Part shown: piece by piece, positions 1 through 64,000 of the stretch
Position numbering within the stretch: the first letter of the stretch is position 1
How the letters are laid out: each line of letters begins with the position of its first letter
Origin: Methylopila capsulata
GTDB taxonomy: Bacteria; Pseudomonadota; Alphaproteobacteria; Rhizobiales; Methylopilaceae
Reading direction: 5' to 3'
NCBI RefSeq assembly: GCF_016907975.1
Contig: NZ_JAFBCY010000004.1
Span: 248,001-312,000, forward strand
Length of the DNA stretch: 64,000 bases
Notes under the pieces: generated by a model
Told to the model about the DNA's origin: nothing
Database searches by the model: none
Seen by the model: the letters and a program-made list of their open reading frames with translations, nothing else
Made by a program: the position numbers and the translations under genes

Positions 1-999
1 TTCCGTGCCGACCGCGAACCCGGCCGTGAGGATTGCGAGCATCGCGGCCATACCGGCGAGACCGACGATCAGCAGCTTCCGCCGCCCCGCGGTGTCGAGC
101 AGCTTCAGGGCTACGTAGGTCATGACGACGTTGACCACGCCGACGCCCGCGGTCGCGAGGATCGCGGCCGAGGTCGAGGCCATGCCGGCCTTCTCGAAGA
201 TGATCGGGGCGTAATAGATCACCGTGTTGATGCCGGTGACCTGCTGGAAGATCGCAAGCCCGACGCCGACGATCAGCGGAATGCGCACGCGGGGCGCGAG
301 CAGCGCCGACCACGGGGCGATCTGGCCGTCGCGGGCCTTCAGGTCGGTGCGCAACTGGTTCAGCTCGGCCGTGACGTCGCCGTCGTCGCGCAGGCGGGAG
401 AGCGCGTCGGCGGCCTCGTCGTGGCGGCCCTGGCCGGCCAGCCAGCGGGGGCTTTCGGGCAGCGTCAGCATGCCGATCCCGAGCACGATCCCCGGCAGGC
501 AGCCGACCGCCAGCATCCAGCGCCAGCCGCCGTCGACCTCCGACAGCAGGTAGGCGACGATGTAGGACAGCAGGATGCCGAGGGTGATGCACATCTGGTT
601 CAGCGAGACCACGCCGCCGCGCTTCTCGGCGGGGGCCATCTCGGCGAGGTAGAGCGGGGTCAGCATCGAGGCGACGCCGATCGCCACGCCCAGGATGGCG
701 CGGCCGATCAGCAGCGTGACGACCTCGTGCGCCGCCGCGCAGACGAGCGCGCCCACCACGAACAGCACCGCGACGACGAGGATCACCTTGCGCCGGCCGT
801 AGGCGTCGGCGAGCGAGCCTGCGGTCGCGGCTCCCACGGCCGCTCCCAGCAGCGCGATCGAGACCACGAAGCCTTGCATGGCTTCCGAGAGCTGGAACAG
901 GTCGCGGATGAAGGGCAGGGCGCCCGAGATCACGCCGGTGTCGTAGCCGAACAGGAGGCCGCCGAGCGACGCGGTCGCCGCCACCACATGGAATTTCAC
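1..999 (-). CDS. Sugar porter family MFS transporter (3' end cut by window edge)
   Basis: This is an inner-membrane secondary transporter, probably a sugar/proton symporter of the MFS sugar porter family (GalP/XylE type). The visible 333 codons start at a GTG preceded by AGGGAG with an 8-nt gap. The N-terminus reads into the first membrane segment GGLLFGYDTGVISGA. Family signatures are present: the DAYGRRK loop between helices 2 and 3, PESPRWL after helix 6, and QQVTGINTVIYYAP in helix 7. The C-terminal third lies outside the window. The sugar cannot be read from sequence. It is divergent from hppA and no partner gene is visible. Confidence 0.9.
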   Translation of the reverse strand, partial: MKFHVVAATASLGGLLFGYDTGVISGALPFIRDLFQLSEAMQGFVVSIALLGAAVGAATAGSLADAYGRRKVILVVAVLFVVGALVCAAAHEVVTLLIGRAILGVAIGVASMLTPLYLAEMAPAEKRGGVVSLNQMCITLGILLSYIVAYLLSEVDGGWRWMLAVGCLPGIVLGIGMLTLPESPRWLAGQGRHDEAADALSRLRDDGDVTAELNQLRTDLKARDGQIAPWSALLAPRVRIPLIVGVGLAIFQQVTGINTVIYYAPIIFEKAGMASTSAAILATAGVGVVNVVMTYVALKLLDTAGRRKLLIVGLAGMAAMLAILTAGFAVGTE

Positions 1000-1135
1000 G
1001 CCGCTTACTCCCTGTTCGCCGCGGAACGTCCCGCCCGCGTTGAGATTCTCGCCGGCACTTTCGGCGCGCGCGCCGACGAGCGCAACGGGCCGAAAGGCGA
1101 GGATCGCCCAGGCCGGGGTCGCCTCTGGTGAGGAT

Positions 1136-1307
1136 GTCCCGGACGACCCCTCATCCGGCGCTCCGCGCCACCTTCTCCCGCAAGGAGAGAAGGGAAGAGC
1201 GCCCCGCTTCGACGGGGGAGCTTGGCTGTACGCGTGAGATGTTACGGGACGCCGCGGTCCCCCTCTCCCCCTGCGGGAGAGGGTAAGGGTGAGGGGTCGT
1301 CCGGGAC
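1136..1307. repeat. Palindromic intergenic element within the 540-bp gap before hppA
   Basis: An 18-bp perfect inverted repeat (1136-1153 with 1290-1307, GTCCCGGACGACCCCTCA) encloses smaller hairpins built on CTTCTCCCGCAAGGAGAGAAG and CTCTCCCCCTGCGGGAGAG. Similar CTCTCCCC/GGGGAGAG and CCTCACCC/GGGTGAGG blocks recur at 28416-28543. This is the look of a dispersed, non-coding palindromic repeat family. The rest of the gap (1000-1135 and 1308-1539) shows no gene that I can support. The hppA ribosome-binding site AAGGAAC lies just before 1540. Confidence 0.7.
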
Positions 1308-1539
1308 GCCCTCCATCCGCCACCCGCACAGCCGACCCGCTATGCGCTATCGTCCGCGAAGGGGAGCAGCGCACCGGCGCGTTGCGCGGGGCGCCCCCTT
1401 CTGGCAGCTTTCTCGTCGACCGATCGGTCAGGCGGAGCGGGCGTCGAAAACGACAAGCAAAAACGGGCGCGGCGCATGATCGCCGAACGTCCACGCCGTT
1501 CCGCCTTCACGAGGAAACGCAATCCAAGGAACGGCTTCG

Positions 1540-3654
<2,115 letters not shown>

Positions 3655-3820
3655 CACCCAAAGACCACGTCCTGCGCATGGCGGCCCCGCTGCCATGCGC
3701 GAGACGCTTCCCCTCGGGGGGCGCCCGATGTAACAGGAGCGTCCAGACAACAGCGATCGCCCGCTCATCGACCCGACCCCCTCAAGGCCGGGCCGGCGGA
3801 CGCGTTGTTTCGTGGTGTGA

Positions 3821-5545
<1,725 letters not shown>

Positions 5546-5611
5546 TGGGGCCTCTAAGGCTTAGGCGCGCGGGCTGACTAAGAGGGCTCGTCGTCCTCCG
5601 GCGTGACCGAC

Positions 5612-5645
5612 CCATGTCGGACGTCAGGCTCGACGTCGGACATGG
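5612..5645. terminator. Hairpin between convergent pyrG and sseA
   Basis: CATGTCGGACGTC (5613-5625) and GACGTCGGACATG (5632-5644) form a 13-bp stem with one mismatch and a 6-nt loop, flanked by one more C-G pair. It sits between two convergent stop codons but has no clear T-run, so it may be a factor-dependent terminator, an mRNA-end stabiliser, or simply a repeat remnant. The gap also carries a fragment of the GATCCCGGG/CCGGGATGACG repeat near 5694-5723. Confidence 0.35.
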
Positions 5646-5728
5646 ATGGCCCGTTCAAGCCGGACCATGACGAACTTCATTCTGCTGCCGATCCCGGGTC
5701 GGCCTCTGGCCGTCCGGGATGACGAACG

Positions 5729-6583
5729 CTACGCCTTCGGCTTCGCCGGCCCCGTCTCCACGGGGCGGCCGCCGGCGCCCCACTCGGCCCACGAGCCATC
5801 GTAGATCCCCTCGGCCTTCGAGCCCACGCCCTCCAGCGCCAGCGCCAGGATCGCGGCGGAGACGCCTGACCCGCAGCTGGTGACGATCGGGCCGGCCACG
5901 TCGACGCCGGCGGCTTCGAACGCAGCGCGCAGCTCCGCCTCCTCGGCGAGCCGGCCGTCCTTCACCACCTGGTCGAACGGTACGTTGAGCGAGCCTGGAA
6001 TGTGGCCGAGCGCGAGGCCCGGGCGCGGCTCGGGCGCCTCGCCGCGGAAGCGGGGGGCGGGGCGGGCGTCGATCACCTGGAACAGGCCGGCGTCCACGCC
6101 CTCGGCCACCTGATCTCCGCTCTTCACGACGGCGGGGTCGAAGCGCGGGGTGAAGCTGGCCGGCCCGCGGGTCGAGGCGCCGCTTTCGAGCAGGCGCTCT
6201 TCGGCCTTCCATTTCGGCAGGCCGCCGTCGAGCACGTAGACGTCCTTCACGCCGAACGCCTTGAACGTCCACCACACGCGGGCCGCCGCGAACAGGCCCG
6301 CGCCGTCGTAAGCGACGATCGTCGCGCCGTCGCCGATCCCGAGCTTGCCCACCGCCTCGGCAAAGACGTCCGGCGTGGGCAGCATGTGCGGCAGGTCGGT
6401 GGACGTGTCCGCCACGACGTTGATGTCGAAGAACACGGCGCCGGGGATGTGGGCCTCGAGAAACTCGCTCGGTCCCTCGCGGTTCGCCGCGGGCAGGTAC
6501 CAGGAGCCGTCGACGGGGATGACCGTCGGGTCGCCGAGACGCTCGGCCAGCCATTCGGTGGAGACGAGGTTGGGGTTGGTCAC
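5729..6583 (-). CDS. sseA: 3-mercaptopyruvate sulfurtransferase (rhodanese family)
   Basis: A tandem-rhodanese sulfurtransferase that moves sulfur from 3-mercaptopyruvate to thiol or cyanide acceptors. The 284-residue product has an inactive N-terminal rhodanese domain and a catalytic C-terminal domain with Cys237 in CGSGVSA. The CGSGV loop is typical of mercaptopyruvate rather than thiosulfate enzymes (CRKGV). The GTG start at 6583 overlaps the cysK stop by 4 bp (GTGA), so translation is likely coupled. A longer in-frame extension upstream runs through cysK in another frame and is not credible. Together with cysK this forms a two-gene sulfur amino-acid unit. Confidence 0.93.
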   Translation of the reverse strand: MTNPNLVSTEWLAERLGDPTVIPVDGSWYLPAANREGPSEFLEAHIPGAVFFDINVVADTSTDLPHMLPTPDVFAEAVGKLGIGDGATIVAYDGAGLFAAARVWWTFKAFGVKDVYVLDGGLPKWKAEERLLESGASTRGPASFTPRFDPAVVKSGDQVAEGVDAGLFQVIDARPAPRFRGEAPEPRPGLALGHIPGSLNVPFDQVVKDGRLAEEAELRAAFEAAGVDVAGPIVTSCGSGVSAAILALALEGVGSKAEGIYDGSWAEWGAGGRPVETGPAKPKA

Positions 6584-7617
6584 TGCATCACCTTCCTGAG
6601 ATCGACCGTGCCCGGCTTCTCGAGCCAGGCCGGCGCCGGCAGCGCCTTCGAGCGCAGGAACTCCGGGTTGAACAGCTTGGATTGATAGCGCGTGCCGTAG
6701 TCGCAGAGGATCGTCACGATGGTGTGGCCGGGGCCGAGCTCCCGCGCCAGCCGGATCGCGCCAGCGACGTTGACGCCGGACGAGCCGCCGAGGCACAGCC
6801 CCTCGTGCTCCAGCAGGTCGAAGGCGATCTGCACGGCTTCCGCGTCCGGGATCCGGTAGGCGAAGTCGACCGGCGCGTCCTCGAGATTGGCCGTGATGCG
6901 GCCCTGGCCGATGCCCTCGGTGATCGAGGAGCCCTCGGCCTTCAGTTCGCCGGTGGTGTAGTAGCTGTAGAGCGCGGCGCCGGGCGGGTCGGCGAGGGCG
7001 ATCTTGACGTCCTTCGACCGCGCCTTCAGCGCCATGCCCGTGCCGGCGAGCGTGCCGCCGGTGCCGACCGCGGAGACGAATCCGTCCACCTTGCCGTCGA
7101 GGTCGTTCCAGATCTCAGGGCCGGTCCCGTCGATGTGCGCCTGCCGGTTCGCCACGTTGTCGAACTGGTTCGCCCAGATCGCGCCGTTCGGCTCCGTCTT
7201 CGCCAGTTCCTCGGCCAGTCGGCCAGAAAGCTTCACGTAGTTGTTCGGATCTTTGTAGGGAACGGCCGGCACCTCCACGAGCTCCGCGCCGGCGAGCCGG
7301 AGCATCTGCTTCTTCTCGTCGGACTGGGTGTCCGGAATGACGATCACAGTGCGGTAGCCGAGCGCGTTCGCGACCAGCGCGAGCCCGATGCCGGTGTTGC
7401 CGGCCGTGCCCTCCACGATGACGCCGCCGGGCTTCAGCTCGCCGCGCCTGACCGCGTCCTCGATGATCCAGAGCGCGGCGCGGTCCTTCACCGATTGGCC
7501 GGGGTTCATGAACTCCGCCTTGCCGAGAATGGCGCAGCCCGTCAGCTCGGAGGCCTGGCGCAGACGGATGAGCGGCGTCCGCCCGATGGCGTCGACCAGA
7601 CCGCTGCGGATGGTCAT
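6580..7617 (-). CDS. cysK: Cysteine synthase A (O-acetylserine sulfhydrylase)
   Basis: A PLP enzyme that makes cysteine from O-acetylserine and sulfide. The 345-residue protein has the PLP lysine K44 in NPGQSVKDR, the substrate loop EGTAGNTGIGLA, and the glycine-rich phosphate loop GTGGTLAGTG. I chose the ATG at 7617 because TGAGGTT sits about 7 nt upstream and the protein then begins MTIRSGLVDAIGRTPLIRL; 13 more codons upstream are possible but lack a site. The family also includes cystathionine beta-synthase-like enzymes, but no CBS domains are present. It is the first gene of the operon with sseA. The serine acetyltransferase cysE is at 51.3 kb. Confidence 0.93.
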   Translation of the reverse strand: MTIRSGLVDAIGRTPLIRLRQASELTGCAILGKAEFMNPGQSVKDRAALWIIEDAVRRGELKPGGVIVEGTAGNTGIGLALVANALGYRTVIVIPDTQSDEKKQMLRLAGAELVEVPAVPYKDPNNYVKLSGRLAEELAKTEPNGAIWANQFDNVANRQAHIDGTGPEIWNDLDGKVDGFVSAVGTGGTLAGTGMALKARSKDVKIALADPPGAALYSYYTTGELKAEGSSITEGIGQGRITANLEDAPVDFAYRIPDAEAVQIAFDLLEHEGLCLGGSSGVNVAGAIRLARELGPGHTIVTILCDYGTRYQSKLFNPEFLRSKALPAPAWLEKPGTVDLRKVMQ

Positions 7618-7734
7618 GAACAACCTCATTCGATAGATTAATCGCGAGGGCGGCACCGTAGTCTGGCGGCGTCGGCTTGAAAAGCGCGGCCGCCCCAGCT
7701 CCGACGCCCTGTGGCGAAAGGCGCGGGGAAACGA

Positions 7735-7764
7735 TAATCCATCAGGACAGGCCGCGCGTAACCA
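7735..7764 (+). promoter_or_regulatory. Candidate ECF (RpoE/ChrR-type) promoter of the cupin-SDR operon
   Basis: TAATCC (7735-7740), 18 nt, then TAACCA (7759-7764), about 60 nt before the GTG of the ChrR-like gene. The same layout, TGATCC-N18-TAGGCT, lies before the photolyase operon. As I recall it, the Rhodobacter RpoE consensus is close to TGATCC with a TA-starting -10 at similar spacing. The element is short, so this is a hypothesis supported mainly by its occurrence at both operons of one functional cluster. Confidence 0.4.
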
Positions 7765-7823
7765 ACTGGACGCCGTGGGCTGGTCCGTCCCGACCCCGAG
7801 CGGTTCACCGAGGTTCGTTTCAC

Positions 7824-8492
7824 GTGGCTTCGCCTTTCAGCCCAACGCCGGAAGACGCCTCCCGACCGATCGACGCGGTGCTCGCTGGGTATGTGGCGGG
7901 GGCGCTGGAGCCGCACATGCATGCGCTCATTACCGCCCATCTCATGCTGTCGGATGAGAACCGCGGCTTCGTTCGGGCCCTCGAGGCGGAAGCCGGCGCG
8001 GCGCTCGATCGCATCGACGCGCCGTTGCCGCAGCGCGTACCGCGCGACCATGTGCTCTCCGCGATCTACGCCGGCGGCTACTATGGGACCGGCCGTCCGG
8101 CGCAGCATGATCCGGAGCTTCCGTCGCCGCTCTTCCGTCTTGTCGGCAAGCCGCTCGACCAGCTGCCGTGGAAGCGAAAGCTGCCGGGACTGAAGGAGTG
8201 CAAGGTCTACGACAAAGGCGGCGTCGAGGCGGTGTTCTACCACATCTCGGCCGGTAGCCGGATGCCGAAGCACACCCACGCCGGGTCCGAAGCGACCCTG
8301 GTGCTGCGGGGCGCATTCCACGACGAGCGCGATCTCTATCGTCGCGGCGACGTCGCGCTGGCCGACGGCTTCGTCGAGCATAGGCCGACGACCAGCCGGG
8401 ACGAGGACTGCGTTTGCTTCGCCGTGACCGATGCGCCGCTGAAGATGACCGGGGCCGTGTGGAGCGTCCTGCAGAAACTGTTCGGCAAGTGA
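7824..8492 (+). CDS. ChrR-like cupin anti-sigma factor homologue lacking the zinc cysteines
   Basis: The 222-residue product aligns by eye with ChrR, the zinc anti-sigma factor that holds RpoE until singlet oxygen appears. The C-terminal cupin keeps the metal set H150-x-H152-x3-E156 and H186. In the N-terminal anti-sigma domain (VLAGYVAGAL onward) the expected H-x3-C-x2-C is H39-LML-S43-DE-N46. Both cysteines are therefore replaced, and the early histidine is missing too. No sigma factor gene lies beside it. The GTG at 7824 is preceded by GAGG at about 10 nt. The stop overlaps the next start by GTGA. It may be a sensor or cupin enzyme that no longer binds a sigma factor in the classical way. 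Confidence 0.85.
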   Translation: MASPFSPTPEDASRPIDAVLAGYVAGALEPHMHALITAHLMLSDENRGFVRALEAEAGAALDRIDAPLPQRVPRDHVLSAIYAGGYYGTGRPAQHDPELPSPLFRLVGKPLDQLPWKRKLPGLKECKVYDKGGVEAVFYHISAGSRMPKHTHAGSEATLVLRGAFHDERDLYRRGDVALADGFVEHRPTTSRDEDCVCFAVTDAPLKMTGAVWSVLQKLFGK

Positions 8493-9265
8493 AGGGCGTC
8501 GCGGTCGCCTGGGTGACCGGCGCGAGCTCCGGCATCGGACGCGCCGTCGCTCTCGAGCTCGCCCGGTCGGGCGTCGTGGTCGCCGCGACCGCCCGCCGCG
8601 AGGACGAACTTGCGAGCCTCGCGGCGGAGGCCGCAGGGTTCGGCGGTCGTGTCGCGGCCTATCCTGGCGACCTGTCCGATCCGGAGAGCCTGACGCCCTT
8701 GGCGGCGCGTATTGCGGCCGAGCTTGGGACGATCGATCTCGCCGTGCTGAACGCCGGCCTCTTCATCCCCGTTCGGGCCGTCCCTTTCGACGCCGACGCC
8801 TTCTACAAGACCTGCGACGTCAACCTGAAGGGCACGGTCGGTTGCCTCGCCGCGGTGCTTCCGGCGATGACCGCGCGACGGGGCGGCAAGATCGTGCTGG
8901 TGGCCTCCGTGACGGGCTACGCCGGCCTGCCCAGCTCCGCCGCCTACGGCGCCACCAAGGCGGCGCTGAACAATCTCGCGGAAAGCCTGAAGTTCGATCT
9001 CGACAGGGTCGGGGTCGCCATCCAGGTGGTGAACCCGGGCTTCGTCGACACGCCGGCGACCAAGCAGAACGACTTCAGGATGCCAGCGCTGCTGGCCGTC
9101 GACGACGCGGCGAAGCGCATCGTCGCCGGCATCGAGCGCGGCGGTTTCGAAATCACCTTCCCGAAGCGCTTCACCTACGTGCTGAAAGTTCTCAAGCTGC
9201 TGCCCTATCCCGCCTATTTCTGGCTGGTGACCAAGGCGACGGGCTGGGACAAGAAGACGGACTGA
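8489..9265 (+). CDS. Short-chain dehydrogenase/reductase of the photo-oxidative cluster
   Basis: A classical SDR oxidoreductase of 258 residues. The NAD(P)-binding motif TGASSGIG starts near residue 10, NAG follows near residue 86, and the catalytic Ser and Y-x3-K appear as SSAAYGATK. The GTG start at 8489 lies inside the stop of the ChrR-like gene (GTGA), so the two are very likely co-translated. It ends 11 bp from the convergent transporter gene. An SDR gene also belongs to the RpoE/ChrR regulon of Rhodobacter (the RSP_1087 group, from memory), which fits a role in lipid or aldehyde chemistry during singlet-oxygen stress. The substrate is unknown. Confidence 0.9.
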   Translation: MKGVAVAWVTGASSGIGRAVALELARSGVVVAATARREDELASLAAEAAGFGGRVAAYPGDLSDPESLTPLAARIAAELGTIDLAVLNAGLFIPVRAVPFDADAFYKTCDVNLKGTVGCLAAVLPAMTARRGGKIVLVASVTGYAGLPSSAAYGATKAALNNLAESLKFDLDRVGVAIQVVNPGFVDTPATKQNDFRMPALLAVDDAAKRIVAGIERGGFEITFPKRFTYVLKVLKLLPYPAYFWLVTKATGWDKKTD

Positions 9266-9276
9266 ACGGCGGGACG

Positions 9277-10605
9277 CTACGCTGCCGCCTCGATGCGGGC
9301 GCGAAGCTCCTTCTGCGAGGCTTCGTCGAGCGGAAAATTCCACATCAATCCGACCGCAAGCAGCTTCAGCGCGACGGGGAGGCCACCGTAGAGCCAGGCG
9401 AGGGTCGTGAGCCCGAGCGGTTCGCGCAATCCAGCCGCAGGGTCGAAACCGGTCGCGGCGAGCACAGGGAAGGCGAGGCCGACGGCGGCCGCGAGCGCCA
9501 GCTTGGTCGCGAGCCCCCAGGCGGCCAGATAAAGCCCGCTGCGCTGCTCGCCCGATGCGGCGGTGTCGACGTCGATCACGTCCGCCTGGATCGAGGGCGG
9601 CAGCGCAAGGTCGGCGCCGACGGCCGCTCCCGTGATCAGGCACACGACGCCGAACAGGACGACGTCGCCGGGGCCGAGCAGCGGCGCGAGCAGGAACACC
9701 GCGGACGCAAGCAGCATGGCGAGGCACCAGGCGCGGTGCTTCGAGGTCCGCCGCGCCAACCAGAGCCAGAGCGGCACGCCGAGCACCCCGGCCGCGAAGT
9801 AGGCGACGAGGAACGGTCCCGCGAGATCCGGCGCGCCCAGGCGTTCGCCGACGAAGAACAGGAACAGGGTCGCGGGCAGCCCGTTCGCGAAGCCGTTGAC
9901 GAAAAATGCGATTAACAGCCGGGCGAAGGCGGTGTTCGCCTTCATGGCCGCGAGACCTTCGCGAAAGCCCAGGCGCCGCCGTGAGGCGTCGACAGGTTCG
10001 GGCGTCAGCGTGAGCGTCCCGAGGGCGAGCAGCGGAAGGCCGAGGCCGACGAACACGGCGTAGGAGGCCAGCACCTCGGCCTGCCCGCCACCGGTCATCG
10101 CGGGGATGACCGCCTGCAGCGACAGCGCGATCAGCGTGCCGACAAGCGCCGCGCTCTCGCGCCATGCGGCGATCCGGCTACGGCCGGCGTAGGACGTGGA
10201 GAGCTCCGCGCCCCAGGCGTTGTAGGGCACCAGAGCCGCGGTCCAGGCGATCGACAGCGCCGCGCCCCAAAGCAGCAGGTAGCCGATCCCGTCGCCGTGC
10301 TCGGGCGTAAAGATCATCCACGACGCGATCGCGGTCGGCAGCATCGCGGCCGCGAACCAGAGACGGCGCCGGCCGAACCGCGGACGCCAGCGGTCCGCGA
10401 CGACGCCGACGGCGGGGTCCGCGATCGCGTCGATCAGCCGGACGGCCAGCAGGGCGTTGCCGACGGCCGCAAGCGGCAGGCCGAGGCCTTCCGCGTAGTA
10501 GCTCGGCACGACGATGTAGAGCGGCAGGGTGAGCGCCGCGAAGGGGATCGCGGGGAGGGCGTAGGCGACGAGGGCTGCGAGCGAGAGTTCGCGGCCGGTT
10601 CTCAT
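9277..10605 (-). CDS. MFS transporter (GPH/melibiose-carrier type), last gene of the phrB operon
   Basis: A 442-residue polytopic inner-membrane protein of the glycoside-pentoside-hexuronide (MelB-like) branch of MFS. The segments LIDAIADPAVGVVADR and RFGRRRLWFAAA match the conserved helix 2/loop 2-3 region (DxxxDPxxG and R-x-G-RRR). The ATG at 10605 overlaps the methyltransferase stop by ATGA. Membership of a fatty-acid-modification and DNA-repair operon suggests that it does not import sugar. Lipid, fatty acid or metabolite export is possible, but nothing in the sequence fixes the substrate. A similar carrier occurs in the Rhodobacter singlet-oxygen regulon, as I recall. Confidence 0.9.
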   Translation of the reverse strand: MRTGRELSLAALVAYALPAIPFAALTLPLYIVVPSYYAEGLGLPLAAVGNALLAVRLIDAIADPAVGVVADRWRPRFGRRRLWFAAAMLPTAIASWMIFTPEHGDGIGYLLLWGAALSIAWTAALVPYNAWGAELSTSYAGRSRIAAWRESAALVGTLIALSLQAVIPAMTGGGQAEVLASYAVFVGLGLPLLALGTLTLTPEPVDASRRRLGFREGLAAMKANTAFARLLIAFFVNGFANGLPATLFLFFVGERLGAPDLAGPFLVAYFAAGVLGVPLWLWLARRTSKHRAWCLAMLLASAVFLLAPLLGPGDVVLFGVVCLITGAAVGADLALPPSIQADVIDVDTAASGEQRSGLYLAAWGLATKLALAAAVGLAFPVLAATGFDPAAGLREPLGLTTLAWLYGGLPVALKLLAVGLMWNFPLDEASQKELRARIEAAA

Positions 10606-11894
10606 GCCCGTGCGAACACCACCTGGCGCACGTCGATGTTGCCGGAGCGGAACCCGGCCTCGCAGTAGGCGAGGTAGTACTCCCACAGCCTGCGGAAGCG
10701 TTCGTCGAAGCCGAGAGGCTGGATGGTCGGCCAGGCCGCACGGAAGCTCTTGCGCCACTCCACCAGCGTCTGCGCGTAGTCGACCCCGAAGATCTTCTCG
10801 GCCGCGACCGCGAGGCCCGCGGCCTTGGCGACATCGCGCAGAACTGTAGGCGACGGAAGCATGCCACCGGGGAAGACGTAGCGCTGTATGAAGTCGGTCT
10901 CGCGGCGGTAGGCGTCGAAGAGCCGGTCCTGGATGGTGATGACCTGGATGCCGGCGGCGGCGCCGGGCTTCAGCCGGTCGCGGACCTGCGAGAAATAAGT
11001 CGGCCACCAGCGTTCGCCGACCGCCTCGAACATTTCGATCGAGGCGACGCCGTCGTAGGAGCCGCGCTCGTCGCGGTAGTCCTGCAGCTTGAGCTCGACC
11101 CGCTCGGAGAGGCCTGCCTCGAACATCCGCTTACGGGCGTAATCGAGCTGCGCCGGGCTGATGGTGAGGCCGGTCACCTTGCAGCCGATTTCGGTGGCGG
11201 CGTACTCCGCGAAGCCGCCCCAGCCGCAGCCGATCTCGAGGATATGGTCGTCCGGCTTCGCGCCGATGGAGCACGCCAAGGTCTCGTACTTGCGCCGCTG
11301 CGCCGCCCCGAGGTCCTGCGCCCCGCCGTCGAAGATCGCGGAGGAGTAGGTCATCGTCGGGTCGAGCCACTGCTCGTAGAAGCGGTTTCCGAGATCGTAA
11401 TGCGCTTCGATGTTTCGTCGCGCGCCCTTCCGGGTGTTCCGGTTCAGCCAGTGTCGGACGTTCTGAAGCGCGCGGTAGAGCGGCTTCATCATCAGATGCT
11501 GCGAAACGTGGTCCACGTTGACGCAGAACAGCTCGAGGAAGGCGGTGACGTCCGGGCTGTCCCACTCGCCGTTGAGAAAGCCGTCGGCGACGCCGATGTC
11601 GCCGCCCTTCAGGATGCGGCGGGCGAAGCCGAGATCGCGCACGACGAGCGTTGCGTCGGGCCCCGGCTCGACCCCGTCGAACACCAGAGTGCGGCCGTCG
11701 GGGAAAGTCACGGACAGACGGCCGCGGGCGATGCGCGCCGCGACCTGCAGCGCGATGCGGACCTCCAGCGGCAGGCCCCGCGCGGCCTCCGCGACGTTGT
11801 CGAGCGTCACGCGCAACGGCGCGGCGGGCGGCGCAGGCTCCGGCAGGCGCGCGGGGAAGCTGGCGGGGCTCTGAGACATCGGGGCGGCGGTCAT
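10602..11894 (-). CDS. Cyclopropane-fatty-acid synthase family SAM methyltransferase
   Basis: A SAM-dependent enzyme acting on the double bonds of phospholipid acyl chains at the membrane. The 430-residue protein has an N-terminal lipid-binding region followed by the class I methyltransferase fold. Motif I is ILEIGCGWGGFAEYA (about residues 212-226), and YDGVASIEMFEAVGE and RYVFPGGMLPS are the usual later blocks of the Cfa family. Its start overlaps the DUF1365 stop (ATGA) and its stop overlaps the transporter start. Given its neighbours it may make methylated rather than cyclopropane acyl chains, feeding the flavoprotein and DUF1365 enzymes. Family assignment is firm; the product is inference. 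Confidence 0.92.
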   Translation of the reverse strand: MTAAPMSQSPASFPARLPEPAPPAAPLRVTLDNVAEAARGLPLEVRIALQVAARIARGRLSVTFPDGRTLVFDGVEPGPDATLVVRDLGFARRILKGGDIGVADGFLNGEWDSPDVTAFLELFCVNVDHVSQHLMMKPLYRALQNVRHWLNRNTRKGARRNIEAHYDLGNRFYEQWLDPTMTYSSAIFDGGAQDLGAAQRRKYETLACSIGAKPDDHILEIGCGWGGFAEYAATEIGCKVTGLTISPAQLDYARKRMFEAGLSERVELKLQDYRDERGSYDGVASIEMFEAVGERWWPTYFSQVRDRLKPGAAAGIQVITIQDRLFDAYRRETDFIQRYVFPGGMLPSPTVLRDVAKAAGLAVAAEKIFGVDYAQTLVEWRKSFRAAWPTIQPLGFDERFRRLWEYYLAYCEAGFRSGNIDVRQVVFARA

Positions 11895-12781
11895 GGCGCG
11901 GTCGTTTCCCGGACGGTCGGCGCCATGGCGCGGTCTTGAGGGCGGCGAGCCCCACGCCCGTGGCGTATGGGGCCTGGAGCGTCGTGGCTCGCAGGAGAAG
12001 GGGGCGGGTCATGGTCCACGAGGCGCGCGCCCTTGATCCAGAGCTTCAACGCCTCCCAGTGAATGCCGGCAAAAACCTTGAGGGTCATCAACGGCATGGC
12101 GCTGCAGAGACGCAGCAGCGCGCGGTCAGTGAGCGCCCGGCGCTCGCCGGCGAAGGTGGCGGCGAGGATCGGCCCTTCGGCGTCGCTCTCGAGGATGCGC
12201 AGCCGCACGCTGTCGGTCGGAGGGCGGATGCGGAAGGCGTAGCGCATCGCGGTCTCGAGGAAGGGCGAGACGTAGAACAGCTTGTCCCGCTCCTGCCGGA
12301 GTCCGGCTTCGGTGAGCTCGCCGTCCTTGACCGGGGCGACGTAGGCGTGGCGCTCGCCGAAGGTGTTGGTGACCTCGTAGACGACGGCGGTGAGGGCGCC
12401 TGCGTCGTCGTAGCGCCAATACACGCTCAAGGGATTGAACACGTAGCCGAGGATGCGGGGGTAGCAGAGCAGCAGCACGCGGCCGCCCTCCGGGTCCTGT
12501 CCGGCCCGCGCCAGCAGGCCGCGGACATGGGCCGACAGCGAGGAGCCGTCGGCCGGCCCGTGGTCGGACTCGTGGAAGCTCGCGAGATTGAACCGCCCGA
12601 CGGAGAACAGGCGCGCGGCGCGGCAAGCGACCTCAAGCCGGTCCAGATCGATCAACAAGGCGAACACCCGGTAAACAAACCGGTTAACAAACGGCTTCAG
12701 GCGCGCGTGCATCACCTCGCCCGGGTAGAGCGACGCGGCGGCCTCCGGCGGCCGGAAGGTGGGCGCCTCGTATCCCGTCAC
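11891..12781 (-). CDS. DUF1365 family protein (candidate furan fatty acid oxygen-inserting protein)
   Basis: The 296-residue protein starts at a GTG that overlaps the flavoprotein stop by 4 bp. Conserved DUF1365 blocks are visible: SLYPGEVMHARLKPFVNRFVY with its MHxR, then ILGYVFNPLSVYWRYD, YVSPF and MPLMTLKVFAGIHWEALKLW near the C-terminus. A basic, proline-rich tail of about 45 residues overlaps the next gene. In Rhodobacter and Rhodopseudomonas, DUF1365-type proteins travel with a flavin desaturase and a lipid methyltransferase. As I recall, this group supplies the UfaO step that puts O2-derived oxygen into a furan ring. That link here is inference from gene order. Confidence 0.88.
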   Translation of the reverse strand: MTGYEAPTFRPPEAAASLYPGEVMHARLKPFVNRFVYRVFALLIDLDRLEVACRAARLFSVGRFNLASFHESDHGPADGSSLSAHVRGLLARAGQDPEGGRVLLLCYPRILGYVFNPLSVYWRYDDAGALTAVVYEVTNTFGERHAYVAPVKDGELTEAGLRQERDKLFYVSPFLETAMRYAFRIRPPTDSVRLRILESDAEGPILAATFAGERRALTDRALLRLCSAMPLMTLKVFAGIHWEALKLWIKGARLVDHDPPPSPASHDAPGPIRHGRGARRPQDRAMAPTVRETTAP

Positions 12782-14085
12782 TCCGCGGCCTCGGCGAAGC
12801 TGGCTGCGCGCCACGGCGGCGCGGCTCCGAGAGCTTCCGCCACGGCGAGGCCTGATGACAAGCCGTCTTCGTGGAAGCCGTAGCCGGTCCACGCGCCGCA
12901 GAACCACGTCCGACGCTTGCCCTGGATCTCGGGCAACCGCCGCTGGGCGGCGAGCGCCTCGGCGTCGTACTGTGGATGGTCGTAGCGGAAGCGGGCGAAG
13001 GTCAGCGCCGGGTCGGGCTCGAACGGCGGGTTCAGCGTCACGAACAGCGGACGTTCGGGATCGATGCCCTGCAGCTCGTTCATCCAGTAGGTCACCGCGA
13101 CGTCGCGGGCGGCGACGGCGGGATCGGTCCGGCTGCCGAGGTAGTTCCAGGCCGACCACACCGCCTTGCGCCGCGGCATCAGGCGCGCATCCCTGTGCAG
13201 CCACACGTCGTTGGGGCGATACCGGATCGCGCCGAGCACCGCGCGCTCGGCGTCGCTGGCGTCGGTCAACAGCCTGAGCGACTCGTCGGTGTGCGACCCC
13301 AGGACCACCTGGTCGAACCGCTCGGCCCGGTCGGCGGCGTCCGTCACGGTGACGCCGAGGTCGTCGCGGGCGATCGACGCCACGGGCGCGCCGAGGCGCA
13401 GCCGATCGCGAAAGGGCGCGTTGAGCTTCTCGACGTAGGACCGGCTGCCGCCTTCGACCGTCCGCCAGATCGGACGCTCGTAGTTGATCAGCCGGTGGTT
13501 GGCGAAGAAGGCGACGAAGCTCTCCGCGGGGAAGTCCAACACGTGCGCCGCGGGCGTCGACCAGATCGCGGCCGCCATGGGGGCGAGGTAGTCCTCGCGG
13601 AAACGGCGGGCGAAGCGGCGCTTGTCCAGCCAGTCGCCGAGGCTGAGGCCGACCAGCGCGCCGGCCGCCTTGTCGGCGACGCAGAGCCTGTTGAACCGCA
13701 CCACCTCGCGCAGCATCCAGAGATAGGACGGCGCGACCAGGTTCCGGCGCTGGGCGAACAGTGCGCTCAGCGTCTTGCCCGACCACTCGAAGGCGCCCCG
13801 GTCCAGCGACAGCCCGAAGCTCATCTCGGTCGCCTTGGTGGCGACGCCGAGATGGTCGAACAAGGCGGTGAGGTTGGGGTAGTTCAGGCCGTTGTAGACG
13901 ATGAACCCGGTGTCGACGGCGATCCGCACGCCGTCGTAGTCCACGTCCACCGTGTGGCTGTGCCCGCCCGGACGCGGCTCGCGCTCGTAGACGGTGACGT
14001 CATGGTGGGGGTGGAGCGCGAAGGCGGCGCCGGCGCCGGAGATGCCGGCGCCGACGACGGCGATGCGCAGGCGGGACGTCGTCAT
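12778..14085 (-). CDS. FAD-dependent amine-oxidase-like protein (UfaD-type fatty acid desaturase candidate)
   Basis: A flavoprotein of 435 residues. It begins with the dinucleotide motif VVGAGISGAGAA and continues VYEREPRPGGHSHTVD, the NAD(P)/FAD-binding, amine-oxidase-like family. DTGFIVYNGLNYPNL is typical of the branch found beside DUF1365 and Cfa-like genes. The C-terminal FAD segment is TWFCGAWTGYGFHEDGLSSG. The ATG at 14085 overlaps the photolyase stop (ATGA). In the Rhodobacter singlet-oxygen regulon a homologue (UfaD, by my recollection) desaturates 11-methyl-octadecenoyl chains. An amine substrate is unlikely here. Family is clear, reaction is inferred from context. Confidence 0.92.
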   Translation of the reverse strand: MTTSRLRIAVVGAGISGAGAAFALHPHHDVTVYEREPRPGGHSHTVDVDYDGVRIAVDTGFIVYNGLNYPNLTALFDHLGVATKATEMSFGLSLDRGAFEWSGKTLSALFAQRRNLVAPSYLWMLREVVRFNRLCVADKAAGALVGLSLGDWLDKRRFARRFREDYLAPMAAAIWSTPAAHVLDFPAESFVAFFANHRLINYERPIWRTVEGGSRSYVEKLNAPFRDRLRLGAPVASIARDDLGVTVTDAADRAERFDQVVLGSHTDESLRLLTDASDAERAVLGAIRYRPNDVWLHRDARLMPRRKAVWSAWNYLGSRTDPAVAARDVAVTYWMNELQGIDPERPLFVTLNPPFEPDPALTFARFRYDHPQYDAEALAAQRRLPEIQGKRRTWFCGAWTGYGFHEDGLSSGLAVAEALGAAPPWRAASFAEAAE

Positions 14086-15548
14086 CGGTCTTTGATCCGG
14101 CCGAAGGCTTTCAGCGCGGCGTCGCGGGCGGCGTGATGGTCGACGATGCGCCGTGGGTAGGTCTCGCCCAGGGTCACTCCGGCGCGCTCGAGAACCTCGC
14201 GCGGGGCGTCCCACGGCTCGTGGATGTGCTTCGCGGGGACGTCCTTCAACTCGGGAACGAAGGCGCGCACGTAGTCTCCCTGCGGGTCGAACTTTTTCCC
14301 CTGAAGCGAGGGGTTGAACACCCTGAAGTACGGCGCGGCGTCGGCGCCGGATCCCGCCACCCACTGCCAACTCGCGGAATTGTTCGCCGGGTCGGCGTCG
14401 ACCAGCGTGTCCCAGAACCAGTCCTCGCCCTCGCGCCAGTCGATCATCAGGTCCTTGATCAGGAACGAGGCGCAGATCATCCGCACCCGGTTGTGCATCC
14501 AGCCCGTCGTCCAGAGCTGCCGCATACCGGCGTCGACGATCGGAAAACCTGTGAGGCCCTTTCGCCAGGCCTTCCGATGCGCAGAGTCCGGGGTTTTCCA
14601 GGGGAAGGCGTCGAACCGCGCGTTAAAGTTCTTGGTGGCGAGGTCTGGGTTGCCGTGGAGCAGGTGATACGAGAACTCCCGCCACCCGAGCTCCGAGCGA
14701 AACTTCTCGACGTCCGTCGCCGTCGCGTCGCCCTCGGCTTTCGCCCGCTCGACCGCGTGCCACAGCTGATAGGGGCTCACCTCGCCGAACCGCAGGTGCG
14801 GCGACATCCGCGACACGTGCGGCTGGTCCGGCCGGTCGCGGCCATCCGCGTAGCCGCGCAGGCCGTGGTCGATGAAATCCGTCAGCGCCGCGCGCGCGCC
14901 GGTCTCCCCCGGCGTCCAGGCCTCCCGCAGCCCGCCGGCCCAGTCGGGCGTCGTCGGCTCCAGGTCGAGGTCGTCGACCGTCAGGCCCTTCAGCGCCGGC
15001 GCCGCGGCGATCTTGCCCTTGCGTGGCCTTGGCAGCGGCGGGCGCGGTTCGCCCCGCGCCATGCAGGCGCGCCAGAACGGCGAGTAGACCTTGAGGGGCT
15101 CGCCGGCCTTGGACGTGACCTCCCAGGGCTCGAACATCAGGCGCGCGTTGAAGCTCTCGACCTCGCGGCCGTCCTTGCGAAGGCGTTCCTTGAGCGCCGC
15201 GTCGATCTGGTTCTCCGACGCGACGTAGCGCCGGTTCCACAGCACCATGTCGGCCCCGGTCTCCTCGACGGCGGCGGGCACGACCTCGGCCGTCTTGCCC
15301 CGTCGGATCACGAAGGGAAAGCCGATCGCCGCGCAGTCCCTCGCAAGCGCGCGCAGCGATTGCGCCAGCCACCAGCGCGAGGCGCCGCCGAGCGGCCGAG
15401 GTCCGTGCGTGGCGTCGTCGAAGACATAGAGGCCGAGCGCCGGCTTGCCCGAGTCCAGGGCGGCGTGGAGCGCGGGATTGTCGGCGAGGCGCAAATCCTC
15501 GCGGAACCACACGAGCGCGCAGGACGAGGGCTTTCCGGAGGAGGGCAT
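14082..15548 (-). CDS. phrB: Deoxyribodipyrimidine photolyase
   Basis: A light-driven flavoenzyme that splits cyclobutane pyrimidine dimers. The 488-residue protein has the N-terminal antenna domain (ALVWFREDLRLADNPAL) and the C-terminal FAD domain with ELGWREFSYHLL, GFPIVDAGMRQLWTTGWMHN, DADPANNSASWQWVAGSG, RVFNPSLQGKKFDPQGDYVR and FVPEL, all standard class I CPD photolyase blocks. It is the first gene of a five-gene minus-strand operon; each gene overlaps the next by 4 bp. Photolyase genes are known members of RpoE/ChrR regulons. A candidate promoter of that type lies 35 nt upstream. Confidence 0.96.
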   Translation of the reverse strand: MPSSGKPSSCALVWFREDLRLADNPALHAALDSGKPALGLYVFDDATHGPRPLGGASRWWLAQSLRALARDCAAIGFPFVIRRGKTAEVVPAAVEETGADMVLWNRRYVASENQIDAALKERLRKDGREVESFNARLMFEPWEVTSKAGEPLKVYSPFWRACMARGEPRPPLPRPRKGKIAAAPALKGLTVDDLDLEPTTPDWAGGLREAWTPGETGARAALTDFIDHGLRGYADGRDRPDQPHVSRMSPHLRFGEVSPYQLWHAVERAKAEGDATATDVEKFRSELGWREFSYHLLHGNPDLATKNFNARFDAFPWKTPDSAHRKAWRKGLTGFPIVDAGMRQLWTTGWMHNRVRMICASFLIKDLMIDWREGEDWFWDTLVDADPANNSASWQWVAGSGADAAPYFRVFNPSLQGKKFDPQGDYVRAFVPELKDVPAKHIHEPWDAPREVLERAGVTLGETYPRRIVDHHAARDAALKAFGRIKDR

Positions 15549-15582
15549 CGGACTCCGCGGGCGGGGGGAAGGGGAGCTTCCA

Positions 15583-15612
15583 AGCCTACGGCTGGGGCCG
15601 GGCGACGGATCA
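15583..15612 (-). promoter_or_regulatory. Candidate ECF promoter of the phrB operon
   Basis: Read on the minus strand: TGATCC (15612-15607), 18 nt, TAGGCT (15588-15583), which places the -10 about 35 nt before the phrB ATG. It matches the layout TAATCC-N18-TAACCA found before the ChrR-like gene and resembles the RpoE/ChrR promoter as I recall it. The -35 sits in the loop of a perfect dyad GGCGAC-ggatca-GTCGCC (15601-15618), which may be a protein-binding site or a chance palindrome. Confidence 0.45.
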
Positions 15613-15703
15613 GTCGCCGGCAGGCCCGCCGCTGGTCCCGCCAGGGCGGTTCCGCTAGGTCTGGCCGCACGTCCCGAAGCGCCGCGAACCTGGAGGCGAC
15701 GAG

Positions 15704-16483
15704 ATGCGCTGTTTCCCGCCGGAGCGGATCGTCTGCCTGACCGAGGAGACGGTGGAGACGCTCTACCTGCTTGGGGAGGACAGGCGGATCGTCGGGGTCT
15801 CCGGCTACGCCGTCCGCCCTCCGCAGGTGCGGCGTGAGAAACCGCGCGTCTCGGCTTTCACCTCCGCCGACATCCCGAAGATCCTCGCCCTCGCGCCCGA
15901 CCTCGTGTTCGCATTCTCCGACCTGCAGGCGGAGATCGTGGCGGAGCTCCTGCGGGCTGGCGTCGCCGTCCACGGCTTCAACCATCGGGACGTCGCGGGC
16001 GTCCTCGCCATGATCCGCTGCGTCGGCGCGCTCGTCGGAGCCGCCGACAGGGCCGAGCGGCTTGCGGAGGGCTACGCCGCGGACCTCGCGGCGCGGCGGG
16101 CCGCCGTCGGGGGCCGAGCGCGGCCAAAAGTCTATTTCGAGGAGTGGGACGAGCCGATGATCAGCGGCATCGGCTGGGTGTCCGAGCTGGTGGAGGTCGC
16201 CGGCGGCGACGACGTGTTCGCGGCCCTCGCGCGCAACGCCGCGGCGAAGGACCGGATCGTCTCGTCCGAGGCGGTGATCGCCGCCGCCCCGGACGTGATC
16301 CTCGCCTCGTGGTGCGGGAAGAAGGTCTCACCCGCGAAGATCCGCGCGCGTCCCGGCTGGGACGCGATCCCCGCGGTGCGCGACGGCCGCATCGTCGAGA
16401 TCAAGTCGCCGCTGATCCTCCAGCCGGGTCCCGCGGCGCTCACGGACGGCCTCGCGGCCATCGCCGCGGCGCTCGCGGGGTAA
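15704..16483 (+). CDS. BtuF-like cobalamin/metal-chelate binding protein without signal peptide
   Basis: A 259-residue protein of the helical-backbone metal receptor (TroA/BtuF) superfamily. It shows RIVCLTEETVETLYLLGEDRRIVGVSGY at the N-terminus (the paired TE/E pattern of cobalamin-binding proteins), a mid block LALAPDLVFAF, then PKVYFEEWDEPMISG and GWVSELVEVAGG. The start at 15704 follows GGAGG at 7 nt. No signal peptide or lipobox precedes the domain, and no permease or ATPase is adjacent. It therefore either works in the cytosol or is served by a transporter elsewhere. It is divergent from phrB and shares its control region. Confidence 0.82.
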   Translation: MRCFPPERIVCLTEETVETLYLLGEDRRIVGVSGYAVRPPQVRREKPRVSAFTSADIPKILALAPDLVFAFSDLQAEIVAELLRAGVAVHGFNHRDVAGVLAMIRCVGALVGAADRAERLAEGYAADLAARRAAVGGRARPKVYFEEWDEPMISGIGWVSELVEVAGGDDVFAALARNAAAKDRIVSSEAVIAAAPDVILASWCGKKVSPAKIRARPGWDAIPAVRDGRIVEIKSPLILQPGPAALTDGLAAIAAALAG

Positions 16484-16493
16484 GGCGCCGCGC

Positions 16494-17111
16494 TCATGGG
16501 CGGCGTTCCGCCGAGGCCGTAACGGCTGCGTCCTCCTCCACCGCCGTCGCCTCGACGACGTAGCGCAGCGGTCCCGAGGTGCGCGCGCCGAAGGGCCAGC
16601 AGGTCGCCAGCGCCAGCCCGCGGCCGGCGGCGTGCGGGTCGATCCCGGATCGGTCCCACAGCGCGACGCGGGCGCCCGTCATCCGGAACCGCGCCGTCCG
16701 GCCGTCGCGCCGCGTCACCTCGATCAGGTCGCCGACCACGAGGTCGGCCAGGAACGCGAAATGGGTGTCGCGGTGGGCGGCGTAGACGGCGACGCCGTCG
16801 TCGCCGGCCTCGGGCGTGCCGGGCGCCCAGCCCGGACCGAACGCCAGCGCCTCGCCGCTCACGCCCGACAGCGCCACGGCGCTGCGGCCGAGCCGTGGGA
16901 CGGAGATGCGCGCCACCGGCCAGGTGTCCGCCCAGCTCCAGGCCTTTTCGGGCCGGCCTTCGCTCAGCGTGCGGGCGAAGGCGCGGTCGAGCAGGACCTG
17001 CGCCAGCGCCGCCTTCGCGGGGATCCACAGCCCCTGCGCCGCGAGCGTCAGGCCTGCGAGCGTCAGGACGGCGACGAGCGCCGTCCTGAGCGAGAGCCGC
17101 CGCCGGGTCAC
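16494..17111 (-). CDS. Class GN sortase (proteobacterial)
   Basis: A membrane-anchored transpeptidase of 205 residues with an N-terminal signal-anchor (residues about 9-28). The catalytic set is visible: H113 in AAHRDTHF, C171 in LATCWPFG, and R183 in PLRYVV. The GTG at 17111 overlaps the stop of the upstream VIT/VWA gene (GTGA). Pairing of a small sortase with a single VIT-VWA substrate is the known Gram-negative arrangement (class GN sortase with the so-called marine proteobacterial sortase target protein). It presumably acts in the periplasm on that one substrate; where the product is attached in a Gram-negative envelope is unresolved. Confidence 0.92.
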   Translation of the reverse strand: MTRRRLSLRTALVAVLTLAGLTLAAQGLWIPAKAALAQVLLDRAFARTLSEGRPEKAWSWADTWPVARISVPRLGRSAVALSGVSGEALAFGPGWAPGTPEAGDDGVAVYAAHRDTHFAFLADLVVGDLIEVTRRDGRTARFRMTGARVALWDRSGIDPHAAGRGLALATCWPFGARTSGPLRYVVEATAVEEDAAVTASAERRP

Positions 17112-19372
17112 GCGCGCCGCTCCCGCCGGCGGGCGACGGCGACCAGGAGGGCGGCGCCGAGCAGCCCGAGGCCCGCGAGCAGACGCAACTCCGCGTCGGT
17201 CGCCGTCTGCGGCAGGGAGACCTCCCGCGCGGCGGCGACGGCGACGGGGTCGCCGAGATCGGCGCGGCGCAGGGGGGCGGCCGGCGCGCGCGACCCGAAC
17301 ACCTTCTCGAAGTCCCAGCCGGCCGGCAGGTTGAGCGGAACGTCGGCGCGGTCGAGCGGCGCGTCGGCGGAGCGGCGCGGGGTGGCGTCCACGGCCACAA
17401 GGCTCGTGAGACGGGTGACGAGATGGTGCTCGAGCGCCAGCCGCAGGATGGCGGCGTCGGCCTGGTCCGGCGTCAGCGTGGCCGTCGTACGGGCGATCTC
17501 GGCGTCGTCGATCTTGCGCCGCGCCCAGAGCTTGGAGACGCCGGCGCCCGGCGTCGCGTCCGCGAGGTTCAGCGTCTCGCGCCACGGCTGGTCGCCGATC
17601 GTCCCGCGGATCTCCACCGCGCCCTCGGCGCGCGGCAGGCGCAGGGCCACCACCAGCGGTTCACCGCGGTAGAGGTCCGGGACGATCGCCGGCGTCATGT
17701 CGGCCGCGCCGCCGGGGATCGCGAGCGAGAGGTTGGTGACGGCCGGGCTCTCGAGCTTGCCGAACAGGGCGCGCATGTTCTCCTCGACCTGCGCGGCCGA
17801 GCCGATGTGGGTGAAGGTCCCGCGGCCGAGTTCTGCGGCGCGGCTCATCAGGTGGCTGTTGGGGGCCGAGCCGATGCCGACCATGAACAGGCGGCTGCGG
17901 CCGCGGCCGGCGGCGATGGCGTCGAACATGCGCTGTTCGTCGGCCACGGCGCCGTCGGTCAGGAACACGATCTGGCGCAGGAAGCGCTCGTCGGCGGGGC
18001 GGGGATCGTTGAGCGCAGCCTTCAGCGCCGGCAGCATCTCCGTGCCGCCCTGCGCCTGCAGCGCCTCCACGAAGCGGAGCGCCCGCGCCACGTTGGCCTC
18101 GGTCGCGGGCAGCGCGTCGGCGAACAGCGTGTCCATGGTGTCGTCGAAGCGGATCACGTTGAACCGGTCGGCCGGCTTCAGCCGACGGAGGGCGAAGGCG
18201 AGGCTGGCCTTGGCCTGCGCCATCGACGGGCCGCCCATGGAGCCGGAGTTGTCGATGACGAACACCGCCTCGCGCGGCGTATCGACCGGCGCCGCCTTCG
18301 CCGCAGGGGGCGTGACGTAGGCCAGCAGGTAGTCGGCGTCGCCGACGCGCTCGCGGAACAGGCCGACGGAGGGCGCCGCGGCTGGCGTCGCCGTCCAGCT
18401 CAGCTCGAAGTCGCGGTCGGCGGCGACGGGGCCGTCCAGCGTCACCACGCGCTGGTCGGGGGCGGGGGCCTCGGTGCGGACGGCGTGGTGCGCGCTTTCG
18501 ATGGTCGCCACGGGAAAGCCCGCCTGAAGCCGCACCGTGATCGTCACCGGGTTCGTCGGCGCGGACGTCGCCGGGTCGAGCACGGGCGGCGTGACGCGGT
18601 CGCGGTCCGGAACGGGATCGCCGCCGCGCGGCGCGTCGGACGGGGCGGCGTCGGAGACGGTCTCGACCCGCGCCGCCGCCGCCGGAACGTAGCGCGGCGC
18701 GACGACCAGCGGGATGCGCAGCGAGGACACGTCGCCGTCGCGGCGCACCGGCGCCTGGTACTCGATCTGCACCACCACGGTCTCGCCCGGCCCGATGTTC
18801 GCGACGGAGTTGGTGAACATGTTCGGCCGCTCCTGCTCGGTCAGCGCCGCGGCCTGGCCCGCGCGCCTGGCCTGCTCGTAGGCGGCCTTGGCCGCGGCGC
18901 GCTCCTTGATCTCCGCCACGACCACGCGGCCGCCGACGACCATCCGCATGGCGTCCACCGCGCCGTTCTCCGGCAGCGGGAAGACATAGACGCCCTCGAT
19001 CCAGCCCGAGCCGGGGTTGACGAAGGCTTGCGTCACCCGCGTGCGCTGGGTCGGGCCGCTGACCGTCACGTCGTAGTCCGCGCGCACCGCGGGGGCTTCG
19101 ACATAGGCGCCCGGCGTCGCACCCTTCAGCAGCAACGCGCCGGCCCGCGCCGTCATGGGCGAGACGGCCGCGCTCTCCGCGGCGCGGCCGCCGGCGGCCA
19201 TGGCGAGCAGGCCGCCGAAGCTCGAGGCCAGCACCACGAACAGCGTCGCCAGCGCGATCAGGAACCGCCGGACGGACCCGCGGCCCTGGTCGAGCCGCAG
19301 CGGCGGGGTCCGGTCCGCGACGGGCCGGCGAGCGGCGCCAAACGCGGTGGTGGGAAAGCAGGGCAGGGACAT
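17108..19372 (-). CDS. VIT and VWA domain sortase target protein
   Basis: The 754-residue surface protein begins with a basic leader and a membrane segment (FLIALATLFVVLASSFGG, near residues 38-55). A VIT domain follows (VYVFPLPENGAVDAMRM region), then a VWA domain whose MIDAS reads VFVIDNSGSMGG. The C-terminus is a sorting signal: LPQTA (residues 720-724), a hydrophobic helix and the basic tail ARRRERRA. The fifth motif residue is alanine instead of the glycine of LPXTG. The ATG at 19372 has GGAG 8 nt upstream. It is co-transcribed with the sortase by a 4-bp overlap. Intact MIDAS suggests metal-dependent ligand binding. Confidence 0.93.
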   Translation of the reverse strand: MSLPCFPTTAFGAARRPVADRTPPLRLDQGRGSVRRFLIALATLFVVLASSFGGLLAMAAGGRAAESAAVSPMTARAGALLLKGATPGAYVEAPAVRADYDVTVSGPTQRTRVTQAFVNPGSGWIEGVYVFPLPENGAVDAMRMVVGGRVVVAEIKERAAAKAAYEQARRAGQAAALTEQERPNMFTNSVANIGPGETVVVQIEYQAPVRRDGDVSSLRIPLVVAPRYVPAAAARVETVSDAAPSDAPRGGDPVPDRDRVTPPVLDPATSAPTNPVTITVRLQAGFPVATIESAHHAVRTEAPAPDQRVVTLDGPVAADRDFELSWTATPAAAPSVGLFRERVGDADYLLAYVTPPAAKAAPVDTPREAVFVIDNSGSMGGPSMAQAKASLAFALRRLKPADRFNVIRFDDTMDTLFADALPATEANVARALRFVEALQAQGGTEMLPALKAALNDPRPADERFLRQIVFLTDGAVADEQRMFDAIAAGRGRSRLFMVGIGSAPNSHLMSRAAELGRGTFTHIGSAAQVEENMRALFGKLESPAVTNLSLAIPGGAADMTPAIVPDLYRGEPLVVALRLPRAEGAVEIRGTIGDQPWRETLNLADATPGAGVSKLWARRKIDDAEIARTTATLTPDQADAAILRLALEHHLVTRLTSLVAVDATPRRSADAPLDRADVPLNLPAGWDFEKVFGSRAPAAPLRRADLGDPVAVAAAREVSLPQTATDAELRLLAGLGLLGAALLVAVARRRERRA

Positions 19373-19520
19373 CGCAGGCGCTCCGCATGAGAGGATCGCG
19401 GCCCGATCGGCCGCCCGTCCGTCGTCGCCCGGAGGACCTGCGCCGCGCGAGCGTGATGATCGGCAAGCTTCCGGCGCGCTCCGCCTTGTCCGGCGGACGG
19501 CGGCGCGGCACTGTCGCGGC

Positions 19521-19550
19521 GTGTGCGGTTTTGTGCGGAACGGTGCGGAT
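19521..19550. promoter_or_regulatory. Three 10-bp-phased TGCGG repeats upstream of the HTH gene
   Basis: TGCGG occurs at 19524-19528, 19534-19538 and 19544-19548, exactly 10 bp apart, within GTGTGCGGTT, TTGTGCGGAA and CGGTGCGGAT. The block ends at the ATG of an HTH regulator that diverges from the sortase operon. One-turn phasing puts the repeats on one DNA face, as in an operator for a cooperatively bound regulator. It could instead lie within the 5' coding or leader sequence if the true start is upstream. Confidence 0.4.
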
Positions 19551-20315
19551 ATGGACGGAACGCCGGGGGCGGACGGGGAGATCGAGGGCGCGGCGGCCCA
19601 GGCGCTGGCGCTCCGCGTGCGCGAGGAGCTGGCGCTGCGCCGGATGTCCCGGCAGGGGCTCGCCGACCTCGCCCGCATCAGCATCTCGACGCTGGAGAAG
19701 GCGCTGTCCGGCCGCCGTCCCTTCACGCTGGCGAGCGTGATCCGGCTCGAGGACGCGCTCGGCGTGCGGTTGCGCGAGAGCCCGGCGCCGCCCTCCGCGC
19801 CCGCCCTGGGCGAGGCTTCCGCGCCCGATTCGCTGGGCGCCTACTCCCGGCCCGCGGTGCGCTGGCTCGAGGGCGCCTACCTCACGCTGCGGCCCTCCTT
19901 CGGGGACGCCGACGCCGTCTACGCCTACCGCACCGACATCCTCTGGAACGACGACGCCAGCCGTCTCGTGTTCGTGGAGCGGGAGCGGCTCGACGCGCCC
20001 TACGCGCAGTCCGGCGAGGTGGCGGCGCCGCACCAGTCCGGCCACCTCTACCTCGTCACCAACCGCCACGGGCAGCACCGGCTGATCACGGTGGGGCGGC
20101 CCACCATCGACGGCGCGATGTACGGCGTGCTGTCGACGCTGCTCGCCGGCCTCGGCTCGCAACTCACGCCGATCGCGGCGCCCATCGCGTTCGTGCGGGA
20201 GACGGACTGGAGCGCGGCCCCGCTCGGCCGCGTGCGCCCGGGCGACGCCGCCTACGCCGCCTGCCGCGAACGGCTCGACCGGGTGAAGGGCGAGGGCTTC
20301 GCGCTGTTCCGGTGA
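19551..20315 (+). CDS. Helix-turn-helix (XRE-type) transcriptional regulator
   Basis: A 254-residue DNA-binding protein. The N-terminal 70 residues carry an XRE-like helix-turn-helix (MSRQGLADLARISISTLEKA, then LSGRRPFTL and the RLEDALGV helix). The C-terminal 160 residues form an unassigned domain containing YAYRTDILWNDDASRLVFVE and HLYLVTNRHGQHRLITVG, perhaps a ligand-sensing domain. It diverges from the sortase operon and starts directly after three phased TGCGG repeats, so it may control itself and the sortase pair. The ribosome site is weak, and an upstream in-frame start cannot be excluded. A strong terminator follows. Confidence 0.85.
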   Translation: MDGTPGADGEIEGAAAQALALRVREELALRRMSRQGLADLARISISTLEKALSGRRPFTLASVIRLEDALGVRLRESPAPPSAPALGEASAPDSLGAYSRPAVRWLEGAYLTLRPSFGDADAVYAYRTDILWNDDASRLVFVERERLDAPYAQSGEVAAPHQSGHLYLVTNRHGQHRLITVGRPTIDGAMYGVLSTLLAGLGSQLTPIAAPIAFVRETDWSAAPLGRVRPGDAAYAACRERLDRVKGEGFALFR

Positions 20316-20326
20316 GGCCAGAACGC

Positions 20327-20362
20327 AAAATCCCCGGACGCGCCGGCGTCCGGGGATTTTTT
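20327..20362. terminator. Rho-independent terminator, probably bidirectional
   Basis: AATCCCCGGACGC (20329-20341) pairs with GCGTCCGGGGATT (20346-20358) around the loop GCCG, followed by a run of T to 20362. It ends the HTH gene on the plus strand. Read in reverse it also has AAAA as a short U-tract, so it could end the tRNA-Asn transcript. Confidence 0.85.
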
Positions 20363-20396
20363 GGATCGAAGCGGATCAACCGCTTGGGTCTGAAAC

Positions 20397-20471
20397 TGGC
20401 TCCCCGGGCAGGATTCGAACCTGCGACAACTCGATTAACAGTCGAGGGCTCTACCGCTGAGCTACCGAGGA
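20397..20471 (-). tRNA. tRNA-Asn (GTT)
   Basis: A 75-nt gene including an encoded CCA. The acceptor stem TCCTCGG pairs with CCGGGGA. The anticodon stem CTCGA/TCGAG encloses the loop CTGTTAA with anticodon GTT, and the T arm is GCAGG-TTCGAAT-CCTGC. All arms are complete and the D arm GCTC/GAGC is canonical. Confidence 0.97.
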
Positions 20472-20554
20472 CCGCGAGAAGCGCGCCGCGCTCTCGGGAG
20501 GCCGCGCCTATAGCAGAAGATTCGACCGGGCGCCAAGCCGCTTTCGCGACGACG

Positions 20555-21028
20555 TCACGACGCGGGCGTGGTTTCCGCCTGCGCGACCGGCTTGGAGCCG
20601 GGCCTGGAGGCGGGCGCCTTCTTGCGGCGCGGCCCCGGCGCGGACGCCGCCGCCTCGGGCTGCAGCGCGAGCACGATGGGATTGGGATAATGCTCGAGGG
20701 TGGCGCCTGTCGCGGCGTCGACGCCCATGCCGATGACGCCGCCGACGAGCACGTTGCCCGCGAAGCCCGCCGCGCCGGAGCCTGCGATCCGCGTCTTCAC
20801 CGGCATCGTGGCGTCCCGGTAGCCGGGCTTCGAGGCGGTCACGATGAACTCGTCCTTGCGGCCGACCGTGAAGGTGCAGGGGCTGGTCGGGCAGCTGTGG
20901 TTCATCGAGGTGCGGACGCTGGCCCCCGCCGGCTCCGTCGTGACCGTGATCTGGTTGGTGGAGCCGCGCGTGATGCTGGCGCAGCCCGCGAGCGAGGCCG
21001 CCGCGGCGATGACGAGAACGAAGCGCAT
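20555..21028 (-). CDS. Small lipoprotein with PEGA-like domain
   Basis: A 157-residue predicted lipoprotein: MRFVLVIAAAASLAGC has a short hydrophobic leader and lipobox LAGC, so the mature protein begins at Cys16. The following ITVTTEPAGASVRTSMN and FTVGRKDEFIVTASKPGY resemble a PEGA-type carbohydrate-binding-like repeat. A glycine-rich hydrophobic stretch (NVLVGGVIGMGVDAATG) follows, and the tail is Ala/Pro/Lys rich. The ATG at 21028 has GGGA upstream; a longer reading frame runs through tRNA-Cys and is rejected. It lies between two tRNA genes on the same strand. Function unknown, likely envelope associated. Confidence 0.85.
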   Translation of the reverse strand: MRFVLVIAAAASLAGCASITRGSTNQITVTTEPAGASVRTSMNHSCPTSPCTFTVGRKDEFIVTASKPGYRDATMPVKTRIAGSGAAGFAGNVLVGGVIGMGVDAATGATLEHYPNPIVLALQPEAAASAPGPRRKKAPASRPGSKPVAQAETTPAS

Positions 21029-21167
21029 GAGTCCCAAATCCCCCGAAGTGGCCGCGCACGTGGCGACCGCAGACGGGTGGATGACGGACGCGCGACGATT
21101 CGCGTGAGAGTGAAACTGCGTAGTCGTCGAAGGATCAGCAGACTGTGGCGAATCCGCCGCTGAAAAG

Positions 21168-21241
21168 TGGAGGCCACGCCCGGAATCGAACCGGGATGCA
21201 AGGATTTGCAGTCCTCTGCGTAACCATTCCGCCACGTGGCC
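21168..21241 (-). tRNA. tRNA-Cys (GCA)
   Basis: A 74-nt gene including CCA. The acceptor stem GGCCACG pairs with CGTGGCC, followed by T and CCA. The anticodon arm AGGA-CTGCAAA-TCCT gives anticodon GCA, and the T arm is CCCGG-TTCGATT-CCGGG. All arms are complete. Confidence 0.97.
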
Positions 21242-21435
21242 TCGTGCGAGATGCGGCTCGGGTCTGGGACCCAGCATTTGCTGCTCGCGGAACGGCGGCT
21301 CTCCATAGCCTGCAGGTCGGGCCATCGCAACACGCGAATGACGCGACGCGCTTGCCTGACGCGGCGCGGCGCCGCAGATAGAACGTCGCGGCGCGGGGCT
21401 GGCCCGGCGCCAGGAACGTTCGGAGACGAGACGTC

Positions 21436-22080
21436 ATGTCGGATTTCGCGCGCCTCAGGCAGGGCATGGTCGATTGCCAGATCCGTGTCGCGGACGTGAC
21501 CGATCCGCGGGTCATCGCCGCCTTCTCCGAGACGCCGCGCGAAAACTACATGCCCGCCGGCCGCCGCGACGTCGCCTACCTCGATTCGCGCGCGCCGCTC
21601 GGCGGCGGTCGCGAGATGCTCGACCCCATGACCCTCGCCAAGCTCGTGCAGCTCGCCGATCCGCGCGAGGGCGAAACCGCGCTCGTCGTGGGCGCCGGGC
21701 TCGGCTATGCGGCCGCGGTGCTGTCGCGGCTCGTCGCCGTGGTGACGGCGGTGGAAAGCGATCCGGCTCTGGCGGCGGCTGCTCGGGCGAATCTTGCGGG
21801 CGACGGCGTGACGCTGGTCGAGGGGCCGCTGCCGGCCGGCGCGCCAAATGGGGCGCCCTACGACCTGATCTTCATCGACGGCGCGGTGGAGGACGGCCTC
21901 AGCGCTCTCGCCGGGCAGCTGAAGCCTCACGGCCGCATCATCGCGCCCGCGGGCCGCACGCGGCCGACGAAGGCCACCATCTTCCGCCGCAACGGCGCGG
22001 AGCTCGGCGCGGCTCCGGCCTTCGACGCGCATGCGGCGGTCTTGCCTGGATTTGCAGCGGAGGATGTGTTCGCGCTCTGA
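21436..22080 (+). CDS. Protein-L-isoaspartate O-methyltransferase family protein
   Basis: A 214-residue SAM-dependent methyltransferase-like protein of the PCMT family. The N-terminus MSDFARLRQGMVDCQIR and RENYMPAGRRDVAYLD match the alphaproteobacterial branch found upstream of tolC. The SAM motif is degenerate: ALVVGAGLGYAAAVL in place of VLEIGTGSGY, and the usual substrate loop is shortened. It may therefore not repair isoaspartate. It precedes the TolC-family gene by 184 bp on the same strand, a common pairing in this group. Start supported by GGAGACGAG upstream. Confidence 0.85.
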   Translation: MSDFARLRQGMVDCQIRVADVTDPRVIAAFSETPRENYMPAGRRDVAYLDSRAPLGGGREMLDPMTLAKLVQLADPREGETALVVGAGLGYAAAVLSRLVAVVTAVESDPALAAAARANLAGDGVTLVEGPLPAGAPNGAPYDLIFIDGAVEDGLSALAGQLKPHGRIIAPAGRTRPTKATIFRRNGAELGAAPAFDAHAAVLPGFAAEDVFAL

Positions 22081-22137
22081 GGGCGGAGATCACCTCAGCG
22101 TGAACCGCTGTGGCGCCGCTGCGTCACAGGTCGTGAC

Positions 22138-22149
22138 TTAATGGTTAAC
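22138..22149. promoter_or_regulatory. CtrA-like half-site TTAATGGTTAAC
   Basis: TTAATGGTTAAC contains, on the minus strand, TTAACCAT, a sequence reported as a CtrA-associated half-site in alphaproteobacteria. It does not have the full TTAA-N7-TTAA spacing. It lies about 115 nt before the tolC start, in an otherwise GC-rich gap. Cell-cycle control of tolC or the pcm-like gene is only a suggestion. Confidence 0.3.
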
Positions 22150-22264
22150 GGCGCGCCTCGGTCGTTTCCATGGCGGGACGGCGCCGATAGGATCGCCGCC
22201 GGGACGCGTCACGACGCGCGATGGGAGTCTCATCCCGTCGCCGCGCACGAAATTCGGTGAGTAT

Positions 22265-23725
22265 ATGTCGACGAGCGACTCGTATCGTCTCCGCCAGCGC
22301 CGCGCGCTGGGCGTCGCAGCGATGGCCGTCCTGGCCGCGCTGTCGTTTGGGGGGACGGCGGCGCAGGCCCAGACGCTCGAGGGCGCGCTGTCGCGCGCCT
22401 ACCAGGGCAATCCCACTCTCAACGCGCAGCGCGCCCAGGTGCGCGCCACCGACGAACAGGTGCCGCAGGCGCTGTCGGGCTATCGGCCGACGATCAGCGC
22501 GACCGTGGACGCTGGATTTCAGCGCGACCGGACCAAGGGCACACAGAGCGGCTCAATCCTTGATCCGACCGCTCCCGGAGGCCTTGGTCAGGTTGGCGCC
22601 AAGTACAACTTGATCGAGAACAGCTATCCCCGCGGCGCCGGCGTCACGGTCGAGCAGAACGTCTTCAACGGCTTCCAGACAAAAAACTCCGTGCGTCGGT
22701 CGGAATCGAACATCCTCGGCGCGCGCGAGACCCTGCGGAACAGCGAGCAGAACATCCTGTTCGACGCGGCGCAGGCCTACATGGACGTGCTGCGGGACTA
22801 CGCGATCCTCGACGTCCGCAAGAACAACGTCCAGGTGCTGGAGGAGGAGCTGCGCGCCGCGCGCGAGCGCTTCCAGGTCGGCGAGGTGACGCGCACCGAC
22901 ACGGCGCAGGCCGAGGCCGCGCTGCAGGGCGCCCGCTCCGAGGTCAGCGCCGCGGAATCGCAGCTCAACACGAGCCGGGCCACCTACCGCCAGGTGGTGG
23001 GCGAGGACATCGCGCGGCCGCGGGCGGCGAAGTCGATCGACCGCCTGCTGCCGAAGTCGCTCGCCCAGGCCATCGGCCTCAGCCAGGCGCAGCACCCGGC
23101 GATCCTCGCCGCGCTGCACGGCGTGGACGCGGCCAACCTCGACATCCGCGTGGTCGAGGGCAACCTGCTGCCGTCGCTCAACCTGCAGGCCTCGTTCCAG
23201 CGCCGCTACGATCCGGGCTCGTCGATCAACCGCACGACGTCGGGCTCCATCGTCGGCCAGCTGACGATCCCGATCTACGAGGGCGGCACCGTCTACTCCC
23301 AGGCCCGTCAGGCCAAGGAGACCGCGGGGCAGCGCCGGCTCGAGGCCGACGTGTCGCGTGATCAGGTGCGGCAGGCGGTCGTCTCGGCCTGGGGCCAGGT
23401 CGAGGCCACCACGGCGCAGATCAAGTCTGCGCAGGCGCAGATCGAGGCGTCGCAGACCGCGTTGAACGGCGTGCGCGAGGAGGCCAAGGTCGGCCAGCGC
23501 ACCACGCTCGATGTGCTGAACGCGCAGCAGGACCTGCTGAACGCGCGGCAATCGCTGATCACCGCCCAGCGCGACCGCGTGGTGGCGACCTACGCTCTGC
23601 TCTCGTCGGTCGGTTGGCTGACGGCCGAGCGTCTGGGCCTGCAGGTCGCGCGTTACGATCCGAACGTCCACTACGACCAGGTGCGCGACAAGTGGATCGG
23701 CCTGCGCACCCCGGACGGTCGCTGA
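22265..23725 (+). CDS. tolC: TolC family outer-membrane channel protein
   Basis: A trimeric outer-membrane exit duct for type I secretion and drug efflux. The 486-residue precursor has a signal peptide (hydrophobic core LGVAAMAVLAALSFGG, cleavage after AQA). Two repeated outer membrane efflux domains follow, typified by LEGALSRAYQGNPTL, FDAAQAYMDVLRD, RFQVGEVTRTDTAQAEA and, in the second half, KVGQRTTLDVLNAQQDLLNA. Length and repeats are standard. No membrane-fusion or ABC partner is next to it, as is usual for shared TolC proteins. The ribosome site is weak (GGTGAG). Confidence 0.92.
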   Translation: MSTSDSYRLRQRRALGVAAMAVLAALSFGGTAAQAQTLEGALSRAYQGNPTLNAQRAQVRATDEQVPQALSGYRPTISATVDAGFQRDRTKGTQSGSILDPTAPGGLGQVGAKYNLIENSYPRGAGVTVEQNVFNGFQTKNSVRRSESNILGARETLRNSEQNILFDAAQAYMDVLRDYAILDVRKNNVQVLEEELRAARERFQVGEVTRTDTAQAEAALQGARSEVSAAESQLNTSRATYRQVVGEDIARPRAAKSIDRLLPKSLAQAIGLSQAQHPAILAALHGVDAANLDIRVVEGNLLPSLNLQASFQRRYDPGSSINRTTSGSIVGQLTIPIYEGGTVYSQARQAKETAGQRRLEADVSRDQVRQAVVSAWGQVEATTAQIKSAQAQIEASQTALNGVREEAKVGQRTTLDVLNAQQDLLNARQSLITAQRDRVVATYALLSSVGWLTAERLGLQVARYDPNVHYDQVRDKWIGLRTPDGR

Positions 23726-23880
23726 CCGCGCGAGGCTGTGGGCGGCGGTCAGCCGCCGCTTGTGAGCCGAGTCGAGGGCGCCATACTCGCGGAAATCGGT
23801 GTGCGGCCGGGCGATTCGTGCCAGCCCGCGTCGATGGCAGTCGCGCCGAGGGGCGGTCGCGCGAGTGAGAGGACAGACGT

Positions 23881-24519
23881 ATGAGCACTGCCGCGAAGGC
23901 TCACGAGCCGACGATGGAGGAGATCCTGGCCTCGATCCGTCGCATCATCTCCGATGACGAGCCGGCGCAGACCAAGGCCGAGCCGTTGAAGGCGCCCGAA
24001 CCCATCGAGGCCGAGGCGTCCAGCTCGCTCGGGCAGGACGACATCGACGCCATGCTCGCGTCCTTCGACGCGCCGCCCGCGCCGAAGGCGGAGCCGCTCG
24101 AGAAGCCAAAGGCTGCCGCGAAGCCTGCGGCTGAGGAGAGGGCGTCGCTCCGCCCGGTGATCGTGGAAGCCGCGCCGGAGCCCGATTCGCAGATGGACGA
24201 TCTCGACGTCTTCGAGCTCACGGACGAGATGGCCGCGGAGCCGGAGCCTGCGCCGATGGCCTTCGGGCCGCGCCCTGCGTCCGCGCCGCGCGAGGCGCTC
24301 GCGGAGCGGTTGATCTCGGAGCCCGCGGGCGAGGCTGTCAACGCCGCCTTCGGCTCGCTGGCCCACACCATCCTGTCGCAGAACGCCCGCACGCTGGACG
24401 ACCTCGTCAAGGAGATGCTGCGGCCCATGCTGAAGGCCTGGCTCGACGACAACCTGCCGCCCCTGGTGGAGCGCCTGGTGCGCCACGAGATCGAACGCGT
24501 CGCCCGCGGCGGCCGCTGA
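23881..24519 (+). CDS. popZ: PopZ family polar organizing protein (DUF2497)
   Basis: PopZ forms polar condensates that anchor the chromosome origin and recruit cell-cycle kinases in alphaproteobacteria. The 212-residue product keeps the short N-terminal helix EPTMEEILASIRRIISDD (residues 9-26) and the C-terminal oligomerisation helices (NARTLDDLVKEMLRP, MLKAWLDDNLPPLVERLV). They are joined by an acidic, proline/alanine-rich, low-complexity linker of about 110 residues. It lies directly upstream of valS, as in Caulobacter and many Hyphomicrobiales. Assignment by the two conserved ends is strong; the linker is expected to vary. Confidence 0.92.
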   Translation: MSTAAKAHEPTMEEILASIRRIISDDEPAQTKAEPLKAPEPIEAEASSSLGQDDIDAMLASFDAPPAPKAEPLEKPKAAAKPAAEERASLRPVIVEAAPEPDSQMDDLDVFELTDEMAAEPEPAPMAFGPRPASAPREALAERLISEPAGEAVNAAFGSLAHTILSQNARTLDDLVKEMLRPMLKAWLDDNLPPLVERLVRHEIERVARGGR

Positions 24520-24633
24520 GGCGCGACGTGATGTTCCGTGACCGGGACGCGGGGAACCACGCGTCGTTCCGGGCGACGTTCCGGAACCCATCAGTCCGCC
24601 GGTCCAGATAGATCGCACACTCAGGGATTATGG

Positions 24634-24654
24634 GCCCCGGGACAGGCCCGGGGC
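24634..24654. repeat. Short perfect palindrome in the 345-bp popZ-valS gap
   Basis: GCCCCGGG (24634-24641) and CCCGGGGC (24647-24654) form an 8-bp perfect stem around ACAGG. It resembles the CCCCGG/CCGGGG cores of the longer elements at 34075-34167 and 60060-60152. The remainder of the gap 24520-24864 shows no gene or RNA that I can support. A frame open upstream of valS to 24733 has no conserved residues. Confidence 0.5.
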
Positions 24655-24864
24655 GACGGCTGGGCGTGAGGCGCAGATCGCAGGTCGCCTGACGCGAGAC
24701 GCGCCGGCGTCTGGAGGCCGCCTTCGGCCGCCATGAGGATGGCTCGACGGCAGGCTGGCCTCTGCTCCCCGGCTCCCGAGATTGACACTCCCGCCGCGCT
24801 TGGGGTTCAACGCGCGCGGGCCGTTCGCGGTCCGCAGGTTCCCAAGCGCGTCCGAGGCCGTCCC

Positions 24865-27561
24865 ATGCTCGACAAGACCTATTCTCCGGCCGACATCGAG
24901 GAGCGGATCGCGGCTCGCTGGGACGAGGTCGGCGCGTTCAAGGCGGGCGCGGGGGCGGAGCCGGGCGCCGAGCCCTACTGCATCGTCATCCCGCCGCCGA
25001 ACGTCACCGGCTCGCTCCACATGGGCCACGCGCTCAACGACACGCTGCAGGACATCCTCGCGCGCTTCGAGCGCATGCGCGGCAAGGACGTGTTGTGGCA
25101 ACCCGGCATGGACCACGCCGGCATCGCGACGCAGATGGTCGTCGAGCGCCAGCTGGCCGAGCGCCAGCAGCCCGGCCGCCGCGACATGGGGCGCGACAAG
25201 TTCGTCGAGCGTGTGTGGGAATGGAAGGCCGAATCTGGCGGTATGATCCTGAAGCAGCTGCAGCGGCTCGGCGTTTCCGCCGACTGGTCGCGCGAGCGCT
25301 TCACCATGGACGAGGGGCTGTCGCGGGCCGTCGTCAAGCTGTTCGTCCGGCTGCACAAGGACGGGCTGATCTACCGCGACAAGCGGCTGGTCAATTGGGA
25401 CCCGAAGCTCCTCACCGCGATCTCGGACATCGAGGTCCAGTCCATCGAGGTGAAGGGCCATCTTTGGCATCTGCGCTACCCCGTCGAGGGCTCGGACGAG
25501 TCGATCGTCGTCGCGACCACGCGACCCGAGACCATGCTGGGCGACGCGGCCGTCGCGGTGCACCCGGAGGACGAGCGCTACAAGCACCTCGTCGGCAAAT
25601 ACGTTGTCCTGCCGCTGGTCGGCCGCCGCATCCCGATCGTCGCGGACGAGTATTCGGACCCCGAGAAGGGCACCGGCGCGGTCAAGATCACGCCGGCGCA
25701 TGACTTCAACGACTTCGAGGTCGGCAAGCGCCACAACCTGCCGTTGATCAACGTGCTGACGCCCGAAGGCCGGATGCTGCTCGCCGGCAACGAGGCCTTT
25801 CTGGCCGGAGCCGAGCCCGAGGCGGACGCGCTCGCGCTCGACGGTCTCGACCGGGTGGACGCCCGCAAGCAGGTCGTCGCGCTGATGGAGGCGCGCGAGC
25901 TGCTGGTCGAGATCGAGCCCAACGTCCACCAGGTCCCTCATGGCGACCGCTCGGGCGTCGTGATCGAGCCCTATCTGACCGACCAGTGGTACGTCGACGC
26001 CAAGACGCTGGCGGTCGAGGCGATGGCGGCGGTGCGCAACGGGCGGACGCGGTTCGTCCCGGAGACCTGGTCCAAGACCTATTTCGAGTGGATGGAGAAC
26101 ATCCAGCCCTGGTGCGTCTCGCGCCAGCTGTGGTGGGGGCACCAGATCCCGGCGTGGTTCGGGCCGGACGGGCAGATATTTGTCGAGGAAAGCGAGGCCG
26201 AGGCGCTCGCCGCCGCGGAGGCGCATTACGGAACGCCGACGGCGCTCACCCGCGACGAAGACGTGCTCGACACCTGGTTCTCCTCCGCGCTGTGGCCGTT
26301 CTCGACCATGGGCTGGCCGGACCAGACGCCGGAGCTGGAGAAGTACTATCCCAACGCCGTGCTGGTGACGGGCTTCGACATCATCTTCTTCTGGGTGGCC
26401 CGGATGATGATGATGGGCCTCTACGTCATGAAGGAGGTCCCGTTCCGCGACGTCTACATCCACGCCCTCGTCCGCGACGAGAAGGGCGCCAAGATGTCGA
26501 AGTCGAAGGGCAACGTGATCGATCCGATCGAGCTGGTCGACGCCTATGGCGCGGACGCGCTGCGGTTCACCCTGGCGGCCATGGCCGCGCAGGGACGCGA
26601 CATCAAGCTGGCCCGCGCGCGGGTCGAGGGCTACCGCAACTTCGCGACCAAGCTCTGGAACGCCTCGCGCTTCGCGGAGATGAACGGCTGCCGCCCGGTC
26701 GAAGGGTTCGACCCCTCCACGGTGAAGGAGACCGTGAACCGCTGGATCCTCGGCGAGGCGGCCAAGGCGGTCGCCGACACCACCGCGGCGCTCGAGGCCT
26801 ACCGCTTCAACGAGGCGGCGGGCGCGGCCTACCGCTTCACCTGGAACGTCGTCTGCGACTGGTACCTCGAGCTGGTGAAGCCGGTGCTGCAGGGTGAAGG
26901 GCAGGGCGCCGAGGCGGACGAGACCCGCGCCACCGTCGCCTTCGTGCTCGACGAGGTGGCGAAGCTGCTGCACCCGTTCATGCCGTTCGTGACGGAGGAG
27001 CTCTGGGCGTCCCGCGCCGGCGACGTGGCGCGGCCGAACATGCTGGCGCTGACCCGCTGGCCGGCGTTGGACGGCCTCGGCGACGCGGCCTCCGAATCCG
27101 AGATCGGCTGGCTGGTGGAGCTGGTGACCGAGCTGCGCTCGGCCCGCGCCGAGATGGGCGTGCCGGCCTCCGCCACGCTGCCGCTGGTGGTCGTCGGCGG
27201 CGACGACGAGACCCGCGCCCGCGCGGAGCGCGCCGCGCCGACGCTCGCGCGCATCGCCCGCGTCTCCAGCGTCTCGTTTGCGGACTCGCCGCCCGAGGCG
27301 GCGATCCAGCTCATCGTCCGCGGCTGCGTGGTGGCCGTGCCGCTTGAGGGCGTGGTCGACATCGCCGCCGAGAAGGACCGGCTCGCCAAGGAGAAGGCTA
27401 AGACGCAGGGCGAGATCAAGCGCATCGACGGCAAGCTCGGCAACGAGAGCTTTGTCGCCCGCGCGCCGGAGGAGGTCGTCGAGGCCGAGCGCGAGAAGCG
27501 CGCGGACTACGTCGCCCGCCTCGCCAAGATCGAGGCGGCGCTGACGCAGCTGGGCGGGTGA
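24865..27561 (+). CDS. valS: Valyl-tRNA synthetase
   Basis: A class I aminoacyl-tRNA synthetase charging tRNA-Val. The start at 24865 follows GAGG by 7 nt and gives the usual N-terminus MLDKTYSPADIEERI in an 898-residue protein. Signature HMGH lies at about residues 52-55 after PPNVTGSL, and KMSKS at 543-547. The CP1 editing domain contains TTRPETMLGD. The tRNA-binding anticodon domain follows, and the C-terminus is the coiled-coil arm (EKDRLAKEKAKTQGEIKRID). Longer frames upstream add non-conserved sequence and were not used. Convergent with the ABC permease, 16 bp away. Confidence 0.97.
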   Translation: MLDKTYSPADIEERIAARWDEVGAFKAGAGAEPGAEPYCIVIPPPNVTGSLHMGHALNDTLQDILARFERMRGKDVLWQPGMDHAGIATQMVVERQLAERQQPGRRDMGRDKFVERVWEWKAESGGMILKQLQRLGVSADWSRERFTMDEGLSRAVVKLFVRLHKDGLIYRDKRLVNWDPKLLTAISDIEVQSIEVKGHLWHLRYPVEGSDESIVVATTRPETMLGDAAVAVHPEDERYKHLVGKYVVLPLVGRRIPIVADEYSDPEKGTGAVKITPAHDFNDFEVGKRHNLPLINVLTPEGRMLLAGNEAFLAGAEPEADALALDGLDRVDARKQVVALMEARELLVEIEPNVHQVPHGDRSGVVIEPYLTDQWYVDAKTLAVEAMAAVRNGRTRFVPETWSKTYFEWMENIQPWCVSRQLWWGHQIPAWFGPDGQIFVEESEAEALAAAEAHYGTPTALTRDEDVLDTWFSSALWPFSTMGWPDQTPELEKYYPNAVLVTGFDIIFFWVARMMMMGLYVMKEVPFRDVYIHALVRDEKGAKMSKSKGNVIDPIELVDAYGADALRFTLAAMAAQGRDIKLARARVEGYRNFATKLWNASRFAEMNGCRPVEGFDPSTVKETVNRWILGEAAKAVADTTAALEAYRFNEAAGAAYRFTWNVVCDWYLELVKPVLQGEGQGAEADETRATVAFVLDEVAKLLHPFMPFVTEELWASRAGDVARPNMLALTRWPALDGLGDAASESEIGWLVELVTELRSARAEMGVPASATLPLVVVGGDDETRARAERAAPTLARIARVSSVSFADSPPEAAIQLIVRGCVVAVPLEGVVDIAAEKDRLAKEKAKTQGEIKRIDGKLGNESFVARAPEEVVEAEREKRADYVARLAKIEAALTQLGG

Positions 27562-27577
27562 GGGCGGCGCCGTCGCC

Positions 27578-28393
27578 TTACGCTTCCGCCGCCTTGCCTG
27601 CGGCGCGGCGGCGGAGCAGGGCGGCGATCAGGCCGCCGGCGAGCAGCAGGGTCGCGGCCGCCAGCGTGCTCATGGTCCCGAGCGCCGGCACCATCGGCGT
27701 GTAGCCAGCCACCATCTTCGAGTAGAGCCACTCGGGAACGGTGGAGTCCGCGCCCGTGGTGTAGAGCGACAGCGGAAAGTTGCCCCAGGACAGCAGGAAG
27801 GCGAACAGCGCCCCGGACCAGACGCCCGGCCACAGGATAGGCAGCGTCACCTCGCGCAGGATGAACAGGCGGCCCGCGCCGAGATCGGCCGCGGCCTCCT
27901 CCAGCGCCGGGTCGAAGCCGTAGACCTGGATCGCGATCACCAGCGTCACGACCGGGACGATCCAGACCAGATGAGCGAAGATCGCCGTCTGCCACGTCGG
28001 CTGGATCCCGACTGCGTTGAACCACAGCAGCAGCGCGAGGCCGAGCACCGGCTGGGGAAAGAAGATCGGCAGCAGCACCAGCTTCTGGTAGAGCCGCCGG
28101 CCCTTCCAGTCGTAGCGCGCGAAGGCGAGCGCCCCGAAGAAGGCGACGACGACCGCGACAGCCGTGACGATGAAGGCGATCGCCAGCGAGGTCTTGACGA
28201 TGGTCTGGACCTCGAAGCTCTCAAGTGCCCGGCTCCACCACTCCGTGGACCAGCGGGCGACGGGGAAGCCGAAGTAGCGGCTCTTGGACAGCCCCGCGAG
28301 CGCCCCGCAGACGATCGGCAGGTAGACCAGCACGAGGACGAACAGCGTCCAGACCCAAATCAGGAAGTTGGAGCGACGGGCGGACTGGTTCAT
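27578..28393 (-). CDS. ABC transporter permease, polyamine type (PotI/PotC-like)
   Basis: An inner-membrane permease of 271 residues with about six membrane segments. The inner-loop EAA signature is DPALEEAAADLGAGRLFILREVTLP, which contacts the ATPase. It is the last gene of the SBP-ATPase-permease-permease operon and is separated from the preceding permease by a 163-bp palindromic element. The family usually imports spermidine or putrescine; related systems import other amines. A hydrophobic first helix (LIWVWTLFVLVLVYLPIV) begins near residue 11. Confidence 0.9.
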   Translation of the reverse strand: MNQSARRSNFLIWVWTLFVLVLVYLPIVCGALAGLSKSRYFGFPVARWSTEWWSRALESFEVQTIVKTSLAIAFIVTAVAVVVAFFGALAFARYDWKGRRLYQKLVLLPIFFPQPVLGLALLLWFNAVGIQPTWQTAIFAHLVWIVPVVTLVIAIQVYGFDPALEEAAADLGAGRLFILREVTLPILWPGVWSGALFAFLLSWGNFPLSLYTTGADSTVPEWLYSKMVAGYTPMVPALGTMSTLAAATLLLAGGLIAALLRRRAAGKAAEA

Positions 28394-28415
28394 ATCGCGG
28401 GACCTCCCGACCGTT

Positions 28416-28543
28416 GAGGCCCCTCACCCGTAAGGCTGGAGCCTTGCGACCTCTCCCCGCTGGGGAGAGGTGAATAACGGCGCCGTCTCGCACCTCTCCC
28501 CAACGGGGAGAGGTCGGCCCGCAGGGCTGGGTGAGGGGGCCTC
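28416..28543. repeat. Palindromic element between the two ABC permease genes
   Basis: The outer arms GAGGCCCCTCACCC (28416-28429) and GGGTGAGGGGGCCTC (28529-28543) pair over 14 bp with one bulged G. Inside are two hairpins, CCTCTCCCCGCTGGGGAGAGG and CCTCTCCCCAACGGGGAGAGG. It shares CTCTCCCC and CCTCACCC blocks with the 1136-1307 element. Its position inside an operon suggests that it is transcribed, where it could stabilise or cut the message between the permease cistrons. Confidence 0.75.
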
Positions 28544-28556
28544 TGGAGAACCACCA

Positions 28557-29597
28557 TCATCGCCTCCCCAGGATGCGGTCGAGGTCGAGCTTCGCCAGCG
28601 CCGCCAGCGACAGCGCCCCGACGATGAGCGTCAGCAGCAGCGCCAGCGCGGAGCCGAGCGGCCAGTTCTGGGCGTAGGTGAAGGCGATCTCGATGTCGTG
28701 GGTGATGACGATCACCGACTGCCCGCCGAGCACCTTGGATTCCGCCACCGCGCCGACCGCCAGCACGAAGGTCAGCAGCATCCCGATCAGGATCCCGGGA
28801 GTCGCGAGCGGCAGCTCGATCTCGCGCCAGATCAGGAGGCGGGAGGCGCCGAGGTCGCGCGCCGCCTCGACGAGGTCCTTCGGCACCATGGCGAGGCCGA
28901 GCGTCATCGGTAACAGCATGAAGGGCAGATAGACGTAGACCATGCCGAACAGGATCGCGCCGGGCGTGTAGAGCACCTCCGGGCCGGCGCCGCCGACCAG
29001 CTTCAGCGTGCCGTCGAGCACGCCGTTCTTCAGGAAGAACAGCGTCCAGCCGTAGAGCCGCACGTTCTCCGACACGAACAGCGGGAACACGAACAGCACG
29101 CTGATGAAGCCGGACCAGCGCCCGAAGCTGCGGGCGAGGCCCCAGGCGATGGGGTAAGCGACGACCGCGAGCGCGACCACCGTCAGCACCGCCAGCCCGA
29201 GCGACCAGGCGAAGGACTGCCAGACCGTGTTCGCGGGGTCGAAGATGGCGGCGAAGTTCGCCAGCGTGAACGAGCGGAACACGTCGAAGCTCTTCGGCGT
29301 CGCGAAGGCGTAGGCGGCGACGGTCGCGAGCGGCGCGACGAATCCCAGCAGCAGCGTTAGCCCGACCGGAAGTGAACAGAGCGCGCCGCGCGACAGGCGA
29401 AACGCCGTCCCTTTCCCTCCTCGCGCAGCGGGGAGGGTGGCCTCGGCGGCAAGGCCGAGGTCGGGTGGGATCTTCGGCCCGGAGCGCAGTCCGGCGCCGG
29501 ACCCCACCCGGCCGGCTTCGCCGTCCACCCTCCCCTTTCCCAGGGGAGGGATCGCGCGTGCGCCGTCGATGGGGGCGCCGGTCGCGGCCCCGCTCAC
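28557..29597 (-). CDS. ABC transporter permease, polyamine type (PotH/PotB-like), with repeat-derived N-terminus
   Basis: An inner-membrane permease whose conserved part starts near residue 66 (LSRGALCSLPVGLTLLLGF) and contains the EAA loop VPKDLVEAARDLGASRLLIWREIELP. The only standard start is the GTG at 29597, overlapping the ATPase stop by GTGA, giving 346 residues. The first 60 or so codons lie wholly within a palindromic repeat (29415-29549 and flank) and encode a Gly/Pro/Arg-rich stretch unlike any permease. No ATG, GTG or TTG lies in frame between the repeat and the first helix; only CTG codons do. Either the extension is translated or a CTG start is used. Confidence 0.85.
   Translation of the reverse strand: MSGAATGAPIDGARAIPPLGKGRVDGEAGRVGSGAGLRSGPKIPPDLGLAAEATLPAARGGKGTAFRLSRGALCSLPVGLTLLLGFVAPLATVAAYAFATPKSFDVFRSFTLANFAAIFDPANTVWQSFAWSLGLAVLTVVALAVVAYPIAWGLARSFGRWSGFISVLFVFPLFVSENVRLYGWTLFFLKNGVLDGTLKLVGGAGPEVLYTPGAILFGMVYVYLPFMLLPMTLGLAMVPKDLVEAARDLGASRLLIWREIELPLATPGILIGMLLTFVLAVGAVAESKVLGGQSVIVITHDIEIAFTYAQNWPLGSALALLLTLIVGALSLAALAKLDLDRILGRR
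29415..29549. repeat. Palindromic element inside the 5' part of the PotH-like gene
   Basis: It includes the hairpin CCCTCCtcgcgcagcgGGGAGGG (29415-29437), the hairpin CCTCGGCggcaaGGCCGAGG (about 29441-29460), the dyad CGGGTGGG/CCCACCCG, and CCTCCCCTttcccAGGGGAGG (29529-29549). GGGGAGGGTGG and CCACCCTCCCC also pair across the whole. The structure resembles the other intergenic elements of this window, but here an uninterrupted reading frame passes through it. Confidence 0.7.
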
Positions 29598-30706
29598 GCC
29601 GCCACCACGATGGCGTCGCGGGCGTCCCAGCCGATGGTCGCCGCGTCGCCGGGCTTGCCGCCCCAGGCGTTGGCGCGGGAGAGCTCCAGCAGGAAGGTCT
29701 TCTCGCCCACGCGCACTTGGTACTGGATGCGGGAGCCCAGCGCGTACTCGTTGAAGACGACGCCTGAGAGCCGGTTCTGGGCGTCGGCCTGGCCGTCCAC
29801 GAAGCGCAGGAACTCGGGTCGCACCACGACCGCCGCAGCGTCCGCCGTGCGGAGCCCGGGCGGGAGGTCCAGGGCGGCCGGACCGTCGAGGCCGTCGATG
29901 CGCCAGCCCTCGCCGGAGCGGACGGCGTCGAACACGTTCACCTCGCCCATGAACTCGGCGACGAACTTCGTCGACGGCCGGGTGTAGATCTCCTCCGGCG
30001 TGCCGACCTGCACGAGGCGGCCGGCGCGCATCACGCCGATGCGGTCGGACATCACCATCGCCTCCTCGAGGCTGTGGGTGATGTACACGAAGGTCTTGCC
30101 GCTCAGGCGGTGGAGGTCCTTGAGCTCCTTCTCCATCACCTTCTTGAGCTTGTAGTCGAGCGCCGACAGCGGCTCGTCGAAGAACAGCACGTCGGGGTCG
30201 TAGGCGAGCGCCCGGGCCAGCGCCACGCGCTGCCGCTCGCCGCCGGAGCACTGCATGACGTTCTTGGCGTAGTAGCTCTCAGGCAGCTGGACGAGGCGCA
30301 GCAGCTCGAGCGCGCGGGCCTTGCGGGCGGCGCCGGCGACCTTCTTCACCTTCAGCGGAAACTCGATGTTCTCGCCCACGGTCTTGTGCGGGAACAGCGC
30401 GAGCGACTGGAACACCAGGCAGGTCGGCCGCCGGGCCGGCGGCGTTTCGTTGATGCGCACGCCGCGCAGGCTGATGTCGCCCTCGCTCGGCGCCTCCATC
30501 CCGGCCAGCATCCGCAGCAGCGTCGTCTTTCCCGACCCGGAGGGCCCGACGATCGTCAGGAACTCGCCGTCGCGGATGTCGAGATCGATGCGCTCGACGG
30601 CGGCAAAGGCGCCGAAGGTCTTCCGCACGCCGACGAGCTGGAGGATGGGCAAAGCCTCCGGGAGAGGCGAGGGCGCCTTGGGCGCGGCGAGGGCGGTCGC
30701 CGTCAT
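29594..30706 (-). CDS. ABC transporter ATP-binding protein, polyamine type (PotA-like)
   Basis: The 370-residue ATPase of the importer. Walker A GPSGSGKT is at residues 54-61, the signature motif reads CSGGERQR (Cys replaces the usual Leu of LSGGQ), Walker B is DVLFFDEP, and the switch histidine is in YITHS. The C-terminal 110 residues form the TOBE-type regulatory domain typical of PotA/UgpC proteins. Its stop overlaps the downstream permease start. The upstream gap to the binding-protein gene holds a palindromic element, so the ATPase message may be separated from that of the abundant binding protein. Confidence 0.93.
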   Translation of the reverse strand: MTATALAAPKAPSPLPEALPILQLVGVRKTFGAFAAVERIDLDIRDGEFLTIVGPSGSGKTTLLRMLAGMEAPSEGDISLRGVRINETPPARRPTCLVFQSLALFPHKTVGENIEFPLKVKKVAGAARKARALELLRLVQLPESYYAKNVMQCSGGERQRVALARALAYDPDVLFFDEPLSALDYKLKKVMEKELKDLHRLSGKTFVYITHSLEEAMVMSDRIGVMRAGRLVQVGTPEEIYTRPSTKFVAEFMGEVNVFDAVRSGEGWRIDGLDGPAALDLPPGLRTADAAAVVVRPEFLRFVDGQADAQNRLSGVVFNEYALGSRIQYQVRVGEKTFLLELSRANAWGGKPGDAATIGWDARDAIVVAA

Positions 30707-30735
30707 GGCCTGAACCTCATGCGTCTTGGATCAAG

Positions 30736-30844
30736 GGACGTCATCCCGGCCGCGCGGAGCGAGAGCCGGGATCGCGCAGATTTTCGCGCTCATTTCAGGA
30801 CAATCCCGGATCGACGGCTGCGCCGTCGTCCGGGATGACGGTCC
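30736..30844. repeat. CGTCATCCCGG-type palindromic element between SBP and ATPase genes
   Basis: The arms GGACGTCATCCCGG (30736-30749) and CCGGGATGACGGTCC (30830-30844) are inverted, with inner copies AGCCGGGAT and AATCCCGGAT and a CGACGGC/GCCGTCG hairpin. It is a second repeat family, distinct from the CTCTCCCC family, and resembles elements at 5694-5723, 34075-34167 and 60060-60152. It lies within the operon in the 174-bp gap. Confidence 0.7.
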
Positions 30845-30880
30845 ATGAGGCGGCGTGGACGACGGCTTGAGATCGCCGTC

Positions 30881-32020
30881 TCACCCCTTGGTGCGCTTGG
30901 CCGAGGTCATGATCTCGAGCGCCTTGTCGTAGTCCGGCACGATGTCGTACTCGGCCGAGCGCGACATCTCCTCCTCGAGGCTGTCCCACTGGATGGCGTC
31001 GAGCTCCTCCTTGGTGAAGAGGTCGAAGCAGGCCTTGTTCCCCATCTGCGCCACCGGGTTGAAGGTGCCCTCCGCGAAGGCCACGGTGTGCGCGACCTTC
31101 GGGTCCTGCACGTACTTCAGGAACTCCGTCGCAAGCGGCGACAGGTTGGGGTTGTTCACGGTCGAGGTGATCTCGATCCAGGAGATGCCGCCCTTGCCGT
31201 CGATCGGGCCCTTGAGCGGGGTGACGGCGCGAAGCTCCGGATGGCCGTCGGCGCGGGCGGGGGAGACCGAGTAGGTGCCGCCCGTCATGTGCAGGTCGAT
31301 CTCGCCGGACACCAGCGCCTGGTTCATCGCCGCGATGTCCCCGACCAGCTTGGCGCCGCCGAAGACCTTCTTCGCCGTCTCGCCGAAGGCCGTCATCTCG
31401 GCCGCGTCGTGCACCTTGAAAGGGTTGATGCCCGCGATCATGAAGATGTTGAAGACGTTCCAGTCGTCGCTCTCGAGGATGCCGTACTTGCCCTTGAGCG
31501 AGGGGTCGTTGAACAGGTCCCAGCCCTGCTCCTCCGCGGTCTTCCGGCTCACCTTGTCGGTGTTCACGACGAAGCTGTAGGGCCCGAAGCGCTGGGCCAT
31601 GCCCAGCAGGTCCTTGCCGTCGTCGCTCATGGCCCAGCGGTAGGGCGCCTTGAATTGAGGCAGCATCTTATCGAAGAACGGCTCGAACTCGGCCTTCGGC
31701 AGCGGCTTGATCAGGCCCTCCGGGTACATCGCCTTGCGAGCCCAGGGGTTGTTGACGTTGATCAGGTCCCAGACCTTGGTCTCGCCCGCGCGAAGCCGGT
31801 TGATCATGGTGGGGTCGTTGGTGAGGCTCTCGGCCTTGACGGTCGCGGATTTGGCCGCCCGGAAGGGGTCGAGCACCTGCGCGGAATTGTAGCCTTCCCA
31901 GCACAGGATGTTCAGCTCGCTCTCGCGCGCGGCGAACGCCGGAAGAGCGCCGGCGAAGGGCGCCGCGAGCGCGGCCCCGCCCAAGAGTTTCAGCGCGTCG
32001 CGCTTCGTCACGGTGGTCAT
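30881..32020 (-). CDS. Periplasmic substrate-binding protein, polyamine (PotD/PotF) type
   Basis: The 379-residue precursor begins [20 protein letters not shown], a signal sequence with KR rather than RR, followed by AFA. The mature part shows [18 protein letters not shown], the family start (normally NxxxWxxY), and later [27 protein letters not shown]. It delivers ligand to the permease pair. Spermidine/putrescine is the family default, but the exact ligand cannot be read. The ATG at 32020 was chosen because the longer frame to 32098 precedes the signal sequence with arginine-rich sequence. First gene of the operon. Confidence 0.92.
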
Positions 32021-32109
32021 GCGAAGTCCCCTGATCCCCAAGTGATCGCTAGGCCGCGGGCGCCGCGGCCGTCTCCGCCGACTTGGCAAGTCGGTCATTT
32101 TCTGTGGCG

Positions 32110-32137
32110 AGTATCGCCCGGTCTGTTGGGTTTACAA
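32110..32137 (-). promoter_or_regulatory. Possible sigma-70 promoter of the ABC importer operon
   Basis: Minus-strand TTGTAA (32137-32132), 16 nt, GATACT (32115-32110): four of six matches in each box. Between it and the start codon the leader contains a perfect 7-bp hairpin CCGACTTggcAAGTCGG (32078-32094). Box quality is modest. Confidence 0.3.
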
Positions 32138-32191
32138 CGTAGTTTTTATGAGCGACCTTGCTGCCGAAACAGGCAGACGGCAGGGGCGCCC

Positions 32192-32965
32192 ATGACTTAC
32201 GCAACATCCCGCACCGCGATCGTGACGGGCGGCTCAAAGGGGATCGGCAAGGGCATCGCCAAGGGCTTCGCCGACGCCGGCTACCGCGTGCTGGTGGTGG
32301 CGCGGAACGGCGCGGAGGCCGACGCGGTCGCGGCCGAGATCGGCGGCGGGGCGAGCGGCTTCGCGGCCGACGTGTCGAAGCTCGCCGACGTCCGGGCGAT
32401 GGCGGCCGCCGCTGTCGAGCGCTTCGGCGGGATCGACGTGCTCTGCGCCAACGCCGGCATCTTTCCGGCCGCCAAGCTCGCCGACATGACGGAGGCCGAC
32501 TTCGACCTCGTCATGGACGTCAACCTCAAGGGCGCCTTCCTCTCGGTTCAGGCCTGCCTGCCGGCGCTGAAGGCGTCGAAGGCCGGCCGGATCGTGCTGA
32601 CCTCCTCGATCACCGGGCCGATCACGGGCTATCCCGGCTGGTCGCACTACGGGGCGAGCAAGGCCGGACAGCTCGGCTTCATGCGCACCGCCGCGATCGA
32701 GCTCGCGCCGTTCGGGATCACCGTCAACGCGGTCATGCCGGGCAACATCATGACCGAGGGCATGGCGGGCGTCGGCCAGGACTACATCGACAAGACCGCG
32801 GCCTCGGTGCCGATGAAGCGGCTCGGCGTCGTCGCCGACATCGCCGGCGCCGCGCTCTACTTCGCGAGCGACGTCGCGAACTACGTCACCGGCCAGACGA
32901 TCGTGGTCGACGGCGGCCAGGTGCTGCCGGAGAACACCGGCGCGCTGGACGCGATGGAGGGCTGA
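32192..32965 (+). CDS. SDR family oxidoreductase (FabG-like)
   Basis: A 257-residue classical short-chain dehydrogenase. The cofactor motif is [10 protein letters not shown] (residues 12-21), CANAG follows near residue 89, the catalytic serine is in LTSSITG, and the tyrosine/lysine pair is in HYGASK. The C-terminus [27 protein letters not shown] is typical of FabG-like enzymes. Arg near residue 37 (VVARN) suggests NADP preference. It diverges from the ABC operon and is followed 83 bp later by acuI. The substrate is not determinable from sequence. Confidence 0.9.
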
Positions 32966-33048
32966 TCGCGCGCCGCCTGCGGGATGACGAACGGGGGGCG
33001 GCCCTCTATCTAGGGCCTCACCCGAACGTCACACGTCAGGAGCTCGAC

Positions 33049-34032
33049 ATGTCCACCTTCCGCGCGCTGCGCATCGACAAGGGCGACGCCGGCCAGACCC
33101 TTTCGACGGTCGACTTCGACGAGGCCGAGCTGATGGACGGCGACGTCGTCGTCCGGGTGTCCCACTCCACCGTCAATTACAAGGACGGGCTCGCGATCAC
33201 CGGCAAGTCGCCGGTCGTGCGCCGCTTTCCCATGATCCCGGGCATCGATTTCGCCGGCAAGGTGACGGCCTCCACGACCGACGAGTTCAAGGTCGGCGAC
33301 GAGGTGGTGCTGAACGGCTGGGGGGTGGGCGAGACCCACCTCGGCGGCTACGCGGAAATCGCGCGGGTTCCCGCCGCCTACCTCGTGCCGCTCCCCGAGG
33401 GCCTCACGCCGGCCGAGTCCATGGCGGTAGGCACCGCCGGCTACACCGCGATGCTGTGCGTGATGGCGCTGGAGCGGCACGGCGTGACGCCGGAGCGCGG
33501 TTCGGTGCTGGTCACCGGCGCGGCGGGCGGCGTCGGCTCGGTCGCGGTCGCCCTGCTGGCGAAGCTCGGCTACGAGGTCGTGGCCTCGACCGGCCGCGAG
33601 AGCGAGGCCGGCTACCTCCGCGACCTCGGCGCCGCGCGCATCCTGCCGCGCGAGGAGCTGGCCGCTCCGGGCAAGCCGCTGCAGAAGGAGATCTGGGGCG
33701 GCGTGATCGACTCCGTCGGCTCGGTGCCGCTCGCGAACGCCATCGCGCAGACCAAGTCCGGCGGGGCGGTGGCCGCCTGCGGGCTGGCCGCCGGCATGGA
33801 CCTGCCGACCTCCGTCGCGCCGTTCATCCTGCGCGGCGTGTCGCTGCTCGGCATCAACAGCGTGACCGTGCCGAAGCCGATCCGCATCGAGGCCTGGGGC
33901 CGCCTCGCCAAGGATCTCGACCGCGCCAAGCTCGCCGCCATGACGAAGACGATCAGCTTCGACGAGATCGTGCCGACGGCCGAAGCCATTCTCGAGGGCA
34001 AGGTCCGCGGCCGGGTGGTCGTCGAGATCTGA
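33049..34032 (+). CDS. acuI: Acrylyl-CoA reductase (NADPH), AcuI/YhdH family
   Basis: A zinc-free medium-chain reductase of 327 residues that reduces acryloyl-CoA to propionyl-CoA, protecting cells from that electrophile and serving DMSP/3-hydroxypropionate metabolism where present. The hallmarks are VNYKDGLAITGKSPVVRRFPMIPGIDFAG, GWGVGETHLGGYAEIARV, the NADPH loop VTGAAGGVGSVAV and LLGINSVTVP. The start at 33049 follows AGGAG by 6 nt. The family assignment is strong; related YhdH quinone-type reductases have the same motifs, so the physiological substrate is less sure. Confidence 0.92.
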   Translation: MSTFRALRIDKGDAGQTLSTVDFDEAELMDGDVVVRVSHSTVNYKDGLAITGKSPVVRRFPMIPGIDFAGKVTASTTDEFKVGDEVVLNGWGVGETHLGGYAEIARVPAAYLVPLPEGLTPAESMAVGTAGYTAMLCVMALERHGVTPERGSVLVTGAAGGVGSVAVALLAKLGYEVVASTGRESEAGYLRDLGAARILPREELAAPGKPLQKEIWGGVIDSVGSVPLANAIAQTKSGGAVAACGLAAGMDLPTSVAPFILRGVSLLGINSVTVPKPIRIEAWGRLAKDLDRAKLAAMTKTISFDEIVPTAEAILEGKVRGRVVVEI

Positions 34033-34074
34033 GCGCCGGGCTCCCGTCTTTCAGAGTCGGGATAGCCCAAGCCG

Positions 34075-34167
34075 CGACGTCATCCCCCGGCTTGTCCGGG
34101 GGATCCAGGTTGGCGACGGCTCACGGCGGATGAGTGGATGCCCCGGACAAGCCGGTGCATGACGACG
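34075..34167. repeat. CGTCAT-CCCCGG palindromic element in the 337-bp acuI-argC gap
   Basis: The left part CGTCATCCCCCGGCTTGTCC plus GGGGGATCCAGG and the right part TGGATGCCCCGGACAAGCC plus GGTGCATGACG are inverted copies, each itself a hairpin. The outer CGTCAT/ATGACG and inner ATCCAG/TGGAT blocks match the 60060-60152 element. The rest of the gap (to 34369) holds GTCATCCCGACGC and other short dyads but no gene. Confidence 0.75.
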
Positions 34168-34369
34168 AGATGGAGCGTGACGCGGCGACATCCTGAGGCT
34201 GGATAGGAAAACCTCCTCATGCTGAGGAGCCGACCGCAGGCCGGCGCCTCGAAGCACGCACAGCCGTCATCCCGACGCCGCGCGAAATGTGATAACGGGC
34301 TGTTCTGCTGACGATCCCGGCTCTTCGCTCCGCGGAGGCGAGGATGGCTTCAACGTAAGGCTTGAGACG

Positions 34370-35422
34370 ATGACCGCCCCCCTGAACGTCGCGATCCTTG
34401 GCGCCTCCGGCTACACCGGCTCCGAGCTGGTGCGCCTGCTCGCGCGCCATCCGCGCGTGGCGATCCGGGCGCTGACCGCCGACCGCAAGGCGGGGCAGGC
34501 GATGGCGGACGTGTTTCCGCAGTTCGCGGGGCTCGACCTGCCGCGGCTCGTCACCATCGCGGAGCTTGACCTTGCGGCCATCGACCTCGTGTTCTGCGCG
34601 CTGCCCCACGGCACGACCCAGACCGTGATCAAGGACCTGTTCGCGAAGAAGCCCGAGCTGAAGGTCGTGGACCTCTCGGCCGACTTCCGGCTGTCCGACC
34701 CGGAGGCCTACGCCACGTGGTACGGCCACGCGCATCAGGCGCTGGAGCTGCAGGCGGAGGCCGCCTTCGGCCTCGTCGAGCTGAACCGCGAGGCGATCCG
34801 CGGCGCGCGTCTGGTGGCGAACCCCGGCTGCCACTCCACCACTTCGATCCTGCCCCTGGTTCCGCTGCTGAAGGCGAAGCTGATCAATCCGGCCCAGATC
34901 GTAATCGTCTCGTCCACCGGCATGTCCGGCGCCGGGCGGGCGGCCAAGGAGGAGATGCTGTTCTCCGAGGTGTCCGAGGGCGTCCACGCCTATGGCGTCG
35001 GCAAGCACCGGCACACCTCCGAGCTCGATCAGGAGTTCGCCAAGGCCGCCGGCCGGCCGTCGCTCGCGACCTTTACGCCGCAGCTCATCCCGATGAACCG
35101 CGGCATCTACGCGACCATCACCGTGACGCTCGAGGCCGGCGCGACGGCCGAGCAGTTGCACGAGACGCTGGGCGCGGCCTTTGCCGGCGAGCCCTTCGTG
35201 CAGGTGCTGCCGTTCGGCAAGGTCCCGCAGTCGCGCCATGTGCGCGGCTCCAACAACGTGCAGCTAGGGGTGATCGCCGACCGCGGGCCGGACCGGGCGA
35301 TCGTCATCTCGACGCTCGACAATCTGGTGAAGGGCGCCTCGGGCCAGGCCGTGCAGAACATGAACCTGATCTCCGGTTTCCCGGAGACCGAGGGTCTAGG
35401 GCAGCTCGCGCTGTTCCCGTGA
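34370..35422 (+). CDS. argC: N-acetyl-gamma-glutamyl-phosphate reductase
   Basis: An arginine biosynthesis enzyme reducing N-acetylglutamyl phosphate to the semialdehyde with NADPH. The 350-residue protein starts with the nucleotide motif GASGYTGSELVRLL (residues 11-24), the active-site cysteine is C154 in NPGCHSTTS, and KHRHTSELDQE contains the catalytic histidine. The start at 34370 fits the conserved N-terminus and has AAGG/GAG upstream. It stands alone here, with no other arg gene visible. Confidence 0.95.
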   Translation: MTAPLNVAILGASGYTGSELVRLLARHPRVAIRALTADRKAGQAMADVFPQFAGLDLPRLVTIAELDLAAIDLVFCALPHGTTQTVIKDLFAKKPELKVVDLSADFRLSDPEAYATWYGHAHQALELQAEAAFGLVELNREAIRGARLVANPGCHSTTSILPLVPLLKAKLINPAQIVIVSSTGMSGAGRAAKEEMLFSEVSEGVHAYGVGKHRHTSELDQEFAKAAGRPSLATFTPQLIPMNRGIYATITVTLEAGATAEQLHETLGAAFAGEPFVQVLPFGKVPQSRHVRGSNNVQLGVIADRGPDRAIVISTLDNLVKGASGQAVQNMNLISGFPETEGLGQLALFP

Positions 35423-35434
35423 CCAATGCCGATG

Positions 35435-35746
35435 TCAGTCGGAGGCGTCGGACCGGTAGCGGAAGAGACGGAACTCATCAAACTGCTCGTAACCGTTCGG
35501 CGTCCAGTCTCTAGCCAGTATCTCGTCGGTAATAATAGCCATGTTGATGCCGACGGGGTCGAGGAGCTCGTTCGATACGCGCAGCTCGAACTCTTCTGGT
35601 GCTCCGTTATAGGATTTTATGGCTTGAATTGCGTCAGAGACGGAATGGAAAACCTGCATCTGTGTCTTCTCATAGCTCGAAGCCGGATCTGCCATCGATA
35701 ACGAAATGATTGCCAATATCGCGACGTAAGCTCTTGTTCTAATCAC
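35435..35746 (-). CDS. Small secreted protein of unknown function, AT-rich for this genome
   Basis: The 103-residue product starts at a GTG that overlaps the end of the upstream DsbA-like gene by 8 bp. Residues 4-25 (TRAYVAILAIISLSMADPASSY) look like a signal peptide. The mature part is acidic with no recognised motif; DPVGINMAIITDEILARDW is its most ordered-looking piece. By hand count the gene is about 50% G+C against roughly two thirds around it, and its codons are unlike the neighbours', which suggests recent acquisition. The ribosome site is poorly spaced, so the start is uncertain. It may be real or a decaying remnant. Confidence 0.6.
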   Translation of the reverse strand: MIRTRAYVAILAIISLSMADPASSYEKTQMQVFHSVSDAIQAIKSYNGAPEEFELRVSNELLDPVGINMAIITDEILARDWTPNGYEQFDEFRLFRYRSDASD

Positions 35747-36419
35747 TCCTGTCGTCCTCGTCGCCCAGCGCGCGGTCCATCGCCTCCACCAGCACTTCCG
35801 GCGGGTGCGCGCCCATGACCACCAGCTTGCCGGCGAAGATGAAGCAGGGGACGCCGTCGATGCCCATGGCGCGGGCGCGCTCGATCTCGTCGCGTACGTC
35901 CTCGGAGTCGTCGTCCGACTCCAGCCGCTCCATCAGCGTCTCGACGTCGAGCCCGGCCTCGTCGGCCGCGCGCGCGATGACGTCGGGGCTGGAAATGTCC
36001 TCGCCCTCGGTGAAGTAGAGTTCGAACAGCTGCTCGATGAAGGCGCCCTGCGCGATCAGGCCTTCCTCCGCCGCGAGGCGGATGGCGCGGTGGCAGTCGA
36101 GCGTGTTGGGGAAGCGCTCGATCTCGCCGAACAGGAAGGCGACGCCCTCGTCGCGGCCGATGGCGACGAGCTGCTCGTGGGTCGCGCGGACGCGCGCGAC
36201 GTCGCCGAACTTCGCCTCGAGATACTCCGCCCGGTCCGCGCCCTCGGGCGGCACCGAGGGGTCGAGCTGGTAGGGCCGCCAGCGCACCTCGGCGTTGATG
36301 TCCGGCCGGGCGGCGAGCGCGGCGTCGAGCCTCCGCTTGCCGAGCCAGCACCACGGGCAGACGGGATCGGCGAAGACGTCGATGGTGAGAGGTTCGGAAG
36401 CCACGGCGGACGCTTTCAA
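35739..36419 (-). CDS. DsbA family oxidoreductase, FrnE-like
   Basis: A 226-residue thioredoxin-fold protein of the FrnE/2-hydroxychromene-2-carboxylate isomerase group. The active-site pair is C21-P-W-C24 in DPVCPWCWLGKRR, and the cis-proline loop is GVPCF (extra Cys next to it). WRPYQLDPSVPPEG is the usual family block. No signal peptide is present, so it is likely a cytosolic disulfide or glutathione-linked enzyme, as for FrnE proteins. Its C-terminal end is overlapped by the small secreted-protein gene. Confidence 0.92.
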   Translation of the reverse strand: MKASAVASEPLTIDVFADPVCPWCWLGKRRLDAALAARPDINAEVRWRPYQLDPSVPPEGADRAEYLEAKFGDVARVRATHEQLVAIGRDEGVAFLFGEIERFPNTLDCHRAIRLAAEEGLIAQGAFIEQLFELYFTEGEDISSPDVIARAADEAGLDVETLMERLESDDDSEDVRDEIERARAMGIDGVPCFIFAGKLVVMGAHPPEVLVEAMDRALGDEDDRSD

Positions 36420-36501
36420 ATCGGGGACGCGTCGGCCGGATATAGGCGCGTCGGGCGCCGGACGGAACCCTCGCGCGTCCGGCCGGGGGCCGATCCGCGC
36501 G

Positions 36502-38016
36502 TCAGGCGGTCAGGCGCGCCCGTTCGAGCGGGGCCGTGAGCGGCGCGAACCCGGCGCCGAAACCGGCCTCGGCGAGCGCTTCCGCCGCTTCCAGCTCCGT
36601 GACGCTCCGGCCGCCCGTGCCCTCGAGCCTGAGCCTGCCGCCGAGCACAGCGTCGTCCTCGACGGAGACCGACCCGGGCAGGCCGACGGCGGCCATGGCG
36701 GCGTCCGCCTCGGACAGCGCGAGCGCGACGCCGCCCACCTGCGCCACGCCGCGGCGTCGGCCGCCGAGCGAGATCCGGCCGGCGGCGCGGTCGGCGATGC
36801 CAACGAGGCCGGTGTCGACGAAGCCGTCGGCGTCGTGCGTCAGCCGCGCCCCGCCGGCGGCGAGGAAGCGCCCGCCGGGGCAGGCGGGGCCGCGCACCAG
36901 CAGCCGTCCGTCCGGCGTCATCTGAGTCTCGATCAGGGGCGCGAGCCCCTCCGGCGCGATCGGGCCGAGAGCCGTCGCCACGGGCCGGGTCGGCGCCTTG
37001 CGGGCGGCGGAGAAGAGGCCGAGCTCGCCGAACAGGGTGACGTCGACCAGCGTCGCGGCCGTGGTCAGGCCGGAGGCGGAAGCCCCGCTGCGGGGATCGG
37101 GCGCGCGCCAGACGGCGATCAGCGCGTCGGGCATGGTCCCGCCCAGCGCGCCGTCGCCCACGAGCCGCTCCAGCGCCCGGCCGGGCGCCGCGACGTGGGT
37201 CGCGTCCAGGGCGCGCGCGGCGGCGGCGAAGGCGGCGGTGGTCGAGGCCTGGTGGAAGGTCGCGGCGGACCGCGCCAGCAGCCAGGGCGCGAGGCCGGTG
37301 GCGACGCCGGCGAGGCCGCCGAGGTCGAGCGTGGACAACAGCCGGCCGGAGGCGTCGAGCTGCGACGCGAGCAGCGTGCCGAGGCTCGCCGCGACGAGCT
37401 CGTTGTGGGTGCGGGCGACGGGCACGGCGCCGAGTTCGAAGCTGATCACCGCCACATGGTCGGCGGCGTCGTCCGGCCGGCCCGCCCGCTCGAACGGCGG
37501 CGCGGATTCGACGAGCGCCCCGTCGAGCGGCGTCGCGCCGTCCGGCGGGTTCGCGCCGAACGAGCCGATGAAGCGGATGCGTTCGAGGCCGACGGCCGCC
37601 TCGCAGGCGTTCTCCGCGGCCTTCAGGCCGGAGCGTTCGGTGACCGCGACGATCGCCTCGGCGCGCACGGCGTCGAGCGCGGCCGCGATCTCGCGCCGCC
37701 GCCAGGGCAGGGGCAGCAAGGCGGGGATCAGCCCGGCGCGCCACAGCGCGGCGATAACGAGCGCGCCCTCGGGGCTCGACCCCATCTGCACGCCGACCGT
37801 GGCGTCCGGGCTCAGCCGCCAGGCGGCGAAGCGCGCGGCGAGCGCGGAGACAGCCCGGTCCGCCTCCCGCCAGGAGCCGGCGAACGGCAGGGCGGCGTCC
37901 ACCAGCGCGCGGCCGTCCGGGTGGCCGGCGGCGTTGTGGGCGAGCACCTCATCCAGCGTCGAACGTCCTGCGACCGGGTTGGGGAGAGGGTCGTTCGAAG
38001 CTGCGGGAAGGCGCAT
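36502..38016 (-). CDS. Degenerate adenylate-forming (ANL superfamily) protein
   Basis: The 504-residue product has the order of an acyl-CoA synthetase/adenylation domain (VGVQMGSSPEGALVIAALWRAG; GRLLVRGPAC; DGFVDTGLVGIADR; GRISLGGRRRG), but the key catalytic sequences are lost. The ATP-phosphate loop expected as SGTTGxPK reads SFELGAVPVARTHNE, and the C-terminal catalytic lysine motif (PxxxxGK) is absent, the protein ending ERARLTA. It lies 17 bp behind an orphan peptide-type binding protein gene, so the two are probably co-transcribed. It may bind an acyl or aryl ligand without activating it. No function is assigned. Confidence 0.85.
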   Translation of the reverse strand: MRLPAASNDPLPNPVAGRSTLDEVLAHNAAGHPDGRALVDAALPFAGSWREADRAVSALAARFAAWRLSPDATVGVQMGSSPEGALVIAALWRAGLIPALLPLPWRRREIAAALDAVRAEAIVAVTERSGLKAAENACEAAVGLERIRFIGSFGANPPDGATPLDGALVESAPPFERAGRPDDAADHVAVISFELGAVPVARTHNELVAASLGTLLASQLDASGRLLSTLDLGGLAGVATGLAPWLLARSAATFHQASTTAAFAAAARALDATHVAAPGRALERLVGDGALGGTMPDALIAVWRAPDPRSGASASGLTTAATLVDVTLFGELGLFSAARKAPTRPVATALGPIAPEGLAPLIETQMTPDGRLLVRGPACPGGRFLAAGGARLTHDADGFVDTGLVGIADRAAGRISLGGRRRGVAQVGGVALALSEADAAMAAVGLPGSVSVEDDAVLGGRLRLEGTGGRSVTELEAAEALAEAGFGAGFAPLTAPLERARLTA

Positions 38017-38033
38017 GGGCCGGATCCGGAAGG

Positions 38034-39893
38034 TCAGGGGCGCGGTCGGTCCGCCGAAGCTGGGGCGCGCCACCAAGTCTCGAACGCCGCGCCGTACAAA
38101 GGAGTCGTATCGGGTCGTTCGATTCGCCGCCAGCGCGCGATCCACTGATCCTTCAGATGAAACAGCGGGACCACGTAGAAACCCGAAAGCAGAACCCGGT
38201 CGAGCGCCCGCGCGGCGGAGACGAAGTCGTCCCGCTCCCGCGCCGCGAGCAGGGCCTCGATCATGGCGTCGACGGCCGGCTGCTTGACGCCGATGTAGTT
38301 CCGCTCGCCCGGCGTGTCCGCGGCGGCGGCGCTCCAGTACTTCTTCTGTTCGGCGCCAGGCGAGAGGGTCGAGACCCATTTGTAGGGAATCATGTCGAAG
38401 TCGTAGGTCTGCAGCCGCCGGAAAGCCTGTGTGGAGTCGACCAGCCGCACGGTCGCGCGGATGCCGGCGCGCTCCAGCGCGCCGACATAAGCGAGCGACA
38501 GGCGCTCGAAGTCCTTGCTGCTCACAAGAATCTCGAAGCGGAACGGCGCGCCGGCCGCGTCGCGCAGCTCGCCGTCGCGCACGGTCCAGCCGGCCGAGGC
38601 CAGAAGCTCCAGGGCGCGGCGGAGCTGGTCGCGGTCGCGGCCGGAGCCGTCGCTGGCCGAGGGCCGCCATGTCCCGTCCATCACGTCGGGCCGCACCACC
38701 CCGGGGAACGGCGCGAGCAGCGCGCGCTCCCGGGCGTCGGCGGCGTGTCCTGTAGAGGCGAGCTCGGAGCCTTCGTAGTAGCTCGAGGTCCGCACCGTCT
38801 CGCCGCCGTAGAGGTTGCGGTCGATCCAGGCGTGGTCGAACAGCGCGGCGAGCGCCTCGCGCACCCGGATGTCGGCGAACAGCGGCTTGCGGGTGTTGAA
38901 CACGAAGGCGCTCATGCCCCAGGGCAGGCCGGTCTTCAGCTCGTCGCGGACGACGTCGCCGTTGCGCACGGCGGGGAAGTCGTAGCCGGTCGTCCAGCGG
39001 ATCGGGTCCGATTCGGGCAGGACGTCGACCAGCCCGGCCTTGAAGGCCTCGAACAGCGCGTTGGCGTCGCGGTAGTAGTCGTAGCGGATCTCGTCGAAGT
39101 TGTTCAGGCCGCGGTTCACCGGCAGGTCCGCGCCCCAGTAGTTCGGGTCCCGCCGGAACGTCACGGCGCGGCCGGGGGATACGTCGCTCACCACGTAGGG
39201 CCCGCTCCCGACGAGCGGTCGGAAGCTCGTCTCCTCGAACGTCTGGGGGTCGATCGCGTGCCGGGGCAGCACCGGCATCAGCCCCAGGATCAGCGGCATC
39301 TCCCGGTCGTCGGAACCCGTCAGGTCGAAGCGCACCGTGCGCTCGTCCTCCGCGGAGGCGGAGCGCACGCGTCGGTAGTTCGTGCGGAACGACGGGTGGC
39401 CGCGCTCGCGCAACAGCTCGAAGGTGAAGATGACGTCGTCGGCGGTGATCGGTTCGCCGTCGGAGAACCGGGCCTTGGGATTGAGGTGGAACGTGATCGA
39501 GCTGCGGTCGTCGGGCAGCTCCACGCTCTCCGCGATCAGCCCATAGAGCGAGAACGGCTCGTCGTAGGACCGCGCGAGCAGGCTCTCGTAGACGTTGGCC
39601 TTCAGCCCTTGGGCGGGCGTGCCGCGGTAGCCGAAGGGGTTGAGCGTCTCGAAGGCGCCGAGCCAGCCGTAGGTCACCCGCCCGCCCTTCGGCGCGTCGG
39701 GATTGGCGTAAGGGAGGTGGTCGAAACCGGGGGCGAGCGCCGGCGCGCCGTGCATCGCGACGCCGGCGCGCAGCACGGGCTCCTCGGCTGCGCCCGGTCC
39801 GCTTGCGGCGAACCACGGGGCGGCGGCGAGAGCGACCGCCGCCAGCATCTGCGAAAGTCGGCGCCGCGGACATCTGTCGGATCGTGTCGGCAT
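38034..39893 (-). CDS. Family 5 extracellular solute-binding protein (YejA-like)
   Basis: A 619-residue periplasmic binding protein of the oligopeptide/microcin C type. The N-terminus MPTRSDRCPRRRLSQMLAAV followed by an alanine-rich core and AAEE is a signal sequence with a twin-arginine-like PRRRLS. Family blocks are DAPKGGRVTYGWLGAFETLNPF, YESLLARSYDEPFSLYGLIAE, FHLNPKARFSDGEPITADDV and VGSGPYVV. No YejBEF permease or ATPase genes are nearby in the window. It is followed by the degenerate ANL gene. An in-frame extension to 40184 precedes the signal and was rejected. Confidence 0.9.
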   Translation of the reverse strand: MPTRSDRCPRRRLSQMLAAVALAAAPWFAASGPGAAEEPVLRAGVAMHGAPALAPGFDHLPYANPDAPKGGRVTYGWLGAFETLNPFGYRGTPAQGLKANVYESLLARSYDEPFSLYGLIAESVELPDDRSSITFHLNPKARFSDGEPITADDVIFTFELLRERGHPSFRTNYRRVRSASAEDERTVRFDLTGSDDREMPLILGLMPVLPRHAIDPQTFEETSFRPLVGSGPYVVSDVSPGRAVTFRRDPNYWGADLPVNRGLNNFDEIRYDYYRDANALFEAFKAGLVDVLPESDPIRWTTGYDFPAVRNGDVVRDELKTGLPWGMSAFVFNTRKPLFADIRVREALAALFDHAWIDRNLYGGETVRTSSYYEGSELASTGHAADARERALLAPFPGVVRPDVMDGTWRPSASDGSGRDRDQLRRALELLASAGWTVRDGELRDAAGAPFRFEILVSSKDFERLSLAYVGALERAGIRATVRLVDSTQAFRRLQTYDFDMIPYKWVSTLSPGAEQKKYWSAAAADTPGERNYIGVKQPAVDAMIEALLAARERDDFVSAARALDRVLLSGFYVVPLFHLKDQWIARWRRIERPDTTPLYGAAFETWWRAPASADRPRP

Positions 39894-40143
39894 TCGGTAA
39901 GGGTCCGACGCGGGGTCCGATTCGCAAATCACGAGAAAGAGCGTATCACAACCGCGAAGCGCGCCCGGACGAGGCGGCGACGGAGCACAAAGCGCCACTC
40001 TGTCGCCGCATTTGCTGGACAGACAGCGACGTCTTCGCGTTAGAAACGCTCGGCTTCGCGCATCTCGGCGCACGTGCTGACGCCACCTGATCCGCGCGGC
40101 CGCCGATGCGACGGTCGTCTCGAACGACATGAAGGGAACGCTC

Positions 40144-40872
40144 ATGAATCTTGGTAGGTACTCCCGCGTCGCCGCCATCTCCACGGCGATCGCCTCCGTC
40201 GCTTTGACGTCGCAGGCGTTCGCGCAGGAGAAGAAGGCGCCCGCGGCTCAGGCCCAGCAGGCTCCGGCTCAAGCCGAAGGTCCGGGTCCGATGCCGGCGA
40301 CGCCGCCCGCGGCCCAGCAGCCGAACTGGATGAAGATCTGCAACACCGATCCGCAGGCGAAGAAGGAGGTGTGCCTCACCTCCCGCGACGTGAAGGCCGA
40401 CACCGGCCAGACCGTCGCCTCGATCGCGATCCGCCAGGTGAGCGGCGAGAGCAAGCGCTTCTTCCTCGCCGCCGTGCCCCCCGGCCTGCTGATCCAGCCC
40501 GGCGTCCGCGTCGCGGTCGACCAGAACCAGCCGGTGACGGGCAAGTACTCGATCTGCTTCCCCAACGCCTGCTACGCCGAGGTCGAGGTGACCGACGCCT
40601 TTTTCGCCAACGTGAAGAAGGGCAACAACCTCGTGGTCCAGGCCATGAACCAGCAGGCGAAGACGGTGAACTTCCCGATCAGCCTCTCCGGCTTCAGCAA
40701 GGCCTACGACGGCCCGGCGCTCGACCCGAAGGTCGTGCAGCAGGAGCGCGATCGCCTGAACGCCGAGATGAACAAGCGCGCCGAAGAGGCCCGCGACAAG
40801 CTGCAGATGCAGGGCGCGGCCCCCACCGCGACGCCTGCGCCGGGCGGCCAGGCTCCCGTCAAGCAGCAGTGA
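40144..40872 (+). CDS. Invasion-associated locus B (IalB) family protein
   Basis: A secreted 242-residue protein. The signal peptide is MNLGRYSRVAAISTAIASVA to SQAFA. A proline/glutamine/alanine-rich spacer follows, then the IalB domain with WMKICNTDPQAKKEVCLTSRD, GVRVAVDQNQPVTGKYSICFPNACYAEVEV and a C-terminal NFPISLSGFSKAYDG block. Four cysteines in the domain likely form disulfides. The ATG at 40144 is preferred to 40129 because AGGGA precedes it by 6 nt. Named from Bartonella, but widespread in free-living relatives, so virulence is not implied. A terminator follows. Confidence 0.92.
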   Translation: MNLGRYSRVAAISTAIASVALTSQAFAQEKKAPAAQAQQAPAQAEGPGPMPATPPAAQQPNWMKICNTDPQAKKEVCLTSRDVKADTGQTVASIAIRQVSGESKRFFLAAVPPGLLIQPGVRVAVDQNQPVTGKYSICFPNACYAEVEVTDAFFANVKKGNNLVVQAMNQQAKTVNFPISLSGFSKAYDGPALDPKVVQQERDRLNAEMNKRAEEARDKLQMQGAAPTATPAPGGQAPVKQQ

Positions 40873-40906
40873 TCCCGCGGGCTCGCGCCCGCGACGACGA
40901 CTGACG

Positions 40907-40941
40907 AACGCGCGGTCCGGGTCTCCGGGCCGCGCGTTTTT
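40907..40941 (+). terminator. Rho-independent terminator of the IalB gene
   Basis: AACGCGCGGTCCGG (40907-40920) pairs with CCGGGCCGCGCGTT (40925-40938), 14 bp with one G-U, loop GTCT, followed by TTT to 40941. Confidence 0.85.
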
Positions 40942-41069
40942 CGTTTGGGGGGATGTCCGACTACCGGCCGGCCTCGCACCCCCGGGTCCCGCCTCGATGC
41001 CGGGACGGCAGGTCCCGGCTTGGAGGGCGACCGCAGACAGATTAGGACGGTCAGGCGCGACGCGCGCCG

Positions 41070-41411
41070 TCAGTGCCGGACGTCGCGGCGGACGCGGTAG
41101 GAGCCGTCGCTGGAGCGCTCGAAGATCGCCTCCACCTGCGGGTGCCGCACCGGCTCCCCGGTGGTGTCCGGCAGCAGGTTCTGCTCCGAGACATAGGCGA
41201 CGTACTCGGTCTCCGCGTTCTCGGCGAGGAGGTGGTAGAACGGCTGGTCCCGCTCCGGACGCACGTCTTCGGGAATCGCCTGCCACCACTCCTCGGTGTT
41301 CGAGAAGGTCGGGTCGACGTCATAGATCACGCCCCGGAAGGGATAGACGCGGTGGCGGACCACTTCGCCGATCTTGAACCTGGCGTTTCGATACTGTGCG
41401 CGGGCGGCCAT
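41070..41411 (-). CDS. hspQ: Heat shock protein HspQ
   Basis: A small 113-residue protein of the HspQ (YccV/hemimethylated-DNA-binding) family, known in Escherichia coli as a heat-shock protein and Lon specificity factor. Conserved sequence: FKIGEVVRHRVYPFRGVIYD, then TEEWWQAIP, RPERDQPFYHLLAEN and YVAYVSEQNLLPD. The full domain occupies nearly the whole protein. It stands alone between a terminator and the CoA-ester lyase gene. Confidence 0.93.
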   Translation of the reverse strand: MAARAQYRNARFKIGEVVRHRVYPFRGVIYDVDPTFSNTEEWWQAIPEDVRPERDQPFYHLLAENAETEYVAYVSEQNLLPDTTGEPVRHPQVEAIFERSSDGSYRVRRDVRH

Positions 41412-41539
41412 GACGACGTTACGTCTCGCTTCGGGACGCGGAAAGGATCGCGACGGCGGCCCCAAGTCAATGGCATGCGACGGTATTGCGACGCGATCGT
41501 GTCCGACCGCGTCACATACGCCGGACAGGCGCGATCGGT

Positions 41540-42580
41540 TCAGAGGCCGTAAGCCGCCGCCATCTCCGGCTCGCGCTCCGCCACCTGCCGGGCGAGGTCG
41601 ACGATGACCTTGGCCTGCTTCCAGGTGGCGTCGTCCTGCATCTTGCCGTCGAGCATCACCGCGCCGGTGCCGTCCGGCATGGCGTCGACGATGCGCTTGG
41701 CGAACTTCACCTCCTCCACGTCCGGCGAGAACACGCGCTTGGCGATCGCGACCTGGGAGGGGTGCAGCGTCCAGGCGCCGACGCAGCCGAGCAGGAAGGA
41801 GTTGCGGAACTGCGCCTCGCAGGCCGGGCCGTCGGAGAAGTCGCCGAACGGGCCGTAGAACGGCTTGATGCCGTTCGCGGCGCAGGCGTCCACCATCTTG
41901 GCGATCGTGTAGTGCCACAGGTCCTGCTGGTAGAAGGCGCGGGGCGCGTCGCCTTCCTTGTCCGTCAGCACGCCGTAGCCGGGATGGCCGCCGCCGACGC
42001 GGGTGGTCTTCATGCGGCGCGAGGCGGCGAGGTCGGCGGGGCCGAGGCTCATGCCGTGCATGCGCGGGCTCGCCTTCGCGATCTCCTCGACGTTCATCAC
42101 GCCCTGCGCCGTCTCCAGGATGGCGTGGATCATGATCGGCCGCTTGATCTCGTAGCGGGCCTCGAGCTGCGCCAGCAGGCGGTCGAGGTAGTGCACGTCC
42201 CACGCGCCCTCGACCTTCGGCAGCATGATCACGTCGAGCTTGTCGCCGACGGTGCCTACGATCTCGATGACGTCGTCGAGCGCCCAGGGGCTGTCGAGCG
42301 CGTTCATGCGGATCCAGAGGCCGGCCGCGCCGAAGTCGTTGGCCTTCGCCATCTCGATGAAGCCCGCGCGGGCCGCCTCCTTGGCGTCCGCCGGCACCGC
42401 GTCCTCGAGGTTGCCGAGCACGACGTCGACCTGGGTCGCGAGCTCGCCGACGCGGTTGCGGATCTTTTCCACGTGGGGCGGCACGAAGTGGATCATCCGC
42501 TCCACCTTGACCGGCGGTTCCCGGAAGGGCGCGGGCGCGCCGAGCGCGAGCGGGCGGTAGTAGGCGCTCGGAACGATCAT
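41540..42580 (-). CDS. HpcH/HpaI aldolase family CoA-ester lyase (malyl-CoA lyase-like)
   Basis: A 346-residue TIM-barrel lyase of the citrate lyase beta/malyl-CoA lyase family, which cleaves or forms CoA esters such as malyl-CoA using Mg2+. The metal site acid is in [29 protein letters not shown] carries the substrate arginine, and [15 protein letters not shown] and [13 protein letters not shown] are later family blocks. GPFGDFSD and WTLHPSQV close the barrel. It is about 20 residues longer than typical MclA and lacks neighbouring serine-cycle genes, so the substrate is unsure. ATG at 42580 preferred; the longer frame adds unconserved residues. Confidence 0.88.
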
Positions 42581-42671
42581 GAGCGGACGGCCTTTCGGGC
42601 GAGTGGGCTGGGACGCCGGCACATTCCCCGCGCCCATGCTGCGGCGCAACGCTGCTTTCGTCGCAGCGGAG

Positions 42672-43610
42672 CTAGCGCCAGCGGCCCATGCTCCACATCC
42701 ACTGCTCGGGTCGCTCGCGGATCCAGCGTTCGAACAGGGCGGTCACCGCCGCGGTGGTCGCCAGCACGTCGGCGTCGCGGTCGCCGGTCCGGGCCACCTC
42801 GATCCGCTCGCACAGCATCTCGAAGCGCGCGCCCTTGGTCCGGACCACGCGGCCGGCGATCAGGGGCGCGTCGAGCAGCCGAGCGACGATGGCGGGGAAG
42901 GGGGTGGAGCGCGAGGGGCGCCCGAAGAAGGGGACCTCGACGCCGTTTCCGTCGCGCAGGTCCGCCATGATCACCACCGCCTCGCCCGACCGGGCGTGGC
43001 CGATCAGCTTGCGCGGGGCCTCGGGGCCCTTCGACACGAGCCCGCCGGGGTAGAGCGGCTCCCGCACCGTGCGGACCAGTGCGTCGACGTGCGGGTTTTC
43101 GACCGCGCGGTAGACCGCCATCGGCCGGAAGCCGGCCTCGACGACCGATTTCGCGCCGAGCTCCCAGTTGCCGTAATGGGCGGAGACGGCGACGAGCCCG
43201 CGCCCCTCCGCCCGCGCCGCGGCGAAGACGGGGACGGCGCGGTCGTCGAAGCGATCGGGCAGGGCGAGCAGACGGTCGAGCAGGAAGCCTTCCGCCATGG
43301 TGCGGCCGAGGTTCTCCCAGGCCGCGCGGGCGATGCGCTCGCGTTCGGCCGGGGTCTTCTCGGGAAACGCCTGGGCGAGATTGGCGAGCGCCCGCCGGTG
43401 GCGGCGGTTGAAGGGACCGAGCGTGCGCCAGACGGCGCCCGACACGGCCGACGCGGCGTCGAGGCCGAGCAGCCGGCACAGGCCTGCGATCAGCCGCACG
43501 CCCGCGGCTTCGAGCGCGTTGCGGAGGCGGCTGCGCCGCTTCCGGCGTCGCGGCCCGCGGGGGGGCTGAGGCGGGGACGGCGGGAGCGCGGGGGGCTGGA
43601 TGTCTGACAT
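42672..43610 (-). CDS. Lysophospholipid/lipid A acyltransferase (LpxL/HtrB-like)
   Basis: A 312-residue membrane-associated acyltransferase. The catalytic H-x4-E is in [35 protein letters not shown] is the usual N-terminal block, and [24 protein letters not shown] plus [16 protein letters not shown] follow in order. The N-terminus is basic and proline rich ([10 protein letters not shown]) ahead of a hydrophobic segment. It likely adds a secondary acyl chain to lipid A or acylates a lysophospholipid. It diverges from the AEC transporter gene. Confidence 0.9.
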
Positions 43611-43696
43611 TCGTCTCGCGGCGTTGACCCCTCTTGGCAAAGGCGTTAGCCGCACGTCAAGCGGCTCGCCGGGCCGCAACGAGCCTGTTGGACCGC

Positions 43697-44644
43697 ATGG
43701 CGGACGTCGCCGGCCTCGCCCTGCCGTTCTTCGGGCTCATCTTCCTCGGCTTCGCCTGCGGCCGCCTGCTCAAGTCGCCGGTCGAGGGACTGGAGTGGTT
43801 CAACGTCTACATCGTCTATGTGGCGGTCCCGGCGCTCTACTTCGTTCTGATCTCGCGCACGCCGTTCGAGGAGCTGGCGAACGTCGGCTTCATCGCGGTC
43901 ACCACGACCTCGACATTTCTCGCCTTCGCGCTGTCCTTCGGCGTCGGGATGATCGCCGCCCGCGGCAAGATCCCCGAGGCGACGATCCAGGCCATGGGCG
44001 GCAGCTACTCCAACGTCGGCTACATGGGGCCGGGGCTCACGCTGGCCGCGCTCGGACCGGCCGCCTCGGCGCCCACGGCGTTGATCTTCGTGTTCGACTG
44101 CATGTTGTTCTTCACGCTCGTCCCCTTCCTGATGTCGGTGGCGGCGAGCAAGCGGGAGAGCCTGTGGGCGACGGCGGCGCTGGTGGTGCGGCGCGTCGCG
44201 CTGCACCCGTTCAATCTGGCGACGCTCGCCGGCGGGATCGCGGCCTACCTGCACTATGTCCCGCCCAGACCGATCGATGAGATCGTCCGGCTTCTGAGCG
44301 GTTCAGCGGCGCCCTGCGCCCTGTTCGTGCTGGGCGTCACCGTCGCCCTGCGGCCGCTGAAGCGCATCCCGGGCGAGCTTCCGGCGCTGCTCGCGATCAA
44401 GCTGCTGGTGCACCCGCTGATCGTGTTCACGCTGCTGACGCTGGTCGGCGGCTTCGACCGCATCTGGGTGTCGACAGCGGTGCTGATGGCCTCGCTGCCG
44501 CCCGCGCTCAACATCTTCGTGATGGCGAGCCAGTACGAGACCTACGTGCAGCGCGCCTCGAGCGTGATCCTGGTCGGCACGGTGCTGTCCGTGCTGACGG
44601 TGACGGGCATGCTCTACCTCGTGGTCCACGGCATGCTGCCGTGA
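43697..44644 (+). CDS. AEC family (auxin efflux carrier-type) transporter
   Basis: A 315-residue inner-membrane carrier with ten or so hydrophobic segments. It opens ALPFFGLIFLGFACGRLL; the conserved mid-protein crossover is GGSYSNVGYMGPGLTL, and the second-half equivalent is ALNIFVMASQYETYVQRASSVILVGTVLS. Bacterial members move dicarboxylates such as malate or malonate, but the substrate is not readable. The ATG at 43697 has GGA close by. It is convergent with the UbiH-like gene, 4 bp apart. Confidence 0.9.
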   Translation: MADVAGLALPFFGLIFLGFACGRLLKSPVEGLEWFNVYIVYVAVPALYFVLISRTPFEELANVGFIAVTTTSTFLAFALSFGVGMIAARGKIPEATIQAMGGSYSNVGYMGPGLTLAALGPAASAPTALIFVFDCMLFFTLVPFLMSVAASKRESLWATAALVVRRVALHPFNLATLAGGIAAYLHYVPPRPIDEIVRLLSGSAAPCALFVLGVTVALRPLKRIPGELPALLAIKLLVHPLIVFTLLTLVGGFDRIWVSTAVLMASLPPALNIFVMASQYETYVQRASSVILVGTVLSVLTVTGMLYLVVHGMLP

Positions 44645-44648
44645 GCCC

Positions 44649-45824
44649 TCAGGCGGCGCCGCCAATTCCCTGACGCATGACGAAGCGCCGGAGCGGGCCG
44701 ATCGCCTGAAGCGCCGCGAGCCCGGCGCCGCGCACCGCGTGCAGCGACGGATGCGCCGAGGTGAGGGTGCGGTTCAGCCCCTCGGTCGCGAGCGTGCGGG
44801 ACCAGACGTCCGTCGCCCGGTCGCGCATGTAGCCGGCGAGCGTCGGCAGACCGCCGACGTCGCGGCCCGCGGCGATGGCGCGCCCGACCTGGTCGGCGGC
44901 CGCGACCGCGTCGCGGACGCCGAGGTTCAGCCCCTGCGCGCCGATCGGCGGCAGGGCGTGGCCGGCCTCGCCGACGAGAAGCGTGCGGCGGCCCGCGAGC
45001 CGCGGCGCGGCGCCGACGGCGATGGGGAAGGCGCCGACTCGGCCGACCGGCGTCATCGCGCCGAGCAGCCGTCCGGCGCGATGGGTCGCGGCCTCGCCGA
45101 AGGCTTCGGGCGACAGCGCCTGGAGGTCCTCGGCCTGCGCGGGGCGGACGACCCACACCACGCTGGAGCGGCGCCCGCCCGGCATCGGCACGAGCGTAAA
45201 CGGGCCTTCCTCGAAGTGGATCTCGGTCGAGACGCCGTCGTGGTCCCGCTCATGGTCCGCGGTGAAGGCGAGGGCGGTCTGCGACCGCGGCGTCAGCGGC
45301 AGCGCGAGGCCGGCCGCCTCCCGCATCAGGGAGCGCTTGCCGTCCGCGGCGATCGCGAGCGCGGCGCGCACGACGCGTCCGTCGGCCAGCTCGATTTCGA
45401 CGTCGTCCTCGCCCGGGCGGCTGGCGACCGCCGCGGCGTCGATCAGGGTCGCGGTCGGCTCGGCGGCGAGCGCCTCCCGGAGCGCGGCCACGAGGGCGAC
45501 GTTCGGCACGTTCCAGCCGAAGGCTTCGAGCTTCAGCTCCGCCGCGTCGAACAGCACCTCCGGCGCGCGCACCAGCCGCCGGCCGCCGTCGATGACCCGG
45601 AGCTTCCGGAGGGGGGCGGCCGCGGCCGCAAGCGGCTCCCAGAGTCCGGCGTCGCGCAGAGCGGCCACCGACCGGTCCAGCAGCGCGGTGGTTCGCGCGT
45701 CGAGGGGAAGCGGCGCGGCGATCAGGGCCACCGACGCGCCGGCGCGGGCGCAGAGTAGCGCGGCGAGCAGCCCCGCAGGGCCGCCGCCGACCACGGCCAC
45801 GTCGGCTGTCATGGCGTCTTTCAT
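44649..45824 (-). CDS. UbiH/UbiF family FAD-dependent hydroxylase
   Basis: A 391-residue flavoprotein monooxygenase, probably acting in ubiquinone ring hydroxylation at the membrane. The N-terminal dinucleotide motif is VVGGGPAGLLAALL, the mid DG motif is AADGKRSLMREAAG, and the C-terminal FAD motif GEAGHALPPIGAQGLNLGVRDA is characteristic of UbiH-type enzymes. Two start codons are possible (45824 and 45812); neither has a strong ribosome site. Which ring position it hydroxylates cannot be decided. Confidence 0.9.
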   Translation of the reverse strand: MKDAMTADVAVVGGGPAGLLAALLCARAGASVALIAAPLPLDARTTALLDRSVAALRDAGLWEPLAAAAAPLRKLRVIDGGRRLVRAPEVLFDAAELKLEAFGWNVPNVALVAALREALAAEPTATLIDAAAVASRPGEDDVEIELADGRVVRAALAIAADGKRSLMREAAGLALPLTPRSQTALAFTADHERDHDGVSTEIHFEEGPFTLVPMPGGRRSSVVWVVRPAQAEDLQALSPEAFGEAATHRAGRLLGAMTPVGRVGAFPIAVGAAPRLAGRRTLLVGEAGHALPPIGAQGLNLGVRDAVAAADQVGRAIAAGRDVGGLPTLAGYMRDRATDVWSRTLATEGLNRTLTSAHPSLHAVRGAGLAALQAIGPLRRFVMRQGIGGAA

Positions 45825-46100
45825 GGCTGCGTCCCGTCCCTTCGCGCTTTGCGCGGTTCCGCGACCTAGATGGCGCGGCGTCGGCCGAAAGTCTCGCGCC
45901 TGCGACGCGCCGAGCGAGAAATTTCGACGTCCGGTCTGAGGAAGTCGACGGCGTTGTGATCGGCCGGCGGGGACCTCTGCGCCTTGCGCTGGGTCACGGC
46001 GGGTGTATGTCGCTCCGACGGCGCGTCGGCGCCGCGCGATACCCAAGGATCGTCGAGAGCGAAGCCGCTCGCGACGTTCGGCAAAGGCGAGGGCGCTGCA

Positions 46101-46859
46101 GTGAACGACCAGGGTAAGGTGTTGATCGTCACCGGCGGCGGCCGCGGCATCGGCGCGGCGGTCTGCCGGCTCGCGGCGCGGGACGGCTGGGACGTCGCGG
46201 TGAACTACGCCCGCGACAAGGCGGCGGCGGAGAAGGTGGCGGACGAGGTTCGCGCCTTCGGCCGCAAGGCGACCGTGGTGCAGGGCGACGTCGCGATCGA
46301 AAGCGACGTGCGCAACCTGTTCGACATGGCGCAGTCGGCGCTCGGGCCCGCCAGAGGCGTCGTCAACAACGCTGGGATCACCGGCGCGCCCGCCGGAAAA
46401 CTCGCGGACGCCGCAGCGGACATGCTCAAGGACGTCGTCGCGCTGAACGTCACCGGCGCGCTGCTCGTGGCGCGCGAGGCCGCCCGGACGCTCTCCACCG
46501 CGCGCGGTGGGCAGGGCGGCTCCATCGTCAATCTATCGTCGGCGGCGGCCAGTCTGGGATCGCCCGGCGAGTTCGTCTGGTACGCCGCCACCAAGGGCGC
46601 GATCGACAGCCTGACGATCGGGCTGTCGCGGGAGCTCGCCGCCGAGGGGGTGCGCGTGAACGCCGTGTCGCCGGGGCTCATCGAGACCGAAATCCATGCC
46701 GCTAGCGGCCAGCCCGACCGGCTCGAGCGGATGGCCCCGGGCATCCCGATCGGCCGGGCCGGAACGGCGGAGGAGACCGCCGAGGCGATCGTCTGGCTGC
46801 TGTCGGACGCGGCGTCCTACGTGACGGGCGCGAACATACGGGTCGCCGGCGGACGCTAA
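46101..46859 (+). CDS. SDR family oxidoreductase (glucose 1-dehydrogenase-like)
   Basis: A 252-residue classical SDR: TGGGRGIGAA cofactor loop (residues 11-20), NNAG near residue 91, SSAAASLGSPGEFVWYAATKGA with the Ser-Tyr-Lys triad, and C-terminal DAASYVTGANIRVAGGR. It starts at a GTG preceded by GGCGAGG at about 8 nt. It stands between the UbiH-like gene (divergent) and a secreted protein gene 57 bp downstream. Substrate unknown. Confidence 0.9.
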   Translation: MNDQGKVLIVTGGGRGIGAAVCRLAARDGWDVAVNYARDKAAAEKVADEVRAFGRKATVVQGDVAIESDVRNLFDMAQSALGPARGVVNNAGITGAPAGKLADAAADMLKDVVALNVTGALLVAREAARTLSTARGGQGGSIVNLSSAAASLGSPGEFVWYAATKGAIDSLTIGLSRELAAEGVRVNAVSPGLIETEIHAASGQPDRLERMAPGIPIGRAGTAEETAEAIVWLLSDAASYVTGANIRVAGGR

Positions 46860-46916
46860 GGCGCTATTCTGCCGACGAAAGCCCTTGACCGACGTCAACC
46901 GCCGGAGACCCTCGAC

Positions 46917-47876
46917 GTGCGCAATTCGACTGCCCGTCTCGCCGCTGCGATCCTCGCGTTCTCGGGCGCAGGCCTGAGCCTCGCCGCCCCGGCCTCCGGC
47001 GCCGAGGCGCGGGCGCTGGTCGAGAACCGCAGCCATCCGACCCAGTGCGCCGAATTCGACAACGTCTACTACACGATGACGGGCGCGGACGTCGGCCGCT
47101 TCGCCATCGAGGTCACCCCGCCGGTCTATCTCGAGAGCCTCGAGAAGGACGACACCGCGCCGAACTTCGACCATTGCGACGCGATGAAGGACGACCCGAA
47201 GTTCAAGTTCAAACCGAAGACGCTGACGCTCTACGAGGACGCCGACACCAAGATCCTGGGCTTCACCCACGAGGTGAGCTGGCGCGCGCGGGGCGCGGAG
47301 GTCGTCGTCGGCAACGTCGACGAGAGCGACATCCACCTGATCCAGGCGCTGAAGAAGGTCGACGGCAAGTTCGTCGAATACCTCGTGTTCTACCCCTTCG
47401 ACGGCTACTGGCGCGCGAAGCCGATCCCGCCGGCGAAGTTCCCGGAGGCGGCCTACGGCACCTCGTTCCTGCTCGGGCCGATCGAGGAGCAGCACCGGCC
47501 GATCGTGGACGTTTCGAAGCTCGAGATCGATCCCAAGACGCTGACCTTCCGCATGACCTACGCCCGCGGCGGCGTGGGCGAACTCAAGGTCGCGAAGGCG
47601 GAACGGGACGGGGTCACACTTGAGGTCAAGCTCGACGGGCTGCCGGCCGGCGACAAGCTCGCGCCCTTCGCCGGCATCCGCTCGATGTTCGTGACGTCCG
47701 ACAACGCCGACACGGCGCGGGTGAACTGGCGGATGGAAGGCGGGCTGTTCGTGGAGCCGGTGATGGACTTCAAGAGCGCCAGCACCACCGAGGTGCGCTT
47801 CGACCGCGTCGAGCCCTCGAAGCACAACACCAGCGCCCCCGACGTCACGTTCAAGGGCTTTTCGGACGGTAAGTGA
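46917..47876 (+). CDS. Secreted protein of unknown function
   Basis: A 319-residue protein with a clear signal peptide (hydrophobic core LAAAILAFSGAGLSLAAP, cut near ASGA). The mature part is soluble-looking, alternating beta-type and charged segments (EVTPPVYLESLEKDD, TLYEDADTKILGFTHEVSWRAR, YLVFYPFDGYWRAKPIPPAKFPE). It contains two cysteines (ECDN-type CAEF and HCDA regions) that may pair. I do not recognise a family. The GTG start has GGAG at 8 nt. It is convergent with the SMI1-like gene and may be co-transcribed with the SDR upstream. Confidence 0.85.
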   Translation: MRNSTARLAAAILAFSGAGLSLAAPASGAEARALVENRSHPTQCAEFDNVYYTMTGADVGRFAIEVTPPVYLESLEKDDTAPNFDHCDAMKDDPKFKFKPKTLTLYEDADTKILGFTHEVSWRARGAEVVVGNVDESDIHLIQALKKVDGKFVEYLVFYPFDGYWRAKPIPPAKFPEAAYGTSFLLGPIEEQHRPIVDVSKLEIDPKTLTFRMTYARGGVGELKVAKAERDGVTLEVKLDGLPAGDKLAPFAGIRSMFVTSDNADTARVNWRMEGGLFVEPVMDFKSASTTEVRFDRVEPSKHNTSAPDVTFKGFSDGK

Positions 47877-47882
47877 CGGCGT

Positions 47883-48851
47883 TCAGGCGAGCAGGGTCGC
47901 CAGCCAGTCGGGAATGCGTCGCGCGGCGCGTGGGGCGCTCCGCTGGTCGGCCCGGAACGCCTCCGCCGGTGGCTGGCCGAGGAAGAACTTCGGCTCGAAC
48001 AGGTAGCTTGCGTCGAGCCGGGCGGGGTCCTCATTCGCGAGCGTGATCCAGGCGTGGTGCCACAGCCCCACGCCGGGCGTGCGCTCGGCGGCTCTCCGGC
48101 GCAGCGCGGCGAGGTGCGGCAGCAGGGCGTCTTTCTCGGGAACGGGTCCGTGGCCGGCCGAGGCGTTCACGATCTCGACCTGATCGCCCGCCCAGCCCAC
48201 GGAGAGCGTCGTCACCTCCCATGGCTGCGCGGAGGCGGGAGGCCGGTAGCGTTCCAGCAGTTTTGTTATCGCCTGCGTGTCCGGATCGTGCGCGAGGTCG
48301 GTCTCGGGCTCACGCGCACCGGTCAGATACCAGTCGCGAAAGGCGTCGGGTTCGCCCGGCCGCGGCCGCTTCAGCCGGTCGGCGCCGGACGCGCCCAGCC
48401 GCGCGCCGAGCCAGCCCGCGAGCTCGCCCCGGAGGTTCGGACCGGCGTCGTAAGAGCCCGGCATCAGGTCGCTCGCCGGGCCGCTGTCGTCGAAGTCCGC
48501 GGTCGCGAGCCGGACGAGGAAGCTCGGAAGATCCGGGGCCCAGGTTTCGGCCTCGCCCTCCGAGCCGAGCAGCACGATCGGCGCCTGCTCCAGCGGGCGG
48601 TCGTCGCGCAGCCAGTAGCCGGCGCGGGAGCCGTCCGGCAGCCGGACGACGAACGCGAACTGGCGGAAGAAGCGCTCGCCACCGAAGATCATGTGGTCGG
48701 ACCAGCCGGGGGAAAGATCGAACGATCCGACCGAGCCCCAGGGGCGGGCGGCCAGCCAGTCGGCGAACGCCAGCAACAAGGCGGGAGGCGCCGCGATGCG
48801 CTCGGGGAAGGCCTTGATGAGCTGGTCGCCGCGGGCGGCGTAGTTCGTCAT
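47883..48851 (-). CDS. Hypothetical protein with weak SMI1/KNR4 (SUKH)-like region
   Basis: A 322-residue cytosolic protein without signal peptide. Residues about 35-110 (LSPGWSDHMIFGGERFFRQF, VRLPDGSRAGYWLRDDRPLE, IVLLGSEGEAETWAPDLPSF) have the layout of a SUKH-type domain, in which a strand pair is followed by a short acidic loop and a helical end. The C-terminal half is unrecognised (QPWEVTTLSVGWAGDQVEIV). SUKH proteins are often toxin immunity proteins, but no toxin is seen nearby. The ATG at 48851 is preceded by AAAGGGG. It lies 23 bp behind the flavin monooxygenase gene, so the two may be co-transcribed. Confidence 0.78.
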   Translation of the reverse strand: MTNYAARGDQLIKAFPERIAAPPALLLAFADWLAARPWGSVGSFDLSPGWSDHMIFGGERFFRQFAFVVRLPDGSRAGYWLRDDRPLEQAPIVLLGSEGEAETWAPDLPSFLVRLATADFDDSGPASDLMPGSYDAGPNLRGELAGWLGARLGASGADRLKRPRPGEPDAFRDWYLTGAREPETDLAHDPDTQAITKLLERYRPPASAQPWEVTTLSVGWAGDQVEIVNASAGHGPVPEKDALLPHLAALRRRAAERTPGVGLWHHAWITLANEDPARLDASYLFEPKFFLGQPPAEAFRADQRSAPRAARRIPDWLATLLA

Positions 48852-48874
48852 TCGCTTTTCCCCTTTGTCGTCGC

Positions 48875-50014
48875 TCAGCCGTCGCGCCAGCCGTAGATCC
48901 AGTCCAGACCGCGCAGAAGCGCGGAGGCCGGCGTCGCCGCCAGCGCCAGGTTGCGGGCCCGCGCGGCGAGGCCGCCCATGTGGTCGATCGCGATCTGGCG
49001 GCGCGAGGCTTCGGGCAGGCGCATGGCGCGCATGATCCGCGCGGTTTCGTAGGCCGCGAGGGGATCGGGGGCCCCGTCGCCGAGCACGCGGGCGAGCACG
49101 GCCGCGTCCTCGATCGCGAAGGCCGCGCCCTGGCCGAGCGAGGGCAGGGCGGCGTGGGCGGCGTCGCCGATCAGCGCGACCCGTCCCCGGCGCATGCGCG
49201 CGGCCGGTGCGCGGTCGAACAGCGGCCATTCGGTCCAGCGCGGGGCGGCTGCGACGAGCTTGCGGGCGGGCGCCGCCCAGCGTGCGACGCGCTCCTCCGG
49301 GGTCGTCGCGCCGAGCGCTCCGATCAGCACCACGTTGGCCTCGCGTCCCGCGCGAACGGGATAGACCACCATATGCGCGCCGGGCGCGAGCCAGACGCTG
49401 ACATGCGTGAGCGGGATGGCCTCCGGCAGCGCCTCGGCCGTCAGCACCGTGCGATGGGCGATAAGACCGGTAGCGCGGACGGCTTCGGGAAGCTTTACGG
49501 CCTGCCGCACGACCGAGCGGAGGCCGTCCGCGCCGACGACGAAGGAGCCGTCGACCGTCCTGCGCTCGCCGCCGGTCTCGATCTCCAGAGAGGCGCCGTC
49601 CAGGCCGTCGCCGGCGGTCAGGACCCGGACGCCGAGCGTCAGGCGGAGGGACGGGTTCGCGTCCACGGCGGCGCTGAGCGCCGCCTGCAGATCGGCGCGG
49701 TGGATCACCCGGTAGGGCGCGCCCCAGCGCCGTTCGGCGGCGGCGCCGAGCGGCAGCGTCTTCAGCCGGCTGCCGCTCGGCGCGTCCGAGATCGCGACGC
49801 CCTCAGGCCGGCAGGATACGGCGTCGAGCGCCGGCCCGAGGCCCAGCCCGTCGAGGATCCGGCTCGCGTTGGGCGCGAGCTGCACGCCGGCGCCGACCTC
49901 GTCGAGCGCGGGAGCCCGTTCGAAGATCTCGCTGGAGAGACCGCGCTGCGCGAGGGCCAGCCCGAGCGTCAGGCCGCCGATGCCGGCGCCGGCGATCAGG
50001 ACCGGACGGGTCAC
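48875..50014 (-). CDS. FAD-dependent aromatic monooxygenase (salicylate hydroxylase-like)
   Basis: A 379-residue class A flavoprotein hydroxylase: GAGIGGLTLGLALAQRG (FAD motif), GAGVQLAPNASRIL (the family block near residue 42), VVGADGLRSVVRQ (DG motif) and the second FAD motif ALIGDAAHAALPSLGQGAAFAIEDA. These match the salicylate/3-hydroxybenzoate hydroxylase group. It begins at a GTG only 7 nt behind the zinc-finger gene stop, so the two share a transcript. The aromatic substrate cannot be assigned and no ring-cleavage genes are adjacent. Confidence 0.92.
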   Translation of the reverse strand: MTRPVLIAGAGIGGLTLGLALAQRGLSSEIFERAPALDEVGAGVQLAPNASRILDGLGLGPALDAVSCRPEGVAISDAPSGSRLKTLPLGAAAERRWGAPYRVIHRADLQAALSAAVDANPSLRLTLGVRVLTAGDGLDGASLEIETGGERRTVDGSFVVGADGLRSVVRQAVKLPEAVRATGLIAHRTVLTAEALPEAIPLTHVSVWLAPGAHMVVYPVRAGREANVVLIGALGATTPEERVARWAAPARKLVAAAPRWTEWPLFDRAPAARMRRGRVALIGDAAHAALPSLGQGAAFAIEDAAVLARVLGDGAPDPLAAYETARIMRAMRLPEASRRQIAIDHMGGLAARARNLALAATPASALLRGLDWIYGWRDG

Positions 50015-50021
50015 GTCCGCG

Positions 50022-50270
50022 TCAGGCCGCGGCGGGCGCCTTCCACAGGCAGGCCGCTGGGTCGGACTGGTCGGCGTGCAGGTCGGCGCGGAACTTGTAG
50101 AGGGTGGAGCAGTAGGGGCAGATGATCTCGTCGTCCGAGCCCATGTCGAGGAAGACGTGCGGGTGGTCGAACGGCGGTTTCGCGCCGATGCACTGGAACT
50201 CCTTCGCCCCGATGTGGATGACGCTCACGCCGGCGTCGTTGGCGAAATGCGGGGTTCCGTGGTCGGCCAT
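50022..50270 (-). CDS. CHCC-type zinc-finger protein (NDUFS6-like)
   Basis: An 82-residue protein filled by a zf-CHCC domain. The likely zinc ligands are C27 (EFQCIGA), H36 or H38 (PPFDHPHVF), and C51 and C54 in CPYC. The family is the bacterial counterpart of the mitochondrial complex I accessory subunit NDUFS6, and in alphaproteobacteria it may help complex I assembly. It heads the zinc-finger/monooxygenase unit and diverges from the hydrolase gene. Confidence 0.9.
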   Translation of the reverse strand: MADHGTPHFANDAGVSVIHIGAKEFQCIGAKPPFDHPHVFLDMGSDDEIICPYCSTLYKFRADLHADQSDPAACLWKAPAAA

Positions 50271-50426
50271 GGGCGCGGGTCCTCGATCGTCGTGCAGCCT
50301 GCGCTTCGGATTAGGCGGTTTGCGCGGCGCGGACAAGCGGTCCCCCGGCTTTCGTCTAACCTCGGCTGCGGTTAGGGTCGCGGCCCCTCGACGCCTCGCT
50401 CTCCCCCACGCACGACCGGAGCCGCC

Positions 50427-51179
50427 ATGCCGACCTTCTCCTCCGATGGGCTCGACCTCGCCTACCGCGACGAGGGCGAGGGCGATCCCATCCTGCTGAT
50501 CCACGGCTTCGCCTCGAACCTCGACGTCAACTGGGTCGGACCCGGCTGGTTCGACCTGCTGAAGGCCGACGGCCGCCGCGTGATCGCGATCGACAACCGC
50601 GGCCATGGCGCGAGCGAGAAGCTCTACGATCCGGCGTTCTACGGCTCGGACATGATGGCGGAGGACGCGCTGCGGCTGCTCGACCATCTCGAGATCGCCC
50701 GCGCGGACGTCATGGGCTACTCCATGGGCGCGCGCGTCACGTCGCTGATGGCGATCCGGAACCGGGAGCGGCTGCGGAGCGCGATCATCGGCGGCATGGG
50801 GGAGGGGCTGCTGCGGGGCGCGCCCTCGGCGGATGAGATCGCCGTAGGCCTGCTCGCCGACAGCGTCGACGACATCGTGAACCCCACCGCCAAGATGTTC
50901 CGGCGCTTCGCGGAGGCGACCAGGGCGGATCGACGCGCGCTCGCCGCCTGCATGCGGGCGCAGCGCTCGCTGGTCGACCCGGAGAAGCTCGGGACCATCA
51001 CCACGCCCGTGCTGATCGCCGTCGGGACCGAGGACGACGTCGCGGGCGATCCGCACGCGCTCGCCAAGTTGATCCCCGGCGCGGAGGTGCTCGAAATCCC
51101 CCGCCGGGACCACAACCGCGCGGTCGGCGACAAGGTCTACAAGCAGGGCGTGGTCGACTTCCTGTCCAGGCGCCCTTGA
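50427..51179 (+). CDS. Alpha/beta hydrolase
   Basis: A 250-residue alpha/beta-fold hydrolase. The oxyanion block is LLIHGFASN (residues 23-31), the nucleophile is S99 in GYSMGA, VGTEDDV carries the acid, and RDHNRAV carries the catalytic histidine. IDNRGHGASE is the usual strand-4 region. No signal peptide. Substrate not identifiable. It is followed 96 bp later by cysE. Confidence 0.9.
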   Translation: MPTFSSDGLDLAYRDEGEGDPILLIHGFASNLDVNWVGPGWFDLLKADGRRVIAIDNRGHGASEKLYDPAFYGSDMMAEDALRLLDHLEIARADVMGYSMGARVTSLMAIRNRERLRSAIIGGMGEGLLRGAPSADEIAVGLLADSVDDIVNPTAKMFRRFAEATRADRRALAACMRAQRSLVDPEKLGTITTPVLIAVGTEDDVAGDPHALAKLIPGAEVLEIPRRDHNRAVGDKVYKQGVVDFLSRRP

Positions 51180-51275
51180 GGCGCATGGGCGCCTCGCCCT
51201 TTCTTCAGCGCGCGCCAAGACCATGTGTGGTAGAGAACCGCCGTACGGAACGGCGGTCCCCCGGAGTTTTACGCC

Positions 51276-52100
51276 ATGGCCAAGCTCGCGCGCGCCGAGA
51301 GCCATAACCTGCTCACCCTCGACCCCGTCTGGGCGCGTGTGCGCTCGGAGGCCGAGGAGGCGCTGCGGCGCGAGCCGGAGCTCGCGAGCTTCCTCGTCGC
51401 CACGGTGATCAACCAGGAGCGGCTGGAGCAGGCGGTCGGCCACCGCATCGCCTCGCGCCTCGGCCACGAGGACCTCTCGTCCGCCATCATCGCCCAGACC
51501 TACGACGAGGCCGTCGCCGCCGATCCGACGATCGCCGCGGCGGTGCGCGCCGACCTTGCGGCGGTGGTCGAGCGCGACCCGGCCTGCACCCGCGCGCTGG
51601 AGCCGCTGCTGCACTTCAAGGGCTTCCACGCGATCCAGACCCACCGGCTCGCGCACTGGCTCTGGACCGAGGGGCGGCACGACTTCGCGCTGTACCTGCA
51701 GAGCCGCTCGTCCTCGGTGTTCCAGGTCGACATCCACCCGGCGACCCGCATCGGCCGCGGCCTGTTCTTCGACCACGCCACCGGCGTCGTGATCGGCGAG
51801 ACCGCGGTGATCGAGGACAACGTGTCGATCCTGCACGGCGTCACGCTCGGCGGCACGGGCAAGAGCACGGAAGATCGCCATCCCAAGATCCGCCAGGGCG
51901 TGCTGATCGGCGCCGGCGCGAAGATCCTCGGCAACATCGAGGTCGGCCATTGCTCGCGCGTCGCGGCGGGCTCGGTCGTGCTGCAGGACGTGCCGGCCAA
52001 CACCACCGTCGCCGGCGTCCCCGCCCGCGTGGTGGGCGCGTCGCCCTGCAAGGAGCCGTCGCGGACCATGGACCACATCTTCTACGACGCTGGCCTCTGA
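51276..52100 (+). CDS. cysE: Serine O-acetyltransferase
   Basis: This enzyme acetylates serine with acetyl-CoA, the first committed step to cysteine; its product feeds CysK (6.6 kb). The 274-residue protein has the N-terminal helical domain (DPVWARVRSEAEEALRREPE) and the left-handed beta-helix with hexapeptide repeats. The catalytic histidine region is FFDHATGVVIGETAVIEDN, followed by ILHGVTLGGTGK. The C-terminus (MDHIFYDAGL) ends in aliphatic residues, here Leu rather than the common Ile that docks in CysK. The DUF3126 gene follows, as is usual in this order. Confidence 0.95.
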   Translation: MAKLARAESHNLLTLDPVWARVRSEAEEALRREPELASFLVATVINQERLEQAVGHRIASRLGHEDLSSAIIAQTYDEAVAADPTIAAAVRADLAAVVERDPACTRALEPLLHFKGFHAIQTHRLAHWLWTEGRHDFALYLQSRSSSVFQVDIHPATRIGRGLFFDHATGVVIGETAVIEDNVSILHGVTLGGTGKSTEDRHPKIRQGVLIGAGAKILGNIEVGHCSRVAAGSVVLQDVPANTTVAGVPARVVGASPCKEPSRTMDHIFYDAGL

Positions 52101-52215
52101 CGCCGTCGTCGCTCGCGCCGCCTTGCCTCCCGCCGCCGCCCGTGGCAAGGCGTGCGGCCTCTCGCGCCGGCCGTCCGCGTCGGCGCGTCAAGCCAGTCCA
52201 CTCTGGGAGGTGACG

Positions 52216-52425
52216 TTGGAAAAGCGCGAAATCGAGCGCGTGCAGAGCTACATGCGCCGCCTGTTCCAGAACCAGACGGTCCGCGTCGTGGCGCGCCCGC
52301 GCAAGGACGACAGCGCCGAGGTCTATCTCGGCGAGGAGTTCATAGGAGTGCTGTTCCGCGACGACGAGGACGGCGATCTGTCCTACAATTTCCAGATGGC
52401 GATCCTGGAGACCGACCTCGAGTGA
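52216..52425 (+). CDS. DUF3126 family protein (TTG start)
   Basis: A 69-residue protein conserved downstream of cysE in Hyphomicrobiales. With the TTG at 52216 it begins (M)EKREIERVQSYMRRLFQ, matching the usual MxKxEIxRVxxYLR start of the family, and GGGAGG sits 5 nt upstream. The GTG two codons earlier overlaps that ribosome site, and an ATG at 52123 would add 31 unlike residues. The rest reads EVYLGEEFIGVLFRDDEDGD. Function unknown. Confidence 0.85.
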   Translation: MEKREIERVQSYMRRLFQNQTVRVVARPRKDDSAEVYLGEEFIGVLFRDDEDGDLSYNFQMAILETDLE

Positions 52426-52518
52426 GGTCCGCCGGGCCTCGTCCCATTCAGGGACGGCCCGGATGTTGCTGGCGTCATGGCTCAAACGTCGGCGCCCCGC
52501 CGTCGTCGGGAGAGGCCC

Positions 52519-52833
52519 ATGTCGCCCTTCGTCGCCAGCCTGTTCACTCTTTGCCTCGGCTTCGCCCTGTCGGCGCTTGCGGCCTCCGCCTTCGAGGCGG
52601 CGACCGCGCGTCGGGCGAGTTTTCGGCTGCTGCGCTCGCCGGATTCGACGGCCGTGGTCGCGGTGCCGCTTGTGACCGTCGCCGCGCCGTACATGATGGC
52701 GCGCAACCTTATCGCCCTTCGCGCCCGCCGACGGTCGGCGATCGGAGTCGCCGTCGGCACGGTGCTCGCCGGCCTCTGGAGCCTGGCGCTGGGCTCCGTC
52801 GCGCTCTCGGGGGCGGCGGCGCTGGGCATGTGA
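52519..52833 (+). CDS. Small membrane protein of unknown function
   Basis: A 104-residue protein with three or four hydrophobic segments (VASLFTLCLGFALSALAASA, VVAVPLVTVAAPYMMA, AIGVAVGTVLAGLWSLALGS). The ATG at 52519 follows GAGAGG closely. It lies between the DUF3126 gene and the gamma carbonic anhydrase gene, 23 bp before the latter, so it may share their transcript. The family is not recognised with certainty. Confidence 0.75.
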   Translation: MSPFVASLFTLCLGFALSALAASAFEAATARRASFRLLRSPDSTAVVAVPLVTVAAPYMMARNLIALRARRRSAIGVAVGTVLAGLWSLALGSVALSGAAALGM

Positions 52834-52856
52834 CGTTTGGAAAAGGGGAGCCGGCC

Positions 52857-53387
52857 ATGGCCCTGTACGAACTCGACGGCGAACGCCCCCGGACGCCCGC
52901 GAACGGCCGGTACTGGGTGGCGGAGACGGCCGTGCTCGTGGGCAAGATCGTGCTCGAGGAGGACGCCAACGTCTGGTTCGGAACCGTGATGCGCGGCGAC
53001 AACGAGACGATCACTGTCGGCGCGCGCTCCAACGTCCAGGACGGCTGCATCCTCCACACCGATCCGGGCTTTCCGCTCGACATCGGGCCGGACTGCACGG
53101 TCGGCCACGGCGCGATCCTGCACGGGTGCGCCATCGGGGCCGGTAGCCTGATCGGCATGGGCGCGACGGTGCTGAACGGCGCGAAGATCGGAAAGTCCTG
53201 CCTCGTGGGCGCCAACGCGCTCGTGACCGAGGGCAAGGAGTTTCCGGATTTCTCCATGATCGTCGGGTCGCCGGCCAAGGTCGTGAAGACGCTCGGGCCG
53301 GAGTGGGAGATCAAGCTGCTCGGGACCTCCGGCCGCTACGTCGCGAACGCCCGCCGCTTCGCCAAGGGCATGAAGCGGGTGGATTGA
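52857..53387 (+). CDS. Gamma-class carbonic anhydrase family protein
   Basis: A 176-residue left-handed beta-helix protein. The metal-binding histidines are expected in [10 protein letters not shown] and in [14 protein letters not shown], both present. [17 protein letters not shown] is the family N-terminal block. Members include active gamma carbonic anhydrases and related complex I accessory or coenzyme-binding proteins, so the reaction is not certain. AGGGGAG lies 7 nt before the ATG. Confidence 0.92.
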
Positions 53388-53454
53388 CCGCCAAGGCGTC
53401 GTCGCCTCGAACTTTGCTCTTGAGCGCCGGCGCGGATCTCCCTAAAGACCGACG

Positions 53455-53532
53455 CACATCAAGAGTTGGGGCCGACGCCCAACGCCAACCTGCCTCTCCG
53501 GGCAAGGTGGCTCTCCCGCAGGGGAGGATGTG
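53455..53532 (+). ncRNA. Candidate SAM-I/SAM-IV-like riboswitch in the metA leader
   Basis: P1 would be CACATC (53455-53460) with GATGTG (53527-53532). Directly after the 5' strand comes AAGAG, so CATCAAGAG resembles the SAM-I start TATCAAGAG. P2 is GTTGGG (53465-53470)/CCCAAC (53478-53483). It is followed by GCCAACC, close to the SAM-I GGCAACC. P3 is ACCTGCC/GGCAAGGT, and P4 is CTCCC-gcag-GGGAG. Loop P2 GCCG can pair with UGGC (53508-53511), the pseudoknot position of SAM-I/IV. It lies 70 nt before metA, a gene such switches control. Caution: the kink-turn is not evident, and CTCCCGCA hairpins also occur in this genome's repeats. Confidence 0.4.
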
Positions 53533-53602
53533 GCCGAACCGGCAACCAAACGGATCCAGCCACGCAGCGTCTGTCCCACGACCATTAAGGGACGACGCGT
53601 CG

Positions 53603-54523
53603 ATGCCGATCAGAATCCCGGACGATCTGCCCGCCTTCCGCGCCCTCGAGGCCGAAGGCGTGATGGTGATGCGCGAGACGGACGCGGTGCGTCAGGACAT
53701 CCGTCCGCTCAGGATCGGCCTGCTCAACCTGATGCCGAACAAGATCAAGACCGAGACCCAGATCGCGCGGCTGGTCGGCGCCACCCCGCTTCAGGTGGAG
53801 CTGACCCTCGTCCGGATCACGAACCACGTGGCGCGCAACACGCCCGCCGACCACGTGATCTCGTTCTACCGGTCGTGGGAGGAGGTCCGGGCCGAACGGT
53901 TCGACGGCTTCGTCATCACGGGCGCCCCTGTGGAGCGCTTGCCGTTCGAGGACGTGACCTACTGGGACGAACTGCGCCGCGTCTTCGACTGGACGCAGAC
54001 GAACGTGCACCGCTGCTTCACCATCTGCTGGGCGGCCCAGGCGGCGGCGCATCACTTCCACGGGCTGCCGAAGCACGATCTCCGCGCGAAGGCGTTCGGC
54101 GTGTTTCGCCACCGCAACCTGTCGCCGGCCTCGCCCTACCTCCGCGGGTTTTCCGACGACTTCTCCATCCCGGTGTCGCGCTGGACGGAGGTTCGGCGCG
54201 AGGATCTTCCGGAAGGCCGCGGCCTCGAGGTGCTCGCGGACAGCGACGCCACGGGCCTCTGCCTGCTGGATGATCCCGCACACCGGTCGCTGCACATGTT
54301 CAACCACCTCGAATACGATTCGACGTCGTTGGCCGACGAGTACCGTCGCGATCTCGCCGCCGGGCTCGGCGACGCGATTCCATTGAACTACTTTCCCAAC
54401 GACGACCCCGCCCGCGAGCCGGAAAACCGCTGGCGCAGCCATGCGCATCTGCTGATCGGCAACTGGATCAACGAGATCTACCAGACGACGCCGTTCGACG
54501 CGGCGCGGATCGGCATGGCCTGA
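53603..54523 (+). CDS. metA: Homoserine O-acyltransferase, MetA family (predicted acetyltransferase)
   Basis: The first committed step of methionine synthesis. The 306-residue protein has the family start [20 protein letters not shown], catalytic C142 in FTICWAAQA, and H235/E237 in MFNHLEYD. Residue 111 is Glu ([13 protein letters not shown]). In this family Glu111 goes with acetyl-CoA use and Gly111 with succinyl-CoA, so O-acetylhomoserine is the predicted product. The ATG at 53603 was chosen by homology, with AAGGGA 11 nt upstream. A possible SAM-sensing leader RNA precedes it. Confidence 0.95.
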
Positions 54524-54548
54524 ACGCTGAGGCAGCCGGCGGGCGCCG

Positions 54549-55052
54549 TCAGGCGAATCCGGTCGCGCCCGCGGCCTCCTGCAGCATCTCGAGCGCCTCG
54601 ATCACCGAGCGGCGGCGGATCTCGGCGCGGCCGAGGTCTCCGAAGCGGCGCTCGCGATGCAGGGTCGGCCGGCCGGCGCGCGCCGCCGCGAAGTGCACCA
54701 GCCCGACGGGCTTCTCCGCCGACCCGCCGCCGGGGCCTGCGACGCCGGTGATCGCGACCGTCAGGCCCACGCCGGCGGCCGCAAGCGCGCCCTCGGCCAT
54801 GGCGACGGCGACCTCTTCGCTGACCGCGCCTTTCGCCGCGATCAGCTCCGCGGGCACGCCGACCAATGCCATCTTGGCCGCGTTGGAATAGGTGACGAAG
54901 CCGCGGTCGACCACGTCTGACGAGCCCGGCACTTCGGTCAGCGCGCCGGCCACCAGCCCGCCGGTGCAGGATTCGACGGTCGCGATCGTCAGCCCCGCGC
55001 CGCGGGCGAGGCGAAGCGCCTCTTCGGCGAGCTCGTAGATCGTCGCGCTCAT
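54549..55052 (-). CDS. CinA-family nicotinamide-nucleotide amidohydrolase (PncC)
   Basis: A stand-alone 167-residue CinA C-terminal domain, which converts NMN to nicotinate mononucleotide in pyridine nucleotide salvage. Catalytic blocks: TVESCTGGLVAGALTEVPGSS, VTYSNAAKMALVGV and AITGVAGPGGGSAEKPVGLV. The ATG at 55052 overlaps the ispDF stop by ATGA, so it is translationally coupled to it. The N-terminal molybdopterin-binding-like half of full CinA is absent, as in most proteobacterial PncC proteins. Confidence 0.93.
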   Translation of the reverse strand: MSATIYELAEEALRLARGAGLTIATVESCTGGLVAGALTEVPGSSDVVDRGFVTYSNAAKMALVGVPAELIAAKGAVSEEVAVAMAEGALAAAGVGLTVAITGVAGPGGGSAEKPVGLVHFAAARAGRPTLHRERRFGDLGRAEIRRRSVIEALEMLQEAAGATGFA

Positions 55053-56272
55053 GCGAGATCGTCCTTGAAGGGGAGGCGGATGGTGGCGGAGGCCATGGCG
55101 GCGAGGCCCTCGCGGCGCCCGGCGAAGCCGAGCCGCTCGGTGGTCGTCGCCTTCACGCCGACGCGGCCAACGGCGACGCCCGCGATCTCCGCGATCCGCG
55201 CCCGCATGGCCTCGCGGTGCGGCCCGACCTTGGGCGCTTCGCCGATCACCGTGACGTCGAGGTGCGCGATGACGCCGCCGGCCGCCCGCACGCGCGTGAC
55301 CGCGTCCTCGAGGAACTGCGCGGAGTCGGCGCCCTTCCAGGTCGGGTCCGACGGCGGAAAATGCGCGCCGATGTCGCCGTCGCCCAGCGCGCCGAGCACC
55401 GCGTCGGTGATTGCGTGAAGCACGACGTCGGCGTCGGAATGGCCGGACAGGCCGAAGCCGTGCGGGACCTTCACGCCGCCGATCGTCACATGGTCGCCGG
55501 CCGTGAAGGCGTGAACGTCGAAGCCCGTCCCGGTGCGGACGTCGCCGCGGGCCAGGAACTCGGCGCCGGCGCGCCGGAGCAGGTCGTCGTCGAACTGGTC
55601 GGAGGTGGTGAGCTTCACGTTGCGGGCCTCTCCCTCGAACACGACGACCCTGTGCCCCGCCCAGGCGTAAAGCGCGCCGTCGTCGGTGAAATCCTCGCGA
55701 CCTTCCGCGGCCGCGCGGGCATGGGCGGCGAGGAGCGTCGCGTGGCGAAACGCCTGCGGGGTCTGCAGCGCACGCGCGCCGGCGCGGTCGATCGTGGCGC
55801 CGCGCTCGCCGTCGGCGGCGACCGCGCAGACGGTGTCGACCACCGCGACGCCGGGAACGGCGCCGCCGTGGGCGCGGGCGGCGGCGATCGCCCGGGAGAC
55901 CAGCGCGGCGCTCGCGAAGGGGCGGGCGGCGTCGTGGACCAAGACGATGTCGACGTCGCGATCGAGCGCCTGCAATCCGGCGTGAACCGAGGCCTGACGC
56001 GTCGCGCCGCCGAGCACGGGCTCGCCCAGCTTCGGATGACCGAGCCACGGCGCCATCGCGTCGCGGTACGGGTCGTCGTGGCCTCGCCCGATGATCACCC
56101 TCAGTTCCGCCACGTCGGGATGGTCAAGAAACAGGCGGGCCGCGACGGCGAGCATCGGTTGCGCGCCGAGCGGCCGGTACTGCTTCGGCGCGCCGGCACC
56201 GGCGCGAAGCCCTCCGCCAGCCGCGCAGATCAGGGCGACCGTCCGGCCGCTGGAATCTGTGGACAATGCCAT
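55049..56272 (-). CDS. ispDF: Bifunctional IspD/IspF (MEP isoprenoid pathway)
   Basis: A fusion of two non-consecutive MEP pathway enzymes. The N-terminal part is the cytidylyltransferase IspD (ICAAGGGLRAGAGAPKQYRPL nucleotide loop, VLVHDAARPF). The C-terminal part from about residue 250 is IspF cyclodiphosphate synthase (GTGFDVHAF, then LSGHSDADVVLHAITDAVLG with the zinc ligands). The 407-residue length fits the alphaproteobacterial fusion. The start at 56272 gives MALSTDSSGRTVALICAAG. It diverges from dusB and is followed by cinA with a 4-bp overlap. Confidence 0.96.
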   Translation of the reverse strand: MALSTDSSGRTVALICAAGGGLRAGAGAPKQYRPLGAQPMLAVAARLFLDHPDVAELRVIIGRGHDDPYRDAMAPWLGHPKLGEPVLGGATRQASVHAGLQALDRDVDIVLVHDAARPFASAALVSRAIAAARAHGGAVPGVAVVDTVCAVAADGERGATIDRAGARALQTPQAFRHATLLAAHARAAAEGREDFTDDGALYAWAGHRVVVFEGEARNVKLTTSDQFDDDLLRRAGAEFLARGDVRTGTGFDVHAFTAGDHVTIGGVKVPHGFGLSGHSDADVVLHAITDAVLGALGDGDIGAHFPPSDPTWKGADSAQFLEDAVTRVRAAGGVIAHLDVTVIGEAPKVGPHREAMRARIAEIAGVAVGRVGVKATTTERLGFAGRREGLAAMASATIRLPFKDDLA

Positions 56273-56376
56273 CGTTTTTCGCCCGATGCCGGCGCGACGG
56301 GCGCCGAATTCCCGCCGTCTTCTAGCGAAGCGCGGCCTCGATGTCGCGCGGCGACGGAAACACACGCTTTGCGGCG

Positions 56377-56404
56377 TTGTGTCCGATCGAAATCTGTCTA
56401 ATAT
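56377..56404 (+). promoter_or_regulatory. Probable sigma-70 promoter of dusB-ntrB-ntrC
   Basis: TTGTGT (56377-56382), 16 nt, TAATAT (56399-56404). The predicted transcript would start near 56411, so the ATG at 56403, which lies in the -10 box, cannot be the dusB start and the ATG at 56433 is supported. Confidence 0.55.
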
Positions 56405-56432
56405 GTGTGCACACAAGCCCCCGGCCAATTTT

Positions 56433-57461
56433 ATGAGCAGCAACACCCCTGTGCCTCTCGCCCAAAATTTCGTCGTGGGACGCGTGTCCCCCGCCAACCC
56501 GGTGCTTCTCGCGCCGATGTCCGGCGTGACGGATCTTGCGTTCCGCCGAATCGCCGCGCGGCTTGGGGCAGGGCTCGTGGTGTCCGAGATGGTCGCGTCC
56601 CGCGAGCTCGCCACGGCTGACGACGAGGCGCGGCTGCGCGCCGAGGGCGAAGGTCTGGGGGTCCATGTGGTTCAGCTCGCCGGCCGCGATCCCTCATGGA
56701 TGGCGGAGGCGGCCCGCGTCGCTGTCGGCGCCGGCGCCTCGATCGTCGACATCAACATGGGCTGCCCGGCCAAGAAGGTCGTGGGCGGCCATGGCGGCTC
56801 GGCGCTCCTGAAGGATCTCGATCTCGCGACGCGCCTGATCGCCGCCACGGTCGCCGCTGTCGACGCGCCGGTGACGGTGAAGATGCGGCTCGGCTGGGAC
56901 GCCGACTCGATCGTCGCGCCGGAGCTCGCCGCCCGCGCGGAGGCGGAGGGCGTCGCGATGGTGACGGTCCACGGCCGGACCCGGGCGCAGTTCTACGAAG
57001 GCCGCGCCGATTGGGGCGCGATCCGCGCCATCGTCGATCGGGTCTCGATTCCCGTGGTCGCGAACGGCGACCTCGTCGCGGTGGAGGATGCGCCCGCGAT
57101 GCTGCAGGCCTCCGGCGCCGACGCGGTGATGATCGGCCGCGGCGCTCAGGGGCGGGCGTGGTTCCCCGGCATGGTCGCCGCCCATCTCGCCGGCCGGCAG
57201 GTCAAGGCGCCGGATCTCGACATGCAGCGCGATCTGGCGCTCGAGCATTACGAAGGCCTGCTCGCGCTCTATGGACGCGACGTCGGCGTGCGGCACGCCC
57301 GCAAGCATCTCGGCTGGTACATCGACGCCGCGGCGGCGAGCGCCGGGACGCCTGTTCCGGCGGCGCTGAAAGCGGCAGCCCAGAGCGCTCCCACCGCGGA
57401 GGAGGCGCGGTCCGCCTTCGTCGCGGCCTACGACAAACTCGGCTGGAGGGCCGCGGCATGA
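56433..57461 (+). CDS. dusB: tRNA dihydrouridine synthase DusB (NifR3)
   Basis: An FMN enzyme that reduces uridines in tRNA. The 342-residue protein has the N-terminal FMN block [18 protein letters not shown], the catalytic C111 in [34 protein letters not shown] and the phosphate loop [14 protein letters not shown] promoter just upstream of 56433 supports this start. It heads the classical nifR3-ntrB-ntrC operon and overlaps ntrB by ATGA. Confidence 0.94.
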
Positions 57462-58585
57462 GCCTCGCGCCGAGCGATCGTCCCCGCACCGGCGCCGGCG
57501 CGCCGGAAGCGGTGCTGAACGCGCTGCCCCATCCCGTCATCTGCGTCGCGGACGCCGGCCGGATCGTGGACGTCAACGTCGCCGCCGAAGCCTTCTTCGA
57601 GGCGAGCGCCAACGTGCTCCGCCGGCACGACATCCGCGAGTTCGTGCCGTTCGGGTCGCCGCTGATCTCGCTGATCGAGCAGGCGCGCGACCGCGGCGCT
57701 CCGGTCAACGAGTACCGCGTGGACCTGGGCACGCCACGAAACGGCGGGGAGCGCATCGTCGACATTCACGTCGCGCCCCTGCACGAGCGTCCGGACGTCC
57801 TCGTGGTGGTGCTGCAGGAGCGCACGATCGCGGACAAGATGGACCGCCAGCTGACGCACCGCGGCGCGGCGCGCTCGGTGACGGCGCTCGCGGCGATGCT
57901 CGCGCACGAGATCAAGAACCCGCTGTCCGGCATCCGCGGCGCGGCGCAGCTTCTGGAGCAGTCCGCGAGCGACGAGGACCGCGTCCTCACCCGCCTGATC
58001 TGCGACGAGGCCGACCGCATCGTGAAGCTGGTCGACCGGATGGAGGTGTTCTCCGACGAGCGGCCGATCGAGAGCGAGGCGGTGAACATCCACGCCGTGC
58101 TCGAGCACGTGAAGCGCATCGCGGTTTCGGGCTTCGCGCGCGGGATCCGGATCATCGAAGAGTATGATCCCTCTCTGCCGCCGGTGCTCGCGAACCGCGA
58201 CCAGCTGGTGCAGGTGTTCCTGAACCTGGTGAAGAACGCCGCGGAAGCCATTGGCGATGCTCAGGATGGCGAGATCCACCTCACGACCGCCTTCCGCCCC
58301 GGCGTGCGGCTCTCGGTGCCGGGATCCAGCACGCGCGTGAGCCTGCCGCTGCAGTTCACGGTTCGCGACAACGGGCCGGGCGTGCCGGAAGACCTGCTGC
58401 CGCACCTGTTCGACCCGTTCGTGACCACGAAGCCGACAGGCTCCGGCCTCGGCCTCGCGCTGGTCGCCAAGATCGTCGGCAACCACGGCGGCATCATCGA
58501 ATGCGAATCCCAGCCGCGGCGGACGACCTTCCGCGTGCTGATGCCCATGTTCACGAGCGGCGACAGCCGCCGCCAGCGGAGCTGA
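57458..58585 (+). CDS. ntrB: Nitrogen regulation sensor histidine kinase NtrB
   Basis: A cytosolic histidine kinase/phosphatase that, with PII, reports nitrogen state and controls NtrC. The 375-residue protein has a PAS-like N-terminal domain (residues about 20-120), phospho-accepting H150 in [15 protein letters not shown], the N-box [12 protein letters not shown], and G-boxes [13 protein letters not shown] and [13 protein letters not shown]. No membrane segments, as expected. It begins inside the dusB stop and ends 7 bp before ntrC. Confidence 0.95.
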
Positions 58586-58592
58586 TCGCCCC

Positions 58593-60035
<1,443 letters not shown>

Positions 60036-60059
60036 CGGCTGATCATCCAATGATCTCCG

Positions 60060-60152
60060 CGTCATGCCCCGGTTTATCCGGGGCATCCAGACCGGCGCGA
60101 GCTCCCGCTTGACGATCTGGCCTGGATTCCCCGGATAAACCGGGGAATGACG
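60060..60152. repeat. CGTCAT-CCCCGG palindromic element between convergent ntrC and dgcN
   Basis: The left arm CGTCATGCCCCGGTTTATCC with GGGGCATCCAG and the right arm TGGATTCCCCGGATAAACC with GGGGAATGACG are inverted copies, each also a hairpin (CCCCGGtttatCCGGGG and CCCCGGataaaCCGGGG). It belongs with the 34075-34167 element. Its place between converging genes means it could act as a transcription barrier. Nothing else is seen up to 60213. Confidence 0.75.
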
Positions 60153-60213
60153 AGACTTACTGGCGGTCTCTTACCTTGGCCCGGCGGTAAGCGGGGTCCC
60201 CGGCGGCCGTCAG

Positions 60214-61221
60214 CTACGGAAAAGCCGCCAGCAGCCGGTCCACGATCGGCGCCACTCCGAAGCGGATCGGATCGCTCGCGGGCAGCCCATGCTCCGCGGT
60301 CGCCGCATCGAGGGTGGCGCGGGCCTCGGCGTCGGGAAGCGCGGCGGTGTTGATCGAGAGTCCGACGCACCGGATCTCGGGGTTCGTCAGCCTGCCGGCG
60401 GCGACCGTCGCCTCGATCACCTGGCCGATCGTCGGCAGGGGATGGGCGACGTTCCGCATCGTCGTGCGCGTCGGCTCGTGACAGACCACGAACGCGTCGG
60501 GCTGCGCGCCGTGCAGCAGGCCGAGCGTGACGCCGGCGAAGGAGGGGTGGAACAACGATCCCTGGCCTTCCACCACGTCCCAATGGCCGGGATCGTTCGC
60601 GGGCGTCAGCCACTCCGCGGCCCCGGAGATGAAGTCGGCGATCACGGCGTCCACCGCGACGCCGCGGCCGGCAATCAGCACGCCGGTCTGCCCGGTGGCG
60701 CGGAACTCCGCGTCGAGCCCGCGGGCCCGCATCTCGGCTTCCAGCGCAAGCGCGGCGTATTTCTTTCCCACCGAACAATCGGTTCCGACGGTCAGCAGCC
60801 GCCGGCCGGGCCGCTTGGTTCCCTTGCCGGTCGCGAAACGCTCCGCGGCGTGGCGCAGGTCATGCAGCGTCCGGCCGCAGCGTTCGGCCGCTTCAGCGAT
60901 GCGGGGCGTGTCCTTCAGGCGGCCGTGGAGGCCGCTGGCGACATCGAGGCCCGCCTCCAGGGCGGCCACGATTTCGTCGACCCAATGGTCGGGCAGCACG
61001 CCGCCCGCGTTCACCACCCCGATGACGAGGGTCTTGGCGCCGGCGGCGACGGCGGCCGGAACGTCCATGTCGGCAAGACCTACGTCCGAGCCGCAACCGG
61101 GAAGACGCGTCTGGCCCACGCACCAGTCTCGCCGCCAGTCCACGACGCCCGCCGCCGTCTTCGCCGCCAGCGCGTCCGGGGCGTCGCCCAGAAACAACAG
61201 GTAGGGCTTTGCTATCTCCAC
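60214..61221 (-). CDS. dgcN: DgcN family protein (DUF1611; D-glutamate N-acetyltransferase family)
   Basis: A 335-residue protein of the DUF1611 family. A nucleotide-type loop LLTVGTDCSVGKKYAALAL lies near residue 145, preceded by the N-terminal Rossmann-like region (AKPYLLFLGDAPDALAAKTAAG) and followed by GQTGVLIAGRGVAVDAVIADF and VVEGQGSLFHPSFAGVTLG. Characterised DgcN acetylates D-glutamate and works with DgcA, which is normally encoded next door. No dgcA is in this window. The GTG start has GGAG at 7 nt. It diverges from the mla operon. Confidence 0.88.
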   Translation of the reverse strand: MEIAKPYLLFLGDAPDALAAKTAAGVVDWRRDWCVGQTRLPGCGSDVGLADMDVPAAVAAGAKTLVIGVVNAGGVLPDHWVDEIVAALEAGLDVASGLHGRLKDTPRIAEAAERCGRTLHDLRHAAERFATGKGTKRPGRRLLTVGTDCSVGKKYAALALEAEMRARGLDAEFRATGQTGVLIAGRGVAVDAVIADFISGAAEWLTPANDPGHWDVVEGQGSLFHPSFAGVTLGLLHGAQPDAFVVCHEPTRTTMRNVAHPLPTIGQVIEATVAAGRLTNPEIRCVGLSINTAALPDAEARATLDAATAEHGLPASDPIRFGVAPIVDRLLAAFP

Positions 61222-61332
61222 AACGCGCTCCGCCTCGCGACGCCGCCTCGACACGCGGCTGATAGCCTGACTATTAAGGCTGGGGTGGCGTCGGGCAAGC
61301 GGTCGAGTCTCTGCGGCCAACAGCGAGCGCAC

Positions 61333-62478
61333 GTGCAGGTTGAAGCCAAGACTGGCGATCTGAAGATCGAAACCTTCGACGAAGGGCTCGTGCTGACCCC
61401 CTTGGGCGCATGGACCGCCGAAGGCGTGGACGCGGCCGCGCGCCGCGCCGAGAAGCTCGATCTGTCGGGAGCGAAGGGCAAGACCCTTGCGTTCGATCTG
61501 GGCCAGCTGGATCGCCTCGACACCGTCGGCGTCCTTGTGCTGCACCGGCTCGAGGCCCGCGCGGCCGAGATCGACGCCAAGGTCGAGATCCACAACGTCA
61601 AGCCGCCGCATCAACGCCTGCTCGACGCGCTGAGCGACCGCGGTCGCGGAGACCCGCCCGCGAAGGCGGGAGAGTTCGGCCCCGTGACCCTGCTCGCCGA
61701 TGTCGGCGAGAGCGTCCTCGAGATGGGCAAGGACGCAGCGCGCGCCACCTCCTTCCTCGGGGCCGTGGTGGCGGCCACCGGCAAACTCATGCTCGCGCCC
61801 TGGCGTTTCCGCTTCACCTCGACGGTGGTGCATCTGGAGCGCGTCGGGCTGCGCGCCGTGCCGATCATCGCGCTCATCTCGTTCCTCGTCGGCGCGATCG
61901 TGGCGCAGCAGTCGATCTTCCAGCTGAAGAACTTCGGAGCGACGCTGTTCGTCGTGGATCTGCTCGGCATCCTCGTGCTGCGCGAGCTTGGGGTGCTGCT
62001 CACCGCGATCATGGTCGCCGGCCGCTCGGGTTCGGCCTTCACCGCCGAGATCGGGTCCATGAAGATGCGCGAGGAGATCGACGCGCTGAAGACCATGGGC
62101 CTCGATCCGATCGAGATCCTCGCGATGCCGCGGCTGGTCGCGCTCGTGATCGCGATGCCGTTGCTCGCCTTCCTTGCCTCCATGTCGGCGCTGCTCGGCG
62201 GCGGTCTGGTGGCGTGGATCTACGGCGACGTCACGCCGGTGACCTTCCTGCAGCGGCTGAAGGACGCGCTCTCGCTTCAGACCTTCTTCGTCGGCCTTGT
62301 GAAGGCGCCCTTCATGGCGATCGTGATCGGCCTGATCGCCTGCACGGAAGGCATGAAGGTCGAAGGCTCCGCCGAATCGCTCGGCGCGCGCACCACCTCC
62401 TCGGTGGTGAAGTCGATCTTCATCGTGATCGTGCTCGACGGCGTGTTCGCCATGTTCTTTGCGGCGATGGGGATCTGA
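61333..62478 (+). CDS. mlaE: MlaE-type lipid ABC permease with N-terminal STAS-like domain
   Basis: An inner-membrane permease of the Mla retrograde phospholipid transport system, with about 100 extra N-terminal residues resembling a STAS domain (KTLAFDLGQLDRLDTVGVLVLHRLEAR). In the Escherichia coli system that role falls to a separate protein, MlaB. The permease part shows VPIIALISFLVGAIVAQQ, ELGVLLTAIMVAGRSGSAFTAEIG, MKMREEIDALKTMGLDPIE and the C-terminal block IACTEGMKVEGSAESLGARTTSSVV, all MlaE hallmarks. The GTG at 61333 is the likely start, but the ribosome site is weak. It is followed 2 bp later by mlaF. Confidence 0.92.
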   Translation: MQVEAKTGDLKIETFDEGLVLTPLGAWTAEGVDAAARRAEKLDLSGAKGKTLAFDLGQLDRLDTVGVLVLHRLEARAAEIDAKVEIHNVKPPHQRLLDALSDRGRGDPPAKAGEFGPVTLLADVGESVLEMGKDAARATSFLGAVVAATGKLMLAPWRFRFTSTVVHLERVGLRAVPIIALISFLVGAIVAQQSIFQLKNFGATLFVVDLLGILVLRELGVLLTAIMVAGRSGSAFTAEIGSMKMREEIDALKTMGLDPIEILAMPRLVALVIAMPLLAFLASMSALLGGGLVAWIYGDVTPVTFLQRLKDALSLQTFFVGLVKAPFMAIVIGLIACTEGMKVEGSAESLGARTTSSVVKSIFIVIVLDGVFAMFFAAMGI

Positions 62479-62480
62479 CC

Positions 62481-63275
62481 ATGGCCGAAGCGAACGGCGG
62501 GACCCCGGACAACATCATCAGCGTGCGCGACCTCGTCGTGGGCTTCGGCGACCGCAACGTCATCGACGGCTTCGATCTCGACGTCCGCCGCGGCGAAATT
62601 CTAGGAGTCGTCGGACCGTCCGGCGCCGGCAAGTCCGTGACGCTGCGCGCAGTGATCGGGCTGCTGCCGAAGAAGGCGGGGATCGTCGAGGTGCTGGGCG
62701 TCGATCTTGACCAGGCGACGGCCAAGGAGCGGCTGGCGGTGGAGCGGCGCTGGGGCGTGCTGTTTCAGCAGGGCGCGCTGTTTTCGTCGCAGACCGTGCT
62801 GCAGAACATCCAGATGCCGCTGCGCGAGCACACCTCGCTCTCGCCGAAGCTGCTGGATGAAATCGCGCGTCTCAAGATCGACCTTGTCGGCCTCAAGCCC
62901 GAGGCCGCGGACCGGTTTCCCTCGGAGCTGTCCGGCGGCATGATCAAGCGCGCGGCGCTCGCCCGAGCGCTCGCGCTCGATCCGGACATCGTCTTTCTCG
63001 ATGAGCCCACGGCGGGCCTCGACCCCATCGGCGCCGCCGATTTCGACAAGCTCATCATGACCTTGCGCGACGCCCTCGGGCTGACCGTCTACATGGTGAC
63101 CCACGACCTCGACAGCCTGACCACGGCCTGCGACCGCATCGCCGCGCTCAAGGGCGGCAAGACGCTCGCGGTCGGCCCCATGTCCGAGATGGTCAAGAAC
63201 GACGACCCTTGGATGCAGCAGTATTTCCGTGGCGAGCGGGCCCGCGCGGCCGGCATCGGCGCGACGGCCGCCTGA
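62481..63275 (+). CDS. mlaF: MlaF lipid transport ATPase
   Basis: The 264-residue ABC ATPase of the Mla system. Walker A is GPSGAGKS (residues 45-52), the signature is FPSELSGGMIKRAALARALA (the LSGGM form typical of MlaF), Walker B plus D-loop is DIVFLDEPTAGLDP, and the switch is VTHD. It overlaps no gene but lies tightly between mlaE and mlaD, so the three form an operon. Confidence 0.95.
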   Translation: MAEANGGTPDNIISVRDLVVGFGDRNVIDGFDLDVRRGEILGVVGPSGAGKSVTLRAVIGLLPKKAGIVEVLGVDLDQATAKERLAVERRWGVLFQQGALFSSQTVLQNIQMPLREHTSLSPKLLDEIARLKIDLVGLKPEAADRFPSELSGGMIKRAALARALALDPDIVFLDEPTAGLDPIGAADFDKLIMTLRDALGLTVYMVTHDLDSLTTACDRIAALKGGKTLAVGPMSEMVKNDDPWMQQYFRGERARAAGIGATAA

Positions 63276-63296
63276 CGGGGGCAAGGAGCACACCGG

Positions 63297-64000
63297 ATGG
63301 AAACCCGCGCCAATCACGCCCTCGTCGGCGGCTTCACGCTCCTCGTCGTGGCGGCGGCCTTCGCCTTCGTCTGGTGGTTCACCTCCGCCGGCCAGCAGCG
63401 CGAACGCGCGATCTACCGCGTGCAGTTCCAGGGCGCGGTGTCCGGGCTGACGCCCGGCTCCGGCGTGCTGTTCAACGGCATCCGCGTCGGCGACGTCACC
63501 AATCTGAATTTCGACCCGCTCGATCCGGCCAAGGTCGTAGCGCGGATCGAGGTGTTCACCAACACGCCGGTCCGGTCCGACACCAAGGCTCGGCTCGAGA
63601 TCACGGGTCTTACGGGCGGCTCCGTCATCCAGCTCGCCGGCGGCTCATCGACCGCCGCGCCGCTGCCGAAGGTGACCACCGAGTCCGGCGACCCGAACAA
63701 CGCGCCCGTGCTGGTGGCCGAACCCTCCGCCTTCCAGGACATTCTCGAAGGCGCGCGCAGCGTGCTGGAGAAGGCGCAGCTGACCTTCAACGACGTCCAG
63801 GGGCTGGTGGCGAACAGCCGCGGTTCGGTGGAGCGGTCGCTGCTGAACGTCGAGCAGTTCACCGCGGCCCTCGCCGCGAACTCCGACGACCTCAAGAGCT
63901 TCATGCAGAACACCGGCATCGCCGCGCGCCAGATCGGCACCCTCGCCGACAATCTCGTGCCGCTCGTGACCGATGTTCAGAATCTCGTTCGCGCGGTCGA
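63297..64000 (+). CDS. mlaD: MlaD family MCE-domain protein (3' end cut by window edge)
   Basis: A membrane-anchored MCE protein that forms the periplasmic lipid-carrying ring of the Mla system. The visible 234 residues start METRANHALVGGFTLLVVAA with one membrane anchor. The MCE domain follows (YRVQFQGAVSGLTPGSGVLFNGIRVGDV, ARLEITGLTGGSVIQL), then a helical region (FQDILEGARSVLEKAQLTFND) of the kind that forms the tunnel in longer MCE proteins. AAGGAG lies 8 nt before the start. The end lies outside the window. Confidence 0.93.
   Translation, partial: METRANHALVGGFTLLVVAAAFAFVWWFTSAGQQRERAIYRVQFQGAVSGLTPGSGVLFNGIRVGDVTNLNFDPLDPAKVVARIEVFTNTPVRSDTKARLEITGLTGGSVIQLAGGSSTAAPLPKVTTESGDPNNAPVLVAEPSAFQDILEGARSVLEKAQLTFNDVQGLVANSRGSVERSLLNVEQFTAALAANSDDLKSFMQNTGIAARQIGTLADNLVPLVTDVQNLVRAV

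Follow-up and report, generated by a model that had tools for sequence, protein, structure and literature searches.

A ChrR-like protein of Methylopila capsulata without anti-sigma zinc ligands, probably the anti-sigma factor of an unlinked RpoE-type sigma factor

In R. sphaeroides, inhibition by the anti-sigma factor ChrR requires the zinc of its anti-sigma domain (PMC6852236), and in the ECF11 group all members are described as linked to a ChrR-like gene, with the zinc domain as its signature (PMC3597554). What, then, is a ChrR-like protein that has neither the zinc ligands nor a sigma gene beside it? This question is raised by a gene of M. capsulata located in a stretch of 64,000 nucleotides (here called the window; positions refer to it).

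A ChrR clade without anti-sigma zinc ligands

The ChrR-like open reading frame (Table 1) begins with GTG and encodes 222 amino acids. Over residues 15 to 221, its product scores 136.7 bits with TIGR02451 (ChrR family; cut-off, 124.5); Pfam reports a Cupin_7 match, and the top PDB chain is 2z2s_B, R. sphaeroides ChrR, with an E value of 1.6e-30. In the alignment to R. sphaeroides ChrR, the cupin ligands H141, H143, E147, and H177 correspond to H150, H152, E156, and H186, and the anti-sigma zinc positions H31, C35, and C38 correspond to H39, S43, and N46; no counterpart of H6, i.e., no histidine just N-terminal of helix 1, was found. The first-pass annotation had listed all four cupin ligands as present and the anti-sigma zinc site (S43, N46, no early histidine) as lost, and the alignment bears out both statements. 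With H39-x3-S43-x2-N46 and no early histidine in place of the zinc motif H/C-X24/25-H-X3-C-X2-C, the protein is not a ZAS protein.

Misalignment of the N terminus was ruled out, as the HMM, phmmer, and MAFFT alignments concur and the structural model described below aligns from residue 6 of 2q1z_B on, with the same columns in the relatives. A pseudogene was ruled out as well, since the frame is open and conserved within the clade. The loss of the ligands is not a chance event, because both cysteines are gone wherever the gene occurs in the same genus (11 of 11 genomes, counting the own one) and in 20 further genomes of the order.

AlphaFold2 was used to predict the structure with 22 clade sequences, giving a mean pLDDT of 81.9 and helices at residues 15 to 25, 30 to 42, 47 to 62, and 74 to 83. 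Block pLDDT values are 82 to 96 over residues 11 to 60 and only 56 to 57 over residues 71 to 90; the first three anti-sigma helices are thus confidently predicted, whereas the fourth, which contacts sigma-2 in known complexes, is uncertain. With long low-confidence stretches omitted, the top VIA-align match of the model is 2q1z_B (Z 20.6; rmsd 3.1; 171 aligned residues; residues 14 to 203), and the next non-ChrR chain, with Z 14.4, covers the cupin only. The model accordingly places the predicted anti-sigma and cupin domains in the ChrR arrangement, helix 4 being of low confidence.

A TIGR02451 search of 101 genomes (own genome and 100 relatives) gave matches in 75, of which 66 have a complete ChrR; this term omits nine genomes with partial, cupin-only matches. 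In 31 of the 66, a ChrR without the cysteines occurs without an adjoining RpoE-type sigma gene, "beside" being defined as within 300 bases on one contig and many assemblies being drafts; all 31 genomes carry an RpoE-type sigma factor elsewhere. Cysteine is absent at the C35 and C38 positions in 31/31 of these clade proteins, and no histidine lies within the four residues before helix 1 in 30/31, whereas the H31 position (H39 in the window protein) holds histidine in 28/31. The commonest triad is H-S-N (16/31); Y-L-R, L-R-V, and Y-S-A also occur and are evidence against a metal site there. ChrRs with the canonical H-C-C triad (HCC) have the sigma gene within 300 bases in 30 of 31 cases.

One genome, G076, has two ChrRs, the clade member L122 and the HCC protein L108; no RpoE-type sigma gene was found in the 13-kb stretch around its HCC chrR. 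It is counted by its Cys-less copy in the trees and in the 31-genome counts, whereas the linkage table uses the HCC copy and therefore holds 30 Cys-less proteins and one HCC protein apart from the sigma gene. In G008 (L062), a genome that is 88% complete, chrR lies in two abutting pieces and looks broken by a frameshift or sequencing error. The ChrR of G070 (L056) has MKNCP near the position of the early histidine and may thus have a C-H-C-C pattern of the kind known from RsrA.

Outside the clade, two genomes of one genus, G036 (L120) and G081 (L031), have ChrRs that also lack both cysteines (H-N-T and H-S-A); unlike those of the clade, they are sigma-adjacent, and they branch at different places among the canonical ChrRs of the tree, so that zinc was lost separately, more than once. 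The ChrRs of G015, G016, and G017 (L039, L044, and L028), which belong to a sister genus from the same family as the window, read H-C-S, with one cysteine lost and the sigma gene adjacent, and likewise group with the canonical ChrRs. The two genera thus have different ChrR types.

The anti-sigma domain does not look like a plain relic, as it is about as conserved as the cupin: the mean pairwise identities of the two domains are 0.43 and 0.47 within the clade and 0.41 and 0.41 in the rest. For pairs with a cupin identity of 0.5 to 0.6, the clade shows less anti-sigma identity than the rest (0.43 versus 0.49), and for pairs at 0.3 to 0.4 it shows more (0.43 versus 0.39). Among 22 sequences, G26 is invariant, and A21, Y23, and L28 are conserved in at least 90%. 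A large hydrophobic residue occupies position 16, adjoining the lost early histidine, in 28/31 clade proteins versus 0/35 in the rest, and position 49, just past the lost second cysteine, in 27/31 versus 5/35. These two hydrophobic residues may replace the zinc clamp, and the anti-sigma domain would hold no metal.

Further relatives were collected by a GTDB genome scan with a seven-sequence clade alignment, via a motif in the cupin domain; the counts given for named loci refer to the best 80 of 90 loci. Their titles include Methylopila, Hansschlegelia, Bosea, Alsobacter, Prosthecomicrobium, Stappia, Roseibium, Pannonibacter, and Chthonobacter, along with many Hyphomicrobiales or Beijerinckiaceae assemblies, and the best of these matches, from Methylopila sp. 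Yamaguchi, is 91% identical. The cupin ligands are present in 80/80. One locus (L242) does not cover the anti-sigma domain; the other 79 all lack cysteine at both zinc positions, a figure that cannot be generalized to all ChrRs, because the loci were found with a zinc-less alignment. In 8 of the 79 proteins, histidine occurs among the four residues preceding helix 1, and an RpoE-type sigma gene was found in 0/80 of these loci, with flanks of up to 8 kb.

An unlinked RpoE-type sigma factor

The own genome contains 24 TIGR02937 matches, 18 of them over the cut-off and some belonging to longer, non-ECF sigma factors. None of the 24 lies in the 64-kb window, in agreement with the first-pass annotation, which had noted that no ECF sigma gene stands beside chrR. 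The search for an ECF11-type sigma factor that it had proposed was successful: a single RpoE-type sigma gene (L006; G000:C2:798999-799574, minus strand) was found, on another contig than chrR. Among PDB chains it scores highest with 2q1z_A, R. sphaeroides RpoE (136.5 bits; next, 77.2), and it is the best own match for the sigma genes beside canonical ChrRs in 26 of 26 listed cases. The canonical rpoE-chrR arrangement, with chrR directly behind the sigma gene, thus does not occur in this genome. Pfam assigns the neighbors of the sigma gene to a zinc-type dehydrogenase and an IalB-family protein, so another anti-sigma factor is not among its two own-genome neighbors. The location is conserved, the IalB cluster being present in 21/21 stretches and the cluster holding the dehydrogenase in 16/21 (by clustering only).

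A second canonical chrR, for which the same annotation had suggested looking, was not found in the genome. PF12973 detects two proteins, the window ChrR and L001; the latter was rejected as a canonical ChrR, as it has 190 residues and Pfam shows only cupin families and no anti-sigma family. Its gene adjoins a Fer2-domain oxidoreductase-like gene.

Presence of the sigma factor follows that of ChrR closely. In the 101 genomes, which are related and hence non-independent, the RpoE-type sigma factor occurs in 66 of 66 with a complete ChrR and in 1 of 35 without. The phi coefficient, from presence lists compiled by hand, is 0.978 for this sigma factor; two other sigma factors of the own genome give 0.23 and -0.05. 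Two genomes of the same genus, G001 and G002, lack both ChrR and the RpoE-type sigma factor. In 22 genomes chosen from the 80 named loci, of which 5 repeat the first set and 17 are new, it was present in 22. The term "orphan" used in the first-pass annotation therefore holds for linkage and not otherwise, as the one RpoE-type sigma gene of the genome tracks ChrR over the 101 genomes.

The ChrR tree and the sigma tree, the latter built from the best-scoring stretch of each frame, contain an identical 31-genome clade with UFBoot 100 each, and the simplest account of this is one ancestral split followed by joint inheritance. A mirror-tree correlation of r 0.66 was obtained, uncorrected for species phylogeny. 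As a clade protein beside the sigma gene was seen in no genome, the ChrR-sigma pairing is a statistical one.

Regulon-like neighborhood and predicted promoters

Two further observations of the first-pass annotation were confirmed. The chrR stop codon (8490-8492) overlaps the GTG start of the SDR gene by four bases, and the opposite strand carries a ChrR-regulon-like operon encoding an MFS_2/GPH symporter, a CMAS-family protein, a DUF1365 protein, an FAD amine oxidase, and a photolyase (Table 1).

Table 1. Features at the chrR locus (window positions)
Feature	Position	Strand	Remarks
Predicted ECF11-type promoter before chrR	7735..7762	+	TAATCC-N16-CGTAAC; 10/12 consensus positions
chrR-like gene	7824..8492	+	class I anti-sigma domain, about 14-83, without zinc ligands; cupin, about 105-210, with four metal ligands
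SDR gene	8489..9265	+	SDR-family frame in 27/31 clade stretches and in 71/80 named loci
MFS_2/GPH symporter gene	9277..10617	-	predicted start uncertain
CMAS-family gene (cyclopropane fatty acid synthase type)	10602..11894	-	
DUF1365 gene	11891..12769	-	
FAD amine-oxidase-like gene	12778..14088	-	
DNA photolyase/cryptochrome gene (phr)	14082..15548	-	first gene of the opposite operon
Predicted ECF11-type promoter before phr	15585..15612	-	TGATCC-N16-CGTAGG; 11/12 consensus positions

On the other side of chrR, window positions 5729-7656 hold cysK and a gene that we take to be thiosulfate-sulfurtransferase-like, conserved in 26/31 and 27/31 relatives, respectively. In the 31 clade stretches, which span 3 to 13 kb and are in some cases shorter at their ends, cysK was found in 26, SDR in 27, cfa in 21, DUF1365 in 20, FAD oxidase in 20, phr in 18, and the symporter in 14; an RpoE-type sigma gene was found in 0/31.

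Among the RSP numbers, the DUF1365 protein is presumably RSP_1090, and the window gene is likely its counterpart. The R. sphaeroides RpoE regulon includes phrA, cfaS, RSP_1091-1090, RSP_1089, and RSP_1087 (PMC7074977, PMC3818230), with RSP_1087 an SDR and RSP_1089 a GPH symporter (PMC7074977); the window CMAS-family gene is of the same type as RSP_2144 cfaS, judged by name. Since the neighbors match these families, the window appears to gather the core regulon in a single cluster; the basis of this matching is the gene family, not a tree. In R. sphaeroides, ChrR is degraded under singlet oxygen in an RSP_1090-dependent manner, and full RpoE activation needs RSP_1090 together with RSP_1091 (PMC3818230); the position of their likely counterparts opposite chrR fits this role. 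Conservation of RSP_1089-1087 is described as confined to Rhodobacteraceae (PMC3818230). Many Hyphomicrobiales have an SDR gene (71/80) or a GPH-type symporter gene (40/80) beside chrR, by family-level match among the best 80 of 90 named loci.

Promoter sites were predicted with the ECF11-type consensus TGATCC-N15/16/17-CGTAA[AG], at least 10 of 12 positions being required within 200 bases upstream. Random windows reach this threshold in 2.3 to 4.6% of cases, and about six chance matches at 10 of 12 positions are expected per strand per 64 kb. A predicted site precedes chrR at 26 of 31 clade loci, mostly with 15 to 16 bases between the boxes. The hits from which the consensus was read included three of the 31 zinc-less chrR sites, and the count without them is 23/28. 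Of the domain-covering named loci (best 80 of 90), 75/79 have such a site, versus 4.3% in random sequence, and among the sigma-adjacent operons it occurs in 24/35, five with an incomplete zinc motif included. The chrR site of the window itself departs from the consensus (TAATCC), which counts against the proposed regulation.

Elsewhere at the clade loci, the predicted site was found upstream of phr in 5/7, of SDR in 1/27, and of cysK, AOX, and CFA in 0/26, 0/17, and 0/20, respectively. A wider check gave a phr site with at least 10 of 12 positions in 7 of 10 other clade genomes. It was missing in G004, G068, and G097 even though the sigma factor is present there, which again speaks against the proposed regulation; it was also missing in G001, G002, and G013, all without the sigma factor, and in the canonical G099. 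G004 has a Cys-less chrR (L058) preceded by an ECF11-type site and has kept the sigma factor, whereas a DUF1365 gene was not found and chrR has no SDR, cfa, or AOX gene next to it; the pair thus outlives the operon.

Upstream of the orphan sigma gene, a predicted ECF11-type site was found in 0/31 clade genomes. With sites before chrR and none before the sigma gene, only the anti-sigma gene of the pair is a predicted target, so that the clade is predicted to reverse the emphasis of the autoregulated rpoE-chrR operon. A genome-wide search with TGATCC-N15-17-CGTA yielded 15 sites versus 1 in the control. Of 12 stretches (14 sites) inspected by eye, about four (L154, L155, L159, and L162) show a site closely followed by a plausible gene start; with so few such stretches, no further targets are claimed.

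Function of the zinc-less ChrR

Taken together, we consider it probable that the window gene encodes an ECF11 (RpoE-type) singlet-oxygen-response anti-sigma factor that works without a zinc clamp and in trans, a reading drawn from sequence comparison. Co-occurrence, trees, and domain conservation give good support to what the first-pass annotation had offered as one of its options, an anti-sigma factor working without zinc; sigma binding is the part that we infer. The annotation had also said what would undo its own reading, namely, that the usual ChrR of this clade lacks the cysteines and still binds its sigma factor. The former was found, and only the latter is a matter of inference. The zinc requirement in R. 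sphaeroides, with which this report opened, counts against a zinc-free anti-sigma factor. Further points against the reading are the low confidence of helix 4, the lower anti-sigma identity of clade pairs at cupin identities of 0.5 to 0.6, the H39 retained in 28/31 clade proteins, and the histidine near helix 1 in 8 of the 79 named proteins.

The other option of the annotation was a repurposed cupin, i.e., an RpoE-regulated cupin enzyme or sensor that has lost sigma binding and carries its N-terminal domain as a relic. The missing zinc site, the sigma gene not adjoining, the cupin ligands kept in all of the best 80 of 90 named loci, the overlap with the SDR gene, and the poorly predicted fourth helix would all suit such a protein. 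Yet the anti-sigma domain is on average about as conserved as the cupin (including the invariant G26 and A21, Y23, and L28 at 90% or more), helices 1 to 3 keep the fold in the model, and the orphan sigma factor would be left with no known anti-sigma factor although it is kept or lost together with ChrR; this option is thus not supported, and we consider it unlikely. A zinc-independent anti-sigma factor might instead serve another own sigma factor, given that ChrR is linked to none of the 18 TIGR02937 matches over the cut-off, some of which are not ECFs by length. The two others that were checked do not track ChrR, however, and the predicted ECF11-type promoter before chrR and the clade common to the sigma and ChrR trees also point to the RpoE-type factor, making another partner quite improbable.

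Finally, the anti-sigma domain might bind metal through other ligands, either H39 with S43/N46 or residues of the cupin domain. H39 is kept in 28/31 and N46 in 21/31 clade proteins, and mixed two-domain coordination has been proposed for oxidized ChrR (PMC6432622), but the triads Y-L-R, L-R-V, and Y-S-A among clade members, the occurrence of S, N, K, R, T, L, H, or A at the first cysteine position, and the absence of the early-position histidine in 30/31 make us think this very unlikely indeed.

For the zinc-free anti-sigma factor acting in trans, the following mechanism may be proposed. Hydrophobic packing instead of zinc would hold the anti-sigma domain together, and this domain would sequester the unlinked sigma factor. 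The signal would be received by the metal-bearing cupin, which would then cause ChrR to be released or degraded, and the freed sigma factor would transcribe chrR-SDR and the phr-FAD oxidase-DUF1365-cfa-symporter operon, raising photolyase, fatty-acid-type enzymes, and ChrR itself. With chrR a predicted target and the sigma gene not, this would amount to negative feedback on the sigma factor without control of its own gene. We regard as evenly poised the wider proposition that in a Hyphomicrobiales branch of many families, the rpoE-chrR operon was split once, the zinc finger was dropped, and the domain was rebuilt on hydrophobic residues, with singlet oxygen sensed by the cupin alone (or via fatty-acid products of the operon) and with the anti-sigma gene, not the sigma gene, in the feedback loop.

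Compared with ChrR-RpoE of R. sphaeroides (ECF11; PDB 2Q1Z and 2Z2S), the window system is alike in the two-domain fold, the cupin metal ligands, anti-sigma helix 1, the promoter type, and the neighbor families (photolyase, CMAS, DUF1365/FAD oxidase, GPH symporter, and SDR). It differs in that the anti-sigma zinc ligands are missing, chrR and the sigma gene are unlinked, chrR overlaps the SDR gene, and an ECF11-type site upstream of the sigma gene was not found. RseA of E. coli is a membrane protein and, to our knowledge, has no cupin. By description, the only basis of this comparison, it shares a class I anti-sigma fold without zinc, which it keeps via protein contacts instead (PMC6852236). 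The ZAS proteins RsrA and RslA belong to the same anti-sigma class as the clade proteins, but the HxxxCxxC motif is theirs only (PMC6432622). About 44% of class I anti-sigma domains, and 28% of the soluble ones, lack the zinc motif (PMC7406223), and Nuss noted in 2013 that one chrR of Rhizobium etli has no adjoining rpoE (PMC3818230). Zinc-less class I domains in general are thus known; of a zinc-less ChrR clade or its unlinked sigma factor, no description was found in the open-licence literature searched, and these appear to be new.

Whether the zinc finger of ChrR is the singlet-oxygen sensor is under debate. A zinc-finger model peptide shows a fast reaction with singlet oxygen (PMC6432622), whereas in vivo the cupin domain is needed; according to a review, the role of the ChrR zinc is unknown (PMC6852236). 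The clade is a natural experiment on this point, with the regulon genes, the promoter type, the sigma factor, and the cupin site kept and the zinc finger gone. Should bacteria of the clade prove responsive to singlet oxygen, the finger would not be indispensable as a sensor, and if the cupin alone does the sensing, zinc-finger oxidation is not needed for it in the ChrR family. More generally, the results suggest that an ECF sigma factor and its anti-sigma factor may remain partners across many families even though their operon has broken up, and cataloguing anti-sigma factors by gene neighborhood would miss such split pairs.
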